This document shows, in pieces, positions 1 to 64,000 of a stretch of 64,000 bases of DNA. How positions within the stretch are numbered: position 1 is the first letter of the stretch; each line of letters opens with the position of its first letter. The position numbers and the translations under genes were made by a program. Source of the stretch: Terriglobia bacterium (GTDB taxonomy: Bacteria > Acidobacteriota > UBA6911). The DNA lies in the NCBI GenBank assembly GCA_020072565.1, contig JAIQGI010000009.1, positions 62,001-126,000 on the forward strand. Direction: 5' to 3'. A model generated the notes under the pieces. That model worked only from the letters and a program-made list of their open reading frames with translations, was not told the origin of the DNA and made no database searches.

Positions 1-315
1 GACAATTCTGCTGGGAATCGACGGCGATGGAGTGCTGCGATCAGCGGGACGCCAGTCAGCTGGCCAAGCTGGGCCATCGGCTGCATTTCGGCGAAGCCAA
101 GGTGCTGGCCGGCGTCGCAACCGCGCGACTCGGCGACAAGAGCCGACACACGAGAGATTCTAGGGCGTCAATAAACTTTTTGTTTCCAGCCGGGCGTCCC
201 TGGACTCCAGACTTCCGCGACTCAGCTGCCGGCATCGAATCCGGGCTGCGACTAATTGACTAACACGCTCGACGCACAATTCCTGGCAAGATATCAAATC
301 GGCGGTTACGCATCG
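1..315. other. Left edge, no confident gene
   Basis: No gene can be assigned with confidence. On the minus strand a frame opens at a GTG near 149 and stays open to the left edge, about 49 codons. It could be the start of the next gene in the minus-strand operon. It has no visible ribosome binding site, and I recognise no family in it. The remaining ~165 bases up to the stop of the activase/DCCP fusion look non-coding. Confidence 0.25.
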
Positions 316-2595
316 CTACCGCAAGGACACGCTGCCGGCGACCAAGCTGAGGAACGCATCTACCCGGAGCCGGATCTGTTGGACGTCGGAAGGCGAATAA
401 TCCGTGACGATTTTCAGGAAGGGGAGGCCGTGCTTTCTCTCGATGTGTCGCCTGAGGACTTCGGATTCCACGTCATAGGTGAGGCATGATTGCCAGACGA
501 GGTCGACGATCCCTCCAGGCTTGAAGTCTTCGATCAGGCGGTCTACGTATTCCATCCGGCCGGCGTTCGGGGTCATGCACGAGCAGGGAAGGTGGAGGTA
601 TTTCCGGGCGATCGCCTCGACAGGATCACCCTCCTCGGCGACGTCTTCGAGAATCGGCTTCAACCCGGTGCAATTCTCTTGGGCCACGACTGTCGCCCCA
701 GCCGCTTCGATGATTTCCAATACTTTCTCGGCGCCTTGCGGCATCGGAACACCGGTCATCAGGATCCGCGGCCTTTTCCACTGCAGAGCGGATGCCGCGA
801 TGCGGAGATGATCCTTCGGGTGGGAAGCCGCCGAGTCGGATTGGGCGATGATCATCTCATAGGCTTCGAGGTCCTCCGGAATCCCGGAGATCTGGCTCTT
901 CGCGGCAAGGATTTCCCGCCCTGTGAGCGGGTTCCCGGCCCGACTGGCGATCTCCCGGCGGAGCGCCCTTTCCCGGTTCATCATCCGTATTGCCTCAGCC
1001 AGGCGCTCCCCGGTCACCGCGTTGCCCGTCAGCGCCTCCATCCGGCGGCAAAGGCCCTCGACTTCGGACTTCCAGCGGCCATAGGCGCCCACGTCATCCG
1101 GCTTCTGGGGAAGCTCAAGGACATGGATTGGCTTGAAGCCGCCCAGAAGCTCAAACATCTTTTTCTTCCCGTCGCAGGTCGTCTCGGCCACGACCAAGTC
1201 GCTCATCTCGAAAAAGGGGCTCGCCTTTTCGAGGGCGAAGCCGTAGCTCGACTTGATCAGGGGGCAGAGGCCGGCGGGAAGGTCACGCTCCGCATCGAGG
1301 GCGGCTTTGTGGCTCCCGCCGCAGGCGCAGACCGGAACGGCGCCGGCCGCCATGATGATTTCGCGCGGCGTGAATTCGCAGAAGGTCGAGACGATCTTCT
1401 TCCCCGCGGCCTTGGCCTCGCGGGCGAAATCCAAGGCATTCGCCACCGTTCGGTCGAATCGAGCGAGCGCGGGAACGGTGTGCAGGCATGCACTTCGTGG
1501 AGTCGCATCGATATGCCCGCCGCCGGCCGCAGACGCGTGGCAGCCCGCGCCCTGGTTCGGTACCGCGCCGTGTCGCGATTCGGCTCGGCTCGGCGCTTCG
1601 GATGCGTTGGCCATAACCGCTGTGTTGTCGCGATCCCTCCCTGGCCCGGCGCCGGCGCCGCGTGGAGGAAGGGGAACGGGACCCGAATCCAGTCCACACT
1701 CGCGCGGCGCGGATTCACCGGCCCGAAAGTCCGCGATCGTGACGTGTTTCGGCTCGGCTTCCGGAATCCCGCGCGCGACAGCGATCCCGGCCAGCCGCCC
1801 CTGATGACCGAGCCGCCTTGCGCCCACGAGCGCCGCGCCGAGCGCTCCCGTGATCCGGGGATCGGCCGGGACGATCAGCCTTTCTCGGAGCTCCCGGCCC
1901 AGGGCCGCAACCATCGCCTCGTTCAACGCCACACCGCCCGTAAAGGCGACCGGAGCGCGGACCCCGACGCGTTCGGCCAGCCCTGCCACCCGCCGGGCGA
2001 TCGATCGGACGATCCCTGCGGCAATCTCCTCCCGGGGAACGCCACGAGCGATCATCCCAATCACCTCGGATTCGGCGAAAACGACGCACATCGAGCTGAT
2101 CTCGGACTCGGCCGATGCGCGCCGGGCCAACGCGGACAGGCCGTCGATGTCCGAGCCCAAGATTCTCGCGGCGACTTCGAGGAACCGGCCGCAACCCGCG
2201 GCGCAGCGATCGTTCAAGGCGAAGTCGCGGACCTTGCCGCTCCCGTCGTCTGCGAGCAGAATGGACTTGCAGTCCTGGCCGCCGATGTCGATCACGGTCC
2301 TGACTTCGGGGCGAACGGCGGCGACTCCGACCGCGTGACAGGATATTTCCGTAGCCGTTTCGTGGGCGAGCCCTGGCTGAACGCGGCCATAGCCTGTGGC
2401 CACGATGCGCAGGAGGTTTTCCCTAGGGGTTCCGGCCGCCTCCATGACCTCGCGGATCAAGAGCTCGGCATCCGCGGTCTTGTCGGACGTTCCATCCCGG
2501 ACGCATGCGGCCGCGACGCGCGACCCGGCCAGATCATAGAGAACCGCCTTGACTGCGCGGCTTCCCAGGTCCAATCCCAAAATCAGCTCAGGCAC
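316..2595 (-). CDS. Activase-DCCP fusion: HgdC/YjiL-type ATPase joined to YjiM-type double-cubane protein
   Basis: About 759 residues. Residues 1-260 are a BadF/BadG/HgdC-type ATPase of the ASKHA fold: LGLDLGS near residue 7, DIGGQ near 103, NDRC with Cys131 and SMC with Cys170 (the pair that holds the bridging [4Fe-4S] in this family), and FTGG near 218. A Pro/Gly-rich linker covers about 265-375. Residues 380-759 match the HgdB-like YjiM/double-cubane family: FCEFTPRE (Cys406), CACGG (423/425), CPLIKSSYG (444), TTCDGKKKM (474), then NCTG, CSCMTPN and QSCLTYD near the C-terminus. In known systems the activase hydrolyses ATP to push a low-potential electron into the HgdB/DCCP partner; here both are one chain. 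The GTG start is chosen because GAGGAG lies 5 bases upstream and the frame begins 8 bases inside the previous gene, giving translational coupling. Substrate unknown. Confidence 0.88.
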   Translation of the reverse strand: MPELILGLDLGSRAVKAVLYDLAGSRVAAACVRDGTSDKTADAELLIREVMEAAGTPRENLLRIVATGYGRVQPGLAHETATEISCHAVGVAAVRPEVRTVIDIGGQDCKSILLADDGSGKVRDFALNDRCAAGCGRFLEVAARILGSDIDGLSALARRASAESEISSMCVVFAESEVIGMIARGVPREEIAAGIVRSIARRVAGLAERVGVRAPVAFTGGVALNEAMVAALGRELRERLIVPADPRITGALGAALVGARRLGHQGRLAGIAVARGIPEAEPKHVTIADFRAGESAPRECGLDSGPVPLPPRGAGAGPGRDRDNTAVMANASEAPSRAESRHGAVPNQGAGCHASAAGGGHIDATPRSACLHTVPALARFDRTVANALDFAREAKAAGKKIVSTFCEFTPREIIMAAGAVPVCACGGSHKAALDAERDLPAGLCPLIKSSYGFALEKASPFFEMSDLVVAETTCDGKKKMFELLGGFKPIHVLELPQKPDDVGAYGRWKSEVEGLCRRMEALTGNAVTGERLAEAIRMMNRERALRREIASRAGNPLTGREILAAKSQISGIPEDLEAYEMIIAQSDSAASHPKDHLRIAASALQWKRPRILMTGVPMPQGAEKVLEIIEAAGATVVAQENCTGLKPILEDVAEEGDPVEAIARKYLHLPCSCMTPNAGRMEYVDRLIEDFKPGGIVDLVWQSCLTYDVESEVLRRHIERKHGLPFLKIVTDYSPSDVQQIRLRVDAFLSLVAGSVSLR

Positions 2596-3976
2596 GGTGT
2601 CTCCTCGAGCGGATGATATCGAAAAAGCCCTCGAAGCGGGTTGCGAGCTGGCCAACCGAAGCGTCGATGAGGGGCGGAACGACGATCTCCAGGACGGGGA
2701 GGTCCAGGGCGCTCAGGACCTCCTGTCGAATGATCAGGCCCTCGGTCGCGCAATGAGACGCGCCGGGGATAGCTGAAACGATGACGCCTTCGGCGCCGTA
2801 TTTCCGGGCCTCCTCGATCACGATTCTGGCCCGATATCCGGCCGTCCCGATCATAGGATCGCGGAGGGCCGTTTCGGCCAGGGCGACAAGAGGCGGGCGG
2901 TCTTCAGGGATCGGAACCAGGGCGTGCCGGAGGAGATACTCGGTCCCGGCGAGCGCCCCACCCATATCCTCGAACATGTTCATCGCCCTGAGGTCAGCGA
3001 CTGGATTGACCCAGACGACCCGGCAGGAATCGGCCCGAAGGACGCCGTCCCCGGCGGCGACACGTTTTTCGACCGTCCGAAGCACCTCCTCGAGGACCCG
3101 GATGCACTCATCCTGATCCGAACAGAAATGGATCGTGAGCATCTCGCAAATCTGGGTCTCCAGGGCGGGAAACGGCGGCGGGATCACCCCGTAGCTCAAG
3201 TCGCGGATCCGGGCGAGGAGACCGCGGGCGCAGTTGGCTTTCAGGATTCCCTCCGAAAGCATGTCATCCGTGATGGGCCGGCCGGCGAGGTCGCCGACGG
3301 CCCGGCGGACGAGATCGAGCTGGCCGGCGACGAATCGGATCGCATCGGGCGAAGCCTCATCTGTTCTTCGGTAGGGGAGCTCCCACCAGACTATCGGGCT
3401 TCCCAGGTCGGCCAGGCGCTGCATCAAACAGGACATGTCATCGCACGTGGCACCGACAGCGGCGACGAGAAGGTCCGGGATGGGAAAATGGGCTCTGTTG
3501 AGAAAGGCGGCCAGGGTCGCGCGCACCGGGCAGACCTCCTCGCCATACCCGGCCGCGTCTGCGATTCGGAGGAGCCCTTCGTTCATCTCCATGACGCAAG
3601 GGATCCACCATGCTCCGTCGGGGTAGAACGCGACGACGCCGGGGGCCGAATATGCGATGACCGGAGCGGTCCCGAGGTCCTTCATAGCTCCGACGATTTT
3701 CTTTCCCGCCCGGCGCGCAGCGGCGAGGCGGTCATTCTCGGAAAGAAGGAATGACCAGAGCCGATAAGCGGCCCGGGAGTTGTCGAAGCTCAAGCTTCGC
3801 AGCCGGGAATCGCCCTCAAGCTCCACGAAACACCGCGGCGTCTTGAGGTAGCCTGGTGTTTCAATCGGGCTGCTCGATGCCGCTTCTGCTTCGCAGCTCT
3901 CCGCCGTGATTCCGCGGAACGCGGCGTTCCAGGCCTCGAAATCGACCTTGGCGGGGAGCGGATCGGCAGGTCTCAT
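2588..3976 (-). CDS. 2-hydroxyacyl-CoA dehydratase family protein (HgdB/D-component type), paralog 2
   Basis: About 462 residues, cytoplasmic. The body has the HgdB-family layout: an N-terminal region of about 100 residues, then AAGKKIVGAMKDLG, TCDDMSC (cluster-ligand Cys candidates), and a C-terminal segment with GAEGVIV, ASHC and DLPVLEIVVPPLIDASVGQLATRFE-like residues, close to the family's terminal strand-helix signature. Relatives carry a [4Fe-4S] or double-cubane cluster and take part in radical dehydration or ATP-driven reduction. The start is the ATG that overlaps the stop of the upstream paralog (ATGA), so the two are translationally coupled; a longer upstream frame exists but would run deep into that gene. 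Position 2 of 3 HgdB-like genes in the operon suggests a heteromeric partner of paralog 1. Substrate not deducible. Confidence 0.8.
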   Translation of the reverse strand: MRPADPLPAKVDFEAWNAAFRGITAESCEAEAASSSPIETPGYLKTPRCFVELEGDSRLRSLSFDNSRAAYRLWSFLLSENDRLAAARRAGKKIVGAMKDLGTAPVIAYSAPGVVAFYPDGAWWIPCVMEMNEGLLRIADAAGYGEEVCPVRATLAAFLNRAHFPIPDLLVAAVGATCDDMSCLMQRLADLGSPIVWWELPYRRTDEASPDAIRFVAGQLDLVRRAVGDLAGRPITDDMLSEGILKANCARGLLARIRDLSYGVIPPPFPALETQICEMLTIHFCSDQDECIRVLEEVLRTVEKRVAAGDGVLRADSCRVVWVNPVADLRAMNMFEDMGGALAGTEYLLRHALVPIPEDRPPLVALAETALRDPMIGTAGYRARIVIEEARKYGAEGVIVSAIPGASHCATEGLIIRQEVLSALDLPVLEIVVPPLIDASVGQLATRFEGFFDIIRSRRHRA

Positions 3977-5022
3977 TGCAGCCCCTCCGCGAAGGCTTCC
4001 ACCCGCATCCGGATGCGGACGGAATCGATGTCGCCATAGCTCACATCCAAGGCCAGAAAGGGGAGGCCGAGGATCCGCATGGCTCGCGGCGCCTCGAGGC
4101 CGTGAATGTCGCACCCTCTGACCGACTTCCAGACCACCCCCCGAACCCCCCGGCTCGCAGCGAGCCGAGCCGTGTATCCGTAGAATTCGTCATTCGGCCG
4201 GACGAACGGACAGGGGGGCCGCCGGAAATATGTCCGGGCGAGAATCTCGAGCGGATGGCAGCCGGCGTCGAGGACGGCCGTGAAATCGACCGCCCGGTCG
4301 CCGGTGCAGGTCGCGTCGGCGACGACCGAGAGACCTGCGTCTTCGAGGAGTTCGAGCCAGCGAAGGTCGGCTGGCGTATGTGGACTGCCCGCGACCAGGA
4401 TGGGAATTCCGGCGCTCCGGCTCACACCGAAAGCCCAGCCGTCCAAGATCGCCCGCGTTTCCTCCTGTGGAAGGCCGGCGTCAAGCTGGACGAGGGCTGC
4501 GAAGTCGGGCCCGGCGAGCGTCGGCCGGAATTTCCGCATCCGCTCTCGGATGCCGTCGCGAATGACAATCGCGCGAAGAAGGGACGCGGGATCAAGGGCC
4601 CTTCCCGTGCGCCGGGTGAGCTCACCCGCGAGCCACTCGAGCTCGCCGAGATACAGGGCCTCGGCTTCGGCTGTCCTCGTTTTGGGGATATGAATGACGA
4701 TGGCCGCCGCCCCGGAATGCCGGCCGGCGATCTCGATCATCCGCCGCATCTGGTCGCAGGTCGCGCCCCCTACCCAAACCGCTCCGGCTTCTTCCGAGCC
4801 CAGCGCGGATTTGCACCAGGCGCACGCCCCAGGCCCTGACCGTGCCTCGCCCCTCGATTCGGACACGACCGTCCCGGGAGGCAAGAGCCGAGGCGCATTT
4901 AGTCCGAAGGCTTCGAAGAGTTCCCGAGGGACGCAGCTGCAGGTCGTCTTGAAGGCGCCGGCCGGGCGGACCAACGCCTCGGCGGCCGCGGCCCTCAAGC
5001 TCGTTTGTGAGTCGGGTGTCAT
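3973..5022 (-). CDS. 2-hydroxyacyl-CoA dehydratase family protein (HgdB type), paralog 1
   Basis: 349 residues. Motifs of the HgdB/BcrB-C family are visible: CSCVPRELFEAFG (about residues 28-40), WCKSALG, GGATCDQMRRM near 85, the second Rossmann-like half starting SAGIPILVAGSPH, PPCPF, and the terminal LDVSYGDIDSVRIRMRVEAF. Conserved Cys at the first, TCD and later positions are the expected Fe-S ligands. The length is close to ordinary HgdA/HgdB subunits (about 330-430). It starts 45 bases after the methyltransferase stop and overlaps the next gene by four bases (ATGA). With paralog 2 it could form an alpha/beta dehydratase or reductase that is energised by the fused activase two genes downstream. 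That role is inference. Confidence 0.8.
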   Translation of the reverse strand: MTPDSQTSLRAAAAEALVRPAGAFKTTCSCVPRELFEAFGLNAPRLLPPGTVVSESRGEARSGPGACAWCKSALGSEEAGAVWVGGATCDQMRRMIEIAGRHSGAAAIVIHIPKTRTAEAEALYLGELEWLAGELTRRTGRALDPASLLRAIVIRDGIRERMRKFRPTLAGPDFAALVQLDAGLPQEETRAILDGWAFGVSRSAGIPILVAGSPHTPADLRWLELLEDAGLSVVADATCTGDRAVDFTAVLDAGCHPLEILARTYFRRPPCPFVRPNDEFYGYTARLAASRGVRGVVWKSVRGCDIHGLEAPRAMRILGLPFLALDVSYGDIDSVRIRMRVEAFAEGLQ

Positions 5023-5067
5023 GTCTCTCGGGGCACCTGATCCGCGCGGCCGGGCCAGCCGCGAACC

Positions 5068-5856
5068 CTATTTCCTGACTCCGATGAACCGGCCGCGGGC
5101 AATCTTGCCGGCGTGGACATTGGCCTGCATGTCGGACATCTCCACCCCCAGGCCCTGGAAAACGGCGATATCCCCGCCCAGGATACGGAGGGCGTCGAAG
5201 GTCAACTGCTCGGTGAGCATGGCGAGGTAGAGGTCGACGTACTTCGCGAACGGGATCTCCACGGACTCCTTCACTGCGAACCCGTGTTTTTCTAAAAGCG
5301 TCCGATAGCCCGGGATCGACTCCATAGCCGGGAACTTCATGAAGGAGTTGAACCGGAGGGCCTCCGCCTCGGTCAACCCGGCCGGCCCCTCGACCCAATC
5401 TGTGAACGCGACGACGCCCCCCTTCTTCAGGAGCCGGTCCGCTTCACCGACGAGCCTGTCCTTGTCTGCCACGTAACACCAGGCGTCTTCGCCCCAGACG
5501 AAGTCGAAGGCTGCGTCCGGGTACGGCACGGCCTGGACGTCTCCGAGTTTGAATTCGATCCCCCATTCGGCAAAGGGCGCCCGTTTCCTGGCTTCCTCAA
5601 TCATGTAGGGCGTGGCGTCCACGCCGCACATGACGGCCTCGAAATTCCTGGCCAGGAACCGGCAGCCGGCGCCCAGGGCGCAACACAGGTCAACGCCGCG
5701 CATCCCTGCCTTGATCCCCGCCTTTTGGGCGAGCTCCGTCGACGAGGCGAAGCCCCCGGCATGGATCTGTTCCCCCATGACGAGTTCCCAGAGCCGGCCT
5801 TCAGGGCCGGAATAGACGCCCTGGACGTCCTCGAGCTTGATTCCGGATTGTCTCAT
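5068..5856 (-). CDS. Class I SAM-dependent methyltransferase, first gene of the HgdB/DCCP operon
   Basis: 262 residues. Methyltransferase_11-type core: VDLCCALGAGCRFLA (motif I, about residues 55-69), CGVDATPYMIEEAR (motif II), LGDVQAVPYPDAAFDFVWGEDAWCYV (motif III region) and LLKKGGVVAFTDWVEG (post III). The overall look is that of sarcosine/dimethylglycine or phosphoethanolamine N-methyltransferase relatives; the C-terminal third with HGFAVKES and VDLYLAML fits that group. It is the promoter-proximal gene of the minus-strand operon and is followed after 45 bases by HgdB paralog 1. This suggests methylation of the same substrate or product the Fe-S enzymes act on, but no substrate is shown by the sequence. 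ATG at 5856 is the only sensible start. Confidence 0.85.
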   Translation of the reverse strand: MRQSGIKLEDVQGVYSGPEGRLWELVMGEQIHAGGFASSTELAQKAGIKAGMRGVDLCCALGAGCRFLARNFEAVMCGVDATPYMIEEARKRAPFAEWGIEFKLGDVQAVPYPDAAFDFVWGEDAWCYVADKDRLVGEADRLLKKGGVVAFTDWVEGPAGLTEAEALRFNSFMKFPAMESIPGYRTLLEKHGFAVKESVEIPFAKYVDLYLAMLTEQLTFDALRILGGDIAVFQGLGVEMSDMQANVHAGKIARGRFIGVRK

Positions 5857-6052
5857 CTAACCTCTCATTGGGAGAACTTTCCAGACAGGTCGACTGCCAG
5901 AAAGAGCGGCGATCTCAGGCGGGCACGATATACTCCCGGTGAAGGGATCGATCCGATCCCTCGAGGGGTGCTCGGAGCCTTTGCGTGATCATGTCCTCAC
6001 CGCATCATGGTCGCGAATTCGATAGCAACGATCTTATCTCCAGGAGGAGTTG
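5857..6052. promoter_or_regulatory. Upstream region of the HgdB/DCCP operon and of the decayed toxin locus
   Basis: Divergent intergenic stretch between the minus-strand operon and a plus-strand translation start at 6053. It must hold the operon promoter if 5856 is the first gene. I could not identify a convincing -35/-10 pair or operator. Confidence 0.3.
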
Positions 6053-6425
6053 ATGTCAAATGAGAGGGGCTGACCTCTGCGATTCAGACACTGGACGCAA
6101 TCCTGGCGGCGATGCATCTTCACGAAAGTTGGAACCGCACTCGTTCGACAGTCACATTGTCGACTTGGTTGCGGCCCGCACTCGGATTTTTCGCCGCTGG
6201 GTCGGCCTGGACAGCTGTATCTGCCTTCATTATGTGGGGCTGTCGGGATGGGAGTGCTTGCCGATCAATCTCGACATCGTCGAAGAGGCATACTCCTTGC
6301 CGGAGCCGTTCCACGCTGACCCGGTGGACCGACTCCTGGTCGCGACCGCACGCATACATGGTCTGCATCTGATCACCGGCGACGAGAAGAAACTTCTCTA
6401 TCCGCACGTCCACACAATATGGTGA
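6053..6425 (+). pseudogene. Decayed toxin-antitoxin remnant with VapC/PIN C-terminus
   Basis: A strong GGAGGAG site (6043-6049) precedes ATG 6053, but that frame (MSNERG) stops after six codons. The next frame carries on with LTSAIQTLDAILAA, which looks like the opening of a small antitoxin. In a further frame, residues encoded up to 6425 read ECLPINLDIVEEAYSLPEPFHADPVDRLLVATARIHGLHLITGDEKKLL. That matches the C-terminal half of VapC-type PIN domains (DPxDRxLVATA..LxTxDxK). The N-terminal PIN half with its first catalytic Asp is absent. So this appears to be a frameshifted and internally deleted antitoxin-toxin pair, not a working toxin. Confidence 0.6.
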
Positions 6426-6597
6426 ACGCCGGCCACAAGGCTGACAGCGGGAGAGCCGCTCCATGTGTTCCGTACCGGCAAGAATGGAGGTTGAAGCAAG
6501 TATGACGGCATGACGGAACTCTGCCGTGCCCCATCCAGGCGGCGGGGACCATCCACATGCCGGCGGTGCGGATGATGCCCCACCTCCAAAATCGACG

Positions 6598-9500
6598 CTA
6601 CTTCTTGATGCTGGCCGGCCCCTTCGATGAGTTGTAATTCGGATACGGCGGCCGGTGCGGCACCGGCGCCGGATGATCTTTCATCTGTTGGATCGCGATC
6701 GCCACCGCGCGCTCCAGTTGCGGGTCGTGCCCGTCGTGTATCGCCTTCGGATCCAGTTCCGCTTCCACGTCGGGTGCCACGCCTTTGTTCTCCACGTCCC
6801 ACTGACCTTCCGGATTGAAGAACCCAAAGCTCGGCGCGGTCACGCTGCCGCCGTCCATCAACGGCGGGTAGGACCCGACTCCCACCAATCCTCCCCAGGT
6901 GCGTTTGCCTACCAGCGTGCCGATCTTGTTGTAGTGAAACATCCAGGGCATGCAGTCCCCGCCCGAACCGGCGAATTCATTGATGATCATCACCTTCGGT
7001 CCGAAGATGGCGGCAGCCGGCGTGCGATAAATGGCGCCGTAGCGCGGGCTCCAGAACCCTTGCAACGGCCTGCTCAACACGTCGATCACGTAATCGGCAA
7101 CCTGGCCGCCGCTGTTGAAGCGCTCGTCGATGATCGCGCCCTCTTTGTCCGACTGCGCGAAGTAGTAGCGCGTGAAACTGGTCAACCCGCCCTGGCCCGT
7201 ATCGGGCATGTAGACGTACGCCAGTTTTCCGCCGCTCAGCTCATCCACTTTGCGCCGGTTGCCTTCGATCCAGGCCTGTGTGCGCAATTGCGACTCGCTG
7301 GCGGTGGGGATCACGGTAATCTCGTGCGCATTCGCGCCGGTTGCGTCCGAGCCGATGCGCAGGATCACGCGCTTGCCGGCCGTGTTCTCCAGCAGCCGGG
7401 ATACGTCGTCCTTGGCAGTGAGGTCTGTGCCGTTGACCGAGAGCAGGTAATCGCCCACGTTCACATTCAGTCCCGGCGCCGCCAAAGGCGCCTGCAACTG
7501 CGGATTCCAGCTCTCTCCGGTGAAGATCCGCTTGAAACGGTAGCGGCCATTGGCGATTTCGTAGTCCACGCCCAACAGGCCGCCGGATACGCTTCTGGCG
7601 GAAGGAATGTTGCCGCCGCCGCCGCGCAGATGTCCCACCGTAATGTCGCTGATCATGTCGTGGATGATGTAGTTGAGGTCCGTGCGCGAGCCCAGTGCAT
7701 CCAGATACTTCTCGTATTCTTTCTCGGCCTCCACCACGTTCAGGCCGTGGAGGTTCGGATCGTAAAAGTAGCTGCGCTCGATGCGCCACACTTCGTGATA
7801 CATCTGCTTCCACTCGGAGATCGGGTCTACGTAGACTTCCACATCGCTCAGACGCAACGAACCCTCACCGGGCCTGACCGGAGCGGACGAAGACACGATT
7901 ACGTACTGCGGGCCTGCAGCGGCGCCTTGTCCGCCGCGCCCCCCACCACCGCCACCACCTCCCAAGCGTAGCAGCATCCTATCGCCATTTGCCGAGAGGT
8001 CGAACGAGGCGACTCCGTCGGCGAGCTTCTCGATCCGCCGGGCTTTCAAGTCGTACCGCGAAAGGGTCGACCCTCCACCGCCGCCGGCGCCGCGACCGGC
8101 GCCTTCCATGATGTAACAGATCCCGGCCCGCCCGGCGGTCAGCGAAGAGTACGAGCGCGCCGGGATGGAAAGCGTGATGGTGCGCTGCTGGATCCGGTCG
8201 AAATCGATGCGCACGGGCCTGGGTGGCGTGATGGCCGCGGCGGCGCCGCCGCCCCGGCCGCCGCGGCCGGCGCCGGTTCCCGCTTCCGGGGCCGCGCCGG
8301 GCTCTACCGCCTTTTCCTCATCGCTCTCGGGTGCCAGCGGCGATGCTACGTTGTTTGCCAGCACAATCAGGTAGACGCTGCTGGTCACGTCGTGTTCATC
8401 GCTGGTCATGTCCAGCCCGCTTTGTGTCGGGCCATAGTTCGTGCTGGCCGTGAAATAGAGGTACTGTCCGTCACGGTCGAACGCCGGATGGCGCGCATCG
8501 CTCATGCCGTCGGTCACCTGCCGGCTCGTCCCGCTCTCCAGCGAGTAGATCGTGATCGCGTGATGCCGGTTGGGCAGCGACTTGGCGTACGCGATCCACT
8601 TGGAATCGCCCGACCATGCGAAATCCATGCCGCCTTCGCTGATGGTATCCGTATCCACGGTGGCCACCTTACCCGATGCAACCTCGACATCCCACAGGTG
8701 CAGTTGGTTGTCGTTGAATGCGATGTGCTTGCTGTCGGGCGACCACTTCGGATTTGAGTAGTAAGCGGAATGGCCCGCCAGCGCGATCTTGCGCGTCTCG
8801 CCTTCGCCCGTCTGCGGCTTGATGTGCAGCGCGTACTCACCCGACTCGTCGGAGAAGTAGGCAACCGACATTCCATCCGGCGACCATGAAGGCGCCCGAT
8901 CCATCACCCCCGGCGAGTCGGTGAGGTTGCGGATGTCGCCCTTGTCCGCCGGGATCGTAAGGATCTCACCGTGGGCCTCGAGCACCGCGCGGACGCCGGT
9001 GGCGGAGATCCGGACATCGCGAATCTCGCGCGCCACGTTCTGAAAATGGGGCCGCACCTCGGTCAGATCCGCCGCCATTTCGATCGGTACCTGGTGTTCC
9101 TTTTGCGTGGCGAGGTCATAAATGTGGATCTGTCCGAACTGCTCGTAGACGATCCCGCCCGGACCTGCCGTGGCGTACTGAATGTCCTTCCATGTGTTCT
9201 TGATCAGCTCATCGACCTTCTTGCTCTGCGGATCATAACGGAACAGCGTTACCGGGCCGTTGCGGTCGGAGAGGAAGTAAACCTTGTCGCCTATCCACAT
9301 CGGACTGAAGTCGTTCGAGTCCGTGCGCGGGATCTTTTCGGTCTTCAGGTCCGCGAAATCAACTATCCAGATGTAACTGGCGCGGCCCCCCCGATACCGT
9401 CTCCATGAAACGAAGTTGTTGGTATCGGTAGCGAATTGCCCGCCATCGAGCGGTTGATACACCATCCGCTTCATGTCCGGCGAATACGATCCTGCATAGG

Positions 9501-9957
9501 CCATCGGCAACGGCAGCGTTTGAGGCATGCCGCCCTCCGGCGAGACCGTGAAGAGCTGGGTGTAGCGCGAGTAGCTCTCGCGGCTGGAGCGGAACAGGAT
9601 CTGCGTCCCGTCCGGTGTCCAGCCTTCAAGGTAATCGGCGCCCGGATGGTAGGTGATGCGCTTGGGCACCCCGCCCGTCGCCGGCACTGTGAAAATGTCG
9701 GTGTTACCGTCGTACTCGCCCGAGAACGCGATGTTGTTCCCGTCCGGAGAGAATTGGGCAGCGCTCTCCTGCCCTGATCCGACGGTGAGCCGCGTGGCCA
9801 TGCCGCCCTGGCGGCTCACGGTCCACAAATCACCTGCGTAAGAGAATACGATTTGGGTCTTGTTCATGGCGGGCTTCTGCAGCAGGTGTATGGTCCCCGG
9901 TGCGCCGAACGCCCATATCGCTGCAGTCAAAAGCGCAAACAGAATTCGATATTTCAT
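6598..9957 (-). CDS. Tricorn protease homolog (TolB-like propeller + PDZ + S41 peptidase), secreted
   Basis: 1119 residues with an N-terminal signal peptide (MKYRILFALLTAAIWAFGA). Residues about 20-520 are WD40/TolB-like propeller repeats (FSPDGNNIAFSG, WSPDGMSVAYFSD, WSPDSKHIAF). After a Gly/Arg-rich spacer comes a second propeller part, the C1 helical region, a PDZ domain (GLLGVDYEI...VGDYLLSVNG) and the C2 S41-type catalytic domain. The Tricorn triad maps to His776 (VGHLRGGG), Ser998 (NEFAGSGGD) and Glu1056 (VENKGVAPD). Tricorn relatives degrade oligopeptides; the signal peptide places this one in the periplasm or outside, as is common in Acidobacteriota. Two odd tracts (about residues 555-575 and 660-680) are almost pure Gly/Arg/Ala. 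It is transcribed alone. Confidence 0.93.
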   Translation of the reverse strand: MKYRILFALLTAAIWAFGAPGTIHLLQKPAMNKTQIVFSYAGDLWTVSRQGGMATRLTVGSGQESAAQFSPDGNNIAFSGEYDGNTDIFTVPATGGVPKRITYHPGADYLEGWTPDGTQILFRSSRESYSRYTQLFTVSPEGGMPQTLPLPMAYAGSYSPDMKRMVYQPLDGGQFATDTNNFVSWRRYRGGRASYIWIVDFADLKTEKIPRTDSNDFSPMWIGDKVYFLSDRNGPVTLFRYDPQSKKVDELIKNTWKDIQYATAGPGGIVYEQFGQIHIYDLATQKEHQVPIEMAADLTEVRPHFQNVAREIRDVRISATGVRAVLEAHGEILTIPADKGDIRNLTDSPGVMDRAPSWSPDGMSVAYFSDESGEYALHIKPQTGEGETRKIALAGHSAYYSNPKWSPDSKHIAFNDNQLHLWDVEVASGKVATVDTDTISEGGMDFAWSGDSKWIAYAKSLPNRHHAITIYSLESGTSRQVTDGMSDARHPAFDRDGQYLYFTASTNYGPTQSGLDMTSDEHDVTSSVYLIVLANNVASPLAPESDEEKAVEPGAAPEAGTGAGRGGRGGGAAAAITPPRPVRIDFDRIQQRTITLSIPARSYSSLTAGRAGICYIMEGAGRGAGGGGGSTLSRYDLKARRIEKLADGVASFDLSANGDRMLLRLGGGGGGGGRGGQGAAAGPQYVIVSSSAPVRPGEGSLRLSDVEVYVDPISEWKQMYHEVWRIERSYFYDPNLHGLNVVEAEKEYEKYLDALGSRTDLNYIIHDMISDITVGHLRGGGGNIPSARSVSGGLLGVDYEIANGRYRFKRIFTGESWNPQLQAPLAAPGLNVNVGDYLLSVNGTDLTAKDDVSRLLENTAGKRVILRIGSDATGANAHEITVIPTASESQLRTQAWIEGNRRKVDELSGGKLAYVYMPDTGQGGLTSFTRYYFAQSDKEGAIIDERFNSGGQVADYVIDVLSRPLQGFWSPRYGAIYRTPAAAIFGPKVMIINEFAGSGGDCMPWMFHYNKIGTLVGKRTWGGLVGVGSYPPLMDGGSVTAPSFGFFNPEGQWDVENKGVAPDVEAELDPKAIHDGHDPQLERAVAIAIQQMKDHPAPVPHRPPYPNYNSSKGPASIKK

Positions 9958-10110
9958 GCTCTACCTCCGGCTTTTCCGTGTAGTCAAAAGCTAAAGTAAC
10001 CGGCTATGCTGTTGAAATCTTGGGGCGAGAATAGCATGAGTCAGGACAAATCGTCTGCGGAATTCTCCCGGAGGACCCATGGAACGGCTGGTGGTCGCGG
10101 AATCGACGTC
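9958..10110. promoter_or_regulatory. Upstream region of the Tricorn homolog
   Basis: Short AT-richer stretch directly upstream of the Tricorn start (minus strand). It includes CCGGAGGTAG just before the ATG, which provides the ribosome binding site. No clear promoter hexamers were identified. Confidence 0.35.
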
Positions 10111-10671
10111 TTAGTGGGTTGTAACAGGTAGTGCCACGAGGAAGCGATCGGCTCCGGTTCCCATTTGGCCGGACATAGCAGGCCGATGAGCTTCCAGGGG
10201 CAAGAAAAGGAAGAATCCATCCCCGATGTTATAGGCTGCCGGCTCGTGTGAGACCCTGTGAAACCATTGCTTGTAACCGGCATGTGCGGCCAATGTCATT
10301 CCGATCGAAAGCCCAAAATGCAGGGCACGCCGTCCATAAACTTGCCATGGTCGCGCCGAGGCAGCGGTGCCCGTCCATCGGCAGAAAAGGGGAAGCACTG
10401 CCATGGATGCCAAGAGGATTGGGAGAAATGAAATTCTGAGCGTAACAATCACCGTGGAAAGAACGGCAAGGAGGAAAAGCACCAACACCCTGGGGTGCCG
10501 CAAATAGAGGATGCCGGCCAGGACGAAGGCGGCGAATGCCGTCAGAGACAGACATTCGGTCAACATCATCCGTTCGTGCAGCAGGGCAATTGGCTCGAAC
10601 GCGTATGCCAGCCCGGCGCCTGCAGCGATCCAGAATTTTGCGAATCGCCTCAGCCGGATGGATCGCTGCAA
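10111..10671 (-). pseudogene. Fragment of a GT39/PMT-like polytopic membrane protein
   Basis: 186 codons open. The protein has at least three hydrophobic helices. The segment AYAFEPIALLHERMMLTECLSLTAFAAFVLAGILYL resembles the loop and helices of family-39-type membrane glycosyltransferases (P-x-LL-x-ER-xx-TE-x-L). Those proteins are typically 400-600 residues. The N-terminal catalytic part (first cytoplasmic loop with the Asp pair) is missing, with an in-frame stop just upstream, and the frame ends soon after DGFFLFLPLEAHRP, where intact relatives continue. I therefore call it a fragment truncated at both ends. It could alternatively be a small unrelated membrane protein. Confidence 0.5.
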
Positions 10672-10811
10672 GAATCCTCATGGGGGCGTTGCATCGGCAA
10701 CTCTTCAGGAATGCCGGCCGTCGTGCTGGGGACGCAACGTCTCGAATCCCGGCTCCCGAATGTGGGCGAGCTGCCGGAGAAGGAGCCGGGATTTTTCTAC
10801 CAGGGCACTGG

Positions 10812-11546
10812 TTATTTACGCGCTCTGGGTGGAGCCTCCACTTTTACGATAGGTTGTATTTTATGCTGCGCTGTCTTGTTGAGCTCTTCGGTGATGCCAA
10901 GAAGAAGGACCCTTCCCATCACAGCGTGAATGTCTGCCTTGTATGAGATTGAATCCGCCCCGAGGTACTTGTCCAAAGCGGTATTGAAGTCTGGAGACTC
11001 GTTGATGAATTTCCGCAGGAGATAGCACCCGGCTTCAATGTTCCGATCTGGATCGAAAATGTCCGAGGGCTCCTGGAAGATTCCTTCCTGGAGCAATAAC
11101 TGCTGATTCGCCTCCGGATTGATCTGCATCAACCCCTTTGCATCTTTCTTGCTTATCGCAAACGGATAGAACTGCGATTCAGTTGCCACAACTGCAAGCA
11201 CCAGAATTGGAGACAGATCGTACTTTTCCGAATACTTGATTGCAGACTGTACGATCTCCCGGGATAATCGCGGATACATCCGTTGACTGTTCTGGGTCAC
11301 AAATTTCTGAAATACCTCGACGCTCAAAGTGCTGTGCCGCGAGACACCCGTTGCTTCGAGAGGAACCGGAGGAACAACTGCAGCCTGAATTACCTGGGGG
11401 GTTGGCGTTAACACTCGCCATCCCAGGATCGATGAGAGCACGAGGAGGGTTCCCAATGCATATTTGAAAGTCTTGGCACTGGCGCCAAAATTCAGATTGT
11501 TCCTCAGGATTCTCGGAGTTGCTCTGGATTTTTGGACGTTCTCCAT
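10812..11546 (-). CDS. Lytic transglycosylase (SLT domain), membrane-anchored
   Basis: About 244 residues from the chosen start. A single N-terminal hydrophobic helix (TFKYALGTLLVLSSILGW) anchors or exports it. The SLT/goose-lysozyme-like domain covers about 95-215: catalytic Glu123 in VVATESQFYPFA, then KDAKGLMQINPEA and NIEAGCYLLRKFI, the usual order of SLT motifs. It would cleave peptidoglycan between MurNAc and GlcNAc with formation of 1,6-anhydroMurNAc. The ATG at 11546 is preferred over one 11 codons upstream because GGGAGG sits 5 bases in front of it. The C-terminal ~50 residues are hydrophilic and not recognised. It is transcribed alone, so wall remodelling and macromolecular assembly roles cannot be told apart. 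Confidence 0.88.
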   Translation of the reverse strand: MENVQKSRATPRILRNNLNFGASAKTFKYALGTLLVLSSILGWRVLTPTPQVIQAAVVPPVPLEATGVSRHSTLSVEVFQKFVTQNSQRMYPRLSREIVQSAIKYSEKYDLSPILVLAVVATESQFYPFAISKKDAKGLMQINPEANQQLLLQEGIFQEPSDIFDPDRNIEAGCYLLRKFINESPDFNTALDKYLGADSISYKADIHAVMGRVLLLGITEELNKTAQHKIQPIVKVEAPPRARK

Positions 11547-12128
11547 ATTGCCTCCCATAATGTCTAATGCTGATGGCATGCGCCTTCTTCGCTCCCATCT
11601 ACTGACCGCTGAAGTTCATTCTCTATCCGGGATTGTTCCTGGAGAAACATCCGTGAGCATGGTGCCAGCATCGGACCCTTCCCGAACAGGAAGCCAACTG
11701 AACTCTGCCCCAATAGTAACCCGGCGATGTCCTTCGCACATCGGCCCCCATTGCCGATTTCGTGGCCCAAAACAGCCTGTTGCGCCGGCCTCTCTATAGC
11801 CAAAACTTGCTATTGTCCTGGTCGATGAATTGTCCCTTTGAACACCTATGTTCTTGACCAGCCAGTGAATCCCCTTTATCGGACATTGACCATCATCGGG
11901 CCATTGACCAGCGCAACCCCGTGTGTCCGGAGGAAGAGCTACCTGCTTCTGCACCACGCCACCCGCGCAAGACCAGCAAGGCCAGTGCCGAACGAATTCA
12001 CGCCCTTGATACGATCGAAGAGACAGTCGGGGGAGGAAGCCCAAGCGATGAGGTCCGCTCGATCCCACCTGAAATTGTCTGACAGCGCCGGGCTCCATCC
12101 GCCGATATGTACACTGAGGCGAAGGTCC
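11547..12128. other. Intergenic region without recognised gene
   Basis: About 580 bases between the divergent lytic transglycosylase and response-regulator genes. Frames are open on both strands, but none shows family motifs or a ribosome binding site. An in-frame extension of the response regulator to 11838 is possible but low in protein-like character. Presumably carries both promoters. Confidence 0.4.
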
Positions 12129-12824
12129 ATGAAAAACCAGGCGGTCAAACCTGCAGCATCGGAAGTACGAATAGTGCTTATCAATCAACTGGAACTCTTC
12201 CGAGCCGGCATCCGTTCGCTGCTCCAATCCAGGGAGGGATTCAAGGTCGTCGGCGAGGCGGCGGGCGAGAGCGACGGCATCGAAATCGTCAAACGCGAGC
12301 AGCCGGACGTTACGCTGCTCGGGACGGATGTGAATGAAGGGAATGGGCTGGAGCTGCTACCCAGAATTTTTGCGGCCGCGGAAGCCACCCGGGTCCTGAT
12401 CCTGAGCGACTCAGCAGACCCCGAGCTGCAAAAGAAGGCGATCCGCCTCGGAGCCATCGGCGTGGTTTCAAAAAACAAGCCCGCGAACGTCCTGATCAAA
12501 GCCATCGAGAGGGTTCACGCCGGCGAAGCATGGGTTGACCGCTCCACTATCGCCACCGTCTTGGGCGACTTTTCCCCGGCAAACCGAACCAGAAAGCAGG
12601 ACCCCAAAGAAGCCAAGATCGCCTCGATCACCACGCGCGAGCGAGAAGTAATCCGCCTGGTCGGAGAGGGATTGAACGCCCGGCAGATCGCTGAACGACT
12701 CTTCATCAGCGAAATCACCGTCCATCACCACCTGACGTCCATCTACTCAAAGCTCGAAGTGGCGGGCCGGCTCGAGTTGCTGATCTTCGCCTACCGCAAC
12801 GGCCTTGCTGAAATTCCACGCTGA
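12129..12824 (+). CDS. NarL/LuxR-family regulator with degenerate receiver domain
   Basis: 231 residues. Residues 12-135 are a CheY-like receiver; residues 165-230 are a LuxR-type helix-turn-helix (TTREREVIRLVGEGLNARQIAE..FISEITVHHHLTSIYSKL). In the receiver the acidic pair normally at the end of beta-1 (DD) is Asn19-Gln20 (VLINQLELFRAG). The phospho-acceptor Asp is Gly65 (DVTLLGTDVNEGNG aligns with the usual DVVLLDxxLPxxxG). Ser93 and Lys115 are kept. Ordinary phosphorylation through an Mg-bound Asp therefore looks impossible, and activity is probably set by expression level, dimerisation or a ligand. No histidine kinase lies next to it. Start chosen at the ATG after GCGAAGG, just upstream of the receiver. 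Confidence 0.88.
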   Translation: MKNQAVKPAASEVRIVLINQLELFRAGIRSLLQSREGFKVVGEAAGESDGIEIVKREQPDVTLLGTDVNEGNGLELLPRIFAAAEATRVLILSDSADPELQKKAIRLGAIGVVSKNKPANVLIKAIERVHAGEAWVDRSTIATVLGDFSPANRTRKQDPKEAKIASITTREREVIRLVGEGLNARQIAERLFISEITVHHHLTSIYSKLEVAGRLELLIFAYRNGLAEIPR

Positions 12825-12902
12825 TATTTTGGCGGTTTGTTGCCGATGTCGTAGCCTGCTCATCGGCCGTTGCTGCGGCGCTTTCGGCGTCCTCAGGGTC
12901 CT

Positions 12903-13217
12903 CTACATAATCCCACGCATGGTGAATGCAGCGGCAAACAGGTAAGTGCCGTCAGAAAGTTCCTGCACGCGAATCACGACACCCCGCGTGATAACTGTCG
13001 GCGCGTGGAAAGGCCTGGTGCCGGCACGCGCGAATTGAATGCTGAAACGAAGCCTGTCCCCTGTGCTCAAGATCCTTGGCGCAACGGCGCAGAGCCCGCC
13101 TCCGCTGATGTCCCTGGCAACCGTCTCGAATTCGAACCGATCGCCCTTTCCCTGCTCGCCCCGCACCGCGAGCGAGATTGGCTCATAGAGTCGCAGTGTC
13201 CGCCTTCCTTCGATCAT
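12903..13217 (-). CDS. PilZ-domain protein
   Basis: About 104 residues, a lone PilZ domain. The c-di-GMP signature is visible as RRTLRLYEPIS near the N-terminus (RxxxR) followed by ARDISGGGLCAVAP (D/NxSxxG). This fits a small c-di-GMP receptor that would act by protein contact. A TTG four codons upstream is an alternative start. It lies convergent to the atypical response regulator, 78 bases away. The partner process (motility, exopolysaccharide) is not shown by neighbours. Confidence 0.78.
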   Translation of the reverse strand: MIEGRRTLRLYEPISLAVRGEQGKGDRFEFETVARDISGGGLCAVAPRILSTGDRLRFSIQFARAGTRPFHAPTVITRGVVIRVQELSDGTYLFAAAFTMRGIM

Positions 13218-13415
13218 CGCATTTGCCAATGGTCTGCTTCTTTCTCCGAAATAGTCGATGTTGTCCAGCCGCTGTTTTGGCCAAACCTCAGAAACTGCAA
13301 GACTGCTGATGACTCGCCCACTCAGAATTCAGCCGGACCGGCCGGTCTGCTTCAGATCGGGGTTATTGGCAGGGACCACACACGGAAATCGAATCAAGAA
13401 CCTGGGCAATGCCCC

Positions 13416-13625
13416 TCATACGACTCTCCCACTGGCATGGAATCGCCGGTAGCCGCGCTCCTTGGAAAGGGAGTCGACGCGCTCACGTTCCCTCTTTGTC
13501 AAACGCTTCACCGAACCCGGAACACGCACGGGCGTATGACTCTCATAAAACACCGGAGCATAGCCAATACGCTTGAACCAATCTTCAATGACATCCCGGT
13601 AAGGTTTATCTTCAAAGCTCAGCAT
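13416..13625 (-). CDS. Small basic hypothetical protein
   Basis: 69 residues from the ATG preceded by GGGGAGGAG seven bases upstream, the strongest start signal here; the longer frame to 13694 lacks one. The sequence opens MLSFEDKPYRDVIEDWFKRIGY and ends with a very basic helix (KRLTKRERERVDSLSKERGYRR). No family was recognised. The charge and coiled look of the C-terminal half might suit nucleic-acid or membrane-surface contact, but this is speculation. It sits alone between the PilZ gene and a decayed exported-domain fragment. Confidence 0.45.
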   Translation of the reverse strand: MLSFEDKPYRDVIEDWFKRIGYAPVFYESHTPVRVPGSVKRLTKRERERVDSLSKERGYRRFHASGRVV

Positions 13626-13780
13626 TTTCCGTCTCCTCCCCATCATGGTCCCTCGAAAGCAGAACCAACAGTGATGCCAGTTTACAATCTTCAATACGGC
13701 GCGTCATCGGCATAGGAGCCCTTTTTAGATGGTCCGAAACTGACCCTCGTACGGCCCGGCGCATGGGCAGGATATGCCAT

Positions 13781-14150
13781 TCAGACCGGCATAAATGGCC
13801 CAGGCCTGCTACAGGACCAACGGGCGTGAGTAACAATCTCGAAAGAGAGCTTGTCGTTTGTGAAGTTCAGCTTGGTGAGTGGAATTGTTCCGTCCGGCGT
13901 CTTGAAAAATCCGGCCAGCGTCGCGCCTTCCTGCTTGATCTCCATCTGGACTTGAAGGTCCCCGTCGGTTGACTTCGCAACCGCGTTCCAAAGCCCCACG
14001 ATCGCAGGGGCCGCGGAATTGGCTGCCGCAGCGGGTGCTGCCGCGGGGGCGGCAGATTTCAATTCGACGAAAAACCAGCCTCTGTCGTCCTTCGTCAGGA
14101 ACGGATAGTCCGAACAAGCTGCCGTTTCGGGCGCTTTGGGACAATCCCCG
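13781..14150 (-). pseudogene. Fragment of an exported protein with Ala-rich linker and calycin-like domain
   Basis: Open minus-strand frame without a good start. It reads DYPFLTKDDRGWFFVELK, an Ala/Pro-rich linker, then IVGLWNAVAKSTDGDLQVQMEIKQEGATLAGFF and IPLTKLNFTNDKLSFEI. The last part resembles the small beta-barrel domain (GxW...KQxG..LxG....L....LSF) found attached to many secreted acidobacterial hydrolases. After LSFEI the frame loses family character and stops, so the barrel is cut in half. The upstream boundary is an in-frame stop near 14150. A 20-base word inside this fragment (14104-14123) recurs at 20695-20714. Confidence 0.45.
14104..14123. repeat. Short dispersed repeat, copy 1
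   Basis: GATAGTCCGAACAAGCTGCC, an exact 20-base match to 20695-20714. A third, overlapping match is at 31914-31937. Confidence 0.6.
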
Positions 14151-14357
14151 ATTTATTCATGGCTTCTGACGCGCGCGGCTCCGTAGCTTTCTGCCGCGTC
14201 TTCCTTCACTCACCCGTCCTCTTTTCTATCTTGGGCTGCCGCAGCATGCGGTTCGTCACTGTGATTCTGTCCCGGCACATGAAGCGCAGGGATGAAACAG
14301 CATTTGACTTCAAGTCCCTTTCCTTGTCTTATGGGGTGTCATCTTCATGGAGTTCGC

Positions 14358-15053
14358 ATGGAACCGGAATGCTTTAAAACAGTGGTCGTCACTCCCCATT
14401 TCCTGCGCTCGGCCTGTGAGCTGCCGGATCATCATGACTGCGAGATTTTGAAGGCAATACGGCTTTTTATGGCACATCCGGGCGACGCAGGCCTCCAGCG
14501 CGAGCCTTTGGGCGGCGGCATCCATTCCATGCGGGCCGGCGGCTCCTGCCGGATCCTCTTTGCCGCAGGGCGGGAGATAAAACTGTTGTTCGTGGGCAGC
14601 GACAATGAGGCGCGTCGATTTGCGGAACATGCGTGCGCCGATGCGACCGCCTTTGCTGAGGCTCCGATCGCGTTTCAGCTTCATATCGATTTCTGGCAGG
14701 CCGGGCCGGCGGAAAACTACGAGTCACCGTCCTGCGGTACGCCGGTAAGTGCGGACGATCTCGAAGGGCTCATCCTGCACGCACGCAGGTATCTTCCGCT
14801 GGCTCAACTCCTCTTGAGCCGAGGTCCCGAAGCAGGATCGGTCGATCTCAGCTTTCGTGAAATGGCAGCCGTTTTGGGCCAGGCCCTGCCACAGCCGGCC
14901 GTCACGAGCCCGGCGTGGTGGGCCAACGATAGGACTCATGCGCAGGCGAACGCATGGCTGGCGATCGGCTGGCGGGCAACGGCTCATGAAATCCGGAAAG
15001 AGAAGATCACCTTTGTGCGCAATGCGCGCCGGACTCCAGAATCGCCTGATTGA
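14358..15053 (+). CDS. RelE/ParE-like domain fused to DUF7662-like domain
   Basis: 231 residues. Residues 5-95 read like a RelE/ParE-superfamily toxin: VVTPHFLRSACELPDHHDCEILKAIRLFMAHP, LQREPLGGGIHSMRAGGSCRILFA, IKLLFVGSDNEARRFAEHA, the usual order of helices and the terminal beta-strand with the HDE-like turn (here SDNEARRF). Residues 145-222 match the DUF7662 pattern (LSFREMAAVLG...LP....WWANDRTHAQANAWLAIGWRA.....KITFVR). The fusion puts a probable RNase or gyrase-toxin fold next to a small domain often found in defence or toxin-rich contexts. No antitoxin gene is adjacent. The start has GGAG five bases upstream. Alternative: the N-terminal domain may be a non-toxic relative, since the catalytic residues of RelE are not clearly kept. 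Confidence 0.65.
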   Translation: MEPECFKTVVVTPHFLRSACELPDHHDCEILKAIRLFMAHPGDAGLQREPLGGGIHSMRAGGSCRILFAAGREIKLLFVGSDNEARRFAEHACADATAFAEAPIAFQLHIDFWQAGPAENYESPSCGTPVSADDLEGLILHARRYLPLAQLLLSRGPEAGSVDLSFREMAAVLGQALPQPAVTSPAWWANDRTHAQANAWLAIGWRATAHEIRKEKITFVRNARRTPESPD

Positions 15054-15095
15054 GATTGCGACGGCGATCGCTGGACGCCGGGTCAGAGACGCGGC

Positions 15096-16307
15096 CTATC
15101 GACTTTCCAGGGCTTGCGACAGGTCGAGGATCAAATCTTCAACATCTTCGATTCCCACCGAATACCGGATCAGACCTTCCGGGATGCCCATCGCCTCACG
15201 CTCCTGCGGTGAACATTCCACATGACTCGTCGTTGCGGGCGGCCCGGCGATGGTTTCAACCGCCCCAAGGTTCGCGGCGCGATGCGCGAGTCGCAGTCTC
15301 GGCAGGACGCGCTTCACTGCCTCGAAACCGCCGCGCAGCATAAAGCTGAGCACGCCTCCGAAGCCGCGCATCTGACGCCTGGCGATTTCGTGATTTGCGT
15401 GTGTCTCCAGGCCCGGATAGAAAACGGCTTCGACGGCAGGCTGAGCCTGGAGCCAGCGCGCGATGCGCAGAGCGCTTTCGTTTTGCCGGCGCACGCGCAG
15501 GGGCAGGGTCTTCATGCCCCGGATCAACAGGTATGCGGCCATCGGGTCAAGTGTGGCGCCCGTGATCTCGCGGAAATGAAATATCCGTTCGACCAGCTTG
15601 GCGTCCCCGCACACGGCGCCGCCCATCGCGTCCGCGTGTCCGCCGAGAAACTTGGTGGCGCTGTGGATGACAAGGTCGGCGCCGAGCGACAGGGGGTTCT
15701 GGTTGACGGGAGTGGCAAAGGTGTTGTCGGCCACCACGGTCGCGCCGACCCTGTGCCCGGCCTCGGCCAGGCGAGGGATGTCCATAACCTTGAGTGTCGG
15801 ATTCGTGGGCGATTCCAGATATACGACCCGGCACCCCCGTGCAATCGCCGCCTCGAGTTGTTCGTGATCGGTCGTATCGCACAAATCCACCTCGATTTGA
15901 AAACGGGGCAGAAATTCCAGGAAGATTCTGCTGGTTCCGCCGTAGGTGTCCTTGACGGAAACGACGCGATCCCCGGGCGACAGGAGGGTGAACAGCGTAT
16001 TGCTTATCGCGGCCATTCCGGTCGCAAAACTCGTTGCCGCCTGAGCGCCCTCGAGCGCGCGAATCTTGTTTTCGAAAGCCTGCACGGTGGGATTGGTATT
16101 GCGGCTGTAGATGTGACCCGGCTTGCGTCCCGTGGCCACTTCGATCCAGGTGTCGACATCGGGATAGCCGTAGGCCGCGCTGTAAACCACGGGCACTTGA
16201 GTCGCACCCTGCACGAGGTACTCACGCTCGCCGGCCCACACGGCCTGCGTAGAAAACGAAACCTGTCTACCGGAAAGATTGTCGGGCGATCGTCTCTCGT
16301 CTGCCAT
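15096..16307 (-). CDS. PLP-dependent Cys/Met metabolism enzyme (cystathionine gamma-synthase/lyase family)
   Basis: 403 residues. Full-length Cys_Met_Meta_PP protein: SFSTQAVWAG near the N-terminus, IYSRNTNPTVQAFE (the YSR.xNPT signature), SFATGMAAIS, DTYGGT, YLESPTNPTLKV, VVADNTFATP and the PLP lysine Lys219 in HSATKFLGGHAD. Members cleave or replace the gamma substituent of homocysteine/cysteine precursors in trans-sulfuration. The sequence does not distinguish gamma-synthase, gamma-lyase and O-acetylhomoserine sulfhydrylase. The start at 16307 follows an AGAGGTGG site; a further 30 codons upstream are open but run into repeat-like AT-rich DNA. No sulfur-metabolism neighbours were seen. Confidence 0.9.
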   Translation of the reverse strand: MADERRSPDNLSGRQVSFSTQAVWAGEREYLVQGATQVPVVYSAAYGYPDVDTWIEVATGRKPGHIYSRNTNPTVQAFENKIRALEGAQAATSFATGMAAISNTLFTLLSPGDRVVSVKDTYGGTSRIFLEFLPRFQIEVDLCDTTDHEQLEAAIARGCRVVYLESPTNPTLKVMDIPRLAEAGHRVGATVVADNTFATPVNQNPLSLGADLVIHSATKFLGGHADAMGGAVCGDAKLVERIFHFREITGATLDPMAAYLLIRGMKTLPLRVRRQNESALRIARWLQAQPAVEAVFYPGLETHANHEIARRQMRGFGGVLSFMLRGGFEAVKRVLPRLRLAHRAANLGAVETIAGPPATTSHVECSPQEREAMGIPEGLIRYSVGIEDVEDLILDLSQALESR

Positions 16308-16660
16308 GGGGACCACCTCTTGCCAGCTTACGATTGGACACGAATTCAAACCACGAATGAAAACGAATTCTTGCCACGAATTTGTACCAATTGACACTTT
16401 TTTTCAATGGTTACAACTGTGACGAGCACGGAATCGAAAGGGAGACAGGGTAACCTGGGCACCGAATAATTCGTTCTGGGAGAATGTGAAGTGCCTCGCG
16501 GTCCACAACGTCGTCAGGCAGGTGACAGGGGAAGTCTGTGCGCTCAACGGCAATCCTTGCACTATCGTTGGCCAGGGCCGGGGAAAGTGAACCGCCGCGG
16601 GGATGGAGACCGGTCAGACGAGGGCTGACTTCAGGCATATCGATGCGCGGGAGCACGCCA
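16308..16660. other. Intergenic region with AT-rich short repeats
   Basis: About 350 bases upstream of the trans-sulfuration gene and downstream of the isomerase-like gene. Around 16340-16395 the motif CCACGAAT occurs twice, with GAAAACGAATTC between them. It resembles the CACGAAA words of the palindrome at 59518. No gene is recognised. Confidence 0.4.
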
Positions 16661-17575
16661 CTATTTGATTCGTTCTCCCGCTCTGATTTGTTGTTGCACT
16701 CCCGCGAATTCCCTCAAAAACTGGATACACTTCACGACTTCCGACAAATTGTCTTCCGGGTTGAACTCGTATTCCACGGCAATGTCGCCCTCGAAACCCT
16801 GAGCCGTCAGCTCCTCGAGGCATGCCCGGATCTCCGATGCGCCCGTGCCGAAAGGCACTTCGTGGGCATCGCGCTTGCCGAACTCAGTCATGTCTTTCAA
16901 ATGGACGCACAGAATGCGGCCTTTGAGGATTCTTATGCCGTCGACGGGCCGGATACCCGAACGCGTCCAGTTGCCGGTGTCGACGCATGCACCGATCCGC
17001 CGGTCGCGCCCCTTTAGCAGATCGGCGATGTAACTCGGGTCCCAGAGCCTGTAGCTCGCATCATTGAGCCGCCGTGGGTGGTGATGATAGGCAATGCCGA
17101 TATCATAGACCTTTGCCAGTTTTTCGAAGGTATCGATCGCATCGACAGATTCGGTGATCAGCGTGCGCAGGCCCATCTTTACGGCAAATTCGAATACGCG
17201 CCGCGCCTGAGGTTCGTCCTTCGGAATGTTCACAACACCATAACTGACCGCCAGGATGTCGTGTTGGGCCAGTTTGTGTTTCACTTTGGCAATGATTTCG
17301 TCCGATGCATTGTGGTTCCACAGTACGTCCGGCTCGTCTTTGCTCAACTTCTGATCGGGGTAGAACTCAATGATTCTTCCGCCGGCCTGCGCAGTCTTCT
17401 CGATCGCCTCAAAGACGGTAAACCGATTGAAGGTATTTGCCTGGCACCCCACGGAAAAGCCTTTGGCCGGGTAGACGGCCGGGATAACCTTCTGCGCTCT
17501 CGCAGGCGCCAGGGCCAGGAGTATCGCAAAGTTCAACAGCAGAACTGCGCATTTCGGTGTTGTCTTCATTCCCAT
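16661..17575 (-). CDS. Secreted sugar phosphate isomerase/epimerase-like TIM-barrel protein
   Basis: About 304 residues with a signal peptide (hydrophobic VLLLNFAILLALAPARAQ). The xylose-isomerase-like AP endonuclease 2 fold is suggested by VGCQANTFNRFTVFEAIEKTAQAGGRIIEFYP, GIAYHHHPRR, GACVDTGNWTRSG, VHLKDM and AVEYEF. The metal-binding Glu/His/Asp/Glu positions appear to be kept (IIEF, YHHH, DTGNW, EYE). Exported members of this family are common in Acidobacteriota and Planctomycetes and are usually assigned to sugar or inositol catabolism; the actual substrate is unknown. Two in-frame ATGs (17575 and 17569) compete, and neither has a strong ribosome binding site. Confidence 0.82.
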   Translation of the reverse strand: MGMKTTPKCAVLLLNFAILLALAPARAQKVIPAVYPAKGFSVGCQANTFNRFTVFEAIEKTAQAGGRIIEFYPDQKLSKDEPDVLWNHNASDEIIAKVKHKLAQHDILAVSYGVVNIPKDEPQARRVFEFAVKMGLRTLITESVDAIDTFEKLAKVYDIGIAYHHHPRRLNDASYRLWDPSYIADLLKGRDRRIGACVDTGNWTRSGIRPVDGIRILKGRILCVHLKDMTEFGKRDAHEVPFGTGASEIRACLEELTAQGFEGDIAVEYEFNPEDNLSEVVKCIQFLREFAGVQQQIRAGERIK

Positions 17576-18094
17576 GATATGCAAGTTATAAATATTCTCA
17601 TTCGGAAGCGCAAGCGGAAACCGGGGACATCCCGCCCGTTTACCAACATACCGATCAGGGTTGCGAGCGTGGAAACTTGGCAAACCAGTTGGACGTCCCG
17701 CTTTTTCAATGATGCAAGCCGGTCAGTGCGGAGGCCCTGCCGTGAGAGTCGATGGCGCGCTGTCTCTTACAATTGCGTCATTACGCCCTGTTGCTGCAGG
17801 GCTCGTCGCCCGGCGAGGGCCGTTGCGGTCTGACGGGTCTCTCCGGCCGATGTGGTTTGGCTGGGATCGGCTGCGGTGGCCCGCGCCGCTTCAGCTGGCG
17901 TAGACATTCTTCCCGAGCTTGATGTTCTTGAATCCGCTCTCCCCTTTTGCCATAGCTCCGAAATAAGCTGCCATTGGATTGTCGATCAGCTATGATATCA
18001 GCCGTCTCTTGCCCTTTCAAAAAGCGCGGGATTGGGTTCAAGTGATGCGTTTTCAGCGCACCGGTCTCCTCGCGCTGAATCCAACGGATCGCCT
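17576..18094. other. Intergenic region without confident gene
   Basis: About 520 bases between divergent genes. A 27-codon minus-strand frame (17891-17974, MAAYFGAMAKGESGFKNIKL...) has protein-like composition but no ribosome binding site or family match. It may be a remnant. Promoters for both neighbours should lie here. Confidence 0.35.
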
Positions 18095-18769
18095 ATGATG
18101 TCTCGTCGTTCTCGCCTACTCGTTTTTGCGGCTTGTCTACTGGTACTACTGGTGGCGGCCATGGGCTTCGCCATCCTATGGTCGCAGTGCGGACCCGGAT
18201 TTCGAAATGAGGTGGACCGGCTGGCTGCAGTGATGGAACTGCGTCCCGGAATGACCGGCGCCGAGATCGGAGCCGGATTTGGCCGTATGGCCGTCCGAAC
18301 AGCCCAACACCTTGGAGCGTCCGGCCATCTCTATGTAACTGAAATTGAGGCCAAGAAGCTCCAAGCGATCAAAAGTGCGGCATTGGCTGCCGGTTTGACC
18401 AACATCATAGTCATACCGGCGGGCGAGCACTCCGCCAATCTGCCCGACAGCTGCTGCGACTTCATATACATGCGCCGTGTCTACCATCACCTGGACGACG
18501 CGGCGGCGATCAACCGGACGCTCTATGCTGCCCTCCGCCCCGGTGGCCGTCTGGTTATTGTCGATTTTATATCCCCGCGGTGGATGTTTTTCCTGCATCA
18601 TGGAATCGCGTCCGACCTTCTGGCCAGCCAGGTTACTGCCGCGGGTTTTGTTCTCGAGCGCCAGATCGACCGGTGGTCGCCGATTGACTACTGTCTAGTC
18701 TTCCGAAAGCAATCGGCTATACGATCGCGCCGATGGCGGGACATCGCCCTGATCGTTGTGCAGGTCTGA
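18095..18769 (+). CDS. Membrane-tethered SAM-dependent methyltransferase
   Basis: About 224 residues. An N-terminal helix (LLVFAACLLVLLVAAMGFAILW) anchors it, followed by a class I methyltransferase core: AEIGAGFGRMAVRTA (motif I), LYVTEIEAKKL (motif II), SCCDFIYMRRVYHHLDD (motif IV) and LRPGGRLVIVDF (post III). The arrangement is like exported or periplasm-facing methyltransferases of Acidobacteriota and Planctomycetes. The stop is three bases before the polyferredoxin start, so the two are co-transcribed. Substrate unknown. Confidence 0.85.
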   Translation: MMSRRSRLLVFAACLLVLLVAAMGFAILWSQCGPGFRNEVDRLAAVMELRPGMTGAEIGAGFGRMAVRTAQHLGASGHLYVTEIEAKKLQAIKSAALAAGLTNIIVIPAGEHSANLPDSCCDFIYMRRVYHHLDDAAAINRTLYAALRPGGRLVIVDFISPRWMFFLHHGIASDLLASQVTAAGFVLERQIDRWSPIDYCLVFRKQSAIRSRRWRDIALIVVQV

Positions 18770-18772
18770 GCC

Positions 18773-20161
18773 ATGATCGATCTTCTGCGAATCCGGATAT
18801 TCTCCCGGCTGGCCGCTTCGCGGACCTATCCGCGTGCCGCGCGGATCTTCACCCTGGCCGCCTTCGGACTCTTGATCGCCGGCGGGCTTGCCGTGCCCCA
18901 TGTTTCAGAAAAAATGGCAGGGACTCTGCGCAATACGAATTTAGCCGCTCTCATTGTGTGGTCGCTGTGGTGGCCGCTCGTCATAATCACCGCTTCGGTC
19001 CTGGGGAGAATCTGGTGTCAGATATGCCCGATGGAACTGGTCAATTCTCTGGTCAGCCGGATCGGCCTGAAGAAGAAGGCGCCCCGGTTTTTCACTTCGG
19101 GCTGGGGCATTGCAGTTTTCTACAGTCTGGCGCTTCTGGGATTCATCCGCACGTTCTCGGCGAACCGATATCCGGAACGTATGGCTATGTTTTTTCTGTT
19201 CCTCTTGGCTTCCGCATTCGTGGCGGGTCTCGTTTTCGAAAGGCGGGCGTTCTGCGATCACCTTTGTCCCGTAGGCCGCATTCTGGGTCTGTACGCCTGC
19301 TGTGCGATCCTGGAGTGGCGGGTCCGTGATGCGAGAATCTGCGAGGCTTGCCGGGGCAGGGATTGCGCAGCCGGCTCGAATCCCGGTCCAACTGCCGGCT
19401 GTCCCAGCCGCCTCTTTCCCGCCTCCGTCAAAGACAATCGCGATTGCCTGGTATGCACTCAATGCCGAAAGCACTGCCCGGAAGACAACCTCCGGCTGTC
19501 GGTGCGAAAGCCGATGGCCGACTTTTTCTCCGGCCTGCGGCTCAGGAACGTCGAGTTATACTTACTGTTCTTGGTTTCCGGGCTAGTCGTTTGGGAACTG
19601 GCGGAAGAATGGTCTCCGGCCAGGAGTGTTCTCGAGTTCGTGCCGGCCGCGATCAACTCTCGGCTCGGCTTCTCGGGGGAAGCGGCCACTTTCATCCAAA
19701 CCCTGTTCCTGTTCGTTGTCGTCCCTGCCCTGCTGTTTCTGACCCCCGGTTTGGCAGGCAAGTGGCTAAACAAGACAACGCTGCTGGAATCCGCCAAGGC
19801 GTTCGGGCTCATGTTCCTTCCGCTCGTCGCCTTAGGGCACTCGGTGAAAGCGGTGTTCAGGATCACCTCGCGGCTGCCGTATTACGAACTCGCATTTCGC
19901 GATCCCGTGGGCTATTCCACTGCGGCCGCGATCTCCTCGGGAAATATCCGGATTGAAACGCGGTTAGCCGATGCGGTTGCCCCATGGATAAGCTGGCTCG
20001 CATTGTTGATATTCGCTGGAGCCATCCTGTCCGTCTCGCGGATCGCATGGGCAAGTCCAACCAGCCGATCTTTCGCCCGTCCAGGGAGAATTTCCCATCT
20101 CGTGACCGTCACGATATACGGCGCTGCTTTGATAACGATCATGTTTTTTGCACGATTTTGA
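18773..20161 (+). CDS. Integral membrane 4Fe-4S polyferredoxin (NapH/RdxA-like)
   Basis: 462 residues with about eight to nine hydrophobic helices. The 4Fe-4S_5-type motifs WCQICP (Cys82, Cys85) and FCDHLCP sit at helix ends, as in NapH/NosR/MauN proteins. A soluble loop carries CEACRGRDC and CLVCTQCRKHCPED, a ferredoxin-like cluster set. Such proteins pass electrons across the membrane to periplasmic or cytoplasmic partners. The C-terminal half (from about 260) adds further helices of no known function. It lies between a methyltransferase and a DinB protein in one operon. The electron donor and acceptor are not encoded nearby. Confidence 0.85.
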   Translation: MIDLLRIRIFSRLAASRTYPRAARIFTLAAFGLLIAGGLAVPHVSEKMAGTLRNTNLAALIVWSLWWPLVIITASVLGRIWCQICPMELVNSLVSRIGLKKKAPRFFTSGWGIAVFYSLALLGFIRTFSANRYPERMAMFFLFLLASAFVAGLVFERRAFCDHLCPVGRILGLYACCAILEWRVRDARICEACRGRDCAAGSNPGPTAGCPSRLFPASVKDNRDCLVCTQCRKHCPEDNLRLSVRKPMADFFSGLRLRNVELYLLFLVSGLVVWELAEEWSPARSVLEFVPAAINSRLGFSGEAATFIQTLFLFVVVPALLFLTPGLAGKWLNKTTLLESAKAFGLMFLPLVALGHSVKAVFRITSRLPYYELAFRDPVGYSTAAAISSGNIRIETRLADAVAPWISWLALLIFAGAILSVSRIAWASPTSRSFARPGRISHLVTVTIYGAALITIMFFARF

Positions 20162-20173
20162 AATAGGACTGCG

Positions 20174-20653
20174 ATGCTGGACGCAATATTGGAAGCCTGG
20201 CGCACACATGACGCGATCAACCGCTACATGCTCGATGAAATTCCCGAGGCGGGACTTGCGGCGATTCCACTGCTGAAGAACGGTATGCCGGGGAAAGGCC
20301 GAAGTGTGGCGCGCCAGATTGCGCACATCGTAGATGTGCGCGTGGCTCATTTCCGCGCAGCCGAAAAGGCGTTGATGAAGGGCGTGCCGGATTTCGAAAA
20401 GGGCGCGGAACCGTCGCGGCAGCTGCTGCAAGCAGCATTGGAAGCTTCCAGTCGCGGCGTCGAAGCGCTGTTCACACGCCTCATCAAGAACGGCGAACTC
20501 GTCCGCAACCGCGGGCCGCTGGTGCTGCTCGCGTATTTCATCAGCCACGAATCCCACCACCGTGGCTCGATGATGCTCGCCCTCAAGCAGAACGGCTTTG
20601 CTTTGTCCGAGGCTTTGCGCTGGGGGATCTGGGAGAAGTGGGCCAAGCGCTAA
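20174..20653 (+). CDS. DinB-family protein
   Basis: 159 residues, the usual length for the DinB/YfiT four-helix bundle. The metal-binding triad is present: His51 (RQIAHIVD), His125 and His129 (SHESHHRGSM). Members include thiol transferases that use bacillithiol or mycothiol, and many uncharacterised proteins. It follows the polyferredoxin by 12 bases, so it belongs to the same operon; a redox or thiol-linked role would suit that, but is inference. Confidence 0.85.
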   Translation: MLDAILEAWRTHDAINRYMLDEIPEAGLAAIPLLKNGMPGKGRSVARQIAHIVDVRVAHFRAAEKALMKGVPDFEKGAEPSRQLLQAALEASSRGVEALFTRLIKNGELVRNRGPLVLLAYFISHESHHRGSMMLALKQNGFALSEALRWGIWEKWAKR

Positions 20654-20694
20654 CCTGATATTTCCCCAAACTGCGTGCGGCATGAAAACCGGCA

Positions 20695-20714
20695 GATAGT
20701 CCGAACAAGCTGCC
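20695..20714. repeat. Short dispersed repeat, copy 2
   Basis: GATAGTCCGAACAAGCTGCC, identical to 14104-14123. The following bases to 20729 match 31914-31937 with one mismatch. It adjoins the end of a TPR-coding fragment. Confidence 0.6.
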
Positions 20715-20724
20715 TTTTTGGAGT

Positions 20725-20832
20725 TCAGAACAACGCAGCGATGGCTTCGTCCTTGCGGTCCAGCTCGGCGAGCAGGAAACCCCGATTCAGATGGACCGCG
20801 GCGCTGTCAGGCTCCGCATGATTTGTGATTCC
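20725..20832 (-). pseudogene. TPR-repeat coding remnant
   Basis: A 36-codon minus-strand stretch directly downstream of, and in frame with, the permease stop codon. It reads AEPDSAAVHLNRGFLLAELDRKDEAIAALF and then stops. This is one clean tetratricopeptide repeat (L..G..L..L.R..EAI.A). There is no start codon or ribosome binding site, so it is taken as the 3' end of a lost TPR gene. Confidence 0.55.
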
Positions 20833-22236
20833 TCAGTTCTCTGCCAGACGAGATTTTTCGTCTGCCCGGGTTGCCTGGAGGGCAGCCTTTTTCTTCCTAT
20901 GCCAGTACATATAGGCCGGTACGCCGAGGAATATGATGGCCAGACCCGCAAAGGCATTCCAGAACTGGTTGATCAATGAATTGACCGAGATGAGGAACGC
21001 CGCAAGGATGAAGATGGCCGGCGTGACAGGATAGCCCCAAGTCTTGTAGGGCCGTGGGAGACCGGGCCTCTTCCTCCGCAGGATGAACACTGCCCCTGCG
21101 GTCAAGCCAAAGAAAATCCACTGTCCGAAAATCACATAGGTGAAAAGCTGCTCAAAAGTTCCGGACAGGCTCAGCCCAACCGCCCACAACCCGATGGCGA
21201 CGATGGAGACATGCGGTGTCAGGAAGCGAGGATGCACGGCTGCAATCTTTTTGAAGAATAATCCGTCCGAGGCCATGGCGAAAAAAACACGCGGGGTGCA
21301 GAGAAGATTCGAATTCGCCGCTCCAGTGATCGAGAACAATATCGTGAAGGCGATAATGGAAGCGCCGACCGGCCCGACCGCGAAACTCATGGCATCGCTG
21401 GCTATCCTGTCGGACTTCGCAATCTCGCTGGCGGGAAAGGCATACAGGTAGGCCAGATTGGTGAGCAGATAGAGGAAAATCACAGTCGACAGGCTGATGA
21501 GAAGCCCTGCGGGGAGGTTTTTCTCAGGATTTTTGATCTCGCCGGCGCTGAAGGTGGCCACTTCCCATCCTTTGTAAGCCCAGAAGGTGGCTACCAGGGC
21601 GATTCCCATTTTGGTTATTAGATCCCAGGAAAAGGTGGTTGGAGCCGGAGTGACGAAATTGCCCGCGTTGCCCTTGGCGAAAATCAGTACGGTCGCGCAG
21701 ACGGCGAGTATGGCGCCGAACTTTATCAGAGTGAGGAAGTTCTGCAGCAATGCCCCCCAGCGCGTGCCGACATAGTTCACTGTTACAAGAAACGCCACAA
21801 ACAACAAGGCGATCACCTTGGACATCAGCGGCGTCACCGGGAAAAAGTATGGGAGATACTTGGAAGAAAAGGCGACTGCAAGAGTAGCTATGGATCCTGA
21901 ATCGATCACGAGAAACAGCGTCCAGCCAAAGAGGAAGGCGATCAAAGGGCCGTAAGCTTCCCGCAAATAGACATACATCCCGCCCGCATGAGGATAGGCG
22001 GCGCCAAGCTCTGCAAAGGTGACCGCGCCGAAGAAGCACAGGACGCCGCTCACGGCCCAGACGGCGAGGATGAGCAGCGGGTATTGCACGCCGGCCGCGA
22101 CGGCTGCCGGCACAATGAAGATTCCGGACCCGATGACGCAGCCGACGACAATGCCTGTGATGTCCCAAAAACCCAGGATGCGCGGGAGTGAACCGGGTGT
22201 TTCCTGTCTAAAAGCCGCTTTTGCCTTAATATCCAT
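20833..22236 (-). CDS. APC-family amino acid/polyamine permease
   Basis: 467 residues with about 12 transmembrane helices. The APC signature at helix 1 is clear: GFWDITGIVVGCVIGSGIFIVP (substrate-binding GxGIF loop). It is followed by GAVTFAELGAAYPHAGGMYVYLREAYGP (helix 2-3) and AFWAYKGWEVATFSAGEIKNPEKNLP (helix 6 and loop). Members exchange or take up amino acids with protons or by antiport; the resemblance is to the LAT-like eukaryotic/bacterial branch. A basic C-terminal tail ends the protein. It is transcribed alone; substrate not deducible. Confidence 0.92.
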   Translation of the reverse strand: MDIKAKAAFRQETPGSLPRILGFWDITGIVVGCVIGSGIFIVPAAVAAGVQYPLLILAVWAVSGVLCFFGAVTFAELGAAYPHAGGMYVYLREAYGPLIAFLFGWTLFLVIDSGSIATLAVAFSSKYLPYFFPVTPLMSKVIALLFVAFLVTVNYVGTRWGALLQNFLTLIKFGAILAVCATVLIFAKGNAGNFVTPAPTTFSWDLITKMGIALVATFWAYKGWEVATFSAGEIKNPEKNLPAGLLISLSTVIFLYLLTNLAYLYAFPASEIAKSDRIASDAMSFAVGPVGASIIAFTILFSITGAANSNLLCTPRVFFAMASDGLFFKKIAAVHPRFLTPHVSIVAIGLWAVGLSLSGTFEQLFTYVIFGQWIFFGLTAGAVFILRRKRPGLPRPYKTWGYPVTPAIFILAAFLISVNSLINQFWNAFAGLAIIFLGVPAYMYWHRKKKAALQATRADEKSRLAEN

Positions 22237-22857
22237 TTTGAGCCCTCAGGGGAATGAGTGCCTAGTTTTTACCGAAACGGCCGCTGTTGACAGCAGTCTA
22301 CTCAATCTCGTTCAAGGATCCATGAAATTTCGACCCCACGGCCGCATAATCTGCAGGATCGAGGCGGCGGCCTGCATCACCGAACCTATCGGAATCTCGA
22401 TGGCAGCGATGCCGGACGTACTGTCCGTCATGACCGGGAAGTATCAGGTGCGTGGCGTTCGCCAGATGGACGCCAAAATCCGCCAGTTTCCTCGCGGAAC
22501 AAGATTCTTTTCCCCCACCGCGGGTTGAAGGGATTGCTCCAGGATGCCTGGCCATCACTGGTTTGGGGGATGCAGCACACCGATGTGCTGGTTTACGGCA
22601 TAACCGGAAACTATGGCCCTCAGTCCCGCGAAAGTCGCGTTTGGAGAAGTTGGATAGCACACAGCCTGATTCCCGCCGATGAAAGGTCGGCTAAGCGGAA
22701 ACCGTTGCCCATCCCAGAGCGGCTGCCGGAATTTGCCGCAGTCCGGGATCGATGTTGCCTGGCGGCGGAGGTTTGGGTAGTATGTGGGCGCAAATCCTAG
22801 GCGAGTTTTCTTGTGTATGATCCCGCGCTCCGCGCTTTGAACTTTGGAGGCATTCCA
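22237..22857. other. Divergent intergenic region, no recognised gene
   Basis: About 620 bases between the permease and BNR-protein genes. A 68-codon plus frame begins at ATG 22322 after AAGGA, and a 120-codon minus frame overlaps it. Neither shows a family signature, and each would be novel. A weak TTGGAGG site for the BNR gene ends the region (22846-22852). Confidence 0.35.
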
Positions 22858-25272
22858 ATGAAATTAAGCAGACGCGCTTTGTATCTCTTCTGCTTCGTTG
22901 TCGCCGCCTCACTGCTTGTGGGCGCCGCGGCTCAGCCCCCTGCGGGGCAGGTGCAGAAGAAGATCGAGAACACCGATCCCGCGCAACGTTTGAAGTGGTA
23001 CGAGCAGCACATGGCGATGAAGGCTCAGTCGCCGTTCAAGAACCTGGCCTGGCGTTTTACCGGCCCCCTGGACATCGGCGGCAGGGCCACCTCCATCGCC
23101 GTGCCGAAGGGCGACAAGAAGACCATCTACATAGGCACCGCGTCGGGCGGCGTGTGGAAAACGGTCAACACGGGCGTCACCTGGACGCCTCTTTTTGATG
23201 AAATGCCAACCCTCTCCATCGGCGCACTCGCCATTCCGGATACCCAGCCCAACACAATCTGGGTTGGCACCGGCGAAGCCAACATCCTCCGGGGTTCGCT
23301 TGCCGGCGCCGGCATTTTCAAGTCGACGGACGGAGGAAAGACCTTCCAGCACATGGGTCTCACCGATACCAACACGATCGCCCGGATCCGCATCCACCCC
23401 ACCAATCCCGACATCGTCTATGTGGCTGCTTCGGGACATGAGTGGAGTTACAATTCCGAGCGCGGCGTCTACAAAACGACCGATGGCGGCAAGTCCTGGC
23501 GGAAAATCTTCTACATCGACGACCAGACGGGCGCCATCGACCTGATCATGGATCCACGCAATCCCAACGTCTTGATTGCCTCGATGTGGCGCCGCATCCG
23601 GCAGCGCTGGAGCGATCCAGTCCCCAGCGGCGATGGCCTGTTCAAGACCACGGACGGCGGCCAGAACTGGAGGAAGCTGACTAACGGTCTTCCGCAGGAC
23701 TGGAAAGTCATTGGCCGCATCGGTCTGGACTTCTGCTTGACCAAGCCGGATATCGTCTATGCGTATGTGGACAACCACACACCTACCGGACCGTATCCTG
23801 CGGGAGCGCTTGACTCCTACAGGCGGCCGATGACCTACCCAAGAATCATGGGAGCCGAAGTCTATCGATCCGACGACCTGGGTGAAACCTGGCGAAAGGC
23901 CGAACCGTCCGATCCAACGCAGAAGCAGCAGTATCTGCAGAACATGGAGCGGTTTGGTGGAACCTACGGCTGGGTGTTCAGCCAGATCAAAGTGGATCCG
24001 GTCAACCCGGACATTATTTTCCTGATGGGGGTCGGTCTGAGGAGGTCTACGGATGGCGGGAAATCGTTCCAAAATGTAAGTTACAGCGGACTTCACAGCG
24101 ACCATCACGGCATGTGGATTGACCCGAGCGACACGGACTACATTGTCGAGGTCAACGACGGCGGGGCCAATGCCTCCTACGACGGCGGCAAGACTTGGCG
24201 CGATTTCCATGCCGGCATCCAGGCAATCCAGTTCTACAACGTTACCCTGGATAATGCGACACCCTTCAACGCCTATGGTTCCGTACAGGATTCGGGGACC
24301 TATCGCGGTGTGGGCCTCGGACCTTCCCAGGGAGTGCAGGGAGGACGCGGCGGCCGCGGCGGCAGAGGCGGATCCTCCATTCGATGGGAGGGTGCGCCGG
24401 GTGGCGAAGGCACACTGATTTGCGTCGATCCGACCAATCCCAACATCGAGTATGCATCAGGCTATTACGGCCATATCGAACGCAGCGAGTATGTGAACGG
24501 GCGATGGACGTCCAAGGAGATTTATCCAAAGCCCAAACCTGAAGAGCCCGGGAATCCCGAAAACTGGGGGCAATGGCTGGCTGCCTCGATGATTTCACCG
24601 CACAATCCCTCGACGCTGTACCATGGGTACCAATTTGTATTCAAGACAACCGACAAGGGCGAAACATGGCGTCAGATCAGTCCGGATCTCACCAATTTCG
24701 ACCAGGCGAAGCAGGGGAAGCTTCCTTACATGATTTACTTCGCCAAGTTGACCGCGCTTTCGGAGTCCCCTCTCAAGGCGGGAGTGCTGTACGCCGGTAG
24801 CGACGACGGGCGCGTTCAAGTGACGATGGATGACGGCGCGCACTGGACCGATATCACGGCCGGGCTGCCGTACTACAAGCATGTCTGGTGCATCGCCCCC
24901 TCGAAATACGATCCGGCGACGGTCTACATCGCGCTGATCGGGCGTCACGATGACGATTTCAACCCTTACGTCTACAAGTCCACGGATTACGGCAAGACTT
25001 GGACGAGCATCGCGGCCAATCTCCCGGGCGGCCCTACCAACGTCATCCGGGAGGATCCCAAGCGGAATGACGTGCTCTATCTCGGAACCGATTTCGGCGT
25101 CTTTGTCACGATCGACGGGGCGAAGTCGTGGAGCTATCTCGGCAGCGGACTGCCCAACGCGGCCGTCTGGGGCCTCGAGGTTCACCCGCGCGACAACCGA
25201 ATGGTGATCGCCACCGACGGCCGCGGCATGTGGATCCTCGACGACGTGGCGCCCATCCAGAACGCGAAATAG
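22858..25272 (+). CDS. Secreted sortilin/BNR-repeat beta-propeller protein
   Basis: 804 residues with a signal peptide (ALYLFCFVVAASLLVGAAAQ). At least eight BNR/Asp-box motifs are visible (STDGGKTFQ, TTDGGKSWR, TTDGGQNWR, STDGGKSFQ, YDGGKTWR, TTDKGETWR, STDYGKTWT), typical of VPS10/sortilin-type or xyloglucanase-like propellers. Such proteins are abundant in Acidobacteriota and have been annotated as glycosyl hydrolases, but no catalytic residues are evident. A Gly/Arg-rich tract (GGRGGRGGRGG) near residues 497-510 interrupts the repeats. GGAGG lies six bases before the ATG at 22858. A strong terminator follows the gene. Confidence 0.9.
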   Translation: MKLSRRALYLFCFVVAASLLVGAAAQPPAGQVQKKIENTDPAQRLKWYEQHMAMKAQSPFKNLAWRFTGPLDIGGRATSIAVPKGDKKTIYIGTASGGVWKTVNTGVTWTPLFDEMPTLSIGALAIPDTQPNTIWVGTGEANILRGSLAGAGIFKSTDGGKTFQHMGLTDTNTIARIRIHPTNPDIVYVAASGHEWSYNSERGVYKTTDGGKSWRKIFYIDDQTGAIDLIMDPRNPNVLIASMWRRIRQRWSDPVPSGDGLFKTTDGGQNWRKLTNGLPQDWKVIGRIGLDFCLTKPDIVYAYVDNHTPTGPYPAGALDSYRRPMTYPRIMGAEVYRSDDLGETWRKAEPSDPTQKQQYLQNMERFGGTYGWVFSQIKVDPVNPDIIFLMGVGLRRSTDGGKSFQNVSYSGLHSDHHGMWIDPSDTDYIVEVNDGGANASYDGGKTWRDFHAGIQAIQFYNVTLDNATPFNAYGSVQDSGTYRGVGLGPSQGVQGGRGGRGGRGGSSIRWEGAPGGEGTLICVDPTNPNIEYASGYYGHIERSEYVNGRWTSKEIYPKPKPEEPGNPENWGQWLAASMISPHNPSTLYHGYQFVFKTTDKGETWRQISPDLTNFDQAKQGKLPYMIYFAKLTALSESPLKAGVLYAGSDDGRVQVTMDDGAHWTDITAGLPYYKHVWCIAPSKYDPATVYIALIGRHDDDFNPYVYKSTDYGKTWTSIAANLPGGPTNVIREDPKRNDVLYLGTDFGVFVTIDGAKSWSYLGSGLPNAAVWGLEVHPRDNRMVIATDGRGMWILDDVAPIQNAK

Positions 25273-25302
25273 CATTCCTTCAGGCTCGTTTGAATCAGCG
25301 GG

Positions 25303-25333
25303 AAAGGTCTCCGGGACTCCGGAGACCTTTCTT
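25303..25333 (+). terminator. Rho-independent-like terminator of the BNR gene
   Basis: Perfect 12-bp stem: AAAGGTCTCCGG (25303-25314), loop GACT, CCGGAGACCTTT (25319-25330), then CTT. It begins 31 bases after the stop. The symmetric A/T ends could make it act in both directions. Confidence 0.85.
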
Positions 25334-25878
25334 GCGGCGGCCGTTTCGGCAGAACGGCCGTGCAAATCCCCCCAGAATCAGGCTTTCGGATTAGCCACAG
25401 CCAATTCCGGTCACTTCTCAAATTAGAATCCGTCCGTATTACCGAGATTTTCCGACAAATCCATTGAAAGATTATTAAAGATAATTTAGAATCTGTTCGC
25501 ATCGAATAAGTTTGTTCCCATGCAACCGGTCGAAGGCCTGGAAAGGTGGTGCTTCGAGACTGAGAAGGGCCGGTCGCCTCAACAAAAGCAAGATTATCGA
25601 CCGTCAGGCTTGATGCCGAACAGTGGCCTCCGCAAGCAGCGGGTTTCCCTGGCAAATCCCGCGAATGCCAGGAACTTTCGTAGTATCAACGATGCCCGGC
25701 CGTGCCGTCAGGAAATGCAGCCGGAAGGCTGCATCTTCGACCGGTCTCGGACGTGGGGTAATGCTCTGTTTGGACAAACGCACCTTTCCAGTCGCTGGGC
25801 GACCACAAAAGGTATGGCAGGGAGAGATACGGATTCTCCTCAGGAACACAATCACCCATTTATCTCAGGGGAAAAAGA
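25334..25878. promoter_or_regulatory. Long leader/upstream region of TonB receptor 1
   Basis: About 545 bases without a convincing gene. It includes an AT-rich patch (25430-25510) that is the best candidate promoter zone. A perfect hairpin at 25715-25734 has arms ATGCAGCC and GGCTGCAT around a GGAA loop. The transcript leader may exceed 300 bases. I could not match it to a known riboswitch class. Confidence 0.4.
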
Positions 25879-28800
25879 ATGAAAGAGATCGTCTTAAGGT
25901 CATTTCTAGCACTGCTCCTGATGTCGGCGCTCAGCGTTGCCGGCTATGCCCAGGGCGGCGCGGCTTCCTCGCTCTCAGGAGTGGTCATCGACTCGTCCGG
26001 TGGCGTTGTCCCGGGCGCTGAAGTCAAAGTCAAAAACGACGCAACCGGCGCGGAGTACAGTACCGTCACGGCCGAAAACGGGACGTTTTCGATCCCGGCT
26101 TTGAGTTCGGGAACGTACACCGCCACCGTTTCCATGGCCAGTTTCAAGCAATCGATCGTCAAGGACATCCAGATCATAGCAGGTGTTCCGCAGACGATCC
26201 GCGTCACGCTCCAGGTCGGCGGCACCAACGAAACGGTTGTCGTTCAGGGAGGCGCCGAGATGGTGCAGTCGCAAACGGCCAACGTCACCACGACGTTAGT
26301 TCTCCGGCAGGTCGCCAACCTGCCGCTTGCGACGCGCAACGCGATGGACTTCCTCGTCTTTCTGCCGGGCGTAACCACGACGGGAGCTGCCCGGAACTCC
26401 ACGGTCGCAGGTGTGCCGGGCGCAGCGGTAAATGTCACGATCGACGGCGTTAACACCCAGGACAATTCCAATAAGTCGGGCGACTCTTTCTTCAGCATGA
26501 TTCAGCCGCGGCTCGATGCCATCGAGGAAGTGACGGTTTCCATGGCCGCATCCGGCGCGGATAGCTCCGGGCAAGGGGCGGTACAGATAAAGTTCGTCAC
26601 CCGCTCCGGAAACAACGACTATCATGGCAGCCTCTACTGGTACCATCGCAACCCGGTGCTGAATTCCAATTACTGGTTCAACAACCGCAACCTCCAGCCT
26701 ACGTACGATGGTACACGCACTCCCTGCACGCCGCAGCAGTTAGCCAGCGAATGGGATAAGTGCAAAGCGCCGCGCGACCGGATCCTGTTCAACCAGCCCG
26801 GCGGGCGGATCGGCGGTCCGATCGTACTCCCGAAGTCGATCTTCGGGCCGTTGGGGTTCAATGGCCGGGACAAGGCGTTTTTCTTCCTCAACTATGAAGA
26901 GTACAGGCTTCCGAGCGAAGCCACGCGGACGCGGACGATTTTTAATCCGCTGATCGATCAGGGAACTTTCCCGTACACCGTAGGTTCGGGAGTCAGCCTG
27001 GTGAACTTGCTGTCGCTGGCATCGTCCAAGGGCCAGACATCCACCATGGATCCAACCGTTCAGAAACTGCTGTCCGACATCCGCCAGTCGACCTCCAAAG
27101 GCAGCGTGGTCGCGCGGCCGGACCCGGCGTACATGGACTTCAGTTTCACCAACAAGGCCCTCGATCTGCGGAAGTTCATCACCAGCCGTTTCGACTTCAA
27201 TCTGACCAGCAAGCACCGGCTTGAGGGCAGTTGGAACTACTCGATCTATGATCTCACGATCGACCTGTTGAACAGCGGCGATGCGAGCTATCCGGATTTT
27301 CCGAGCGTTAACGGATACCTGGGGCTCAGGCATTCGACTTCGATAGCACTGCGGTCGACTCTGTCACCCAGACTCGTGAACGAATTCCGCACCGGGCTGC
27401 AAGCAGGCTCCGGTCTGTTTGGCCCAGGGGTCGACGCCAGCATGTTTTCCGGAACACTGGCGAACCAGGACGGCTACGCATTGGCCCTCAGCGACGCGGG
27501 CATTACCAACGTCTACCGGAGCAGTTCCCCGAGCCGGCGCGATCCTCCGTATGTGCTGTTCGAAGATACGATAAACTGGATGCGGGGCCCGCATAGCTTT
27601 AGTTTCGGCGGCACCTTCAGCAACACCGGCATGTGGACCTTCAGTCAGACGGTTGTGCCTTCGATTGGATTCGGAGTGGACACCACCTTCGACCCGGCGC
27701 GCATCCTGTTTGATTCGGTCAATGGCCCGGTGAATTTCCAGGGTGCATCCAACACACAAATCAGCACGGCGCGAGACATCTACGGCGTCCTGACCGGACG
27801 CGTCGATTCCATCGGCGGCAGCGCCGTTCTGAACGAGATCACCAACAAGTACGCCTTTAACGGTCCCAACGTCACACGTTCGCATCAGCGCGAATTAGGG
27901 CTTTTCGCGCAGGATTCATGGCGGATGCATCCCGGCTTGACAGTCACACTCGGCCTGCGCTACGAGTTGCAGCTTCCCTTCGTACCGCTGAACGACGTGT
28001 TTTCGAAGGCCTCGCTTGCGGATGTCTGGGGACCCTCCGGCTTCAACAGTCTCTTCAAGCCCGGCGCCACCGGCGGAAAACAAACGGAATACACACCGTA
28101 CAAGAAAGGCGATCATGCCTACAACATCGACTACAAAGCCTTCGCCCCGAGCGTCGGTTTTGCATGGACTCCGAAGGTAGGCAGCGGCTGGCTCGAGCGG
28201 CTGTTGGGTAGCGGGCAGACCGTGCTGCGCGGCGGATTCTCAGTTGCGTACAATCGCTACGGGATGTTCACGTACAGCAATATCTTCACCTCCAATCCGG
28301 GCCTCACCCTCACGGCCTCGCGTAACATGTCGCTGGGCAACCTTGTCAGCAACACCGGAACCGATGTGCTGCCGGTCCTGTTCCGCGACAAGAGCCGTCT
28401 CGGCCCGCCGCCTTTCCCGTCACAGCCGAATTACCCGCTCCTGCCCACAACGAGCGATTCGGTCCGCTCCTTCGATCCTGATCTCAAGACTCCCTACACC
28501 ATGACCTGGTCATTCGGGATTCAACGGGAACTGTCCAAAGACATGGCGATCGAAGTGCGCTACATGGCCACACGCAGCCTGCAATCGTACAGCACTTACA
28601 ACTTGAACGAGCGCAACATCGTAGAGAACGGACTCCTCAACGAGTTCAAGCTGGCAATGGCTAACTTGCAGGCGAACATCGCGGCAGGGAAAGGGAATAC
28701 CTTCAAATATTACGGCCCGGGAACCAACACATCGCCCTTGCCCATAAGTCTCGCATATTTCAGCGGGTATTCGTCTTCGCAAGCCGGCGATGCCACCAAG

Positions 28801-29805
28801 TACACCTCCAGCAATTTCAGCAGTTCAACTTATGTGAACACGCTGGCGCTGACCAATCCAAATCCGAGCAGTTACGCGGGCAGTCTGTACGGTAGCGCGG
28901 CTCAGCGGGCCAATGCCCTGGCTGCCGGACTGCCGGCCAACCTGTTCGTGGTTAATCCCTCGGTAAGCAGCGCCCAGATTCTGGGGAACGGCGGCTTCAA
29001 CCAGTACGACGGCATGACGGTGGAACTGCGCCGCCGGATGTCCAAAGGGCTGCTGGTTCAGGCGAACTACACGTTCGCGAAGAGCCTGGGAATATCGAGC
29101 AGCTCCTTCCGCCAGCCCTGGATTAAGTCGCTCGGCGGCACCCTGCCGCACGCGTTCAAGCTCAACTGGGTTTATGAATTGCCCTTCGGTAAGGGCAGGG
29201 CAGTCTTCGCCAACACAACCGGCGTGATCGACCGGATCATCGGCGGTTGGGAGTTCCAGGGTACCGGCAGGCTACAGGCCGGAGAGCTTCTCAACTTCGG
29301 CAATGTCAGGCTGGTCGGCATGACACTGAACGACCTGAAGGACGCCGTGGGCCTGTACTTCGACGATGTGAACCGGCAGATCTATTATGTGCCGAATGAC
29401 ATCCGGACCAACACAATCGCAGCCTTCAACACCAGCGCGACCACATCGACGGGTTACAGCACCTCGTTTGGGGTGCCGACCGGCCGATACGTCGCGCCGG
29501 CGAGTACGGCGAATTGCATCCAGATCGTAAGCGGCGATTGCGCCCCGTACACCAACTACGTCCGGGGGCCGATATTCACGCGTTTTGATCTGAGCCTCGT
29601 GAAGCGGGTGCGTTTCACCGAAACGAAGAATTTCGAGCTGCGCGCCGAATTCCTGAATGCATTCAACTATACCAACTTCTACGGCACCACATGCGCGAGC
29701 AGCAGCCAGACCTGCGGCCGCGTGTCGTCGGCGTACTCCGACCGCAACGGGCAGGTTGATCCGGGCGGACGGCTGGTGCAGTTTGTGGTTCGCTTGAACT
29801 TCTAG
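25879..29805 (+). CDS. Oar-like TonB-dependent receptor 1 with N-terminal regulatory domain
   Basis: 1308 residues. Signal peptide ending in GYAQ, then a carboxypeptidase-regulatory/CnaB-like domain (about 33-115: SGVVIDSSGGVVPGAEVKVKN...ENGTFSIPALSSGTYTATV). A plug domain follows (QVANLPLATRNAMDFLVFLPGV...VTIDGVNTQDNSNKSGDSFFSM), then a large outer-membrane barrel ending in an aromatic Phe (RLNF), as required for BAM recognition. The proteins are the acidobacterial counterpart of Oar/SusC-like transporters. No TonB box was picked out and no SusD-like partner is encoded. The next gene is also a regulatory-domain protein. Import of oligosaccharides or peptides is plausible, but the ligand is unknown. 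Confidence 0.92.
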   Translation: MKEIVLRSFLALLLMSALSVAGYAQGGAASSLSGVVIDSSGGVVPGAEVKVKNDATGAEYSTVTAENGTFSIPALSSGTYTATVSMASFKQSIVKDIQIIAGVPQTIRVTLQVGGTNETVVVQGGAEMVQSQTANVTTTLVLRQVANLPLATRNAMDFLVFLPGVTTTGAARNSTVAGVPGAAVNVTIDGVNTQDNSNKSGDSFFSMIQPRLDAIEEVTVSMAASGADSSGQGAVQIKFVTRSGNNDYHGSLYWYHRNPVLNSNYWFNNRNLQPTYDGTRTPCTPQQLASEWDKCKAPRDRILFNQPGGRIGGPIVLPKSIFGPLGFNGRDKAFFFLNYEEYRLPSEATRTRTIFNPLIDQGTFPYTVGSGVSLVNLLSLASSKGQTSTMDPTVQKLLSDIRQSTSKGSVVARPDPAYMDFSFTNKALDLRKFITSRFDFNLTSKHRLEGSWNYSIYDLTIDLLNSGDASYPDFPSVNGYLGLRHSTSIALRSTLSPRLVNEFRTGLQAGSGLFGPGVDASMFSGTLANQDGYALALSDAGITNVYRSSSPSRRDPPYVLFEDTINWMRGPHSFSFGGTFSNTGMWTFSQTVVPSIGFGVDTTFDPARILFDSVNGPVNFQGASNTQISTARDIYGVLTGRVDSIGGSAVLNEITNKYAFNGPNVTRSHQRELGLFAQDSWRMHPGLTVTLGLRYELQLPFVPLNDVFSKASLADVWGPSGFNSLFKPGATGGKQTEYTPYKKGDHAYNIDYKAFAPSVGFAWTPKVGSGWLERLLGSGQTVLRGGFSVAYNRYGMFTYSNIFTSNPGLTLTASRNMSLGNLVSNTGTDVLPVLFRDKSRLGPPPFPSQPNYPLLPTTSDSVRSFDPDLKTPYTMTWSFGIQRELSKDMAIEVRYMATRSLQSYSTYNLNERNIVENGLLNEFKLAMANLQANIAAGKGNTFKYYGPGTNTSPLPISLAYFSGYSSSQAGDATKYTSSNFSSSTYVNTLALTNPNPSSYAGSLYGSAAQRANALAAGLPANLFVVNPSVSSAQILGNGGFNQYDGMTVELRRRMSKGLLVQANYTFAKSLGISSSSFRQPWIKSLGGTLPHAFKLNWVYELPFGKGRAVFANTTGVIDRIIGGWEFQGTGRLQAGELLNFGNVRLVGMTLNDLKDAVGLYFDDVNRQIYYVPNDIRTNTIAAFNTSATTSTGYSTSFGVPTGRYVAPASTANCIQIVSGDCAPYTNYVRGPIFTRFDLSLVKRVRFTETKNFELRAEFLNAFNYTNFYGTTCASSSQTCGRVSSAYSDRNGQVDPGGRLVQFVVRLNF

Positions 29806-30299
29806 ACAATCGGGGACGCCTCCCTGTTCCGAACGGACTGAGGCTGGAGTGATCGACTCAGATCCCGCTCGCAACAGGGGGGCTTCCACTCCCGGAAAGG
29901 CCGGGGGTTGTGATACGCAATATGATCCGTGTTTGATAAGTTGTGCTCCGCAAAAAAAGCATCCGTATTGCCTGCTCCCGGGTCAGGTGGGCCTGGTTGG
30001 TGGCGCCCAACACCATCATGTGGCATCCTGCATGCCCATGGATATGATCAGAGCGCTCAACCGCCTTCTGACCGTCTCATTTGATGCTCTGCGGCAGGAT
30101 TGATTCGGACCTCTGCCACCAAACCTCAGATCAATCCGCGCGCCGGCACCAGATCTGAGACCAAATTGCTGTCCTTCCCAAATCGCACTCGCCTGCCGCG
30201 ATAAAACTTCGTCCGCATAATGGGATCCAGCGTATATAAATGCAATTGCATGGAAAAGTCCGGTGTGTACCGGGGCCTTCCTTTTATGGAGGTTGAGCC
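29806..30299. other. Intergenic region without recognised gene
   Basis: About 490 bases. Contains a GC-rich inverted repeat (CCCGG-AAAGG-CCGGG near 29890) that may be part of a terminator for receptor 1, and a TATGGAGG ribosome binding site (30285-30292) for the next gene. No protein-like frame was found. Confidence 0.4.
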
Positions 30300-31910
30300 A
30301 TGAGTTCGGTGCCCGGCGCTAAGGAGAGAATCTGGCTGCTGGCTGCGATCGCAATCCTGGGCCTGCTGGCGTGGCTTTGGCGGGCACACGTTGAATGCCC
30401 GAATACGGCAACGAAAAGCGGCGGATCGGAAGCGCTCTCATCCAATCCAAAATCTACCGAAGTAACGTCCCGTGAGTCGAAACTGCCTGTTCCCATGCCC
30501 GGTTCTGGCGTGCCCACGTCCGTTCCCATGATCCCGATCCGCGTTGTGGGAAGAGATGCCGGCGTAGAAATACACAGTTATGGCAAGGCGCTCGTCGAGA
30601 TCGACTATGTTGATGGGCTGACGAATCGGCCGGTAACTTCCGGGACCATAACCATTGAGCCCTTTTATGGGCCGGATCTTACGGCGGAGCTGAACGACGA
30701 AGGCAAGATTTTCTTCGAAGCCGAACCTGGAGATTATTATCTGCGTTCCTCCTGCCCCGAGTATTACAAAAAAATGGAGAATATCGCAGTCCCACAGGCG
30801 TCGGGGAATATTCAGAAGATCATCCGATTGAGCCGGTCCGTTTTTCTGCGAGGCATAGTCAAGAACGCCGACGGCAAGGCTCAACCTGAAGCCTGCATCA
30901 CGATTGTCGCGGGTGGGGAATCGTGCATTTCGAGGAGCGGCAACAACGGCATTTTTGAAGCGCAATTGCCGGCGCACAACATTGACAAAATCTATGCGTT
31001 CAGGCCTCCGCACGCCATCGCCGAATTGGGGCCGCTGACGTTGTCGGAATCTCACAATCCCTTCCTGGAGATCACCCTCCCGGAAGATTATGAGACCGTG
31101 AGGTTGACGGGAAAGGTTCTGGATGACCAGAACCGGCCCGTCGAAGATGCGTGGGTGGAGCTGCGAGCGAAATCCTCTTACCGGGAACAACGCCCGCACA
31201 TTCTCATCTCAATGGCCGAACGTTCCTACTACGACTCGATCAGAACCGACGCGGCTGGCCGCTTTTCGGTCGAATTGTTGCCGCAGCGTGAAGTCGCCCT
31301 GACGGTGCGCGCCGAGAATCTGGAATACTACTCCGAGACTCTGGACGTCCTGAATGACGTTCACCGGGATATTCGTCTCAAGCGCGATCCGCTGTTCAAG
31401 GTCAAGGTGCAGGATATTGACGGGCACCTGGTGTCCGGTCTGGGAGTCACGGCGATTGCACCCAGCGGTAGAGCGGTCCACTTTTATTCATCGGAGAAGG
31501 GAGTCTATTTCGCCTCATCGTATCCGTTTGTCATTTTCGCTGCGGGTCTCAACAACAATCTGGGAACGACCGCCAGCGCTTGGATCGGCAGCTATCGCGA
31601 TGAAATCACGCTCACGCTCGGCCAGGCGCAAATTGCCGGCCGGGCCATGGACGAAGCCGGGAACCCGGTCAAGTTCATCAGAGTGGATTTTCTGCTTGCC
31701 CGGGCCGATTCCTACCACTGCGGCGGTCCGATGGAGTTTTATTCGCAGGACGGATCCTTCGTCATCCGAAACCTCGTTGCCGGCAAAGCATCGCTCACAA
31801 TCACTCCGGGATTCTCGGAACAACGCAAGGGGCTGAACGAATTCCAGCAGGATGTGGCGGTGACAGAAGGCCGGACAACATTCGTCCCCGTGATTTTCAA
31901 AGCGAAGTGA
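30300..31910 (+). CDS. Membrane-anchored protein with carboxypeptidase-regulatory-like repeats
   Basis: 536 residues. One N-terminal helix (IWLLAAIAILGLLAWLW) with a short cytoplasmic lead is followed by an extracytoplasmic chain of four to five beta-sandwich (CarboxypepD_reg/CnaB-like) repeats. Each has the pattern V.G.V.D..G.P...A.V....(D..G.F....L..G...V.V), for example VFLRGIVKNADGKAQPEACITI, VRLTGKVLDDQNRPVEDAWVEL, FKVKVQDIDGHLVSGLGVTA and AQIAGRAMDEAGNPVKFIRVDF. No enzyme domain is attached. The role is probably adhesion, scaffolding or cell-surface binding, perhaps alongside receptor 1, but no function is established. AUG at 30300 has TGGAGG nine bases ahead. Confidence 0.8.
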   Translation: MSSVPGAKERIWLLAAIAILGLLAWLWRAHVECPNTATKSGGSEALSSNPKSTEVTSRESKLPVPMPGSGVPTSVPMIPIRVVGRDAGVEIHSYGKALVEIDYVDGLTNRPVTSGTITIEPFYGPDLTAELNDEGKIFFEAEPGDYYLRSSCPEYYKKMENIAVPQASGNIQKIIRLSRSVFLRGIVKNADGKAQPEACITIVAGGESCISRSGNNGIFEAQLPAHNIDKIYAFRPPHAIAELGPLTLSESHNPFLEITLPEDYETVRLTGKVLDDQNRPVEDAWVELRAKSSYREQRPHILISMAERSYYDSIRTDAAGRFSVELLPQREVALTVRAENLEYYSETLDVLNDVHRDIRLKRDPLFKVKVQDIDGHLVSGLGVTAIAPSGRAVHFYSSEKGVYFASSYPFVIFAAGLNNNLGTTASAWIGSYRDEITLTLGQAQIAGRAMDEAGNPVKFIRVDFLLARADSYHCGGPMEFYSQDGSFVIRNLVAGKASLTITPGFSEQRKGLNEFQQDVAVTEGRTTFVPVIFKAK

Positions 31911-31913
31911 ATT

Positions 31914-31937
31914 CAAGCTGCCGTTTTGGAGTTCAGA
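31914..31937. repeat. Short dispersed repeat, copy 3
   Basis: CAAGCTGCC followed by G/T, then TTTTGGAGTTCAGA. It matches 20706-20729 with one difference and overlaps the word shared with 14104-14123. Confidence 0.55.
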
Positions 31938-32136
31938 TCTCCGAGTAGGCGTTTCCTCCAGCTTATCTGGCCAGGGGGCGGCGGGCGTCATGGTCGTCAG
32001 GGGCGATGGGCTCGCTCCGATAAACAGAGAAGGCCGGATGCCTCCAACTGCGCGGGATCTCGACCAGGGAGGGGTGATCTTAACCGGTACCAAGACGAAG
32101 CAACGTTGCTTGGATCCAAGAATCAACAGAGGCCCT

Positions 32137-32185
32137 TCAGATGTCAAAACTGATGGGGATGCCAAAAGTCAGTCTTGACATCTGA
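32137..32185. terminator. Long inverted repeat between convergent genes
   Basis: Arms of 17 bases (32137-32153 and 32169-32185) pair with one mismatch around a 15-base loop; the outer half is CAGATGTCAA / TTGACATCTG. It lies between the end of the plus-strand gene at 31910 and the minus-strand stop at 32240. There is no U-run, so it may be a bidirectional transcript end, an operator or a cruciform. Confidence 0.5.
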
Positions 32186-32239
32186 TCTGTCATAGAAGTC
32201 TTCGAGGTGAGTTTTTGAGCCAGCGCCTCACGGGATTTT

Positions 32240-32485
32240 TCAGCGTCCTTTATAGACGCTCTCCAGCTTCTTCGAAAAGGCCGCCTGATCGACCTCGTTT
32301 CCATACACCCTCTCGCAGAGTCTTCGCTTGATCTCGAAGTCGGACAGACCGGGAGGCAGAGACGCGAGCAGGATTGTGCGCGCCGTTTCGAACATCTGAC
32401 TGCCCATAATCAGGCGTTCAGAGCCGGTACGTGCCATCAGCATGTCCCGGACCATCGCGGCAATTCCAGGAGGCGTATCATTCAT
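32240..32485 (-). CDS. Small conserved partner protein of the nucleotidyltransferase
   Basis: 81 residues: MNDTPPGIAAMVRDMLMARTGSERLIMGSQMF... then LASLPPGLSDFEIKRRLCERVYGNEV. It overlaps the end of the nucleotidyltransferase-like gene by eight bases, so translation is coupled. I recall short proteins of this type (helical, LxPGLSxxEIKRRLxERxYG) next to such nucleotidyltransferases, and a toxin/antitoxin-like relationship is possible. No named family is claimed. The reading frame itself looks intact. Confidence 0.6.
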   Translation of the reverse strand: MNDTPPGIAAMVRDMLMARTGSERLIMGSQMFETARTILLASLPPGLSDFEIKRRLCERVYGNEVDQAAFSKKLESVYKGR

Positions 32486-32858
32486 AATGCTTCACTAGGT
32501 TCTCCAGCAACTCGCGCACAGAAAGCAATTGCGAGCGGCTTCGAAGGTAGTTCAGGTCGCATTCGGTCTTGAGAAGATTGCCGGCATCCTTAAGTTGGAT
32601 TTCGGACTTGGAATCCTTCCCCCAGGCCAGCTTGGACAGAATCAGGTCCTCGCGGCTGACTATCCAGGTATGAAAATCCTCCAGGAGGATCTCCTTCCTT
32701 CGTGCAAATTCCTCCAACCGGAATGGCTCGTCCTTGCGCACTATGCAGTCTACCTTAATTACGCTGTCGAAATGGATCAGATTGAACATGGACCGCTGTG
32801 AGATCGCGAGCGCGACCGTCCCCGGATCGATGTAATAATCGGTTTCAAACAGGCCCAC
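32478..32858 (-). pseudogene. N-terminally truncated nucleotidyltransferase-like protein
   Basis: 126 codons. The chain FETDYYIDPGTVALAISQRSMFNLIHFDSVIKVDCIVRKDEPFRLEEFARRKEI...FHTWIVSREDLILSKLAWGKDSKSEIQLKDAGNLLK matches the C-terminal two thirds of stand-alone nucleotidyltransferases of the AbiEii/DUF6036 kind. The first third, which carries the GS...DxD catalytic motif, is absent: the frame is closed by a TAA about 20 codons upstream of the GTG at 32858. Frame remnants (GGFIDDVIVGLFET) hint at erosion just at the DxD strand. The partner gene downstream is intact. Confidence 0.6.
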
Positions 32859-32945
32859 AATGACATCATCGATGAAACCACCACTTCGCGGAACCTGGAA
32901 AAACGAGTATTATTCAGACTCACCGCCGGACATATCCTCCTGCAG

Positions 32946-33461
32946 GTGGAAGGAAGGAAACGGGTGGTTCGATATTGCCTCACGACGTCCATGGCACTCG
33001 TGCTGTGGTTTTATGCCCTGCCGGCTCCGGCACAGGTTGTTCCCGGGAAATGGCAGAAGGTGGATGCTTTGCCTGCCGGGACTCAAATCATCATCAAGAC
33101 AAACTATGGGGAGATCGTGGATTGCGTTTATTTCAGCTCGGACCGTGAGACGCTCCTGATTGTCGAAACCAACGGCGGTGTGCAGCGCAGGATATTCAAA
33201 CCATCAGTCGAGAAAGTTACCGCGAAAAACTACGACGACCGATTGACCAACGGGGCCATTCTGGGACTATCGACCGGAGCGGCCCTTGGTGTCGTGCTGT
33301 CCTCCCTATCCGGCAGGGAGCACCACAGTATCGGCGTGTCGGATCGATTGTTGGGCGGCGTTGTCGGCGGTTTGCTGGGTTTGGGCCTCGGCATCTTCAT
33401 AGATTCCCAGCACAAAGGGCGGGAAGTGTTGTATGAAGCGGCGAAAAGGACGGATCACTGA
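32946..33461 (+). CDS. Exported hypothetical protein with C-terminal glycine-zipper helices
   Basis: 171 residues with a signal peptide (SMALVLWFYALPAPAQ). A small beta domain follows (KVDALPAGTQIIIKTNYGEIVDCVYFSSDRETLLIVE...RIFKPSVEKV), then two glycine-rich hydrophobic helices (GAILGLSTGAALGVVLSS and LLGGVVGGLLGLGLGIFID) like the glycine zippers of small envelope proteins. The middle part resembles domains that sense or report envelope state in Acidobacteriota, but no function is known. It begins upstream of and overlaps the hemerythrin-like gene by 29 bases. The 5' end lies in a region divergent from the nucleotidyltransferase fragment. Confidence 0.65.
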   Translation: MEGRKRVVRYCLTTSMALVLWFYALPAPAQVVPGKWQKVDALPAGTQIIIKTNYGEIVDCVYFSSDRETLLIVETNGGVQRRIFKPSVEKVTAKNYDDRLTNGAILGLSTGAALGVVLSSLSGREHHSIGVSDRLLGGVVGGLLGLGLGIFIDSQHKGREVLYEAAKRTDH

Positions 33462-34005
33462 GCCCTCCGGCCAGTCAAGGAAGATCGTGCCGGGTCCGAT
33501 TTATCAACTGCTGGCAATGGGCCACAGGAGGCTCGAGAGCCTGTTGGCCCGGGCCGCCCTGATCCCTGGCAGGCTAGACCTGGAGGCATACGGGGAATTT
33601 CGCGCCGAATTGCTGAGACACATTGGCATGGAGGAGAACATCCTGATCCCGGCAGCGCAACGTGCCCGCCGCGGCGGACCCTTGCCGATGGCTGCCAGGC
33701 TTCGCCTCGACCATGGGGCGTTGGCCGCACTCCTGGTACCCCCGCCGACCCTCGGGATCGTCGCTGCAATCCGCGCGATTCTGTCTGTTCATAATTTGGC
33801 CGAGGAAGGGACCGGTGGCCTTTATGAGACCTGTGAGGAATTGGCCGGCGACGATCTCGGCATGCTCACCGAAAGACTGCGCGACGCTCCTTACCCCAGG
33901 TTGAAACCGCATGTATCCAATGCGCGTGTGGATGAAGCGACACGACGCGCTCTTGCCAGGGCAGGATACGATTTCGATGTCCTGGCAGGCCCTGGAAACC
34001 ATTAA
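33433..34005 (+). CDS. Hemerythrin HHE-domain protein
   Basis: 190 residues. A four-helix hemerythrin-like fold is indicated by His31 (AMGHRRLES), His63 and Glu67 (LRHIGMEENILIP), His94 (LDHGALAAL) and His120/Glu124 (VHNLAEEGTGGLY), the expected di-iron ligands. The C-terminal 60 residues (ERLRDAPYPRLKPHVSN...) are hydrophilic and not recognised. HHE proteins bind O2, NO or iron and occur in nitrosative-stress and metal-homeostasis systems. The start overlaps the upstream exported-protein gene by 29 bases. An RsbRD-N protein follows after 148 bases. Confidence 0.85.
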   Translation: MKRRKGRITEPSGQSRKIVPGPIYQLLAMGHRRLESLLARAALIPGRLDLEAYGEFRAELLRHIGMEENILIPAAQRARRGGPLPMAARLRLDHGALAALLVPPPTLGIVAAIRAILSVHNLAEEGTGGLYETCEELAGDDLGMLTERLRDAPYPRLKPHVSNARVDEATRRALARAGYDFDVLAGPGNH

Positions 34006-34153
34006 AGTGGAACGAACGCCGCAGCCCGAAAATCGCGGGTTCTCTTGTCCCCGTACCATCGGGGTGCCAGGTGCATGCCGATCCTGACGCCGGTGTCGGA
34101 AGGAGGGCGCCGATAGGTCTGCTCCTGGCTTGATAATCGGTGAGGAGGACACC

Positions 34154-34603
34154 ATGAATGTGACCGAACTGTTGGAGGAAAAGCGCGGGGCAATCGTAGA
34201 TGAGGCAACCGAGGCGATCCAAAGGGCACACATGCGCCATTATGAATCCTTGGACCCGAAACGAATGCGGGAGCGTTTGAAGACACTCTGCGACATCATC
34301 CTGGAATGCCTGAAGGCGGACAGCATCACGCCCATGACCAGGTACGCGGGGCAGATCGCCGGAGAGCGATTCTTCTCGGGTTTTACCCTGCGCGAAGTGC
34401 AGACCGCATTTAACGTGCTGGAGGAATCCATCTGGAATCAGATCCTGGATGAGATGCGGCCCGAGGAGTTCTCATCCGCAGTCATAGCAGTGAACGGCCC
34501 GCTCAGGACGGGCAAAGACGAGGTCGCGCGCGCTTATTTCTCACTGGTCAGCAGGAGCAAGGTTCCTTCTCCGGATCTTGAGACCCCATTTACCCAATCC
34601 TGA
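34154..34603 (+). CDS. RsbRD N-terminal-domain protein
   Basis: 149 residues starting at the ATG behind a GAGGAGG site. The helical bundle MNVTELLEEKRGAIVDEATEAIQ...RFFSGFTLREVQTAFNVLEESIWNQIL matches the RsbRD-N sensor domain found at the N-terminus of RsbR-type stressosome co-antagonists and of some histidine kinases. Here it stands alone: the STAS or kinase part is absent. It may be a single-domain sensor whose partner is elsewhere. Placement behind the hemerythrin gene suggests redox or gas sensing, but that is inference. Confidence 0.75.
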   Translation: MNVTELLEEKRGAIVDEATEAIQRAHMRHYESLDPKRMRERLKTLCDIILECLKADSITPMTRYAGQIAGERFFSGFTLREVQTAFNVLEESIWNQILDEMRPEEFSSAVIAVNGPLRTGKDEVARAYFSLVSRSKVPSPDLETPFTQS

Positions 34604-34648
34604 CCGTTGCCCACTGTGCCACTATTTGCTAGAGAGGAGCATTAACCG

Positions 34649-36022
34649 GTGATCCTTCCCCTGAAATCTCGCGGTATGTCGGCCCTTCTCCTGTCGGCAG
34701 TCCTGATTTCCCCTGCGGCGGGACAGAAGAATCCCGCCGGCTCGAATTGGCCCTCTTTCCGTGGACCCAACGCCAGCGGCATCGCGGAAGGGTTTTCGCT
34801 TCCAACCACATGGGATGCTACCACTTCAAAGAACATCCTGTGGAAGACTCCAATTCCGGGACTTGGCCATTCGAGCCCGATTGTCTGGGGGAACCGCATC
34901 TACGTGTCGACGGCTATCAGCGGCATTGACAGGCCTGAGCTCAAGGTGGGTCTGTATGGCGACATCGGTTCCGTCGAGGACAGGACTTCTCACCGCTGGA
35001 TTGTCTATTGTCTGGACAGGCTGTCCGGCAAAATCATCTGGGGAAAAACGGTCTATTCGGGAGTTCCCAAGATCAAAAGACACCCCAAGTCCACTCATGC
35101 CAATACAACACTGGCGACCGACGGGCGGCACCTCGTAGCTTTTTTTGGTTCTGAAGGTCTTCACTGTTTTGACATGGATGGCAAACCGCTTTGGACGAAG
35201 GACCTCGGGCTGCTCGACTCGGGCTACTATGTGGCTCCCGAGGCGCAGTGGGAGTTCGGAAGCTCTCCCATCATCTACCGGGACAGGGTGCTGATACAGT
35301 GCGACGTCCTTAATGGCTCGTTCATCGCGGCGTTGAACGTCAAGGACGGCAGTGAAGTCTGGCGCACTCCCCGGAACGACGTTCCGACCTGGGGAACTCC
35401 GACCGTTTATGACGACGGCAAGCAGGCTCAAATGATCATAAACGGCTACAGGCACATCGGCAGCTACGACGTAAACACGGGCACAGAGCTCTGGCGACTC
35501 AGGGGTGGTGGCGATATCCCCGTGCCTACACCGGTCGTGGCGCGCGACATGGTCTTCATAACGAATGCCCACGGCACCATGGCTCCCATTTATGCAATCC
35601 GGCTGAACGCGATCGGCGACATTTCCCTCAAGGCGAACGAGACCTCGAACGAGTTTGTCGCCTGGAGTACGCCCCGCGAGGGGGCCTACATGATCACGCC
35701 CATCGTTTATGGCGACTACCTTTACAGCTGCAAGAACAACGGGGTGTTGTACTGCTACGAGGCTGGGACCGGCAAGAAAGTCTACCAGGAGCGCCTCGGC
35801 GACGGGACCACCGGTTTCACAGCAGCACCGGTTGCGGGCGACGCCAAGATCTACTTTTCAAGCGAGGATGGGGACATCTACGTGGTCAAGGCCGGCTCCA
35901 GGTTTGAGATTCTCTCCAAGAATCCCATGGGAGAAATCTGCATGGCGAGCCCGGCCATCTCCGGAGGCGTCATCTACTTCCGTACCAAAGAACACGTGGT
36001 CGCGGTTTCCGCCAGGCCGTGA
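34649..36022 (+). CDS. Secreted PQQ-like beta-propeller protein 1
   Basis: 457 residues from a GTG start with AGAGGAG ten bases upstream (an ATG nine codons later is the alternative). Signal peptide (LLLSAVLISPAAGQ), then the WPSFRGPNASG opening shared by this paralog group. Repeats follow with W-blade motifs (ILWKTPIPG, IIWGKTVYSG, PLWTKDLG, EVWRTPRND, ELWRLRGG). The C-terminal blade ends FRTKEHVVAVS. BamB/quinoprotein-like folds usually bind proteins rather than PQQ unless catalytic residues are kept, and none is evident. It is closely related to propeller 7 over the first 200 residues ([35 protein letters not shown]), so one probably arose from the other by duplication. Confidence 0.9.
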   Translation: MILPLKSRGMSALLLSAVLISPAAGQKNPAGSNWPSFRGPNASGIAEGFSLPTTWDATTSKNILWKTPIPGLGHSSPIVWGNRIYVSTAISGIDRPELKVGLYGDIGSVEDRTSHRWIVYCLDRLSGKIIWGKTVYSGVPKIKRHPKSTHANTTLATDGRHLVAFFGSEGLHCFDMDGKPLWTKDLGLLDSGYYVAPEAQWEFGSSPIIYRDRVLIQCDVLNGSFIAALNVKDGSEVWRTPRNDVPTWGTPTVYDDGKQAQMIINGYRHIGSYDVNTGTELWRLRGGGDIPVPTPVVARDMVFITNAHGTMAPIYAIRLNAIGDISLKANETSNEFVAWSTPREGAYMITPIVYGDYLYSCKNNGVLYCYEAGTGKKVYQERLGDGTTGFTAAPVAGDAKIYFSSEDGDIYVVKAGSRFEILSKNPMGEICMASPAISGGVIYFRTKEHVVAVSARP

Positions 36023-36422
36023 ATTCTTTCCGATTGCGCTGGGAGGAACTGTACGGGCTGAAGCCCGCACCCACCGAATCTGAGATCAGTGGAACTAGCT
36101 TCAGCCCGGATCATTTATGAATGTGCGACCAAAATGCAGTTTTGGAGGCGAAAAAACGCTGGCCGACGCCGACCGTTTGGTCTTGGCCGGCGTTTATCCG
36201 CATCCAATTTTATTGCTTTTCATGGGCGAGCGGTTCTGCTTCATGAATAATTCAGGTCAGGAGTCCGCTGTTGGCACTGAACTGGAGACGAGTAGCGGCG
36301 GGTTTTGTTCCATGGGTTTCCGAACGTCAGTTGGCGCTCTTTTTTGCACCTCCTGGGTTTCAGGGTTTCTGTGGTAATCTTTTTTGCCTGTCCAGACCGT
36401 ATAGCGGAAGATCGGGAGGGAT
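36023..36422. other. Intergenic region between propellers 1 and 2
   Basis: 400 bases. Contains the hairpin CGGGCT-GA-AGCCCG (36054-36067) and, about 30 bases on, a half copy (GCTTCAGCCCGG). No gene is recognised. AUG 36423 has GGGAGGG close upstream. Confidence 0.5.
36054..36067. repeat. Short palindrome (hairpin)
   Basis: CGGGCT GA AGCCCG, a 6-bp stem. One of several GC-rich palindromes that lie between the propeller genes. Confidence 0.55.
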
Positions 36423-37652
36423 ATGCGTTCACATAGGTTTTTTCTCGCTCTCCTAGGAAGTTTTTTAGTCGCTGGAGCTGCCGCACAGAGCGATTGGCCG
36501 CAGTGGCGGGGTCCGGACCGGAACGGCGTTTCCACGGAGACCGGACTCCTGAAGCAGTGGCCGCAGGCGGGACCACCGAGGGCCTGGTCAACCTCCAACC
36601 TCGGAAAAGGCTACGGAACGGTTGCCATCCAGGGCGACCGCATCCTCGTGCAGGGGACGCAGGGCGGCAGCAGCGTCGTGTTCTGCCTCAACCGTGCCGA
36701 CGGCAAAACGATCTGGACGCGAGTGCTGGGCCGGAGCCTGGACCAGGACAAGGGGGGCGGCCCGCGGGGAACCCCCACCGTGGAAGGCGAGCGTGTGTAT
36801 GCGTTGTCGGAGGACGGCGACCTCGCATGCCTCCAGTGTAAAGATGGTTCCTTGGTCTGGGCGCACAACATCCTCAAGGAATTCAAAGCTTCGAACCCTC
36901 AGTGGCTTCTTAGCGAATCTCCCCTTATCGATGGCAAGAACCTGATCGTAACTCCGGGTGGAAACGGGGCTGGGATGGCAGCGCTGGACAAAGCGACCGG
37001 CAAGACCGTTTGGACGACCCGCGAGCTGAGTGATCCGGCCGCCTACTCTTCATGCATTGTCGCCGATGTCCAGGGTGTGCGCACAATCATGACACTGACC
37101 TCGCTGGCGGGAGTCGGTGTGCGTGCGAACGATGGCAAGCTCATGTGGCGTTACGCAAAGGTTGCGAACGACACGGCCAACGTTACGACGCCACTCTTTT
37201 TCAAGGACAGAGTCTTTTACACTTCGGCTTACGACACCGGCTGTGCGCTGCTCCAGTTAAAGGCGGAGAACGGGGATGTAAAAGCTGAGCCGGTCTATTT
37301 CAGCCGTGAGATGATGAACCATCACGGCGGAGTCGTGCTGGTGAACGGATACCTGTACGGCTTTTCGAACACGGTTCTGGTCTGCATGGCATTCGATACC
37401 GGCAGGGTTATGTGGCGGAACCGGAGCGTGGGGAAGGGTTCGCTCACTTATGCAGATGGGAATCTCTATCTCCTTGGGGAGGAGAACACGGTCGGCTTGG
37501 CCGAGGCGAATCCGTCCGCCTACGTCGAAAGGGGACGGTTCAAAATCGACGATCAGGGGTGGCCCAGCTGGGCGCACCCTGTCGTCTGCGGCGCCAAACT
37601 CTATATTCGGAATCAGGGCGTACTCGTCTGCTACGATATCAAAGCCAAGTAG
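36423..37652 (+). CDS. Secreted PQQ-like beta-propeller protein 2
   Basis: 409 residues; signal peptide (FFLALLGSFLVAGAAAQ) and the WPQWRGPDRNG opening. Propeller repeats include GYGTVAIQGDRILVQG, TIWTRVLGR, LVWAHNILK, TVWTTRELSD, LMWRYAKVAND and VMWRNRSVGKGSLTYADG, ending RNQGVLVCYDIKAK. It is BamB/PQQ-like and presumably periplasmic or extracellular. It is the second of four propeller genes in tandem on the plus strand (34.6-40.6 kb), separated by spacers with palindromes, not packed as an operon. No enzyme motif is seen. Confidence 0.9.
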   Translation: MRSHRFFLALLGSFLVAGAAAQSDWPQWRGPDRNGVSTETGLLKQWPQAGPPRAWSTSNLGKGYGTVAIQGDRILVQGTQGGSSVVFCLNRADGKTIWTRVLGRSLDQDKGGGPRGTPTVEGERVYALSEDGDLACLQCKDGSLVWAHNILKEFKASNPQWLLSESPLIDGKNLIVTPGGNGAGMAALDKATGKTVWTTRELSDPAAYSSCIVADVQGVRTIMTLTSLAGVGVRANDGKLMWRYAKVANDTANVTTPLFFKDRVFYTSAYDTGCALLQLKAENGDVKAEPVYFSREMMNHHGGVVLVNGYLYGFSNTVLVCMAFDTGRVMWRNRSVGKGSLTYADGNLYLLGEENTVGLAEANPSAYVERGRFKIDDQGWPSWAHPVVCGAKLYIRNQGVLVCYDIKAK

Positions 37653-37682
37653 TGAATACACTTCTGGTGAAGTCCGTGGAGT

Positions 37683-37700
37683 GCGGCTGCTTGCAGCCGC
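37683..37700. repeat. Short palindrome (hairpin) after propeller 2
   Basis: GCGGCTGC-TT-GCAGCCGC, perfect 8-bp arms, 30 bases after the stop. Could help end transcription, but there is no U-run. Confidence 0.55.
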
Positions 37701-37827
37701 CTGAAGATGGTCCAAGGCAGGACGCCAAAAAATCCAGGCGCAGCCAGGCTTGCGCGCTTCCCGGCCTTCGGCGCATTTCAGATTTTACGGACGGTGTGCC
37801 GTGTATTCACTTTTTCGAGAGCTCAAG

Positions 37828-39294
37828 ATGAAACGAATTCCACAGCGTTCTCACAAATCAAGATCATGCGCCCTGAGCTTCATTATGCTGCCTCTGCTGA
37901 CGGTGCCGCTTGTTTCTCAGGATTGGCCCATGTGGGGCGCCACGGCGCAACGGAATATGGCATCATCCATGAAGAAGCTGCCCGCGTCCTGGGACATCAA
38001 GACGAACAAGAACATCAAATGGAAGGCGGATCTCGGCTCGACGTCTTATGGGAATCCGGTGGTGGCGGACGGAAAAGTGTTTGTAGGCACGAACAATGAG
38101 AACCCGAAGAATCCCGAGATCAAGGGGGACAAGGGCGTTCTCATGTGCTTCCGTGAATCCGACGGCAGGTTTCTCTGGCAGGCGATCTCGGACAAGCTGG
38201 AATCAGGGAAGGAGAACGACTGGCCTGAACAGGGGGTCTGCTCCGCTCCGGCGGTGGAGGGGAAACGGCTCTACTACGTGACCAACCGCGGAGAACTGGT
38301 TTGCCTGGACACGGAAGGATTCCTGGACGGCAAAAACGACGGCCCTTACCAGGACGAAGTCCACAAGGGGCCCACCGATGCCGATGTCATCTGGAAGCTG
38401 GATATGATGAAAGAGCTGGGCGTATTCCAGCACAATATGGCCAATTCCTCGCCGCTCGTCTGGGAAAGCCTGGTTTTCGTCGAAACCTCAAATGGCCGCG
38501 ACGACAGCCATGAAAAAATCCCGTCGCCCCAGGCTCCCAGCTTCATCGCGGTCGACAAAAACACCGGCAAGGTGATTTGGCAGGACAACTCCCCGGGCGA
38601 CCGCATCCTGCACGGTCAGTGGTCCTCGCCGGCTCTCGGCGAGGTCGACGGCTTGATGCAGGCTTTTTTCCCAGGCGGCGACGGGTGGCTCTATGGCTTC
38701 AATGCGCGCACGGGCGAAAAACTCTGGAAGTTCGATTTGAATCCGAAAGACGCGGTTTGGCCGAAAACACGCAACGACGGCATTGCCACGCCCGTCTTCT
38801 ACGAAGGGAAGGTCTTTCTTGCCGTAGGCCAGGACCCCGAGAGCGGCGAAGGCGTGGGGCATATGTACTGCATCGATCCGACCAGGCGAGGGGACATCAC
38901 GGAATCAGGCCGCATCTGGCACTACGATAAAATACGCCGCTCCATTTCCACGGCTGCAATCGCGGACGGGCTGGTTTACATCTCCGATTTCAGCGGATTT
39001 CTCCATTGCCTGGATCTCAGATCCGGAAACCCCTATTGGACTTTCGACGCGCTTGCCGCCGTGTGGGGCTCTCCTCTGGCGGCCGACGGGAAAGTCTATC
39101 TCGGGGATGAGGACGGTGACGTCGTTGTGCTCCAGGCAGGGAAGGTGATGAAGAAGATCGCGGAAATAAACATGGGAAGTTCGGTCTACAGTACACCCGT
39201 GCCCGCAAACGGCGTGCTCTACATAATGACGCGCTCGACGCTTTATGCAATTGCGAATGCCGGTGCAGCGTCTGAGGGTCGATTCCCGGAATGA
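37828..39294 (+). CDS. Secreted PQQ-like beta-propeller protein 3
   Basis: 488 residues from the ATG at 37828. The N-terminal stretch (SFIMLPLLTVPLVSQ) is hydrophobic and short for a signal peptide. The DWPMWGATAQRNM opening is a variant of the family motif. Blades include NIKWKADLG, FLWQAISDK, VIWQDNSPGDRILHGQWSSPALG, KLWKFDLNP and YWTFDALAAVWGSPLAADGKVYLGDEDGDVVVL. The order of blades resembles PQQ-binding dehydrogenase-like proteins from Acidobacteriota and Planctomycetes that lack the catalytic Glu/Asp/Asn set. The longest of the group together with propeller 5. Role unknown. Confidence 0.88.
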   Translation: MKRIPQRSHKSRSCALSFIMLPLLTVPLVSQDWPMWGATAQRNMASSMKKLPASWDIKTNKNIKWKADLGSTSYGNPVVADGKVFVGTNNENPKNPEIKGDKGVLMCFRESDGRFLWQAISDKLESGKENDWPEQGVCSAPAVEGKRLYYVTNRGELVCLDTEGFLDGKNDGPYQDEVHKGPTDADVIWKLDMMKELGVFQHNMANSSPLVWESLVFVETSNGRDDSHEKIPSPQAPSFIAVDKNTGKVIWQDNSPGDRILHGQWSSPALGEVDGLMQAFFPGGDGWLYGFNARTGEKLWKFDLNPKDAVWPKTRNDGIATPVFYEGKVFLAVGQDPESGEGVGHMYCIDPTRRGDITESGRIWHYDKIRRSISTAAIADGLVYISDFSGFLHCLDLRSGNPYWTFDALAAVWGSPLAADGKVYLGDEDGDVVVLQAGKVMKKIAEINMGSSVYSTPVPANGVLYIMTRSTLYAIANAGAASEGRFPE

Positions 39295-39424
39295 ATGGTT
39301 TCCGGTTAGCACAAGCCGGCAGGCACGATGCCGCCTTTACGGTCATCAGAAAAGCGACGTCGTGCTGCGGCACTCCAATGCGCCCGCGGCGCACAGCAAA
39401 ATCTGCTAAGATTTCCATACTCTT

Positions 39425-40552
39425 ATGACAGACGACAGAATGCTGGGCTTTGTTGTTTCGTGTCTTGCACTTTGCGGCGTGCTGGCAACAGCTTCGCAGC
39501 TTCCGGTACGTCTCGATGCCTGGCCGATGTTTCGGGGATCGTCCGCGCTGTGCGGAGTCTCGGAAACTCAGTTGCCGAAAACGCTCAAATTACGCTGGAG
39601 CTACCAGGCGAAAGATTCGATCGAGTCTTCAGCGGCAATCGTGGACGGCACGGTCTATGTGGGATCGATGGACGGCTCGCTCCACGCGATCGACCTCGCT
39701 GCTGGAAAGGTGCGCTGGCAGTATGGGACGGGAGGACCTGTCGAGGAGTCATCGCCCTGTGTCCACAGCGGAATGGCCTACGTAGGGGATCTGAACGGCG
39801 TCCTTCACGCAGTGGATGTTGCCACCGGGAAAGCCCGCTGGACGTTCAAAACCGACGGCGAGATCAAGTCCTCACCGAACTGGGCCGGCAACCGCATCTA
39901 TTTCGGATCCTACGACCAGTACCTTTACTGCCTTTCGGCCACGACGGGCGCGCTGGTATGGAAGTACAGGACGGAAGGCCCCGTGCACTGCACGCCGGCA
40001 ATCGACAAAGAGACAGTCTACATATCGGGTTGTGACGAGAACTTCCGCGCCCTCGAGGCGGACACGGGAAAGCAACTTTACGCATTGCCGCTCGGTGCGT
40101 ACGCGGGGGCGTCGGCCGCTGTGCGGGACGGCCAGGCGTACGTCGGTACATTCGGAAATGAGGTGCTGGGCATCGATCTCAAGCGGCGCATCACCAGCTG
40201 GACCTACAGCCACCCTACCCGCAACTTTCCGTTTTATTCCTCAGCCGCACTGACCAACGATCGCGTGGTTCTGGGCGGGCGCGACAAGATCGTGCATTGC
40301 CTGGCGAGATCTACCGGCAAGGCGGTCTGGACTTTTTCGACGCGGGCCCGGGTGGAGTCGTCACCGCTCATCACGGGGAATCGTGTTTTTGTCGGATCAA
40401 ACGACGGTGTTCTGTACGAGCTGGACCTGGCCACAGGCAAGAAAATCTGGGAATTTACCGCCGGCGCGCCGCTTTCGGCTTCGCCCGCCGCAGCCCAGAA
40501 TGCGCTTGTCATCGGATCCCAGGACGGCATGGTTTACTGTTTCGGCGATTGA
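39425..40552 (+). CDS. Secreted PQQ-like beta-propeller protein 4 (BamB-like)
   Basis: 375 residues with a signal peptide (VVSCLALCGVLATASQ). The seven or eight blades are very regular: SIESSAAIVDGTVYVGSMDGSLHAIDLAAGKVRWQYG, VEESSPCVHSGMAYVGDLNGVLHAVDVATGKARWTF and so on to VIGSQDGMVYCFGD. This is the most BamB-like member. It is followed after nine bases by the GT4 gene, and the next two genes are also tightly packed, so it is the first gene of an operon 39425-45963. A role in envelope assembly or polysaccharide export with that operon is plausible. Confidence 0.9.
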   Translation: MTDDRMLGFVVSCLALCGVLATASQLPVRLDAWPMFRGSSALCGVSETQLPKTLKLRWSYQAKDSIESSAAIVDGTVYVGSMDGSLHAIDLAAGKVRWQYGTGGPVEESSPCVHSGMAYVGDLNGVLHAVDVATGKARWTFKTDGEIKSSPNWAGNRIYFGSYDQYLYCLSATTGALVWKYRTEGPVHCTPAIDKETVYISGCDENFRALEADTGKQLYALPLGAYAGASAAVRDGQAYVGTFGNEVLGIDLKRRITSWTYSHPTRNFPFYSSAALTNDRVVLGGRDKIVHCLARSTGKAVWTFSTRARVESSPLITGNRVFVGSNDGVLYELDLATGKKIWEFTAGAPLSASPAAAQNALVIGSQDGMVYCFGD

Positions 40553-40561
40553 AGCGGGATT

Positions 40562-41887
40562 ATGAACATAGCTTACATCACCGCGGGTGCGGGAAACATG
40601 TACTGCGGCAGTTGCCTGCGCGACAACACTCTCGCGGCAGCCTTGATGGACGCAGGGCATGAGGTCCTCCTGATCCCGGCCTACACGCCAACGCGCACTG
40701 ACGAACGCAACGTAAGCCTGAACCGGGTGTTTCTGGGTGGCATCAATGTCTATCTCCAACATCACTCCGGGATTTTCCGCAAAACTCCGTGGATGCTGGA
40801 CCGGCTCCTGGACTTCCCGCCTTTTTTGAGGCTCATGACCCGATGGGGCGTGAGTGTAGACCCTGCGCATCTGGGCAGGTTGACTGTGTCCATGCTGCAG
40901 GGCACGAGCGGGCATGTGCGCAAAGAGATTCTGAAACTCGTCCGGTTTCTTGCCCGGGAACTTTCCCCGGAGATCATCAACATCCCCAATTCCCTTCTCA
41001 TTTCCCTGGCGCCCGCTATCAAAGCGGAGATGAACGTGCCGGTCTGTTGCACGCTGCAGGGGGAAGACCTTTTCCTCGACGGTCTCGGCGAGCCTTATCG
41101 AAGCGAGTCGTTGCGCATGATCCGCGAGCATGCGGCATGCGTCGATGCCTTTGTGGCAGTCAGCCATTTTGGCGCTCAGCAAGCGGTCGAGTATTTCGGG
41201 ATCGAACGAAGCCGTATCCGTGTTGTGCCTCTGGGCATAAATTGCGACGGTTACAGCCCGCGGAACGGCGCGGATCCCGAACCCTTCACGATCGGCTACC
41301 TGGCGCGCATCGCCCCCGAAAAGGGCCTGCACCTGCTCTGCGAGGCTTATCGCCGCCTGAGGTCGGCCGGAGGGCTCACCCGCAGCCGGTTGTGGGCGGC
41401 AGGCTATCTGGCCCCGGAACACAGGTCCTATCTGGCGGACGTCCGGGGAAAGATGGAATCCTGGGGATTGTCCGGGGAATTCGCTTACCTCGGCGAACTG
41501 GACAGGCGGGGCAAACTCACGTTCCTGCGAAATCTGAGTGCGCTTTCCGTTCCGGGGCCCCATCCGGATCCGAAAGGACTGTTTCTGCTCGAAGCCATGG
41601 CCTGCGCCATTCCTGTCGCCCAGCCGCGGTGCGGGGCTTTCACCGAGATAGTGGAAACCACAGGCGGCGGCATCCTGGTGGAACCCGGCAATCCGGACAA
41701 CCTGGCCGAGGGAATATTGCAGTTCTGGAAGGATCCCGGGCAGAGAAGGGAATTGGGCTCCAGAGGATACGAGGGCGTGCGGGCACACTACAGCTCGGCG
41801 CGGATGGCGGAAGAGGCACTGAAGGTCTATCAGTCCCTTCTGAAGAAAGAGGATAAAATTGCTGTGAAGATCAGCGGGGAGAGATAA
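40562..41887 (+). CDS. GT4-family glycosyltransferase
   Basis: 441 residues. GT-B fold. The N-terminal domain opens MNIAYITAGAGNMYCGSCLRDNTLAAALMDAGHEV (the GxxxYCGSCLRDN variant seen in Planctomycetes/Acidobacteriota GT4 proteins). The C-terminal domain has the donor-binding sites IGYLARIAPEKG, YLGELDR, PHPDPKGLFLLEAMACAIPVAQPRCGAFTEIV (E...xxxG loop) and GGGILVEPGN. It probably transfers a sugar from a nucleotide donor to a lipid or polysaccharide. It overlaps no gene but is one base from the ABC ATPase start. No signal peptide, so cytoplasmic. Confidence 0.9.
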   Translation: MNIAYITAGAGNMYCGSCLRDNTLAAALMDAGHEVLLIPAYTPTRTDERNVSLNRVFLGGINVYLQHHSGIFRKTPWMLDRLLDFPPFLRLMTRWGVSVDPAHLGRLTVSMLQGTSGHVRKEILKLVRFLARELSPEIINIPNSLLISLAPAIKAEMNVPVCCTLQGEDLFLDGLGEPYRSESLRMIREHAACVDAFVAVSHFGAQQAVEYFGIERSRIRVVPLGINCDGYSPRNGADPEPFTIGYLARIAPEKGLHLLCEAYRRLRSAGGLTRSRLWAAGYLAPEHRSYLADVRGKMESWGLSGEFAYLGELDRRGKLTFLRNLSALSVPGPHPDPKGLFLLEAMACAIPVAQPRCGAFTEIVETTGGGILVEPGNPDNLAEGILQFWKDPGQRRELGSRGYEGVRAHYSSARMAEEALKVYQSLLKKEDKIAVKISGER

Positions 41888-41888
41888 G

Positions 41889-42560
41889 GTGCTCGAAGTT
41901 CGCAACCTTACGAAGGAATACCCCACACCTGCGGGTCCGCTACACGTGTTGTCGGATATAAATCTCTCTCTCACCGAGAAAGACTCCGTCTCGATCGTGG
42001 GTCCCTCGGGCAGCGGCAAGAGCACACTTCTCTACATACTGGGCACGCTCGAACCGCCGACCTCGGGGACGGTTCTGTTGAGCGGAAGGAATCCGTTCGA
42101 ACTCAATGACAAGAGCCTCGCCGCGTTCCGCAACGAACAGGTCGGTTTTGTCTTCCAGGACCACCACCTGCTCCCCCAGTGCACGGTGCTCGAAAACGTG
42201 CTCATCCCGACCCTGGTGGCGCAGGGTACGGATGGCGAATCGCAGCGCCGTGCTCTCGAGCTGCTCGATCAGGTCGGCCTCAGCCCCAGGATGCACCACC
42301 GCCCGCACGAACTCTCCGGCGGCGAAAAACAGCGGGTGGCACTGGCCCGGGCCCTCGTGCGCAAACCGCAGCTCGTGCTCTGCGACGAGCCGACAGGAAA
42401 CCTGGATCACGAGTCGACGGAAGCGGTGGCCGCGTTGCTCCTGGAACTGCACCGGAGCCGCCGGGCCATCCTGATCGTCGTCACCCACAATCTGGACCTC
42501 GCGCAGAGATTCGACCTGAAATACAGTCTCAGGGACGCCTCCCTGCGCCCGAATTTCTGA
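41889..42560 (+). CDS. ABC transporter ATPase, LolD/MacB type
   Basis: 223 residues, GTG start one base after the previous stop. Walker A GPSGSGKST (38-46), Q-loop FVFQDHHLLPQ, signature LSGGEKQR (142-149), Walker B LVLCDEPTG (162-170) and switch His in VVTHN. The DHHLLPQ and the length match the LolCDE/MacAB subfamily, which mechanically drives FtsX-type permeases rather than classical transport. The next gene is such a permease. Confidence 0.94.
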   Translation: MLEVRNLTKEYPTPAGPLHVLSDINLSLTEKDSVSIVGPSGSGKSTLLYILGTLEPPTSGTVLLSGRNPFELNDKSLAAFRNEQVGFVFQDHHLLPQCTVLENVLIPTLVAQGTDGESQRRALELLDQVGLSPRMHHRPHELSGGEKQRVALARALVRKPQLVLCDEPTGNLDHESTEAVAALLLELHRSRRAILIVVTHNLDLAQRFDLKYSLRDASLRPNF

Positions 42561-42573
42561 GTTTCCGGAGAAA

Positions 42574-45500
42574 GTGATGAGACTGAGCCGGCTCCTACGC
42601 CGCAACCTGTTGCACTACTGGCGCACGAACCTCGCGGTCGTCGCCGGCGTCGCAACCGCGGTCTCCGTGCTCTCGGGCGCTTTGCTCGTGGGCCAGTCCG
42701 TGCGGGACAGCCTGCGCAGATTGCTCTATGAGCGGCTCGGCGCCACGGAATACACGGTTTCCGCCGACCACTTTTTTCGCGAAGATCTCGCCGTCGCATT
42801 GACCTCGCCGGCTGAAACAAAAAATTCTGAGGAAAGTTGCCCGATCATTTATCTCCAGGGCGTGGTGATCCTTGAAGGAACAGGCACACGTGCATACGAC
42901 GTCAATGTCTATGGTGTCGACGAAAGGTTTTGGAAATTGCAGGGCGCGGCGGCTCGGAATGGCCCGGAAGGGCGCACGGCGCTGGTTGGCTTACCACTCG
43001 CACTAAGGCTTGGCGTGCACGTGGGCGACGGGCTGCTCCTGAGAATCGAGACCCAGCCGGCAATTCCGAGGGAGTCGCTTTATGGGCGCCGCGAAAATGT
43101 CGGCAGGACGGTGCGGTTGGTTTGCGGCGAGATCCTGTCCGCGGAAAGTCTGGGAGAGTTCTCTCTGCGGCCCAGCCAGGGAAACGTGTTTTCCATATTC
43201 GTACCTCTCGAGCGTCTTCAGCGGGACCTGGCGCAGGCGGCAGGCGCAAATGCGATTCTTCTGGCTCCAAAATCGCAGGATTTAGATCTCCAGAAGATCA
43301 GTGGCTCGCTCGAGGAGAAATTCACACTGAAAGACGCGGGTGTAATGCTCCGGCCTCTGCCGTCGCTGACCGGAATTGCGGTTGAGAGCTCCCGCATCCT
43401 GCTCAGTGAATCGATTGCGAGGGCTGCGTTCGGAGCTGCTGCCGATGCCGGGATGAAAGCTTCCGGCGTCTTCACCTACCTCGCCAATTCCATAAGTGCC
43501 GGCGGCCGCGAGATCCCTTACTCTGTCATCACTGCCGCGGACCTCGGACAGGGCGCCATGAATGCGATCCGCGGGATTGAAGGCTTCGCGCCACAGCCTG
43601 TGCCTGTCAATGCAGACGACTCCATCTGGCTCAACGAGTGGGCCTGGCGCGACCTGGGAATCTCCCGCGGGGATAGCGTGGAGGTCGACTATTACCTCTG
43701 GCAGGAAAAAGGAAGCCTGGCGACACGAACTGCCCGTTTCCGTTTGGCAGGCGTTGTGTCCATGGGCGGAGACGTCGACGCCGCGCTGGCGCCGGATTTT
43801 CCGGGCATCACGGAAGCCCGGAGCATAAGAGCGTGGGATCCGCCGTTTCCGTTGGATCTGCGCCGCGTCCGCCCGAAAGACGAGGAGTACTGGAACCGCT
43901 ACCGGGCCACACCCAAGGCTTTTATCACGCTGGCGAGGGGTCAGGAACTTTGGCAGAGTCGTTTCGGAAAACTCTCCGGCGTGCGCATTGCGCTGCCTGA
44001 AGGCGCGGATTTGAAGTCTGCGCAGGACAGACTGGCGGAGAGACTTCGCGCCCGCCTCGACCCGGAGGCGGCGGGATTTGCCGTCGATGCCGTGAAGAAA
44101 CGAGGGCTGGATGCCTCCCAGGGATCAACGGATTTCGGGGAGTATTTTGTTTATTTCAGTTTTTTCCTGATCGCGTCGGCTATTCTCCTGTCGGCCCTGT
44201 TTTTCAGGCTGGGCGTCGAGCAGCGGGTGCGGGAGATCGGGACCCTCCAGGCAATGGGCTTTCCCACGAGGGTCATTCAAACCATTTTTCTCCTCGAAGG
44301 CGCGGCGCTATCGGTCGGAGGGAGCCTTCTCGGCCTGCTCGGCGCCATCGGGTATGGGGGGCTTCTGGTTCTCGGCCTGCGCACCTGGTGGCTAGCCGCG
44401 GTGGGAACGCGCCGCCTGTACCTGCACGTTTCCTGGGCGGACATGGCTTTGGGAGCGGGCGCCGGCATACTCGCTTCTCTTGCAATCATCGCGTGGACGC
44501 TCCGCGGCCTGCGGCGCAACTCACCACGCGCGCTCCTTGCCGATGTTCTGGAATCGGCACCGGTAAAGAGGCGGCGTACGCGCATTTTCGTAATCATTTC
44601 GTGCGTTTCCTTCCTGGGTGCCGCGCTGATGCTCCTCGGCTCGGCCTCCGGAAAGATCCCGGACGTCGAGGGATTTTTCGGATCAGGCTTTCTGCTGCTG
44701 GCTTCGGTTTTGAGCCTGGCTGCCCTCTACTTCCGGCGCCACCGTCCGAGCCCCATTTCCGGGCATGGCTGGCGTTCCTTCTTCCGCCTGGGGGCCAGGA
44801 ATGCCATGCACAGGCCGGGACGCAGTCTGCTCTGTGTCGCTCTGATGGCTTCGGCGACTTTCATCATTGTTTCCGTGGAAGCCTTCCGGAAGGATCCACA
44901 GAGTGTCTCAATGGAGCCGGCGTCCGGGACCGGAGGGTATCCTTTGCTTGCGCACTCCGCCCTCCCCGTCGTCTACGATCCCAACAGCGCGGCAGGACGC
45001 GAAGCCTTGGGGATTCCGCAGTCGGAGGTGCCGGAGCTTGCGCAGGTAAGGTTCGTGCCGTTCCGCGAGCGTCCCGGTGACGACACCAGTTGTCTGAATC
45101 TCTATGCTCCACAGGAACCGAGGATTCTTGGGGCGGCGCATTCGTTTCTTGCCGGCGGCCGATTTTCATTTCAAGACTCGACGGCTTCCACCCCGGAGGA
45201 AAAGCGGAACCCGTGGCTGCTGCTCGAATCCACTCCTCGGGACGGGGCCATACCTGCCATCGGAGACGCGAACACGGTTCAATACATTCTGCACCTCTCG
45301 GTTGGGCGCGAGCTCACGGTGCGCCAGAGCGACGGGACTCCGGCACGCCTGCGCCTGGTCGCGGCCCTGCGCGACAGTATCCTGCAGGGAGAGCTGGTGA
45401 TTTCCGAGGCGAACTTCCTGCGCGCATTCCCCGACCGGGAGGGCTATCATTTTTTCCTGCTCGACGTGGCGCCGGGCAAGGCGGCATCCCTGATACAGCC

Positions 45501-45963
45501 TCTGATGGAAATCCTGGCGGATTGGGGCTTCGACGTTGAATCCTCCGGAGAGCGGCTGGCAGCATATCACCGGGTGGAAAACACCTACCTCTCCACCTTC
45601 CAGTCGCTGGGAGCACTGGGCCTGATTTTGGGAACCGCCGGCCTCGCAACCGTCCTGCTGCGCAACGTGCTCGAACGGCGGCACGAGCTGGCCCTTCTGC
45701 GCGCCGTGGGGTATCGCAGACAGGTTTTGTCGGCAATCATCATCGCCGAAAACATTGTGCTCATGACCTGGGGCCTGGCATGCGGCACAGTCTGCGCACT
45801 CCTTGCCATCGCGCCGGCGCTACACGCCCGCGGTGGCTCGGTTCCCTTCGTGATGGGAGGCTGGATCCTGATCGCAGTCCTGACGGTCGGATTGGCATCA
45901 TCATTTCTGGCTGCCGCTGCAGCGTTTCGTGCGCCGGTGCTCGGCGCGCTGAGGTCGGAATGA
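42574..45963 (+). CDS. Giant FtsX-type ABC permease
   Basis: 1129 residues, unusually long for this family (LolC/E about 400, MacB about 650). The N-terminal cytoplasm-to-membrane helix (NLAVVAGVATAVSVLSGALLVG) is followed by a long periplasmic part, a first FtsX core of about three helices near residues 525-650 (FSFFLIASAILLSALFFRLG, LQAMGF), a second set near 670-780, another periplasmic part and a final FtsX core (1010-1129, LILGTAGLATVLLRNVLERRHELALLRAVGYRR). Two tandem FtsX modules therefore form one chain, so a single polypeptide may supply both permease halves. It would extract or push lipids, lipoproteins or polysaccharide in concert with the ATPase; substrate unknown. Confidence 0.88.
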   Translation: MMRLSRLLRRNLLHYWRTNLAVVAGVATAVSVLSGALLVGQSVRDSLRRLLYERLGATEYTVSADHFFREDLAVALTSPAETKNSEESCPIIYLQGVVILEGTGTRAYDVNVYGVDERFWKLQGAAARNGPEGRTALVGLPLALRLGVHVGDGLLLRIETQPAIPRESLYGRRENVGRTVRLVCGEILSAESLGEFSLRPSQGNVFSIFVPLERLQRDLAQAAGANAILLAPKSQDLDLQKISGSLEEKFTLKDAGVMLRPLPSLTGIAVESSRILLSESIARAAFGAAADAGMKASGVFTYLANSISAGGREIPYSVITAADLGQGAMNAIRGIEGFAPQPVPVNADDSIWLNEWAWRDLGISRGDSVEVDYYLWQEKGSLATRTARFRLAGVVSMGGDVDAALAPDFPGITEARSIRAWDPPFPLDLRRVRPKDEEYWNRYRATPKAFITLARGQELWQSRFGKLSGVRIALPEGADLKSAQDRLAERLRARLDPEAAGFAVDAVKKRGLDASQGSTDFGEYFVYFSFFLIASAILLSALFFRLGVEQRVREIGTLQAMGFPTRVIQTIFLLEGAALSVGGSLLGLLGAIGYGGLLVLGLRTWWLAAVGTRRLYLHVSWADMALGAGAGILASLAIIAWTLRGLRRNSPRALLADVLESAPVKRRRTRIFVIISCVSFLGAALMLLGSASGKIPDVEGFFGSGFLLLASVLSLAALYFRRHRPSPISGHGWRSFFRLGARNAMHRPGRSLLCVALMASATFIIVSVEAFRKDPQSVSMEPASGTGGYPLLAHSALPVVYDPNSAAGREALGIPQSEVPELAQVRFVPFRERPGDDTSCLNLYAPQEPRILGAAHSFLAGGRFSFQDSTASTPEEKRNPWLLLESTPRDGAIPAIGDANTVQYILHLSVGRELTVRQSDGTPARLRLVAALRDSILQGELVISEANFLRAFPDREGYHFFLLDVAPGKAASLIQPLMEILADWGFDVESSGERLAAYHRVENTYLSTFQSLGALGLILGTAGLATVLLRNVLERRHELALLRAVGYRRQVLSAIIIAENIVLMTWGLACGTVCALLAIAPALHARGGSVPFVMGGWILIAVLTVGLASSFLAAAAAFRAPVLGALRSE

Positions 45964-46087
45964 CGTCGCCTTATGCCAAAGCAAGCCGCAAAGACCGGAA
46001 GACCTCAATGAAATCAAAGTCAGCGTTTTGGGATTTTCGAAGTCTCTGCGAACTAATCGTAAGCTTCTATACTGGAATCGACTCAAT

Positions 46088-47554
46088 ATGAAAAATAGCC
46101 GGTATTGCCAACGCTTGGTCCTGTTCTCCTTGCTCGCACTTTGTTTCCGCCATTCGGCGGCGCAAGACCAGTGGACGCGCTTTCGCGGGCCCAACGGGTC
46201 AGGAGTGTCCACGGCCACCAACCTGCCCGTTGAATTCGGGCCGGAAAAAAACGTGGTCTGGAAAACTCCATTGCCGCCCGGCCACTCGTCGCCGGTGCTA
46301 ACCGGTACGCGCATCTTCCTCACGGCCCATACGAAGGACAAGGAGAACTACCAACTGTCCGTCATCTGCCTCGACCGCCAGTCGGGTAAGCTGCTCTGGC
46401 AACGCGAGGTCCCGCGCACGCAAAAAGGCCGGCTGCAGAACGTCAACGGCCCGGCATCGCCCAGCCCGGTCACGGACGGCACAAACGTGTACGTCTTTTT
46501 CCAGGACTTCGGGATGCTGGCCTTCGATGCCCAAGGAAAAGAAAAATGGCGCCTGCCGCTGGGACCGTTCAACATCTTCTACGGCTTCGGCGCCTCGCCG
46601 ATTCTGGTGGATGACAAAGTGATATTGGCGGTCGATCAGGATCTTAATTCCTACCTGATCGCCGTCGACAAAAACACCGGCAAGCTGACATGGAAGGTGG
46701 ACCGGCCGGGAGTGATTTCGGGCTACTCCACGCCGACGCTTTATCAGCCCAAGGGCGGCCCGAAGCAGATCATCGTTCCCGAGTCCTTCCAGCTCTCGTG
46801 TTATGCCGTGGAAGACGGCAAGCGCCTCTGGTGGGTACGGGGTCTGCCCTGCGAAATGAAATCCGTGGCGAGCTATGACGATCAGTCCCTGTATGTCAAC
46901 GGCTGGGGATTTCCACAAAACCAGCCCGGCCAGCATGTGCCTACCGTCGCTTTTGAAGAAGGATTGAAGCGTTACGACAAGAACCACGACGGGCTTATCG
47001 CGAAGGAGGAAATTTCCGGCACTGAGCCGATGGACAGGATGCTCGCGCCCAACTCTGGATTTGACGCCTTCGACCTGGACCGCGACGGCAGACTGAATGC
47101 GAAGGAGTGGGAAGTGTTCCGGTCGATGATGGCCTCGGAAAACGGGCTTCTGGCAATCAGGCTCGGCGGCCGGGGAGATATGACCGACACGGCAATCCGG
47201 TGGCGCTATCAACGTCCCGTGCCGCAGGTCCCCTCGACACTGCTGTACCAGGGCGTGTTATTTATGATCAACGACAGCGGCATCCTGACTTCGTTCGATC
47301 CCACGACCGGCAACGTCCTCAAACAGGGCCGATTGAAGGGCGCGATTGACAAGTATTTCGCCTCTCCGGTCGGGGCCGACGGCAAGGTGTGGTTGGTCAG
47401 CCAGGACGGCACCGTCTCCGTGGTTTCGGCCAGGGGTGACTGGGAGATTCTGGCGGTCGATGCGCTCGGCGATGAGGTGTTTGCGACACCCGCGGTCGCC
47501 GATGGCCGGCTCTACATCCGGACGCAGAACATGCTCTACTGCTTCGGAAAATGA
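46088..47554 (+). CDS. Secreted PQQ-like beta-propeller protein 5 with EF-hand pair
   Basis: 488 residues; signal peptide (LVLFSLLALCFRHSAAQ) and the WTRFRGPNGSG opening. Blades include NVVWKTPLPPGHSSPVLTG, LLWQREVPR, LTWKVDRPG, RLWWVRGLP and ILTSFDPTTG. Between blades two canonical EF-hand loops occur: DKNHDGLIAKEE (Asp297 to Glu308) and DLDRDGRLNAKE (Asp329 to Glu340), with acidic or Asn side chains at loop positions 1, 3, 5 and 12. This would bind Ca2+ in an extracellular propeller. Starts 124 bases after the FtsX stop, with no ribosome site as strong as elsewhere. Confidence 0.9.
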   Translation: MKNSRYCQRLVLFSLLALCFRHSAAQDQWTRFRGPNGSGVSTATNLPVEFGPEKNVVWKTPLPPGHSSPVLTGTRIFLTAHTKDKENYQLSVICLDRQSGKLLWQREVPRTQKGRLQNVNGPASPSPVTDGTNVYVFFQDFGMLAFDAQGKEKWRLPLGPFNIFYGFGASPILVDDKVILAVDQDLNSYLIAVDKNTGKLTWKVDRPGVISGYSTPTLYQPKGGPKQIIVPESFQLSCYAVEDGKRLWWVRGLPCEMKSVASYDDQSLYVNGWGFPQNQPGQHVPTVAFEEGLKRYDKNHDGLIAKEEISGTEPMDRMLAPNSGFDAFDLDRDGRLNAKEWEVFRSMMASENGLLAIRLGGRGDMTDTAIRWRYQRPVPQVPSTLLYQGVLFMINDSGILTSFDPTTGNVLKQGRLKGAIDKYFASPVGADGKVWLVSQDGTVSVVSARGDWEILAVDALGDEVFATPAVADGRLYIRTQNMLYCFGK

Positions 47555-47630
47555 ATTCCGTGCGCTCAGTTTCTTTCTCCGGACCGAACTGATTGATAAT
47601 CATGAAATATAGTGACAGAGACAAGATTTC

Positions 47631-47712
47631 CCGCCCCGAAGGGGCGGAAAGAGCATAGCCCCGGGCGTGAGCCCGGGGTTGTGGACAGGTAAAGAAGGAG
47701 CCCCGAAGGGGC
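47631..47712. repeat. REP-like triple hairpin element
   Basis: Three near-adjacent hairpins: CCGCCCC-GAA-GGGGCGG (47631-47647), CCCCGGGC-GTGA-GCCCGGGG (47659-47678) and GCCCC-GAA-GGGGC (47700-47712). The layout matches REP-type intergenic palindromic elements of environmental bacteria. Confidence 0.7.
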
Positions 47713-47790
47713 GACACATCTATCCTTGGAATAGCATCACTATAATATCTGGTCCTCAATAGACGCAATTTCATTCTGGGTGTATGCAAC

Positions 47791-47845
47791 AAACCGCAGA
47801 TCATCACAGATAGTTATCCGCGTTGTCTGTGCGCATCCGCGGTTT
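47791..47845. repeat. Imperfect 55-base palindrome
   Basis: Outer arms AAACCGC (47791-47797) and GCGGTTT (47839-47845), inner arms CACAGA and TCTGTG. Similar CGCAGAT/ATCTGCG words form a hairpin at 54530-54557. Confidence 0.5.
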
Positions 47846-47876
47846 ACAATAAGACCAAACGTGGAGGTGGGTGGCT

Positions 47877-49145
47877 ATGCGTCGATGCTTTCTGTTCTCC
47901 TGCGCCCTGCTCGTTTCTCAGGTGGCGGCTCTTGCCGGGAATTGGCCCCAGTGGCGCGGCCCCAACTTGAACGGGACGGCTGAGGAGAAAAACGTGCCCG
48001 TGAGGTGGAGCACGACCGAGAACGTGACCTGGAAGCTCGCGATGCCCGATTTTTCGGGCTCCACCCCGATCATTTGGAACGATCGCATTTTTCTGAATGT
48101 CGGGGAGGGAACCGAGCTCTACCTCTCTTGCGTGGATCGCGACAAAGGGACGGAGATCTGGAAGAAGCATCTGGGCACGGGGAACACTAAGGTGCGCAAG
48201 CAGAATATGTCTTCACCCTCGCCGGTGACCGACGGCAAGAACGTTTGGGTATTGACCGGAACCGGCATGCTCAAAGCCTTCGACTTCAGCGGCAATGAGG
48301 TCTGGGCGCGGGATATTCAGAAGGATTATGGCCGTTTCGGCCTCAATTGGGGCTATGCTTCGTCCCCGTTGCTTCATAAAGATTTGCTTTACATCCAGGT
48401 TCTTCACGGGATGAAGACCGACGATCCGTCCTACGTGCTCGCCATCGAGAAGCTCACCGGCAAGACGCGCTGGCGCGTTGAGCGGCCGACGGACGCCCAG
48501 CTCGAGTCCCCCGATGCATACACGACGCCTGCCCTGCTGCGCTATGACGACAAGGAGGAGATCGTCATCAGCGGGGGCGACTACGTCACGGGGCACGATC
48601 CCGCCACCGGCGCGGAGCTCTGGCGTGCCGGCGGTCTCAATCCCTCCAAGGACAGGAACTATCGCATTGTGGCTTCGCCCGTGGCAGCAGACGGTATGGT
48701 ATACGTGCCCTCACGGGTGCGCCCGCTGATAGCTCTCAAGGCGGGCGGACGCGGAGACGTCAGCCGATCTCACCTTGCCTGGACCACCGACCAGGGTCCG
48801 GACGTGCCGACACCGGCATGCGACGGGAAGTACATCTTCATCCTGAACGACCGCGGCATCCTGTGGTGCCGGGATGCCAAGACCGGCGCCGAGGTCTGGG
48901 GGAACCAGAGAATCAGGACGGGGACCTACAGCGCTTCTCCCGTGATCGCGGGCGGCAAGCTCTACGTCACCAGCGAGGATGGGATCACGACTGTGCTGGA
49001 AGCGGGCCCCCTGTTCAAAGTGCTCGGGGAAAACGATCTGTCCGATTACACCCTATCTTCTCCCGCAGTATCGGACGGGCAGATCTTCATGCGCACTCAG
49101 GGCTATCTCTACTGCATCGGCATGCGCACACCCGCGTCGAAGTAA
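47877..49145 (+). CDS. Secreted PQQ-like beta-propeller protein 6
   Basis: 422 residues, start ATG 47877 with GGAGGTGG seven bases upstream. Signal peptide ([18 protein letters not shown]) and [12 protein letters not shown] opening. Blades include [75 protein letters not shown] and [31 protein letters not shown], with a C-terminal cap ([12 protein letters not shown]). Propellers 5 and 6 lie in tandem after the ABC operon. Confidence 0.9.
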
Positions 49146-49331
49146 CCGGAAATCCCGTGACAGGCGACCTGGAAAATCCTTGAAAAAATCAGGGCGGTCG
49201 CGCCCGATGGGTCCGAGAGTTACGCCGCCTATCCGCGGATCCAGGAAGCGGCGTCAGCCGATACAAGCCGGAGCGCATTGGCAAACAGGCGGGAATTGGC
49301 ATATGCTTGTCAGCCGGCAGAAGAGACACCG

Positions 49332-51155
49332 ATGAAGCGGCAACTCAATCCGACTGCGGCGAACTTCATATTCGTGGCAGTGCTCTGCTGTTATCCCCCC
49401 AACGCCTTGATCCATGCCCAGCACTCGATTTCCACCAAATCGGGATTGGTCAGTCGTGTTCAGGGGCAGGTATTTGTCCAGCATGCACAAGCCGAAAATC
49501 GTGAGGCGGTCTCGCCCGATCTGCAGATGATGGACGGCGACCGGCTGGCCACTGAAGCGATGAGCCGCGCGGAGATCCTGGTCAACTCCGCTGCCTATCT
49601 CCGCCTCGATGAACAGGCTGAAGTGCGTGCAGTCAACACCTTGCTGACGGAAGCGCGTTTTGAATTGCTGCGCGGGATGTTCATAATCCAGGCGGGCAAC
49701 GCGGCCCCGCCGCGGACTTTCGCCGGCGGGCGGGGCAGAACGGCCAGGCTGGATGCATCTCTGGCCTTTGAAGTCGTCACGCCGCACGGCATCCTGACGG
49801 TCGGCAAAGACGGGCTCTTCCGAATCAGCATCGAGCCTTCGGCCACCCGTATCGACGTCTTTGAAGGAGAAATCGCGCTGGGGGGGCGATCTGAAGCGCC
49901 GCGCAGCAAGGTGGGGAGGGTCGGCGGCGGCAAGCGAGTGACGTTGACCGGCAATCATCAGACCAATCCGGCCATCACCGCGTTGAAGCTGAGGCCGTTT
50001 GACGAATTTGACCGATGGGGTTTCCCCATTGTCAGGCATGGTGTGGTGCGCCGGCTGGAGGGTGAAGCGTTTGCCAGCCGGGGCAGGGAGCAAGTTGATG
50101 GCTATCGTGTCTCTCCAGAGTTCCAGCTGAGAGAAGACCAGTTGTTGTGGACCAGGAAAGCAAGCTATCTGGAATTAATGATCAATCGCGGAGCCTATCT
50201 GTGCCTCAACCAATTGACCCAGATTCGGGCGGTCAAGACTGAAACCGAAGATGCCGTGTTCGAGCTGCTTCGAGGCGCCATTATCGTCAATTCCGTAAAT
50301 ATGTTCCCGGAGAGGCCAGTCAAAATCATTACGCCGCAGGGGACCTTCGCCGTCAAGCGCGGGGCCTTCGCCCGCTTCGACGTCGGTATGCTGGAAACTG
50401 CCGTCCAGGTGCGTCGGGGCGGGGTGCAGAACGGCGCGACTGCTCTGGGCAGCGGCACACGGCTGGTTCTGGGCGGTGGCACGCCGCCTGCCCGCGAAAG
50501 GAATACATTCGAAAAGGATGTTTTTGACCCTTTCGACCGGTGGAGTTCAGGTCTTCTGAGAGCCGGCACTATCACGCGCTACGAAGGCAAAGTCACCCTC
50601 GAGCGCCAGGGAGGGGCAAGGCTGGCACTGGACAAGAGTCCACCGGGAACGCGGGCGCAACTGTTGGAAGGGGGACATCTGTCGACCGAGCGCGGCAGCC
50701 GTGCCGTATTGAGCTTCGGCGTCTTTTCGATCCACGTGGATGAAAACAGCGAGCTTCTCGCCGTCAGCACTGCGGAGCCAACACGGGAATTTGAGTTGGT
50801 GCGCGGCTCTGCCATTGTTTATACAGAGCCTGATTCCGCCATCTATTCGAGAATGAGCCTCAAGATCTCCACCCCGCACGGCCAGGCCGACATATCCGGC
50901 GGAGGCACGTTTCGCTTCGATGTGGACTCTTCAGGAACGAAGGTTAAGGTCCGTTCCGGTTCGCTCCTCATCAGCAAGCCCAAAGAGGGGGCTGCCAAGG
51001 CCGGTGTTAGACTCAAAGAGAAGGGGACTGCCTATTTGAGTGCTGGTGCGGGCGCCCCGCAAATCTCCAGGATTCCGGATGCTCCCGATGATTTCGACCT
51101 GTGGAGCGTCGGGGCTCGCCAATTCCCATTTCAAGCGGTGGTACGCGACCGGTGA
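49332..51155 (+). CDS. Exported protein with three tandem FecR-type domains
   Basis: 607 residues with a signal peptide (FIFVAVLCCYPPNALIHAQ). Three similar units follow, each starting with a V/I.R.EG.V motif (SGLVSRVQGQVFV; HGVVRRLEGEAFA; AGTITRYEGKVTL). Each continues with a FecR core (AEILVNSAAYLRLDEQAEVRAV; YLELMINRGAYLCLNQLTQIRAV; RAVLSFGVFSIHVDENSELLAV) and ends with ITPHG/ITPQG/ISTPHG and a short FD.W linker (FDRWGFPIVRHG, FDRWSSGLLRAG, FDLWSVGARQ). Canonical FecR proteins carry one such domain and sense siderophore receptor status through a sigma factor. This one has neither anchor nor anti-sigma domain. It lies between propeller 6 and a convergent TonB receptor. Confidence 0.75.
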   Translation: MKRQLNPTAANFIFVAVLCCYPPNALIHAQHSISTKSGLVSRVQGQVFVQHAQAENREAVSPDLQMMDGDRLATEAMSRAEILVNSAAYLRLDEQAEVRAVNTLLTEARFELLRGMFIIQAGNAAPPRTFAGGRGRTARLDASLAFEVVTPHGILTVGKDGLFRISIEPSATRIDVFEGEIALGGRSEAPRSKVGRVGGGKRVTLTGNHQTNPAITALKLRPFDEFDRWGFPIVRHGVVRRLEGEAFASRGREQVDGYRVSPEFQLREDQLLWTRKASYLELMINRGAYLCLNQLTQIRAVKTETEDAVFELLRGAIIVNSVNMFPERPVKIITPQGTFAVKRGAFARFDVGMLETAVQVRRGGVQNGATALGSGTRLVLGGGTPPARERNTFEKDVFDPFDRWSSGLLRAGTITRYEGKVTLERQGGARLALDKSPPGTRAQLLEGGHLSTERGSRAVLSFGVFSIHVDENSELLAVSTAEPTREFELVRGSAIVYTEPDSAIYSRMSLKISTPHGQADISGGGTFRFDVDSSGTKVKVRSGSLLISKPKEGAAKAGVRLKEKGTAYLSAGAGAPQISRIPDAPDDFDLWSVGARQFPFQAVVRDR

Positions 51156-51227
51156 TGCCGGAAATCTGCCAATTCCGGGTTCAACCCCAAAAGGCTTATT
51201 CTCACGAAGACACGGGGTCCGGCGGTT

Positions 51228-54200
51228 TCAATAAATCAGTTTGAGGCCGAACTGAATGCGGCGTGGATTTTCCGCCGAAGAAATGCGGCCGAATGTCGGG
51301 GATCCGAGGAAGATGTCCGGTAAATCAAGGTTCGTATGGTTGAGTACGTTGAAGAACTCGGCCCGGAACTGAAGGGTGAGCCCTTCACGGATCCGCGAAT
51401 CTTTGATCAGGGACAGGCTCACATCCTGATAGCCTGGACCGTTCAGAATGTTCCGGCCTGAATTGCCGAAGCTTCCGTATGCGGCCAACGCGAAGGCGCT
51501 GGTGTCGAACCACGCTGCGGGCCCCGGGTTCGAAAGCTCGCCGGAAGCGATGCGATTGGGACGATTGTTGGCGCCGAATCCCAGGCTCGCGATGCCGGTG
51601 TTGCTGTTGTCGATCTCGGGGAGCAGGGCGACCGTAAACGGCCTTCCGCTTTGCAGGGTCACGATGCCGTGGGTGGACCATCCGGCGAGCAATGCGGAAG
51701 TAAAAGCACGGTCCGACAGGAAACGCCCGCCTCGGCCTACCGGAAGATCATAGGAGTAGCCAAGGGAAAGCCGGTGCCGCATGTCAAAGTTCGACCTGGC
51801 CTTCTCCGCCCCCGGATTGGCACTGTTTTGCGGGAAATTCGCATCGCCGGAGCTTGAGAAGAAGGTCGAAGTTTCATCCAGAGACTTTCCGAAAGTATAG
51901 GAAACGAGCGTGCCGAATCCCGCGTGAATACGATGCTGGAAGCGGGCTTGAAAACTGTTGTAGGAGGAATTGCCGCGGGATTCCAGGAAGGTGATGTCGG
52001 CAAACTGCAGTACGGGCCTCGGATTGGGCTGAAGCGGGCTGGCATGGGCCTGATTGATGTCACGTGCGGACAGGATCCTGGTCCCCTTCGAACCTACATA
52101 AGCAAGCTCCACCAGGCTATTAGTGCCGAACTGATGCTCGAAGGTCAGGTTCCATTGTTGTATATAGGGCGTGCGCAGATGGCGGTCGAACCCGAGCGCA
52201 GACGCCGGAATGGCGAGCGGATAGGAGGACGGGAAAGGGTCGTTCACCGTGAGCGGCAGTCCCGGGAGGGGAAAATACAGTTTGAAGTCGTAGTAGGGCT
52301 TGTTGAAGTAAAGTCCCTCTCCCGGGGCCAGCGATGACTGATCATAGTAGATTCCGTAGCCGCCGCGCACCACGCTGCGATTGCCCGCACCCGGCGACCA
52401 CGCCATGCCGACGCGTGGCGCCCAGTTGTTCCTGTCGGGCTCATACGCGCCACGGGGAATGCCGCCTTGTCCTACCGGGGCCAGCATTCCGGTGAGGGGA
52501 TCATACGTGCTGGCTCTGTCGTAGCGGTCCACCGGCGGAGAGTTGTACTCGTATCGTGTTCCGATCAGGAGCGTGAGATCGCGACGCAGGCGGAAGCTGT
52601 CCTGCATGAATAAGTTCCAACTCCCGGTCCGCAGATACTGGGGATTGTCCAGATGCGCGCCTCCCGAGTAGGTTACGTAACCCAGCAGCAGGTCCGCGAG
52701 ACCGTTGCCTGTGATCCGGGCGAAATCCGAAAAGGCAAGGAATCCGCGTGACTGAACATCCCTGAAAGCGTTCTGCTGCAGGACGCGGACATCGAGGCCG
52801 AACCTGACCAGGTGCCTTCCTCTCGAATACGTGGCGGTATCGGTGACCTGGAATACGTTGGTTACGCTGTGCTGGGGATTGTTGTACTCATCCCCGATAG
52901 GTGAGTATCCGGAAATCGTAATGAAGCTCAATCCGAAATCGCGCGGGTGGGAGGAAAGCTCGGGAAGGCCAACGGCGCGGTTCAGGCTGCCTCCTCTGGT
53001 TTCCGTGCCGGCTCCGGCGGCGACCCGGTTGAAGGCGAAGCGCACCTGATTGATGAATCTTGATGAGGATGCCTGATCCTCGCCGATCATGAAGTTTTGC
53101 GCCCGCCTGGGAATGTTGGCGCCAAACCCGGGAACGCGCGCAAAACTGGGCCCGGAGAAGGGTTCGTAGAGATTGCGGTCGGAAAAGCTATAGCGGCCGA
53201 CCAGGCTGGATTTGCGCGCGATGGCATGATCGAAGCGGACATCGAAGCGGTCGTCCCGGTCGCGCAGGATCGGGGAGGAGACGTAGTTCTGGCCGGGCAC
53301 TGCCCGGTTGGGTATCAGGTATAGGTCCGCGATGGCTCTTCCGATCGCACTGATCCTTTCGGAAGGAATCCGGCCGTTGTCAAATGGGAGCCGGGTGAAT
53401 GGATCCAATGGAGGCACGAATATGCTCTGCGAGAAGTCGCCGCTTCTCTCGAGTCGCGTGGGAACGTTTGTGGTTTGCGTGATTCCTTCATTCACCCTTC
53501 GCCCCTCGTAGTCGGCGAAGAAGAATGTGCGGTTTTTGCGCACCGGCCCGCCGAGAGAAAAACCGAATTGATTCCGCTGATACCGGGGCGCATCGCTTTC
53601 AGCCAGAGCAAAGAAGTTGCGCGCGTCCAGTGCAGCGTTGCGGAAGAATTCGTAGGCCGTGCCGTGAAATTCATTGGTGCCCGACTTCAGGGCCACGTTG
53701 ACCTGAGCGCCGCCGCTGCGTCCAAAAGTGGCGTCGTAGGTGCTGGAGAGGATTTCGAACTCGCGAATGGCATCCGCCGGCGGGTTGATGGCGACTGTGT
53801 TGAGCTTGGGATCGTTGTTGAAGACTCCGTCCAGGATGAAGTTGTTGGAATCCTCGCGGGCTCCGTTTGCGTTTACGGCAAATTCCCCGCGCACCGAGCC
53901 CGGCGATCCCTGGGCGGCCGGTGCCGTTCCCGGCAGCAGCAGACTCAGTTGGAGAAAATTCCGCCCATCCAGCGGCAGGTTCACAATCTGACGGTTAGCT
54001 ATTACGACTCCCACATCCATCGCGTCCGTCTTGACCAGGTCTTGCCTGACGGTGACAATGATCTCCTCCGCAGGCCCACCCGGCTCGAGCAGGACATTCA
54101 CGCGCAGATCCTGTCCGACCTGCAGGCGGATTCCCCTTCCCACGTACTTGCGAAAACCGGCCATTTGGGCCTCAAGACGATAGGATCCGGGCGTGAGCAC

Positions 54201-54413
54201 CGCAAATGTAAACTCCCCATCGGGACCGCTGACCGTCTGGCGGGTCTCGCCGGTTTCTTCGTTGATCGCCGTTATTTGAACCTTCGGACACGAGGAGCCG
54301 GACGTGTCGGCGACTTGACCGCGAATTGTGGCGTGGAGGGTTTGCGAGTATCCGACTGCAGGCTGCAGGTGGATCAACAGCATCAGGGGGAAAAGAAATC
54401 CGGTGGTCTTCAT
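51228..54413 (-). CDS. Oar-like TonB-dependent receptor 2
   Basis: About 1061 residues from the ATG at 54413. Signal peptide (GFLFPLMLLIHLQPAVGYSQ), regulatory domain (TIRGQVADTSGSSCPKVQITAINEETGETRQTVSGPDGEFTFAVLTPGSYRLEAQ), plug domain (RQIVNLPLDGRNFLQLSLLLPGTAPAAQ...FILDGVFNNDP) and barrel ending in GLKLIY. Same architecture as receptor 1, but shorter and only distantly related. Receptors of this kind in Acidobacteriota usually take up oligosaccharides or peptides. It faces the triple-FecR gene tail to tail (72 bases apart). No TonB box was identified. Confidence 0.92.
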   Translation of the reverse strand: MKTTGFLFPLMLLIHLQPAVGYSQTLHATIRGQVADTSGSSCPKVQITAINEETGETRQTVSGPDGEFTFAVLTPGSYRLEAQMAGFRKYVGRGIRLQVGQDLRVNVLLEPGGPAEEIIVTVRQDLVKTDAMDVGVVIANRQIVNLPLDGRNFLQLSLLLPGTAPAAQGSPGSVRGEFAVNANGAREDSNNFILDGVFNNDPKLNTVAINPPADAIREFEILSSTYDATFGRSGGAQVNVALKSGTNEFHGTAYEFFRNAALDARNFFALAESDAPRYQRNQFGFSLGGPVRKNRTFFFADYEGRRVNEGITQTTNVPTRLERSGDFSQSIFVPPLDPFTRLPFDNGRIPSERISAIGRAIADLYLIPNRAVPGQNYVSSPILRDRDDRFDVRFDHAIARKSSLVGRYSFSDRNLYEPFSGPSFARVPGFGANIPRRAQNFMIGEDQASSSRFINQVRFAFNRVAAGAGTETRGGSLNRAVGLPELSSHPRDFGLSFITISGYSPIGDEYNNPQHSVTNVFQVTDTATYSRGRHLVRFGLDVRVLQQNAFRDVQSRGFLAFSDFARITGNGLADLLLGYVTYSGGAHLDNPQYLRTGSWNLFMQDSFRLRRDLTLLIGTRYEYNSPPVDRYDRASTYDPLTGMLAPVGQGGIPRGAYEPDRNNWAPRVGMAWSPGAGNRSVVRGGYGIYYDQSSLAPGEGLYFNKPYYDFKLYFPLPGLPLTVNDPFPSSYPLAIPASALGFDRHLRTPYIQQWNLTFEHQFGTNSLVELAYVGSKGTRILSARDINQAHASPLQPNPRPVLQFADITFLESRGNSSYNSFQARFQHRIHAGFGTLVSYTFGKSLDETSTFFSSSGDANFPQNSANPGAEKARSNFDMRHRLSLGYSYDLPVGRGGRFLSDRAFTSALLAGWSTHGIVTLQSGRPFTVALLPEIDNSNTGIASLGFGANNRPNRIASGELSNPGPAAWFDTSAFALAAYGSFGNSGRNILNGPGYQDVSLSLIKDSRIREGLTLQFRAEFFNVLNHTNLDLPDIFLGSPTFGRISSAENPRRIQFGLKLIY

Positions 54414-54807
54414 AGCTCGATAAGAGTCCAACAGTTGGGATGTCACGACGGGCTGAAGAAAACAATTCCACATGCCTTGCCGGACCCCAAAGTATGCCAC
54501 ATGGGGGACCGGAGATGAACGTGGATAAGCGCAGATTCTTAACTGCGGTAATCTGCGTGCATCCGCGCTCTCTGCAATCTCGGCGAGCTCTGCGTTGAAA
54601 TTCTCTGGATGCGGCTATGCCGCGCCGTGTCCTTCGTGGCTGCTTTTTGCACTCGGTCTCTGAACTGCAGTGCTCCTCAAATGCTGGTTTGGTCAAGGGC
54701 CCACCTTATTGTATAGTATCCGCTTTTATGCGCCTTCCCTCGGCAAATCACCGCCATCACCGGCCGGCGCCCGTTCACGGGCAATTGGAGGAAGCTTTCA
54801 ATTGCGC
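54414..54807. other. Upstream region of TonB receptor 2
   Basis: About 390 bases between receptor 2 and the propeller remnant. It contains the hairpin CGCAGATT (54530-54537) / AATCTGCG (54550-54557). A -10-like TATAGTAT occurs near 54713. No gene is recognised. Confidence 0.4.
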
Positions 54808-55117
54808 ATGAAGATGGGATTTGGCGAGGGCATGGCGCCGGTGCTGTCCGGCGACCGCCTCATCCTGGTCTTCGACCACGAAGGGGATTCTTTTGCCTAA
54901 AACTTACAGTTTCAAGGCGTCGCCCGTTGCGGCGAACGGCAAGCTCTACCTCGCGAGTGAGAACGAGGACGTTATCGTGGTGCGGATGGGCGAAAAGTTC
55001 GAAGTCCTGGCGACCAATACCATGCCGGACCAGATGTTCATCGCCACACCGGCCATTACCGGAGGGGAGATTTTTCTCCGAAGCCAGCGACATCTCTACT
55101 GCATTCGCGAAAACTGA
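54808..55117 (+). pseudogene. PQQ-like beta-propeller remnant with internal deletion
   Basis: Two pieces of one propeller in different frames. The first (54808-54900) reads KMGFGEGMAPVLSGDRLILVFDHEGDSFA and stops; relatives continue with IVALDKRTGKEIWR. The second, starting near 54899, reads KTYSFKASPVAANGKLYLASENEDVIVVRMGEKFEVLATNTMPDQMFIATPAITGGEIFLRSQRHLYCIREN, the C-terminal blades of the same kind of protein. The middle of the gene, several hundred bases, is missing. It precedes the intact propeller 7. Confidence 0.75.
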
Positions 55118-55275
55118 ATCATGAAGTTTTGCTGTGTTTAGTAATGGGCCCGGCGATCGGGTCATCATAAAATCACATGACATGATCGCGCGGGCCGATC
55201 TCGAATGCCGCGGGATTCAACAGCGGTGTCATGCCACCGCACTCCAAAGCGCCTTCGGCGCAGGAAAGAACTCAT

Positions 55276-56634
55276 ATGAGGCATTCCCATTTCTGCAGGG
55301 TGCGCGGATTGCTGATGCTGTTGCTGGCCGCATTCTTCGCCAGTGCCGCTGCACCAAACGGCGACTGGCCGTCTTTTCGCGGCCCGCAGGCCAGTGGCGT
55401 GGCCGATGGCCAGAACCTGCCCGAACGCTGGGACGGCGTGCGCGGAGAGAACATCAAGTGGAAGGTGCGCATCCCGGGACTCGCTCACTCGAGTCCTATC
55501 GTTTGGGGAGAGCGGCTGTATGTCACCACCGCAATCAGCAGCCAGGCGGACGCTACCTTCAAACACGGTCTTTTTGGCGAAGGCGACGCATCGACCGATC
55601 GCTCCGTTCAGCAGTGGAAAGTTTACTGCCTGGACAAACGCAGCGGAAAGATCGAGTGGGGAAGCACGGCGTACGAAGGTGTGCCCAAGGAAAAGCGGCA
55701 CGTCAAGAACACGTACGCCAGCTCGACGCCGGCCACGGACGGCCGGCATGTCGTTGCATTTTTCGGTTCCCAGGGGCTGTACTGTCTTGACACCCAGGGA
55801 AAGCTGGTCTGGAAGAAAGATCTCGGAGTTCTCGACCTGGGCGCCTACGACGCGCCTGAATACGAATGGGGGACTGCAAGTTCCCCCATCATCTACAAGA
55901 ACAAGGTCATCGTCCAGTGCGACACCCAGAAACAGGACTTTCTCCTCGCAGTCGACATCGAAACCGGAGCCACCGTGTGGAAAGCCGATCGCGACGAACT
56001 CCCGTCATGGGGCACTCCGACCATTTATCCGGGCTCCAAACGGGTAGAGTTGATCACCAACGCGTCCAACTTTATCCGCGGCTACGATCCTGATACGGGG
56101 AAAGAATTATGGCGCCTTGGCGGGAGTTCCCAGATCACGGCCCCCACGCCGGTTTTTTCGGAAGATCTGATCGTGGTCGCCAGCGGGCGCAGGCCGGTGG
56201 CACCAATCTTTGTGATTCGCGCCGGCGCTTCTGGAGATATCACTCTTGGCGAGGGTCTCTCGTCCAGTGAGCAAGTTGTCTGGAGCAGGCAGCAGCGGGG
56301 GCCCTATATGCCGACTCCGCTCATTTATGGCGGATATCTGTACGTGCTTGCGAACCAGGGCGTCTTCGATTGCTATGAGCTCCGCACCGGGAAAGAGATC
56401 TACCGCCAGCGCATCCCGCATCAGGGTGGCGGCTTCAGCGCTTCGCCCGTGGCAGCCGACGGTCGGATCTATTTGTCCAGTGAAGACGGCGACATATTCG
56501 TGGTCAGAGCGGGAAAGGGTTTCGAGCTGCTCGCGACCAATCCGATGGGCGAGCGCCTGATGGCCACCCCCGCGCTATCGGACGGGAGGATTCTCGTCCG
56601 TGGCGAGCACAACCTCTTCGCTATCAGCCGCTAA
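55276..56634 (+). CDS. Secreted PQQ-like beta-propeller protein 7
   Basis: 452 residues. Signal peptide ([16 protein letters not shown]) and [12 protein letters not shown] opening. Blades include [95 protein letters not shown] and [25 protein letters not shown]. It is closest to propeller 1, almost alignable residue by residue over the first 200 positions. The start is the ATG with AGGAAAG upstream. Small GC palindromes lie just upstream (55223-55261). Confidence 0.9.
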
Positions 56635-56647
56635 AAACACACACCCT

Positions 56648-56957
56648 ATGGACATGCGATCCAATCCCGAAGCACTCAAAGGAAGAGAGGAGATACTGCC
56701 GGTCTGTCGGTCAAGGAGAGAGACCCGCTCCTTCTACGACAGGATCAGCGCAGTCTAGGATCTCTTGGCCCAAAGAAGAGAGTGGCTCGAAGCTGGTACA
56801 CGCGTTCGAGTGGACATACCGGCATTTCCCGAACTTCCTCGATTGCCGTCCTATCTTTGTGCGCAGGGCTCTCGATGACGCAGGATTCCGCATCGTGAGT
56901 GGCACGATTCACAAGATGTGGGTTCCTGTCGAAATCGTTCTTGCAACCGTCAAGTGA
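56648..56957 (+). pseudogene. UbiE-like methyltransferase pseudogene, SAM-binding core deleted
   Basis: The first frame (56648-56755) reads MDMRSNPEALKGREE and ETRSFYDRISAV, a typical start of a UbiE/Methyltransf_11 protein, then a TAG, then DLLAQRREW. The second frame reads FEWTYRHFPNFLDCRPIFVRRALDDAGFRIVSGTIHKMWVPVEIVLATVK, the C-terminal end of the same family (HFPNxxDCRPIFVRxALxDAGF). Everything between, including motif I, is missing. The gene is clearly dead. Confidence 0.75.
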
Positions 56958-57085
56958 ATTACTCAAGAATGGAACGGCGGATGAACGCGGATGCGAGCAG
57001 ACGATGGCTTGTATTGATCCGCATGGCTCCCTGGTTTCAACGCTCTCGGCGAGTTTGGTGACTGTCTTTTTTATGGAGGTCTCAA

Positions 57086-59500
57086 ATGCGCAGGTATCTG
57101 CTGACTTTGATCTTAGGGCTTATCCTGGTTTTCGGTTTGAGCGTCGCGCCGTCGGCACAAACGCCTGCGCCCGCAGGTTACCTGACGCCGCCGAAGATCA
57201 TCACCGACATTATGGACGCGGAACCGCTTCCGGGTGTGGCGCTGTCGCCGGATCGCAACACGATGGTGCTCTCGCATCGGCGCAGCATGCCGACAATCGC
57301 GGAAGTTTCGGCCCCCTTCTATCGGCTGGCCGGCTCGCGCATCAACCCGCGCACGAACGGCCCGCGGATCCTGAACGGGCCGACGCGGCTCACGCTCAAG
57401 GACGTGGCGACGGGTACCGAACGGAATCTCGCCCTGCCGCCGGGTGGGACGTATGGCGCCAATTTCTCGCCCGACGGGAAGAAGATCGCCATCACGGTTA
57501 CAACGTCCAACAGCATTCAGCTCTTCCTTGCCGACGTTGCCACGGCGCAAGTCAGTCCGATTCTCAATGGGGGCATCAACGGCCTGGGAGGTGGCTGCAG
57601 CTGGCTGTACGACTCGTCCGGTTTCCTTTGCCGGATGATTCCCGAAGGTCGCGGCCCCGAACCCAAAGCACCGGCGGTGCCGGCAGGCCCGGCGATTCAG
57701 GAAAACGCCGGCCGTGCCGCTCCGTCTGCGACGTACGAAGATCTGCTCAAGAATCCTTATGATGAGTCACTCTACGAGTATTACTACACGAGCCAGCTCG
57801 CCTGGGTAGACCTCACGGGCAAGAGGACGCCATTCGGAAAACCGGCCATCTACGCCGGCGCCGACCCGGCTATTGATGGCAACTGGCTGGTGGTCACGCG
57901 CATCAAGCGTCCCTTTTCGTACGTTGTGCCCTCCGGCCAGTTTCCGCGCGACATCGAGCTGTGGGACAAGACCGGCAGGCTCGTGAGGAAACTCGCCGAT
58001 GTGCCCATGGCCGATACGTTCCCGCGCAATGGCGTTTTCCCCGGGCCACGCAGCTTCCGCTGGCACGTGCTCGAGCCTGCCACACTCCTCTACACCGAAG
58101 CGCTTGACAAGGGCGACCCGGCGAACAAGGTTGCGTTTCGCGATCGTTTTCTGGCGATCAAGGCGCCGTTCACCGGCCCGCCGGTTGAATTGCTGCAGAC
58201 GCAGTGGCGCGCCGGCGGCACGATGTTTACGGAGAAGGGCGCGATCCTCGTGAGCGAGAGCGATCGCGACACGCGCATGCGCCGTACCTGGCTCCTTGCC
58301 GGAGGATTTGGTTCCACGCCGACGAGGATTTGGGAACTGCGCCAGCAGGATCGATATGGCGATCCGGGCGCGCCGCTGATGCGGCCCTCGATCAACAAGG
58401 TCATTCAGGTCGGCGATACCATTTATTTGTCGGGTGGCGGCGCTTCCCCGAAGGGCGACCGGCCCTTCCTCGACCGCTTTAATCTGAAAACGCTCAAAGC
58501 CGAGCGGATCTGGCAGTGCGACGATATCAGCTACGAGTCCGTTGTCGGCCTCATCGACGACAACGCCGGCCGCATCGTCACGCGCCGGGAAACCAAGACG
58601 GAGCCGCCGAACTACTTCGTCCGCGACACGACGGCGAACACACTCAAGGCAGTCACTACCTTTAAGAACCCGCATCCGCAGATCTCGACCGTGTCCAGAC
58701 AGTTTGTCACCTACCAGAGGAAGGATGGCGTTCAACTCAACGGCACCATCTATTTGCCGACCGACTACAAGGCCGGCACGCGTTACCCGATGTTTGTCTG
58801 GGCGTATCCGGCCGAGTTCACCAGCCCCTCGGATGCGAGCCAGGTGAGCGGCAACGAGAACCGGTTTACCTCTGTCGGCGGTGCTTCGCATCTGTTGCTG
58901 CTCACGCAGGGATACGCGATCTTCGACAATCCCACCATGCCGATCATCGGGCCGGGCGAAACCGCCAACGACACCTACGTCGAACAGCTCGTCGCGAGCG
59001 CCGAGGCGGCGATCAACAAGGCGGTAGAGATGGGCATTGCCGACCGCGACCGCGTCGGAGTCGGCGGTCACAGCTACGGGGCATTCATGACGGCGAATCT
59101 GCTGGCGCACACCCGGCTGTTCCGGGCCGGAATCGCGCGCAGCGGCGCGTACAACCGCACGCTGACGCCGTTCGGCTTTCAGAATGAAACCCGCAATTTC
59201 TGGGAGGTCCCGGATCTCTACGCCAGGATGTCCCCCTTCTGGTACGCGAACAAAGTAAAGGATCCGATCCTGCTCATCCACGGCGAGATGGACGACAACT
59301 CCGGCACCTTCCCGATCCAGTCGGAGCGCTTCTACATGGCCCTCAAGGGCTTCGGGGCAACAGTGCGCTACGTGACGCTCCCGTACGAAGCCCACGGCTA
59401 TTCAGCCGCCGAGTCGAACAAGCACGTCATCAGCGAGATGTTGAACTGGCTGGACAAGTACGTGAAGAACGCGGGCCCGAAGCCGGCCGTGGAGCGGTGA
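57086..59500 (+). CDS. S9-family serine peptidase (prolyl oligopeptidase-like), secreted
   Basis: 804 residues. Signal peptide (LLTLILGLILVFGLSVAPSAQ), N-terminal propeller (GVALSPDRNTMVLSHR, FSPDGKKIAIT) and C-terminal alpha/beta-hydrolase. The triad is Ser663 (VGGHSYGAFM), an Asp at 736/737 (HGEMDDNSGT) and His770 (YEAHGYS). The propeller insert LTPPKIITDIMDAEPLPG is typical of the glutamyl-type or acylaminoacyl-peptidase-like group found in Acidobacteriota. It would cut oligopeptides outside the cytoplasm, in line with the Tricorn homolog. GGAGG precedes the ATG. Confidence 0.93.
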   Translation: MRRYLLTLILGLILVFGLSVAPSAQTPAPAGYLTPPKIITDIMDAEPLPGVALSPDRNTMVLSHRRSMPTIAEVSAPFYRLAGSRINPRTNGPRILNGPTRLTLKDVATGTERNLALPPGGTYGANFSPDGKKIAITVTTSNSIQLFLADVATAQVSPILNGGINGLGGGCSWLYDSSGFLCRMIPEGRGPEPKAPAVPAGPAIQENAGRAAPSATYEDLLKNPYDESLYEYYYTSQLAWVDLTGKRTPFGKPAIYAGADPAIDGNWLVVTRIKRPFSYVVPSGQFPRDIELWDKTGRLVRKLADVPMADTFPRNGVFPGPRSFRWHVLEPATLLYTEALDKGDPANKVAFRDRFLAIKAPFTGPPVELLQTQWRAGGTMFTEKGAILVSESDRDTRMRRTWLLAGGFGSTPTRIWELRQQDRYGDPGAPLMRPSINKVIQVGDTIYLSGGGASPKGDRPFLDRFNLKTLKAERIWQCDDISYESVVGLIDDNAGRIVTRRETKTEPPNYFVRDTTANTLKAVTTFKNPHPQISTVSRQFVTYQRKDGVQLNGTIYLPTDYKAGTRYPMFVWAYPAEFTSPSDASQVSGNENRFTSVGGASHLLLLTQGYAIFDNPTMPIIGPGETANDTYVEQLVASAEAAINKAVEMGIADRDRVGVGGHSYGAFMTANLLAHTRLFRAGIARSGAYNRTLTPFGFQNETRNFWEVPDLYARMSPFWYANKVKDPILLIHGEMDDNSGTFPIQSERFYMALKGFGATVRYVTLPYEAHGYSAAESNKHVISEMLNWLDKYVKNAGPKPAVER

Positions 59501-59517
59501 CCTGCGGATGTTTGCTC

Positions 59518-59577
59518 AACCACGAAACACTCGAACCACACGAAATCAATTTCCTGTGTTTTGCGCATTTCGTGGTT
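59518..59577. terminator. 60-base imperfect palindrome between convergent genes
   Basis: Outer 10-bp arms AACCACGAAA (59518-59527) and TTTCGTGGTT (59568-59577) are perfect. Inner ACACGAAAT and ATTTCCTGTGT words continue the symmetry. It lies 18 bases after the S9 peptidase stop and 44 bases before the stop of the minus-strand flavoprotein gene. Probably a bidirectional transcript end or a repeat element. Confidence 0.55.
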
Positions 59578-59620
59578 CCTTGGTTTGCGGCCGGGGGACT
59601 GCGCTGCGTGCATCTGCAGT

Positions 59621-61708
59621 TTAAAGCTTTTGATTGCAGCTACAGCCGTCGTTGCTGGAGTCTTTCAGAGCAAACGCGCCGGTGGGGCAGACTTCGGCGG
59701 CTCGTCTGGCGGCGGTGGGCAGGGCTTCGATCATGGTTCCCTTGAGCGGGACCGCAACGGTCGCTTCGAAGCCTCGTCCTACAATCGCGAGCCCCAGTCC
59801 ATTCCCGGCTTCGGCCGCAGCTTTCACGCATGCGCCGCACAGGATGCACTTGCCGGGCTCGTAGATGATCTCCGGGTGCGACAGGTCGCGGTGGAATTTC
59901 CTGCGTGCACCCGCGAAGCGCAGCGGATCCGCACCGTACTCGGTGGCGTACTGGCGGAGCCGGCATGTGGTCGCCTTCCAGCACGCGCAGCTCATGCAGC
60001 GGCCGGCTTCCCGCATGGCGGTTTCGGCTGAGAATCCTAATTCCACTTCCTCGAAGTTTGCTACGCGTTTTTCCGCCGGAAGCTCGGGCATGGCCGCACG
60101 CGGCGTCTCCTCGATTTCGCGAAAGAACTCAGCCAGCTCCTCTTCATCCAGCTTGCCCATCAGCATGCTGACCATCTCAGGGTCGCCCTTGACGGGCCTG
60201 CCGCCCAGGTATTGATCGATGGAAACGGCAGCGAGTTTCCCGGCAGCGACGGCGCGAACGGCAAGGTCCGCTCCCGTGACGGCATCTCCGCCCGCGAATA
60301 CGCCATCAAGGTTTGTGCCGAGTGTCGCGGGATTGATGGCGATCCCACGCCACCGCGAGAGACGAAGTCCGTTCGCGCCCAAAGAACCGGCCTCGACGGT
60401 CTGTCCGACAGCGGCTATCACGCAAGTGCCCTCAACGACAAACTCCGACCCCGGAATCGGTACCGGACGCGCCCTGCCGCTGTCATCCGGCGCTCCCAGC
60501 TCCATGCGTATGCAGGTAAGCTGGAGCTCTGCATGGCCTTTGCTTTCGAGGCGAATCGGAGCCACCAGTGTCTCGAGCCTGACGCCTTCGGCTTCGGCCG
60601 CCTCTACTTCGGCCATAAGGCAGGGCATCTCACGCCGCGTGCGGCGATAAAAAACCGTCACTACCTCTGCACCGAGCCGGACCGCCGTTCGGGAAGCGTC
60701 CATGGCGGTGTTGCCGCCGCCCAGGATCAGGACGTTGCCGCCGATTGAAGGGGGATGACCCTCCTCCACCTTTGCCAGGAAATCGATCGCCGGCTGCGCC
60801 ATTTCCTCACCGGGGCAATCCAGGCCGCGCGAACGTTGGGCTCCGATGGCCAGGAAGACGGCGTCAAAATCACGGCGCAGGTCCTCGAGGGTAAGATCCG
60901 AGCCGAGACGCTGCTGCATCCGGAATTCACCACCGAGAATTCGAATGATCTCGATCTCCTGGTCCAGCACGCGACGCGGGAGACGGAAAGCGGGAATGCC
61001 ATAGCGCAGCATGCCCCCCGGCGCAGGGTGAGCGTCGAAAAGGATCGCGGCGTGACCACGCCGCAGCAGGTGATACGCTGCGGTGAGCCCCGCAGGCCCG
61101 GCGCCGACAATGGCCACTCTCTTGCCGCTGGGCTTATCCTTGCGCGGAATATAGCGTGCTTGGGAGACCAGGTCGCGATCCGCCGCATAGCGGTGAAGAC
61201 TGCCGACTGACAGGGATTCCCCCCTTTCACAGCGGTGACAGTGCTGCTCGCATAGACGCGGACAGATGCGTCCCAACGCGGCCGGCAGCGTCAGGAAATC
61301 GGAGGCAATCTCCGCTGACCGCCGGATAGCGCCGGTGGATACCTCGGCGAGGAAACCCGGAATGTCGAACCGCGCCGGGCAGCCCGTCCTGCAAGGCCCG
61401 ATGCAGTCCCCCACATGATCCGAAAGGAGGAGCTCCAGCGCCATCTTCCGTGAAGCGCGGACTTCGTCCGAATCGGTGTAGACCACCATGCCGTCGGCGA
61501 CCGGCATGGCGCAAGAGGGGGAGAGGCTCTCTCGCCCTTCGACTTGCACTGCACAGAGGAAGCAGGACGCGGCCGGCGGGAAGTTTTCGACGTGGCACAA
61601 GGTGGGAATCCGGATCCCGAGCCGGCTCGCGGCGTCAAGGATCGTCGATCCCTCCTCGACCGAGATTTCCCTTCCGTCAATCGTCAAATCCACCATCTGC
61701 TTCTTCAT
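59621..61708 (-). CDS. NADPH-binding flavoprotein with 2Fe-2S N-terminus (NfnB/GltD-like; StnC-type)
   Basis: 695 residues. Residues 1-75 are a NuoG-type [2Fe-2S] domain with Cys38, 49, 52 and 66. Residues 100-165 are a GltD/NfnB-like Fe-S region with GDCIGPCRTGC and ICPRLCEQHCHRC. FAD binding is at VAIVGAGPAGLT (199-210). The NAD(P)H site is at LILGGGNTAMDAS (328-340), with RRTRREMP (357-364), the basic cluster that prefers NADPH. A C-terminal Fe-S segment follows (CMSCACWKATTC, CILCGACVKAA, CPTGAF), then a CSC tail. It overlaps the upstream NuoE-NuoF fusion by ATGA, so expression is coupled. Together they resemble StnB/StnC of the Sporomusa bifurcating transhydrogenase. Confidence 0.85.
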   Translation of the reverse strand: MKKQMVDLTIDGREISVEEGSTILDAASRLGIRIPTLCHVENFPPAASCFLCAVQVEGRESLSPSCAMPVADGMVVYTDSDEVRASRKMALELLLSDHVGDCIGPCRTGCPARFDIPGFLAEVSTGAIRRSAEIASDFLTLPAALGRICPRLCEQHCHRCERGESLSVGSLHRYAADRDLVSQARYIPRKDKPSGKRVAIVGAGPAGLTAAYHLLRRGHAAILFDAHPAPGGMLRYGIPAFRLPRRVLDQEIEIIRILGGEFRMQQRLGSDLTLEDLRRDFDAVFLAIGAQRSRGLDCPGEEMAQPAIDFLAKVEEGHPPSIGGNVLILGGGNTAMDASRTAVRLGAEVVTVFYRRTRREMPCLMAEVEAAEAEGVRLETLVAPIRLESKGHAELQLTCIRMELGAPDDSGRARPVPIPGSEFVVEGTCVIAAVGQTVEAGSLGANGLRLSRWRGIAINPATLGTNLDGVFAGGDAVTGADLAVRAVAAGKLAAVSIDQYLGGRPVKGDPEMVSMLMGKLDEEELAEFFREIEETPRAAMPELPAEKRVANFEEVELGFSAETAMREAGRCMSCACWKATTCRLRQYATEYGADPLRFAGARRKFHRDLSHPEIIYEPGKCILCGACVKAAAEAGNGLGLAIVGRGFEATVAVPLKGTMIEALPTAARRAAEVCPTGAFALKDSSNDGCSCNQKL

Positions 61709-64000
61709 GCGACCTCAATGGCGTTTTCGGGGCAAGCGGTCACGCACATGCCGCAGCGGGTGCAGACGTCGTCAGCAACCTTGTGCTGCTCATACGGCTG
61801 GGCCTGAATCGCTCCCGCGGGACAAGCTTGGGCACACAGCGTGCAGCCTGTGCAGGAGTCGAGAACACGGTAATGAATCAGAGCCTTGCAGGCCGCTGCC
61901 GGGCAGCGCCGCTCGCGGACATGCGCTTCGTACTCATCGCGGAAGTAACGGAGCGTAGTTACCACGGGATTCGGCGCCGTTTGGCCCAGCCCGCACAAAC
62001 TTCCCTTCTTGATGCGGATACTGAGATCATCGAGAGTCTGCAGGTCTCCTTCCTTCCCCTTTCCCCCGCAGATGCGCTCCAGGATTTCCAGCATACGTTT
62101 GGTGCCGACGCGACAGAACGTGCACTTCCCGCAGGACTCATTCTGCGTGAAGTGCAGGAAATAGCGCGCGATGTCGACCGCGCAGTCGCGGTCATCCAGC
62201 ACGACCAGCCCTCCTGAACCCATGATGGCGCCCGTGGATGCCAGTTCCTCGTAATCGATACGGGTGTCGGCCAGGCGGGCAGGAATGCACCCTCCCGAGG
62301 GGCCGCCGGCCAGGACCGCCTTGAATTGTCTGCCGCCCTTGATGCCTCCGCCGATGTCCTCGACGATCTCGCGGATCGTGATTCCCATGGGAACTTCGAT
62401 AAGGCCGCCCCGCTTGACCTTCCCGACGAGTGAGAATACTTTGGTGCCTTTTGATTTTTCCGTTCCCAAAGCGGCAAAGGCTTTGGGACCTCTGCGGATG
62501 ATCCAGGGCAGGCATGCCAGTGTCTCGACATTGTTGATGAGCGTCGGTTTCCCCCAGAGTCCCGACTGCGCCGGATAGGGAGGCCGCGGGCGCGGCATTC
62601 CGCGCTCCCCCTCGATCGACTGAATGAGCGCTGTTTCCTCTCCGCAAACGAAGGCTCCGGCACCCTCGCGCACCTGCAGTTTGAAGTCGAACGCGCTGCC
62701 GATAATGCGCTCACCCAGGAATCCCTGTTGCTCCGCCTGCGCGATCGCGGCGCGGACATGACGCACGGCGATAGGGTATTCGCGACGGACATAGAGAAAG
62801 CCCTCGCCGGCCCCGATGGCGTAGGCGGCGATGACCATCCCCTCGATCACCCGGAAAGGATCGGCCTCCAGGACGGCCCGGTCCATGAACGCACCCGGAT
62901 CTCCTTCATCGCCGTTGCAGATGACGTACTTTATGGGACCCGGGGCACACCGGGCTATGTCCCATTTGGCGGCCGTGGGGAATCCCGCCCCTCCGCGACC
63001 CCTCAGGCCGGCGGCGCGCACGCTCTCGATTACCCCCTCCGGCGTGAGGTTTTTCAGGCATTCCTGGAGCGCGCGCATGCCTTCCCGCTTGCGATACTCA
63101 TCCAGGGACAGAGGATCAATCTGGCCGCAATTCTCGAGAACAATGCGCACCTGTTTCCCGACGTAAGGCTTCGCGTCGATTTCATGCTCTTCAATGGGAG
63201 CCCAGGCAACATCGTCGAAGAGTCGCGCGCGCACGTCCTGGATCTCCTCGCGGACTCTGCGGACCAGACCGCGCGGTTTGATGTGCTTTCGAACAATCTT
63301 GCGCACGTCCCCGGGACTGACGTTCCCGTAAAGCGCGCGGCGGCCGTTTTCGATCACTTCTATCAGCGGCTCGTGATGGCAGAGACCGCTGCAGCCGACC
63401 CGCTTGACCGCTCCACCGCCGCCGAATGACGCGACCACGCCTTCGATTGCCGCCCGCACTTTCTCTGCGCCGCTGGCAATGCCGCAGGAACCGAGGCCGA
63501 TCCGGATCTCGACGGGATCATCTGCATTGCCTTGCGGCCTCGCGCCGGGACGAGACTCCGGCGGCCTCCGCTCTCCATTGCCGTTTTTCTTTGCCCCCCT
63601 CTCCGACTCGATAAAATCCCGGAGCAACTTGTTCGCGGAGAGGGCACTCAACTGTCCGTAGATTTTTTCATCGATCGTAATTATCGGCGCGAGGCTGCAG
63701 GATCCAATGCACACGACACGCTCGATCGTGAAACGCCTGGAGGGATCGGTATCGGAATCGGGGGACATTCCCAGACAGCGCCGGAGCTCGTTACGCACCT
63801 CGACCGCGCCCGACACGTGACAAGCCGTGCCTTCGCAAATCCGGATGACATGCTCTCCCACCGGACTCTGCCGGAACTGTCCGTAGAATGAGGCTACGCC
63901 CGCAATCAGAGCCGGTGTGATCTCGCTCGCCGCGCAGATCCTCTGCAGAGCGGCGTCGGGGAGGTACCGGTACCGAGTTTGGATGGCCTGGAGGATAGGA
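61705..64000 (-). CDS. NuoE-NuoF fusion with extra Trx-like and ferredoxin domains (partial, runs off right edge)
   Basis: Open to the right edge; about 765 residues visible. The edge begins with NuoE helices (YRYLPDAALQRICAASEITPALIAGVASFYGQF), then the NuoE [2Fe-2S] Cys pattern CEGTAC...VCIGSC. Next come a second thioredoxin-like domain (GLGSCGIASGA, VGCSGLC) and the NuoF body: the FMN loop GRGGAGFPTAAKWD, NADH-binding GEGFLYVRREYPIAV and GAGAFVCGEETALIQS, SLBB, and [4Fe-4S] SCGKCTFCRVGTKRM. A two-cluster ferredoxin (CTGCTLCAQACP, CTRCGMCVTACP) ends it. The order is that of HndC/HydB-type NADH-oxidising subunits of bifurcating enzymes, but NuoE is fused on. The true start lies outside the window. 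Confidence 0.9.
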   Translation of the reverse strand, partial: PILQAIQTRYRYLPDAALQRICAASEITPALIAGVASFYGQFRQSPVGEHVIRICEGTACHVSGAVEVRNELRRCLGMSPDSDTDPSRRFTIERVVCIGSCSLAPIITIDEKIYGQLSALSANKLLRDFIESERGAKKNGNGERRPPESRPGARPQGNADDPVEIRIGLGSCGIASGAEKVRAAIEGVVASFGGGGAVKRVGCSGLCHHEPLIEVIENGRRALYGNVSPGDVRKIVRKHIKPRGLVRRVREEIQDVRARLFDDVAWAPIEEHEIDAKPYVGKQVRIVLENCGQIDPLSLDEYRKREGMRALQECLKNLTPEGVIESVRAAGLRGRGGAGFPTAAKWDIARCAPGPIKYVICNGDEGDPGAFMDRAVLEADPFRVIEGMVIAAYAIGAGEGFLYVRREYPIAVRHVRAAIAQAEQQGFLGERIIGSAFDFKLQVREGAGAFVCGEETALIQSIEGERGMPRPRPPYPAQSGLWGKPTLINNVETLACLPWIIRRGPKAFAALGTEKSKGTKVFSLVGKVKRGGLIEVPMGITIREIVEDIGGGIKGGRQFKAVLAGGPSGGCIPARLADTRIDYEELASTGAIMGSGGLVVLDDRDCAVDIARYFLHFTQNESCGKCTFCRVGTKRMLEILERICGGKGKEGDLQTLDDLSIRIKKGSLCGLGQTAPNPVVTTLRYFRDEYEAHVRERRCPAAACKALIHYRVLDSCTGCTLCAQACPAGAIQAQPYEQHKVADDVCTRCGMCVTACPENAIEVA

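Follow-up and report, generated by a model that had tools for sequence, protein, structure and literature searches.

What might a bacterium achieve with a methyltransferase, two proteins of the HGD-D family, and an activase joined to a double-cubane protein, all encoded in a single operon? This gene set is found near one end of the window (the whole 64,000-nucleotide stretch that was analyzed), which is contained in a 7.46-Mb draft genome assembly of a Terriglobia bacterium. The operon consists of four minus-strand genes that extend from position 5856 to position 316. The four genes were confirmed, as were the junctions given in the initial annotation: 45 bases separate the first gene from the second, the second and third overlap by 4 bases (ATGA), and the third and fourth overlap by 8 bases (Table 1).

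Table 1. Coordinates of the operon genes and of the fusion protein segments in the window
Feature	Coordinates	Strand	Details
Class I SAM-dependent methyltransferase (MT, P0004), first operon gene	5068..5856	-	262 aa; Methyltransf_11, 69 bits
N subunit (P0003), beta/BzdN-type HGD-D protein	3973..5022	-	349 aa; PF06050, 157 bits
O subunit (P0002), alpha/BzdO-type HGD-D protein	2588..3976	-	462 aa; PF06050, 126 bits
Fusion gene (P0001), activase + double-cubane protein	316..2595	-	759 aa, GTG start; single unbroken frame
Activase domain of P0001, aa 1-258, bridge Cys131/Cys170	1822..2595	-	TIGR00241, 233 bits
P0001 linker, ~aa 259-385	1441..1821	-	no homologue found; composition unlike flanks
Double-cubane cluster domain (DCC) of P0001, aa 386-759 + stop codon	316..1440	-	NF040772, 405 bits

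In a profile search, residues 4 to 257 of the fusion protein matched the activase family TIGR00241 with the score listed in Table 1 (cut-off, 125 bits); the PF01869 score is 178 bits, and a PDB profile search matched the domain to HadI (4eht), HgdC (1hux), and DCCP-R. Its two bridge residues, Cys131 and Cys170, are invariant in an alignment of 44 sequences. Residues 387 to 750 belong to the double-cubane reductase family NF040772 (cut-off, 350 bits) and match the PDB entries for DCCP, 6eno and 7yyl, at approximately 1e-65, whereas the score of this domain against HadC (NF052456) is 71 bits versus a cut-off of 700. The cluster ligands, cysteines 21, 59, 89, 257, 286, and 319 of the domain, are in register with those of DCCP, and each is conserved in 42 or 43 of the 43 sequences. 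The initial annotation had described an HgdC/YjiL-like ATPase with a Cys131/Cys170 pair, joined in frame to a DCCP-type protein with the Cys motifs of its family. Both halves of that description are borne out by the above-cut-off scores and the conserved cysteines.

When genome contigs were searched with P0002, 49 loci were recovered, from Planctomycetota (mostly Phycisphaerae), Lentisphaerota, Armatimonadota, Sumerlaeota, Myxococcota, Verrucomicrobiota, Kiritimatiellota, and Hydrogenedentes. The same five modules, MT, DCC, N, O, and activase, are adjacent in about 50 loci, mostly in Planctomycetota, so the operon is a stably linked gene set and not a chance assemblage. The common gene order is MT-DCC-N-O-activase, with five separate genes; DCC comes first in loci L087 and L090, and it is last and fused in the window. 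The window proteins are outliers to the main clade (mean identity, 51% for O, 52% for DCC, 54% for MT, 47% for activase, and 28% for N). In a quick tree of O, which carries a long-branch warning, the window sequence groups with those from L087 and L088.

P0002 was searched for in 149 relatives of the host and in 396 genomes from its phylum, two samples that overlap, and turned up only in the host; vertical inheritance in this phylum was therefore rejected. A contaminant contig is unlikely, as the best matches of the flanking gene elsewhere are in the genus and family of the host. Since P0002 was found nowhere else in these samples and the flanking gene belongs to the family of the host, acquisition of the operon from another phylum is likely. 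The host has a separate DCCP of its own. An origin of the window DCC from that protein was also rejected, because the two are only 34% identical, compared to approximately 52% identity between the window DCC and the operon DCCs.

The one-chain arrangement of activase and DCC is present in the window, as annotated, but it is atypical: the two are separate in every relative examined, and the fusion was seen in no other locus. A less likely but appreciable possibility is that two genes that are separate elsewhere were joined here by misassembly or by recent read-through, with the rest of the system unaffected. Besides the absence of the fusion from the relatives, the linker has a gene-unlike composition (GC2 of 0.65 and GC3 of 0.69, versus 0.44 to 0.55 and 0.77 to 0.83, respectively, in the surrounding genes and domains), its second reading frame is also free of stop codons, and a start at an internal ATG (aa 328) would produce a DCC of the usual length. 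However, the frame is unbroken over 2.3 kb and lies inside a 173-kb contig, and the position of DCC also shifts in L087 and L090. The linker may be functional, or it may be DNA that was once intergenic and is now read through. In either case, the system itself is independent of the fusion.

The second and third genes were initially annotated as two HgdB paralogs. Both products indeed belong to the HGD-D family, but they are unequal: O is of the alpha/BzdO type and N of the beta/BzdN type, corresponding to the two halves of a heterodimer. Specifically, a profile of P0003 and its relatives has BzdN as the best PDB match, over the full length (1.7e-27). AlphaFold (AF2) models of P0002 and P0003 (pLDDT of 83.9 and 88.5, respectively) were compared with solved structures by Foldseek. 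The P0003 model groups with BzdN, HadC, and DCCP, with a TM-score by target of 0.78 versus BzdN. The P0002 model groups with DCCP and the alpha/O subunits; its top score, 0.85, is with the alpha subunit of 2-hydroxyisocaproyl-CoA dehydratase, and its score with BzdO, a comparison based on profile and Foldseek scores and sequence position, is 0.76.

BzdN carries an [8Fe-9S] cluster on six cysteines, and BzdO carries an open [4Fe-4S] cluster on three (PMC11971306). All six BzdN-type cysteines are found in the window N as candidate double-cubane ligands (Cys28, Cys67, Cys89, Cys239, Cys271, and Cys304). Candidate [4Fe-4S] ligands of O (Cys149, Cys178, and Cys409) are located in BzdO-like places and are invariant in 48 sequences. 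Thus, the Cys patterns of the three HgdB-like domains, six in DCC, six in N, and three in O, are cluster-competent, and the module could hold two double cubanes, in DCC and in N, together with an open-site catalytic cluster in O. Judging from the ligand pattern, all three may assemble their clusters. Together with the activase, this complement fits the initially annotated ATP-driven low-potential reductase. The six N cysteines are retained in the window and in L088; in the main clade, two of them are mostly replaced by Glu and Asp. The presence of a six-Cys N beside four-Cys relatives suggests that the double cubane has been lost inside one operon family; such a loss has been proposed as a step in the evolution of this class of enzymes. 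As most relatives have lost these two cysteines, the double cubane in N appears to be inessential to the system.

The structural correspondence of O and N to an alpha/beta pair also fits the function suggested at first, a self-contained reductase or dehydratase of a methylated substrate, read here as a 2-hydroxyacyl-CoA dehydratase or a reductase of the benzoyl-CoA type that is served by its own activase and uses a methylated CoA thioester. Elsewhere in its genome, the host also encodes a cluster of the benzoyl-CoA-reductase type. However, the annotated neighbors of the module included no recognizable CoA ligase, CoA-transferase, or beta-oxidation gene, and the cut-offs for benzoyl-CoA reductase and hydroxyacyl-CoA dehydratase subunits were not reached. 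P0003 scored 28 bits against the BzdN profile (cut-off, 454), P0002 had no Bzd or Bcr match among the curated profiles, and no match to HadC (NF052456) was reported for either protein. Instead, the conserved neighborhood consists of selenium genes, which argues against a dehydratase or reductase of a methylated substrate and makes an acyl-CoA function quite unlikely.

We have high confidence in the linkage of the module to the selenium genes SelA, SelB, SelC, and SelD. SelD is the conserved gene that follows the activase in the relatives, and it usually carries a fused AhpD/CMD domain, as in L023 (TIGR00476, 368 bits). Of the 38 loci with at least 1.5 kb of sequence downstream of the activase, 23 have SelD within that distance. 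The stretches fetched for 54 loci contain SelD in 34 cases, SelA in 15, SelB in 12, and NapH in 9, and a tRNA scan of 19 loci found tRNA-Sec in 8. L087 encodes NapH-SelA-SelB-DCC-MT-N-O-activase on one strand, and in L033 the operon follows SelA-SelD-SelB. In several loci, the operon is preceded by an NMT1/permease/ATPase importer of the SsuA/TauA/Sao type. A search for in-frame UGA (Sec) codons in the module genes of the relatives yielded a lone TGA, in genome G458, which is apparently just the terminal stop codon.

The same association is seen at the level of whole genomes. SelA scores above the cut-off in 41 of 43 carrier genomes, including the host. Among the 248 genomes in the class of genome G399, O is found in 19 and SelA in 87; SelA is present in 18 of the 19 carriers versus 69 of the 229 non-carriers (Fisher p = 2.5e-8, uncorrected for shared ancestry). 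The sel linkage in several phyla, however, provides an independent argument. SelD is present in all three carriers without a detected SelA. Two of these three show SelB fragments, and the assemblies may have failed to capture their SelA. In the host, SelA, SelD-AhpD, SelB, and NapH are found together on contig C19 and tRNA-Sec on contig C25, whereas the window operon stands alone, with the sel genes on other contigs and not adjacent to it.

By analogy with better-characterized relatives, we propose, as the most likely function and with moderate confidence, that the operon encodes the reductive branch of selenium assimilation and would supply SelD with selenide released from a refractory selenium compound. 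The activase would hydrolyze ATP and push single electrons of very low potential into the [8Fe-9S] clusters of DCC and N, a step suggested by the established biochemistry of DCCP-R, HgdC, and BzdPQ. N would store the electrons and deliver them to O at its open-site [4Fe-4S] cluster, and O would bind the selenium atom of the compound (or its carbon or oxygen partner) and cleave it reductively, yielding selenide. SelD would then convert the selenide to selenophosphate for selenocysteine. MT might methylate surplus selenide or a bound selenol or metalloid, or it might prepare the substrate. We infer in this way the electron path, the substrate, selenide as the product, and the role of MT. TudS, a member of the same superfamily, removes sulfur from carbon by means of a three-Cys open-site cluster (PMC10611767). 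With SelD adjoining the module in the relatives, selenide is the most economical product, and the match of cysteines and folds to the BzdNO and DCCP machinery supports a release of selenide. This reading is weakened by the location of the window operon apart from the sel genes on contig C19, by the lack of a gene that identifies the substrate, and by the SAM methyltransferase, which selenide release leaves unexplained. Furthermore, 69 of the 87 SelA genomes in the class of G399 do not have the operon, indicating that it is accessory.

The same sel-gene linkage would also fit the reverse relationship, in which SelD serves the operon and selenophosphate feeds a cofactor of DCC, N, or O (e.g., a selenide that bridges a double cubane) or a selenium-containing small molecule tailored by MT. 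The presence of SelD even where SelA was not found points in this direction, as does the precedent of orphan SelD and molybdenum hydroxylases (PMC2276186). However, SelA, SelB, and tRNA-Sec are linked as well, and the occurrence of SelA in nearly all carriers ties the module to selenocysteine; the SelB fragments in SelA-negative genomes suggest that the missing SelA may be an assembly gap. Such a selenium consumer is, on this evidence, unlikely. Its most specific form, the replacement of the bridging sulfide in DCC or N by SelD-supplied selenide to make a biological iron-sulfur-selenium cluster, is very improbable; if true, it would add a further use of selenium to selenocysteine, selenouridine, the molybdenum-hydroxylase cofactor, and selenoneine.

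MT is 48 to 57% identical to the MTs of the relatives, with Cys58, Cys59, and Cys127 being invariant. In profile searches, it is weakly similar to the ArsM and selenoprotein methyltransferase families; among solved structures, it is closest to phosphoethanolamine and sarcosine/dimethylglycine methyltransferases. The three cysteines may be adapted to soft ligands, for example a selenol or a metalloid. The weak family similarities and the invariant cysteines, along with an importer ATPase in L024 that is most similar to SaoA, would be consistent with a module that reduces and methylates arsenic, tellurium, or mercury and travels with the Sec genes because of selenoprotein partners. An explanation of this kind has already been proposed for the association of SAO operons with Sec genes. 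However, no arsenic- or mercury-type genes were recognized among the annotated conserved neighbors, MT is closer in the PDB to the phosphoethanolamine and sarcosine/dimethylglycine enzymes, and the SaoX and SaoA scores are below the cut-offs: in L024, the ATPase scores 232 bits versus 360 for SaoA and the SBP 34 versus 300, and the transporter cut-offs are not reached. Handling of organometals or metalloids is accordingly an improbable function. An identity of the module with SAO operons or with mlp clusters was judged unlikely, as the defining genes or scores were not found among the annotated neighbors, where they were looked for.

Among the characterized systems, DCCP/DCCP-R of Carboxydothermus (YjiM/YjiL in Escherichia coli) is similar to the window chain in both families, which score above the cut-offs, and in all cluster and bridge cysteines. 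However, it consists of two separate chains with a homodimeric DCCP, whereas the window has one chain plus the O/N heterodimer and MT. BzdNOPQ shares the six-Cys N, the three-Cys O, and their folds (PMC11971306) but has a P/Q activase pair, whereas the window operon and its relatives have one activase and an additional DCC; no CoA pathway genes were recognized beside the module. HadBC and HgdAB, with HadI and HgdC, likewise combine an alpha/beta HGD-D heterodimer with one activase. The window differs from them in the additional DCC, MT, and the six-Cys N, and the module differs in the selenium-gene neighborhood of the relatives. TudS (DUF523) is a single-domain protein with a three-Cys open-site cluster, whereas O, which also has three cysteines, is a full-length HGD-D protein.

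Two published systems come closer in their gene context. Type I mlp clusters of methyl-selenide/sulfide metabolism occur, like the module, in anaerobes with Sec machinery, and DCCP and its reductase are listed among their linked putative selenium-metabolism genes (PMC10418091). However, these clusters include an MtaA-like methyltransferase, a corrinoid protein, and a RACE activase, none of which was recognized among the annotated conserved neighbors, and the MT of the module is SAM dependent. In Slackia, an HGD-D subunit and an activase are functionally associated with SelA, SelB, and SelD, as in the module, although neither a methyltransferase nor an O/N heterodimer is named in the published table (PMC5322559). 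In the literature searched, which leaves out most subscription papers, no description of the MT-DCC-N-O-activase operon was found, in line with the initial annotation, to which no described system with this gene set was known. The parts are known families; what is new is their combination and the predicted selenium role, and a published hint of a link between DCCP and selenium exists.

To our knowledge, double-cubane proteins have no established physiological function and are known only for reducing test compounds, including acetylene and azide. A widespread operon that ties a DCC and a benzoyl-CoA-reductase-like heterodimer to SelA, SelB, SelC, and SelD provides a concrete candidate role for these proteins. 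If true, these proteins would take part in the strongly reducing step by which anaerobes acquire selenium.

The 121-residue frame upstream of the operon matches only the C-terminal half of the PIN domain and is probably a decayed VapC-type toxin. The conserved gene located upstream of the methyltransferase in one relative's locus (L028) has equivalents in 13 further loci and shows no match in Pfam or NCBIfam.

Features within and beyond the operon neighborhood
Feature	Location	Strand	Length	Domain match
PIN-domain frame	window 6060-6425	+	121 aa	PF01850, 28 bits
Conserved gene upstream of methyltransferase	L028:4047-4565		about 172 aa	
Second O/N/activase set of relative G458	L088:about 6300-10630			
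SelD with C-terminal AhpD/carboxymuconolactone-decarboxylase domain, host	L073:7736-9439			
The same, Planctomycetota	L023:10060-11823			
Second full-length SelD of host	G000:C13:114307-115233		within 806-aa open frame	
Separate second DCCP-activase pair of host	L075:5775-7911 (G000 contig C41)			
Benzoyl-CoA-reductase-type cluster of host	L076:2292-15195 (G000 contig C1)			

The second set in G458 includes an N chain with all six cysteines, and no methyltransferase, DCC, or sel genes were recognised with it; it possibly represents an older or differently employed version. The SelD-AhpD fusion is common to the host, whose copy contains a CxxC motif, and Planctomycetota; no published description of it was found in the literature searched. 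The other host SelD is perhaps of the known oxidoreductase-SelD type.

The DCCP of the second host pair shares only 34% identity with the operon DCC, and this pair adjoins a putative two-component regulator (so named from its reading). The benzoyl-CoA-reductase-type cluster combines HGD-D and activase-type chains with two further proteins named from reading only: a CoA ligase, and a subunit that resembles xanthine dehydrogenase. This gene content suggests anaerobic aromatic degradation in the host.
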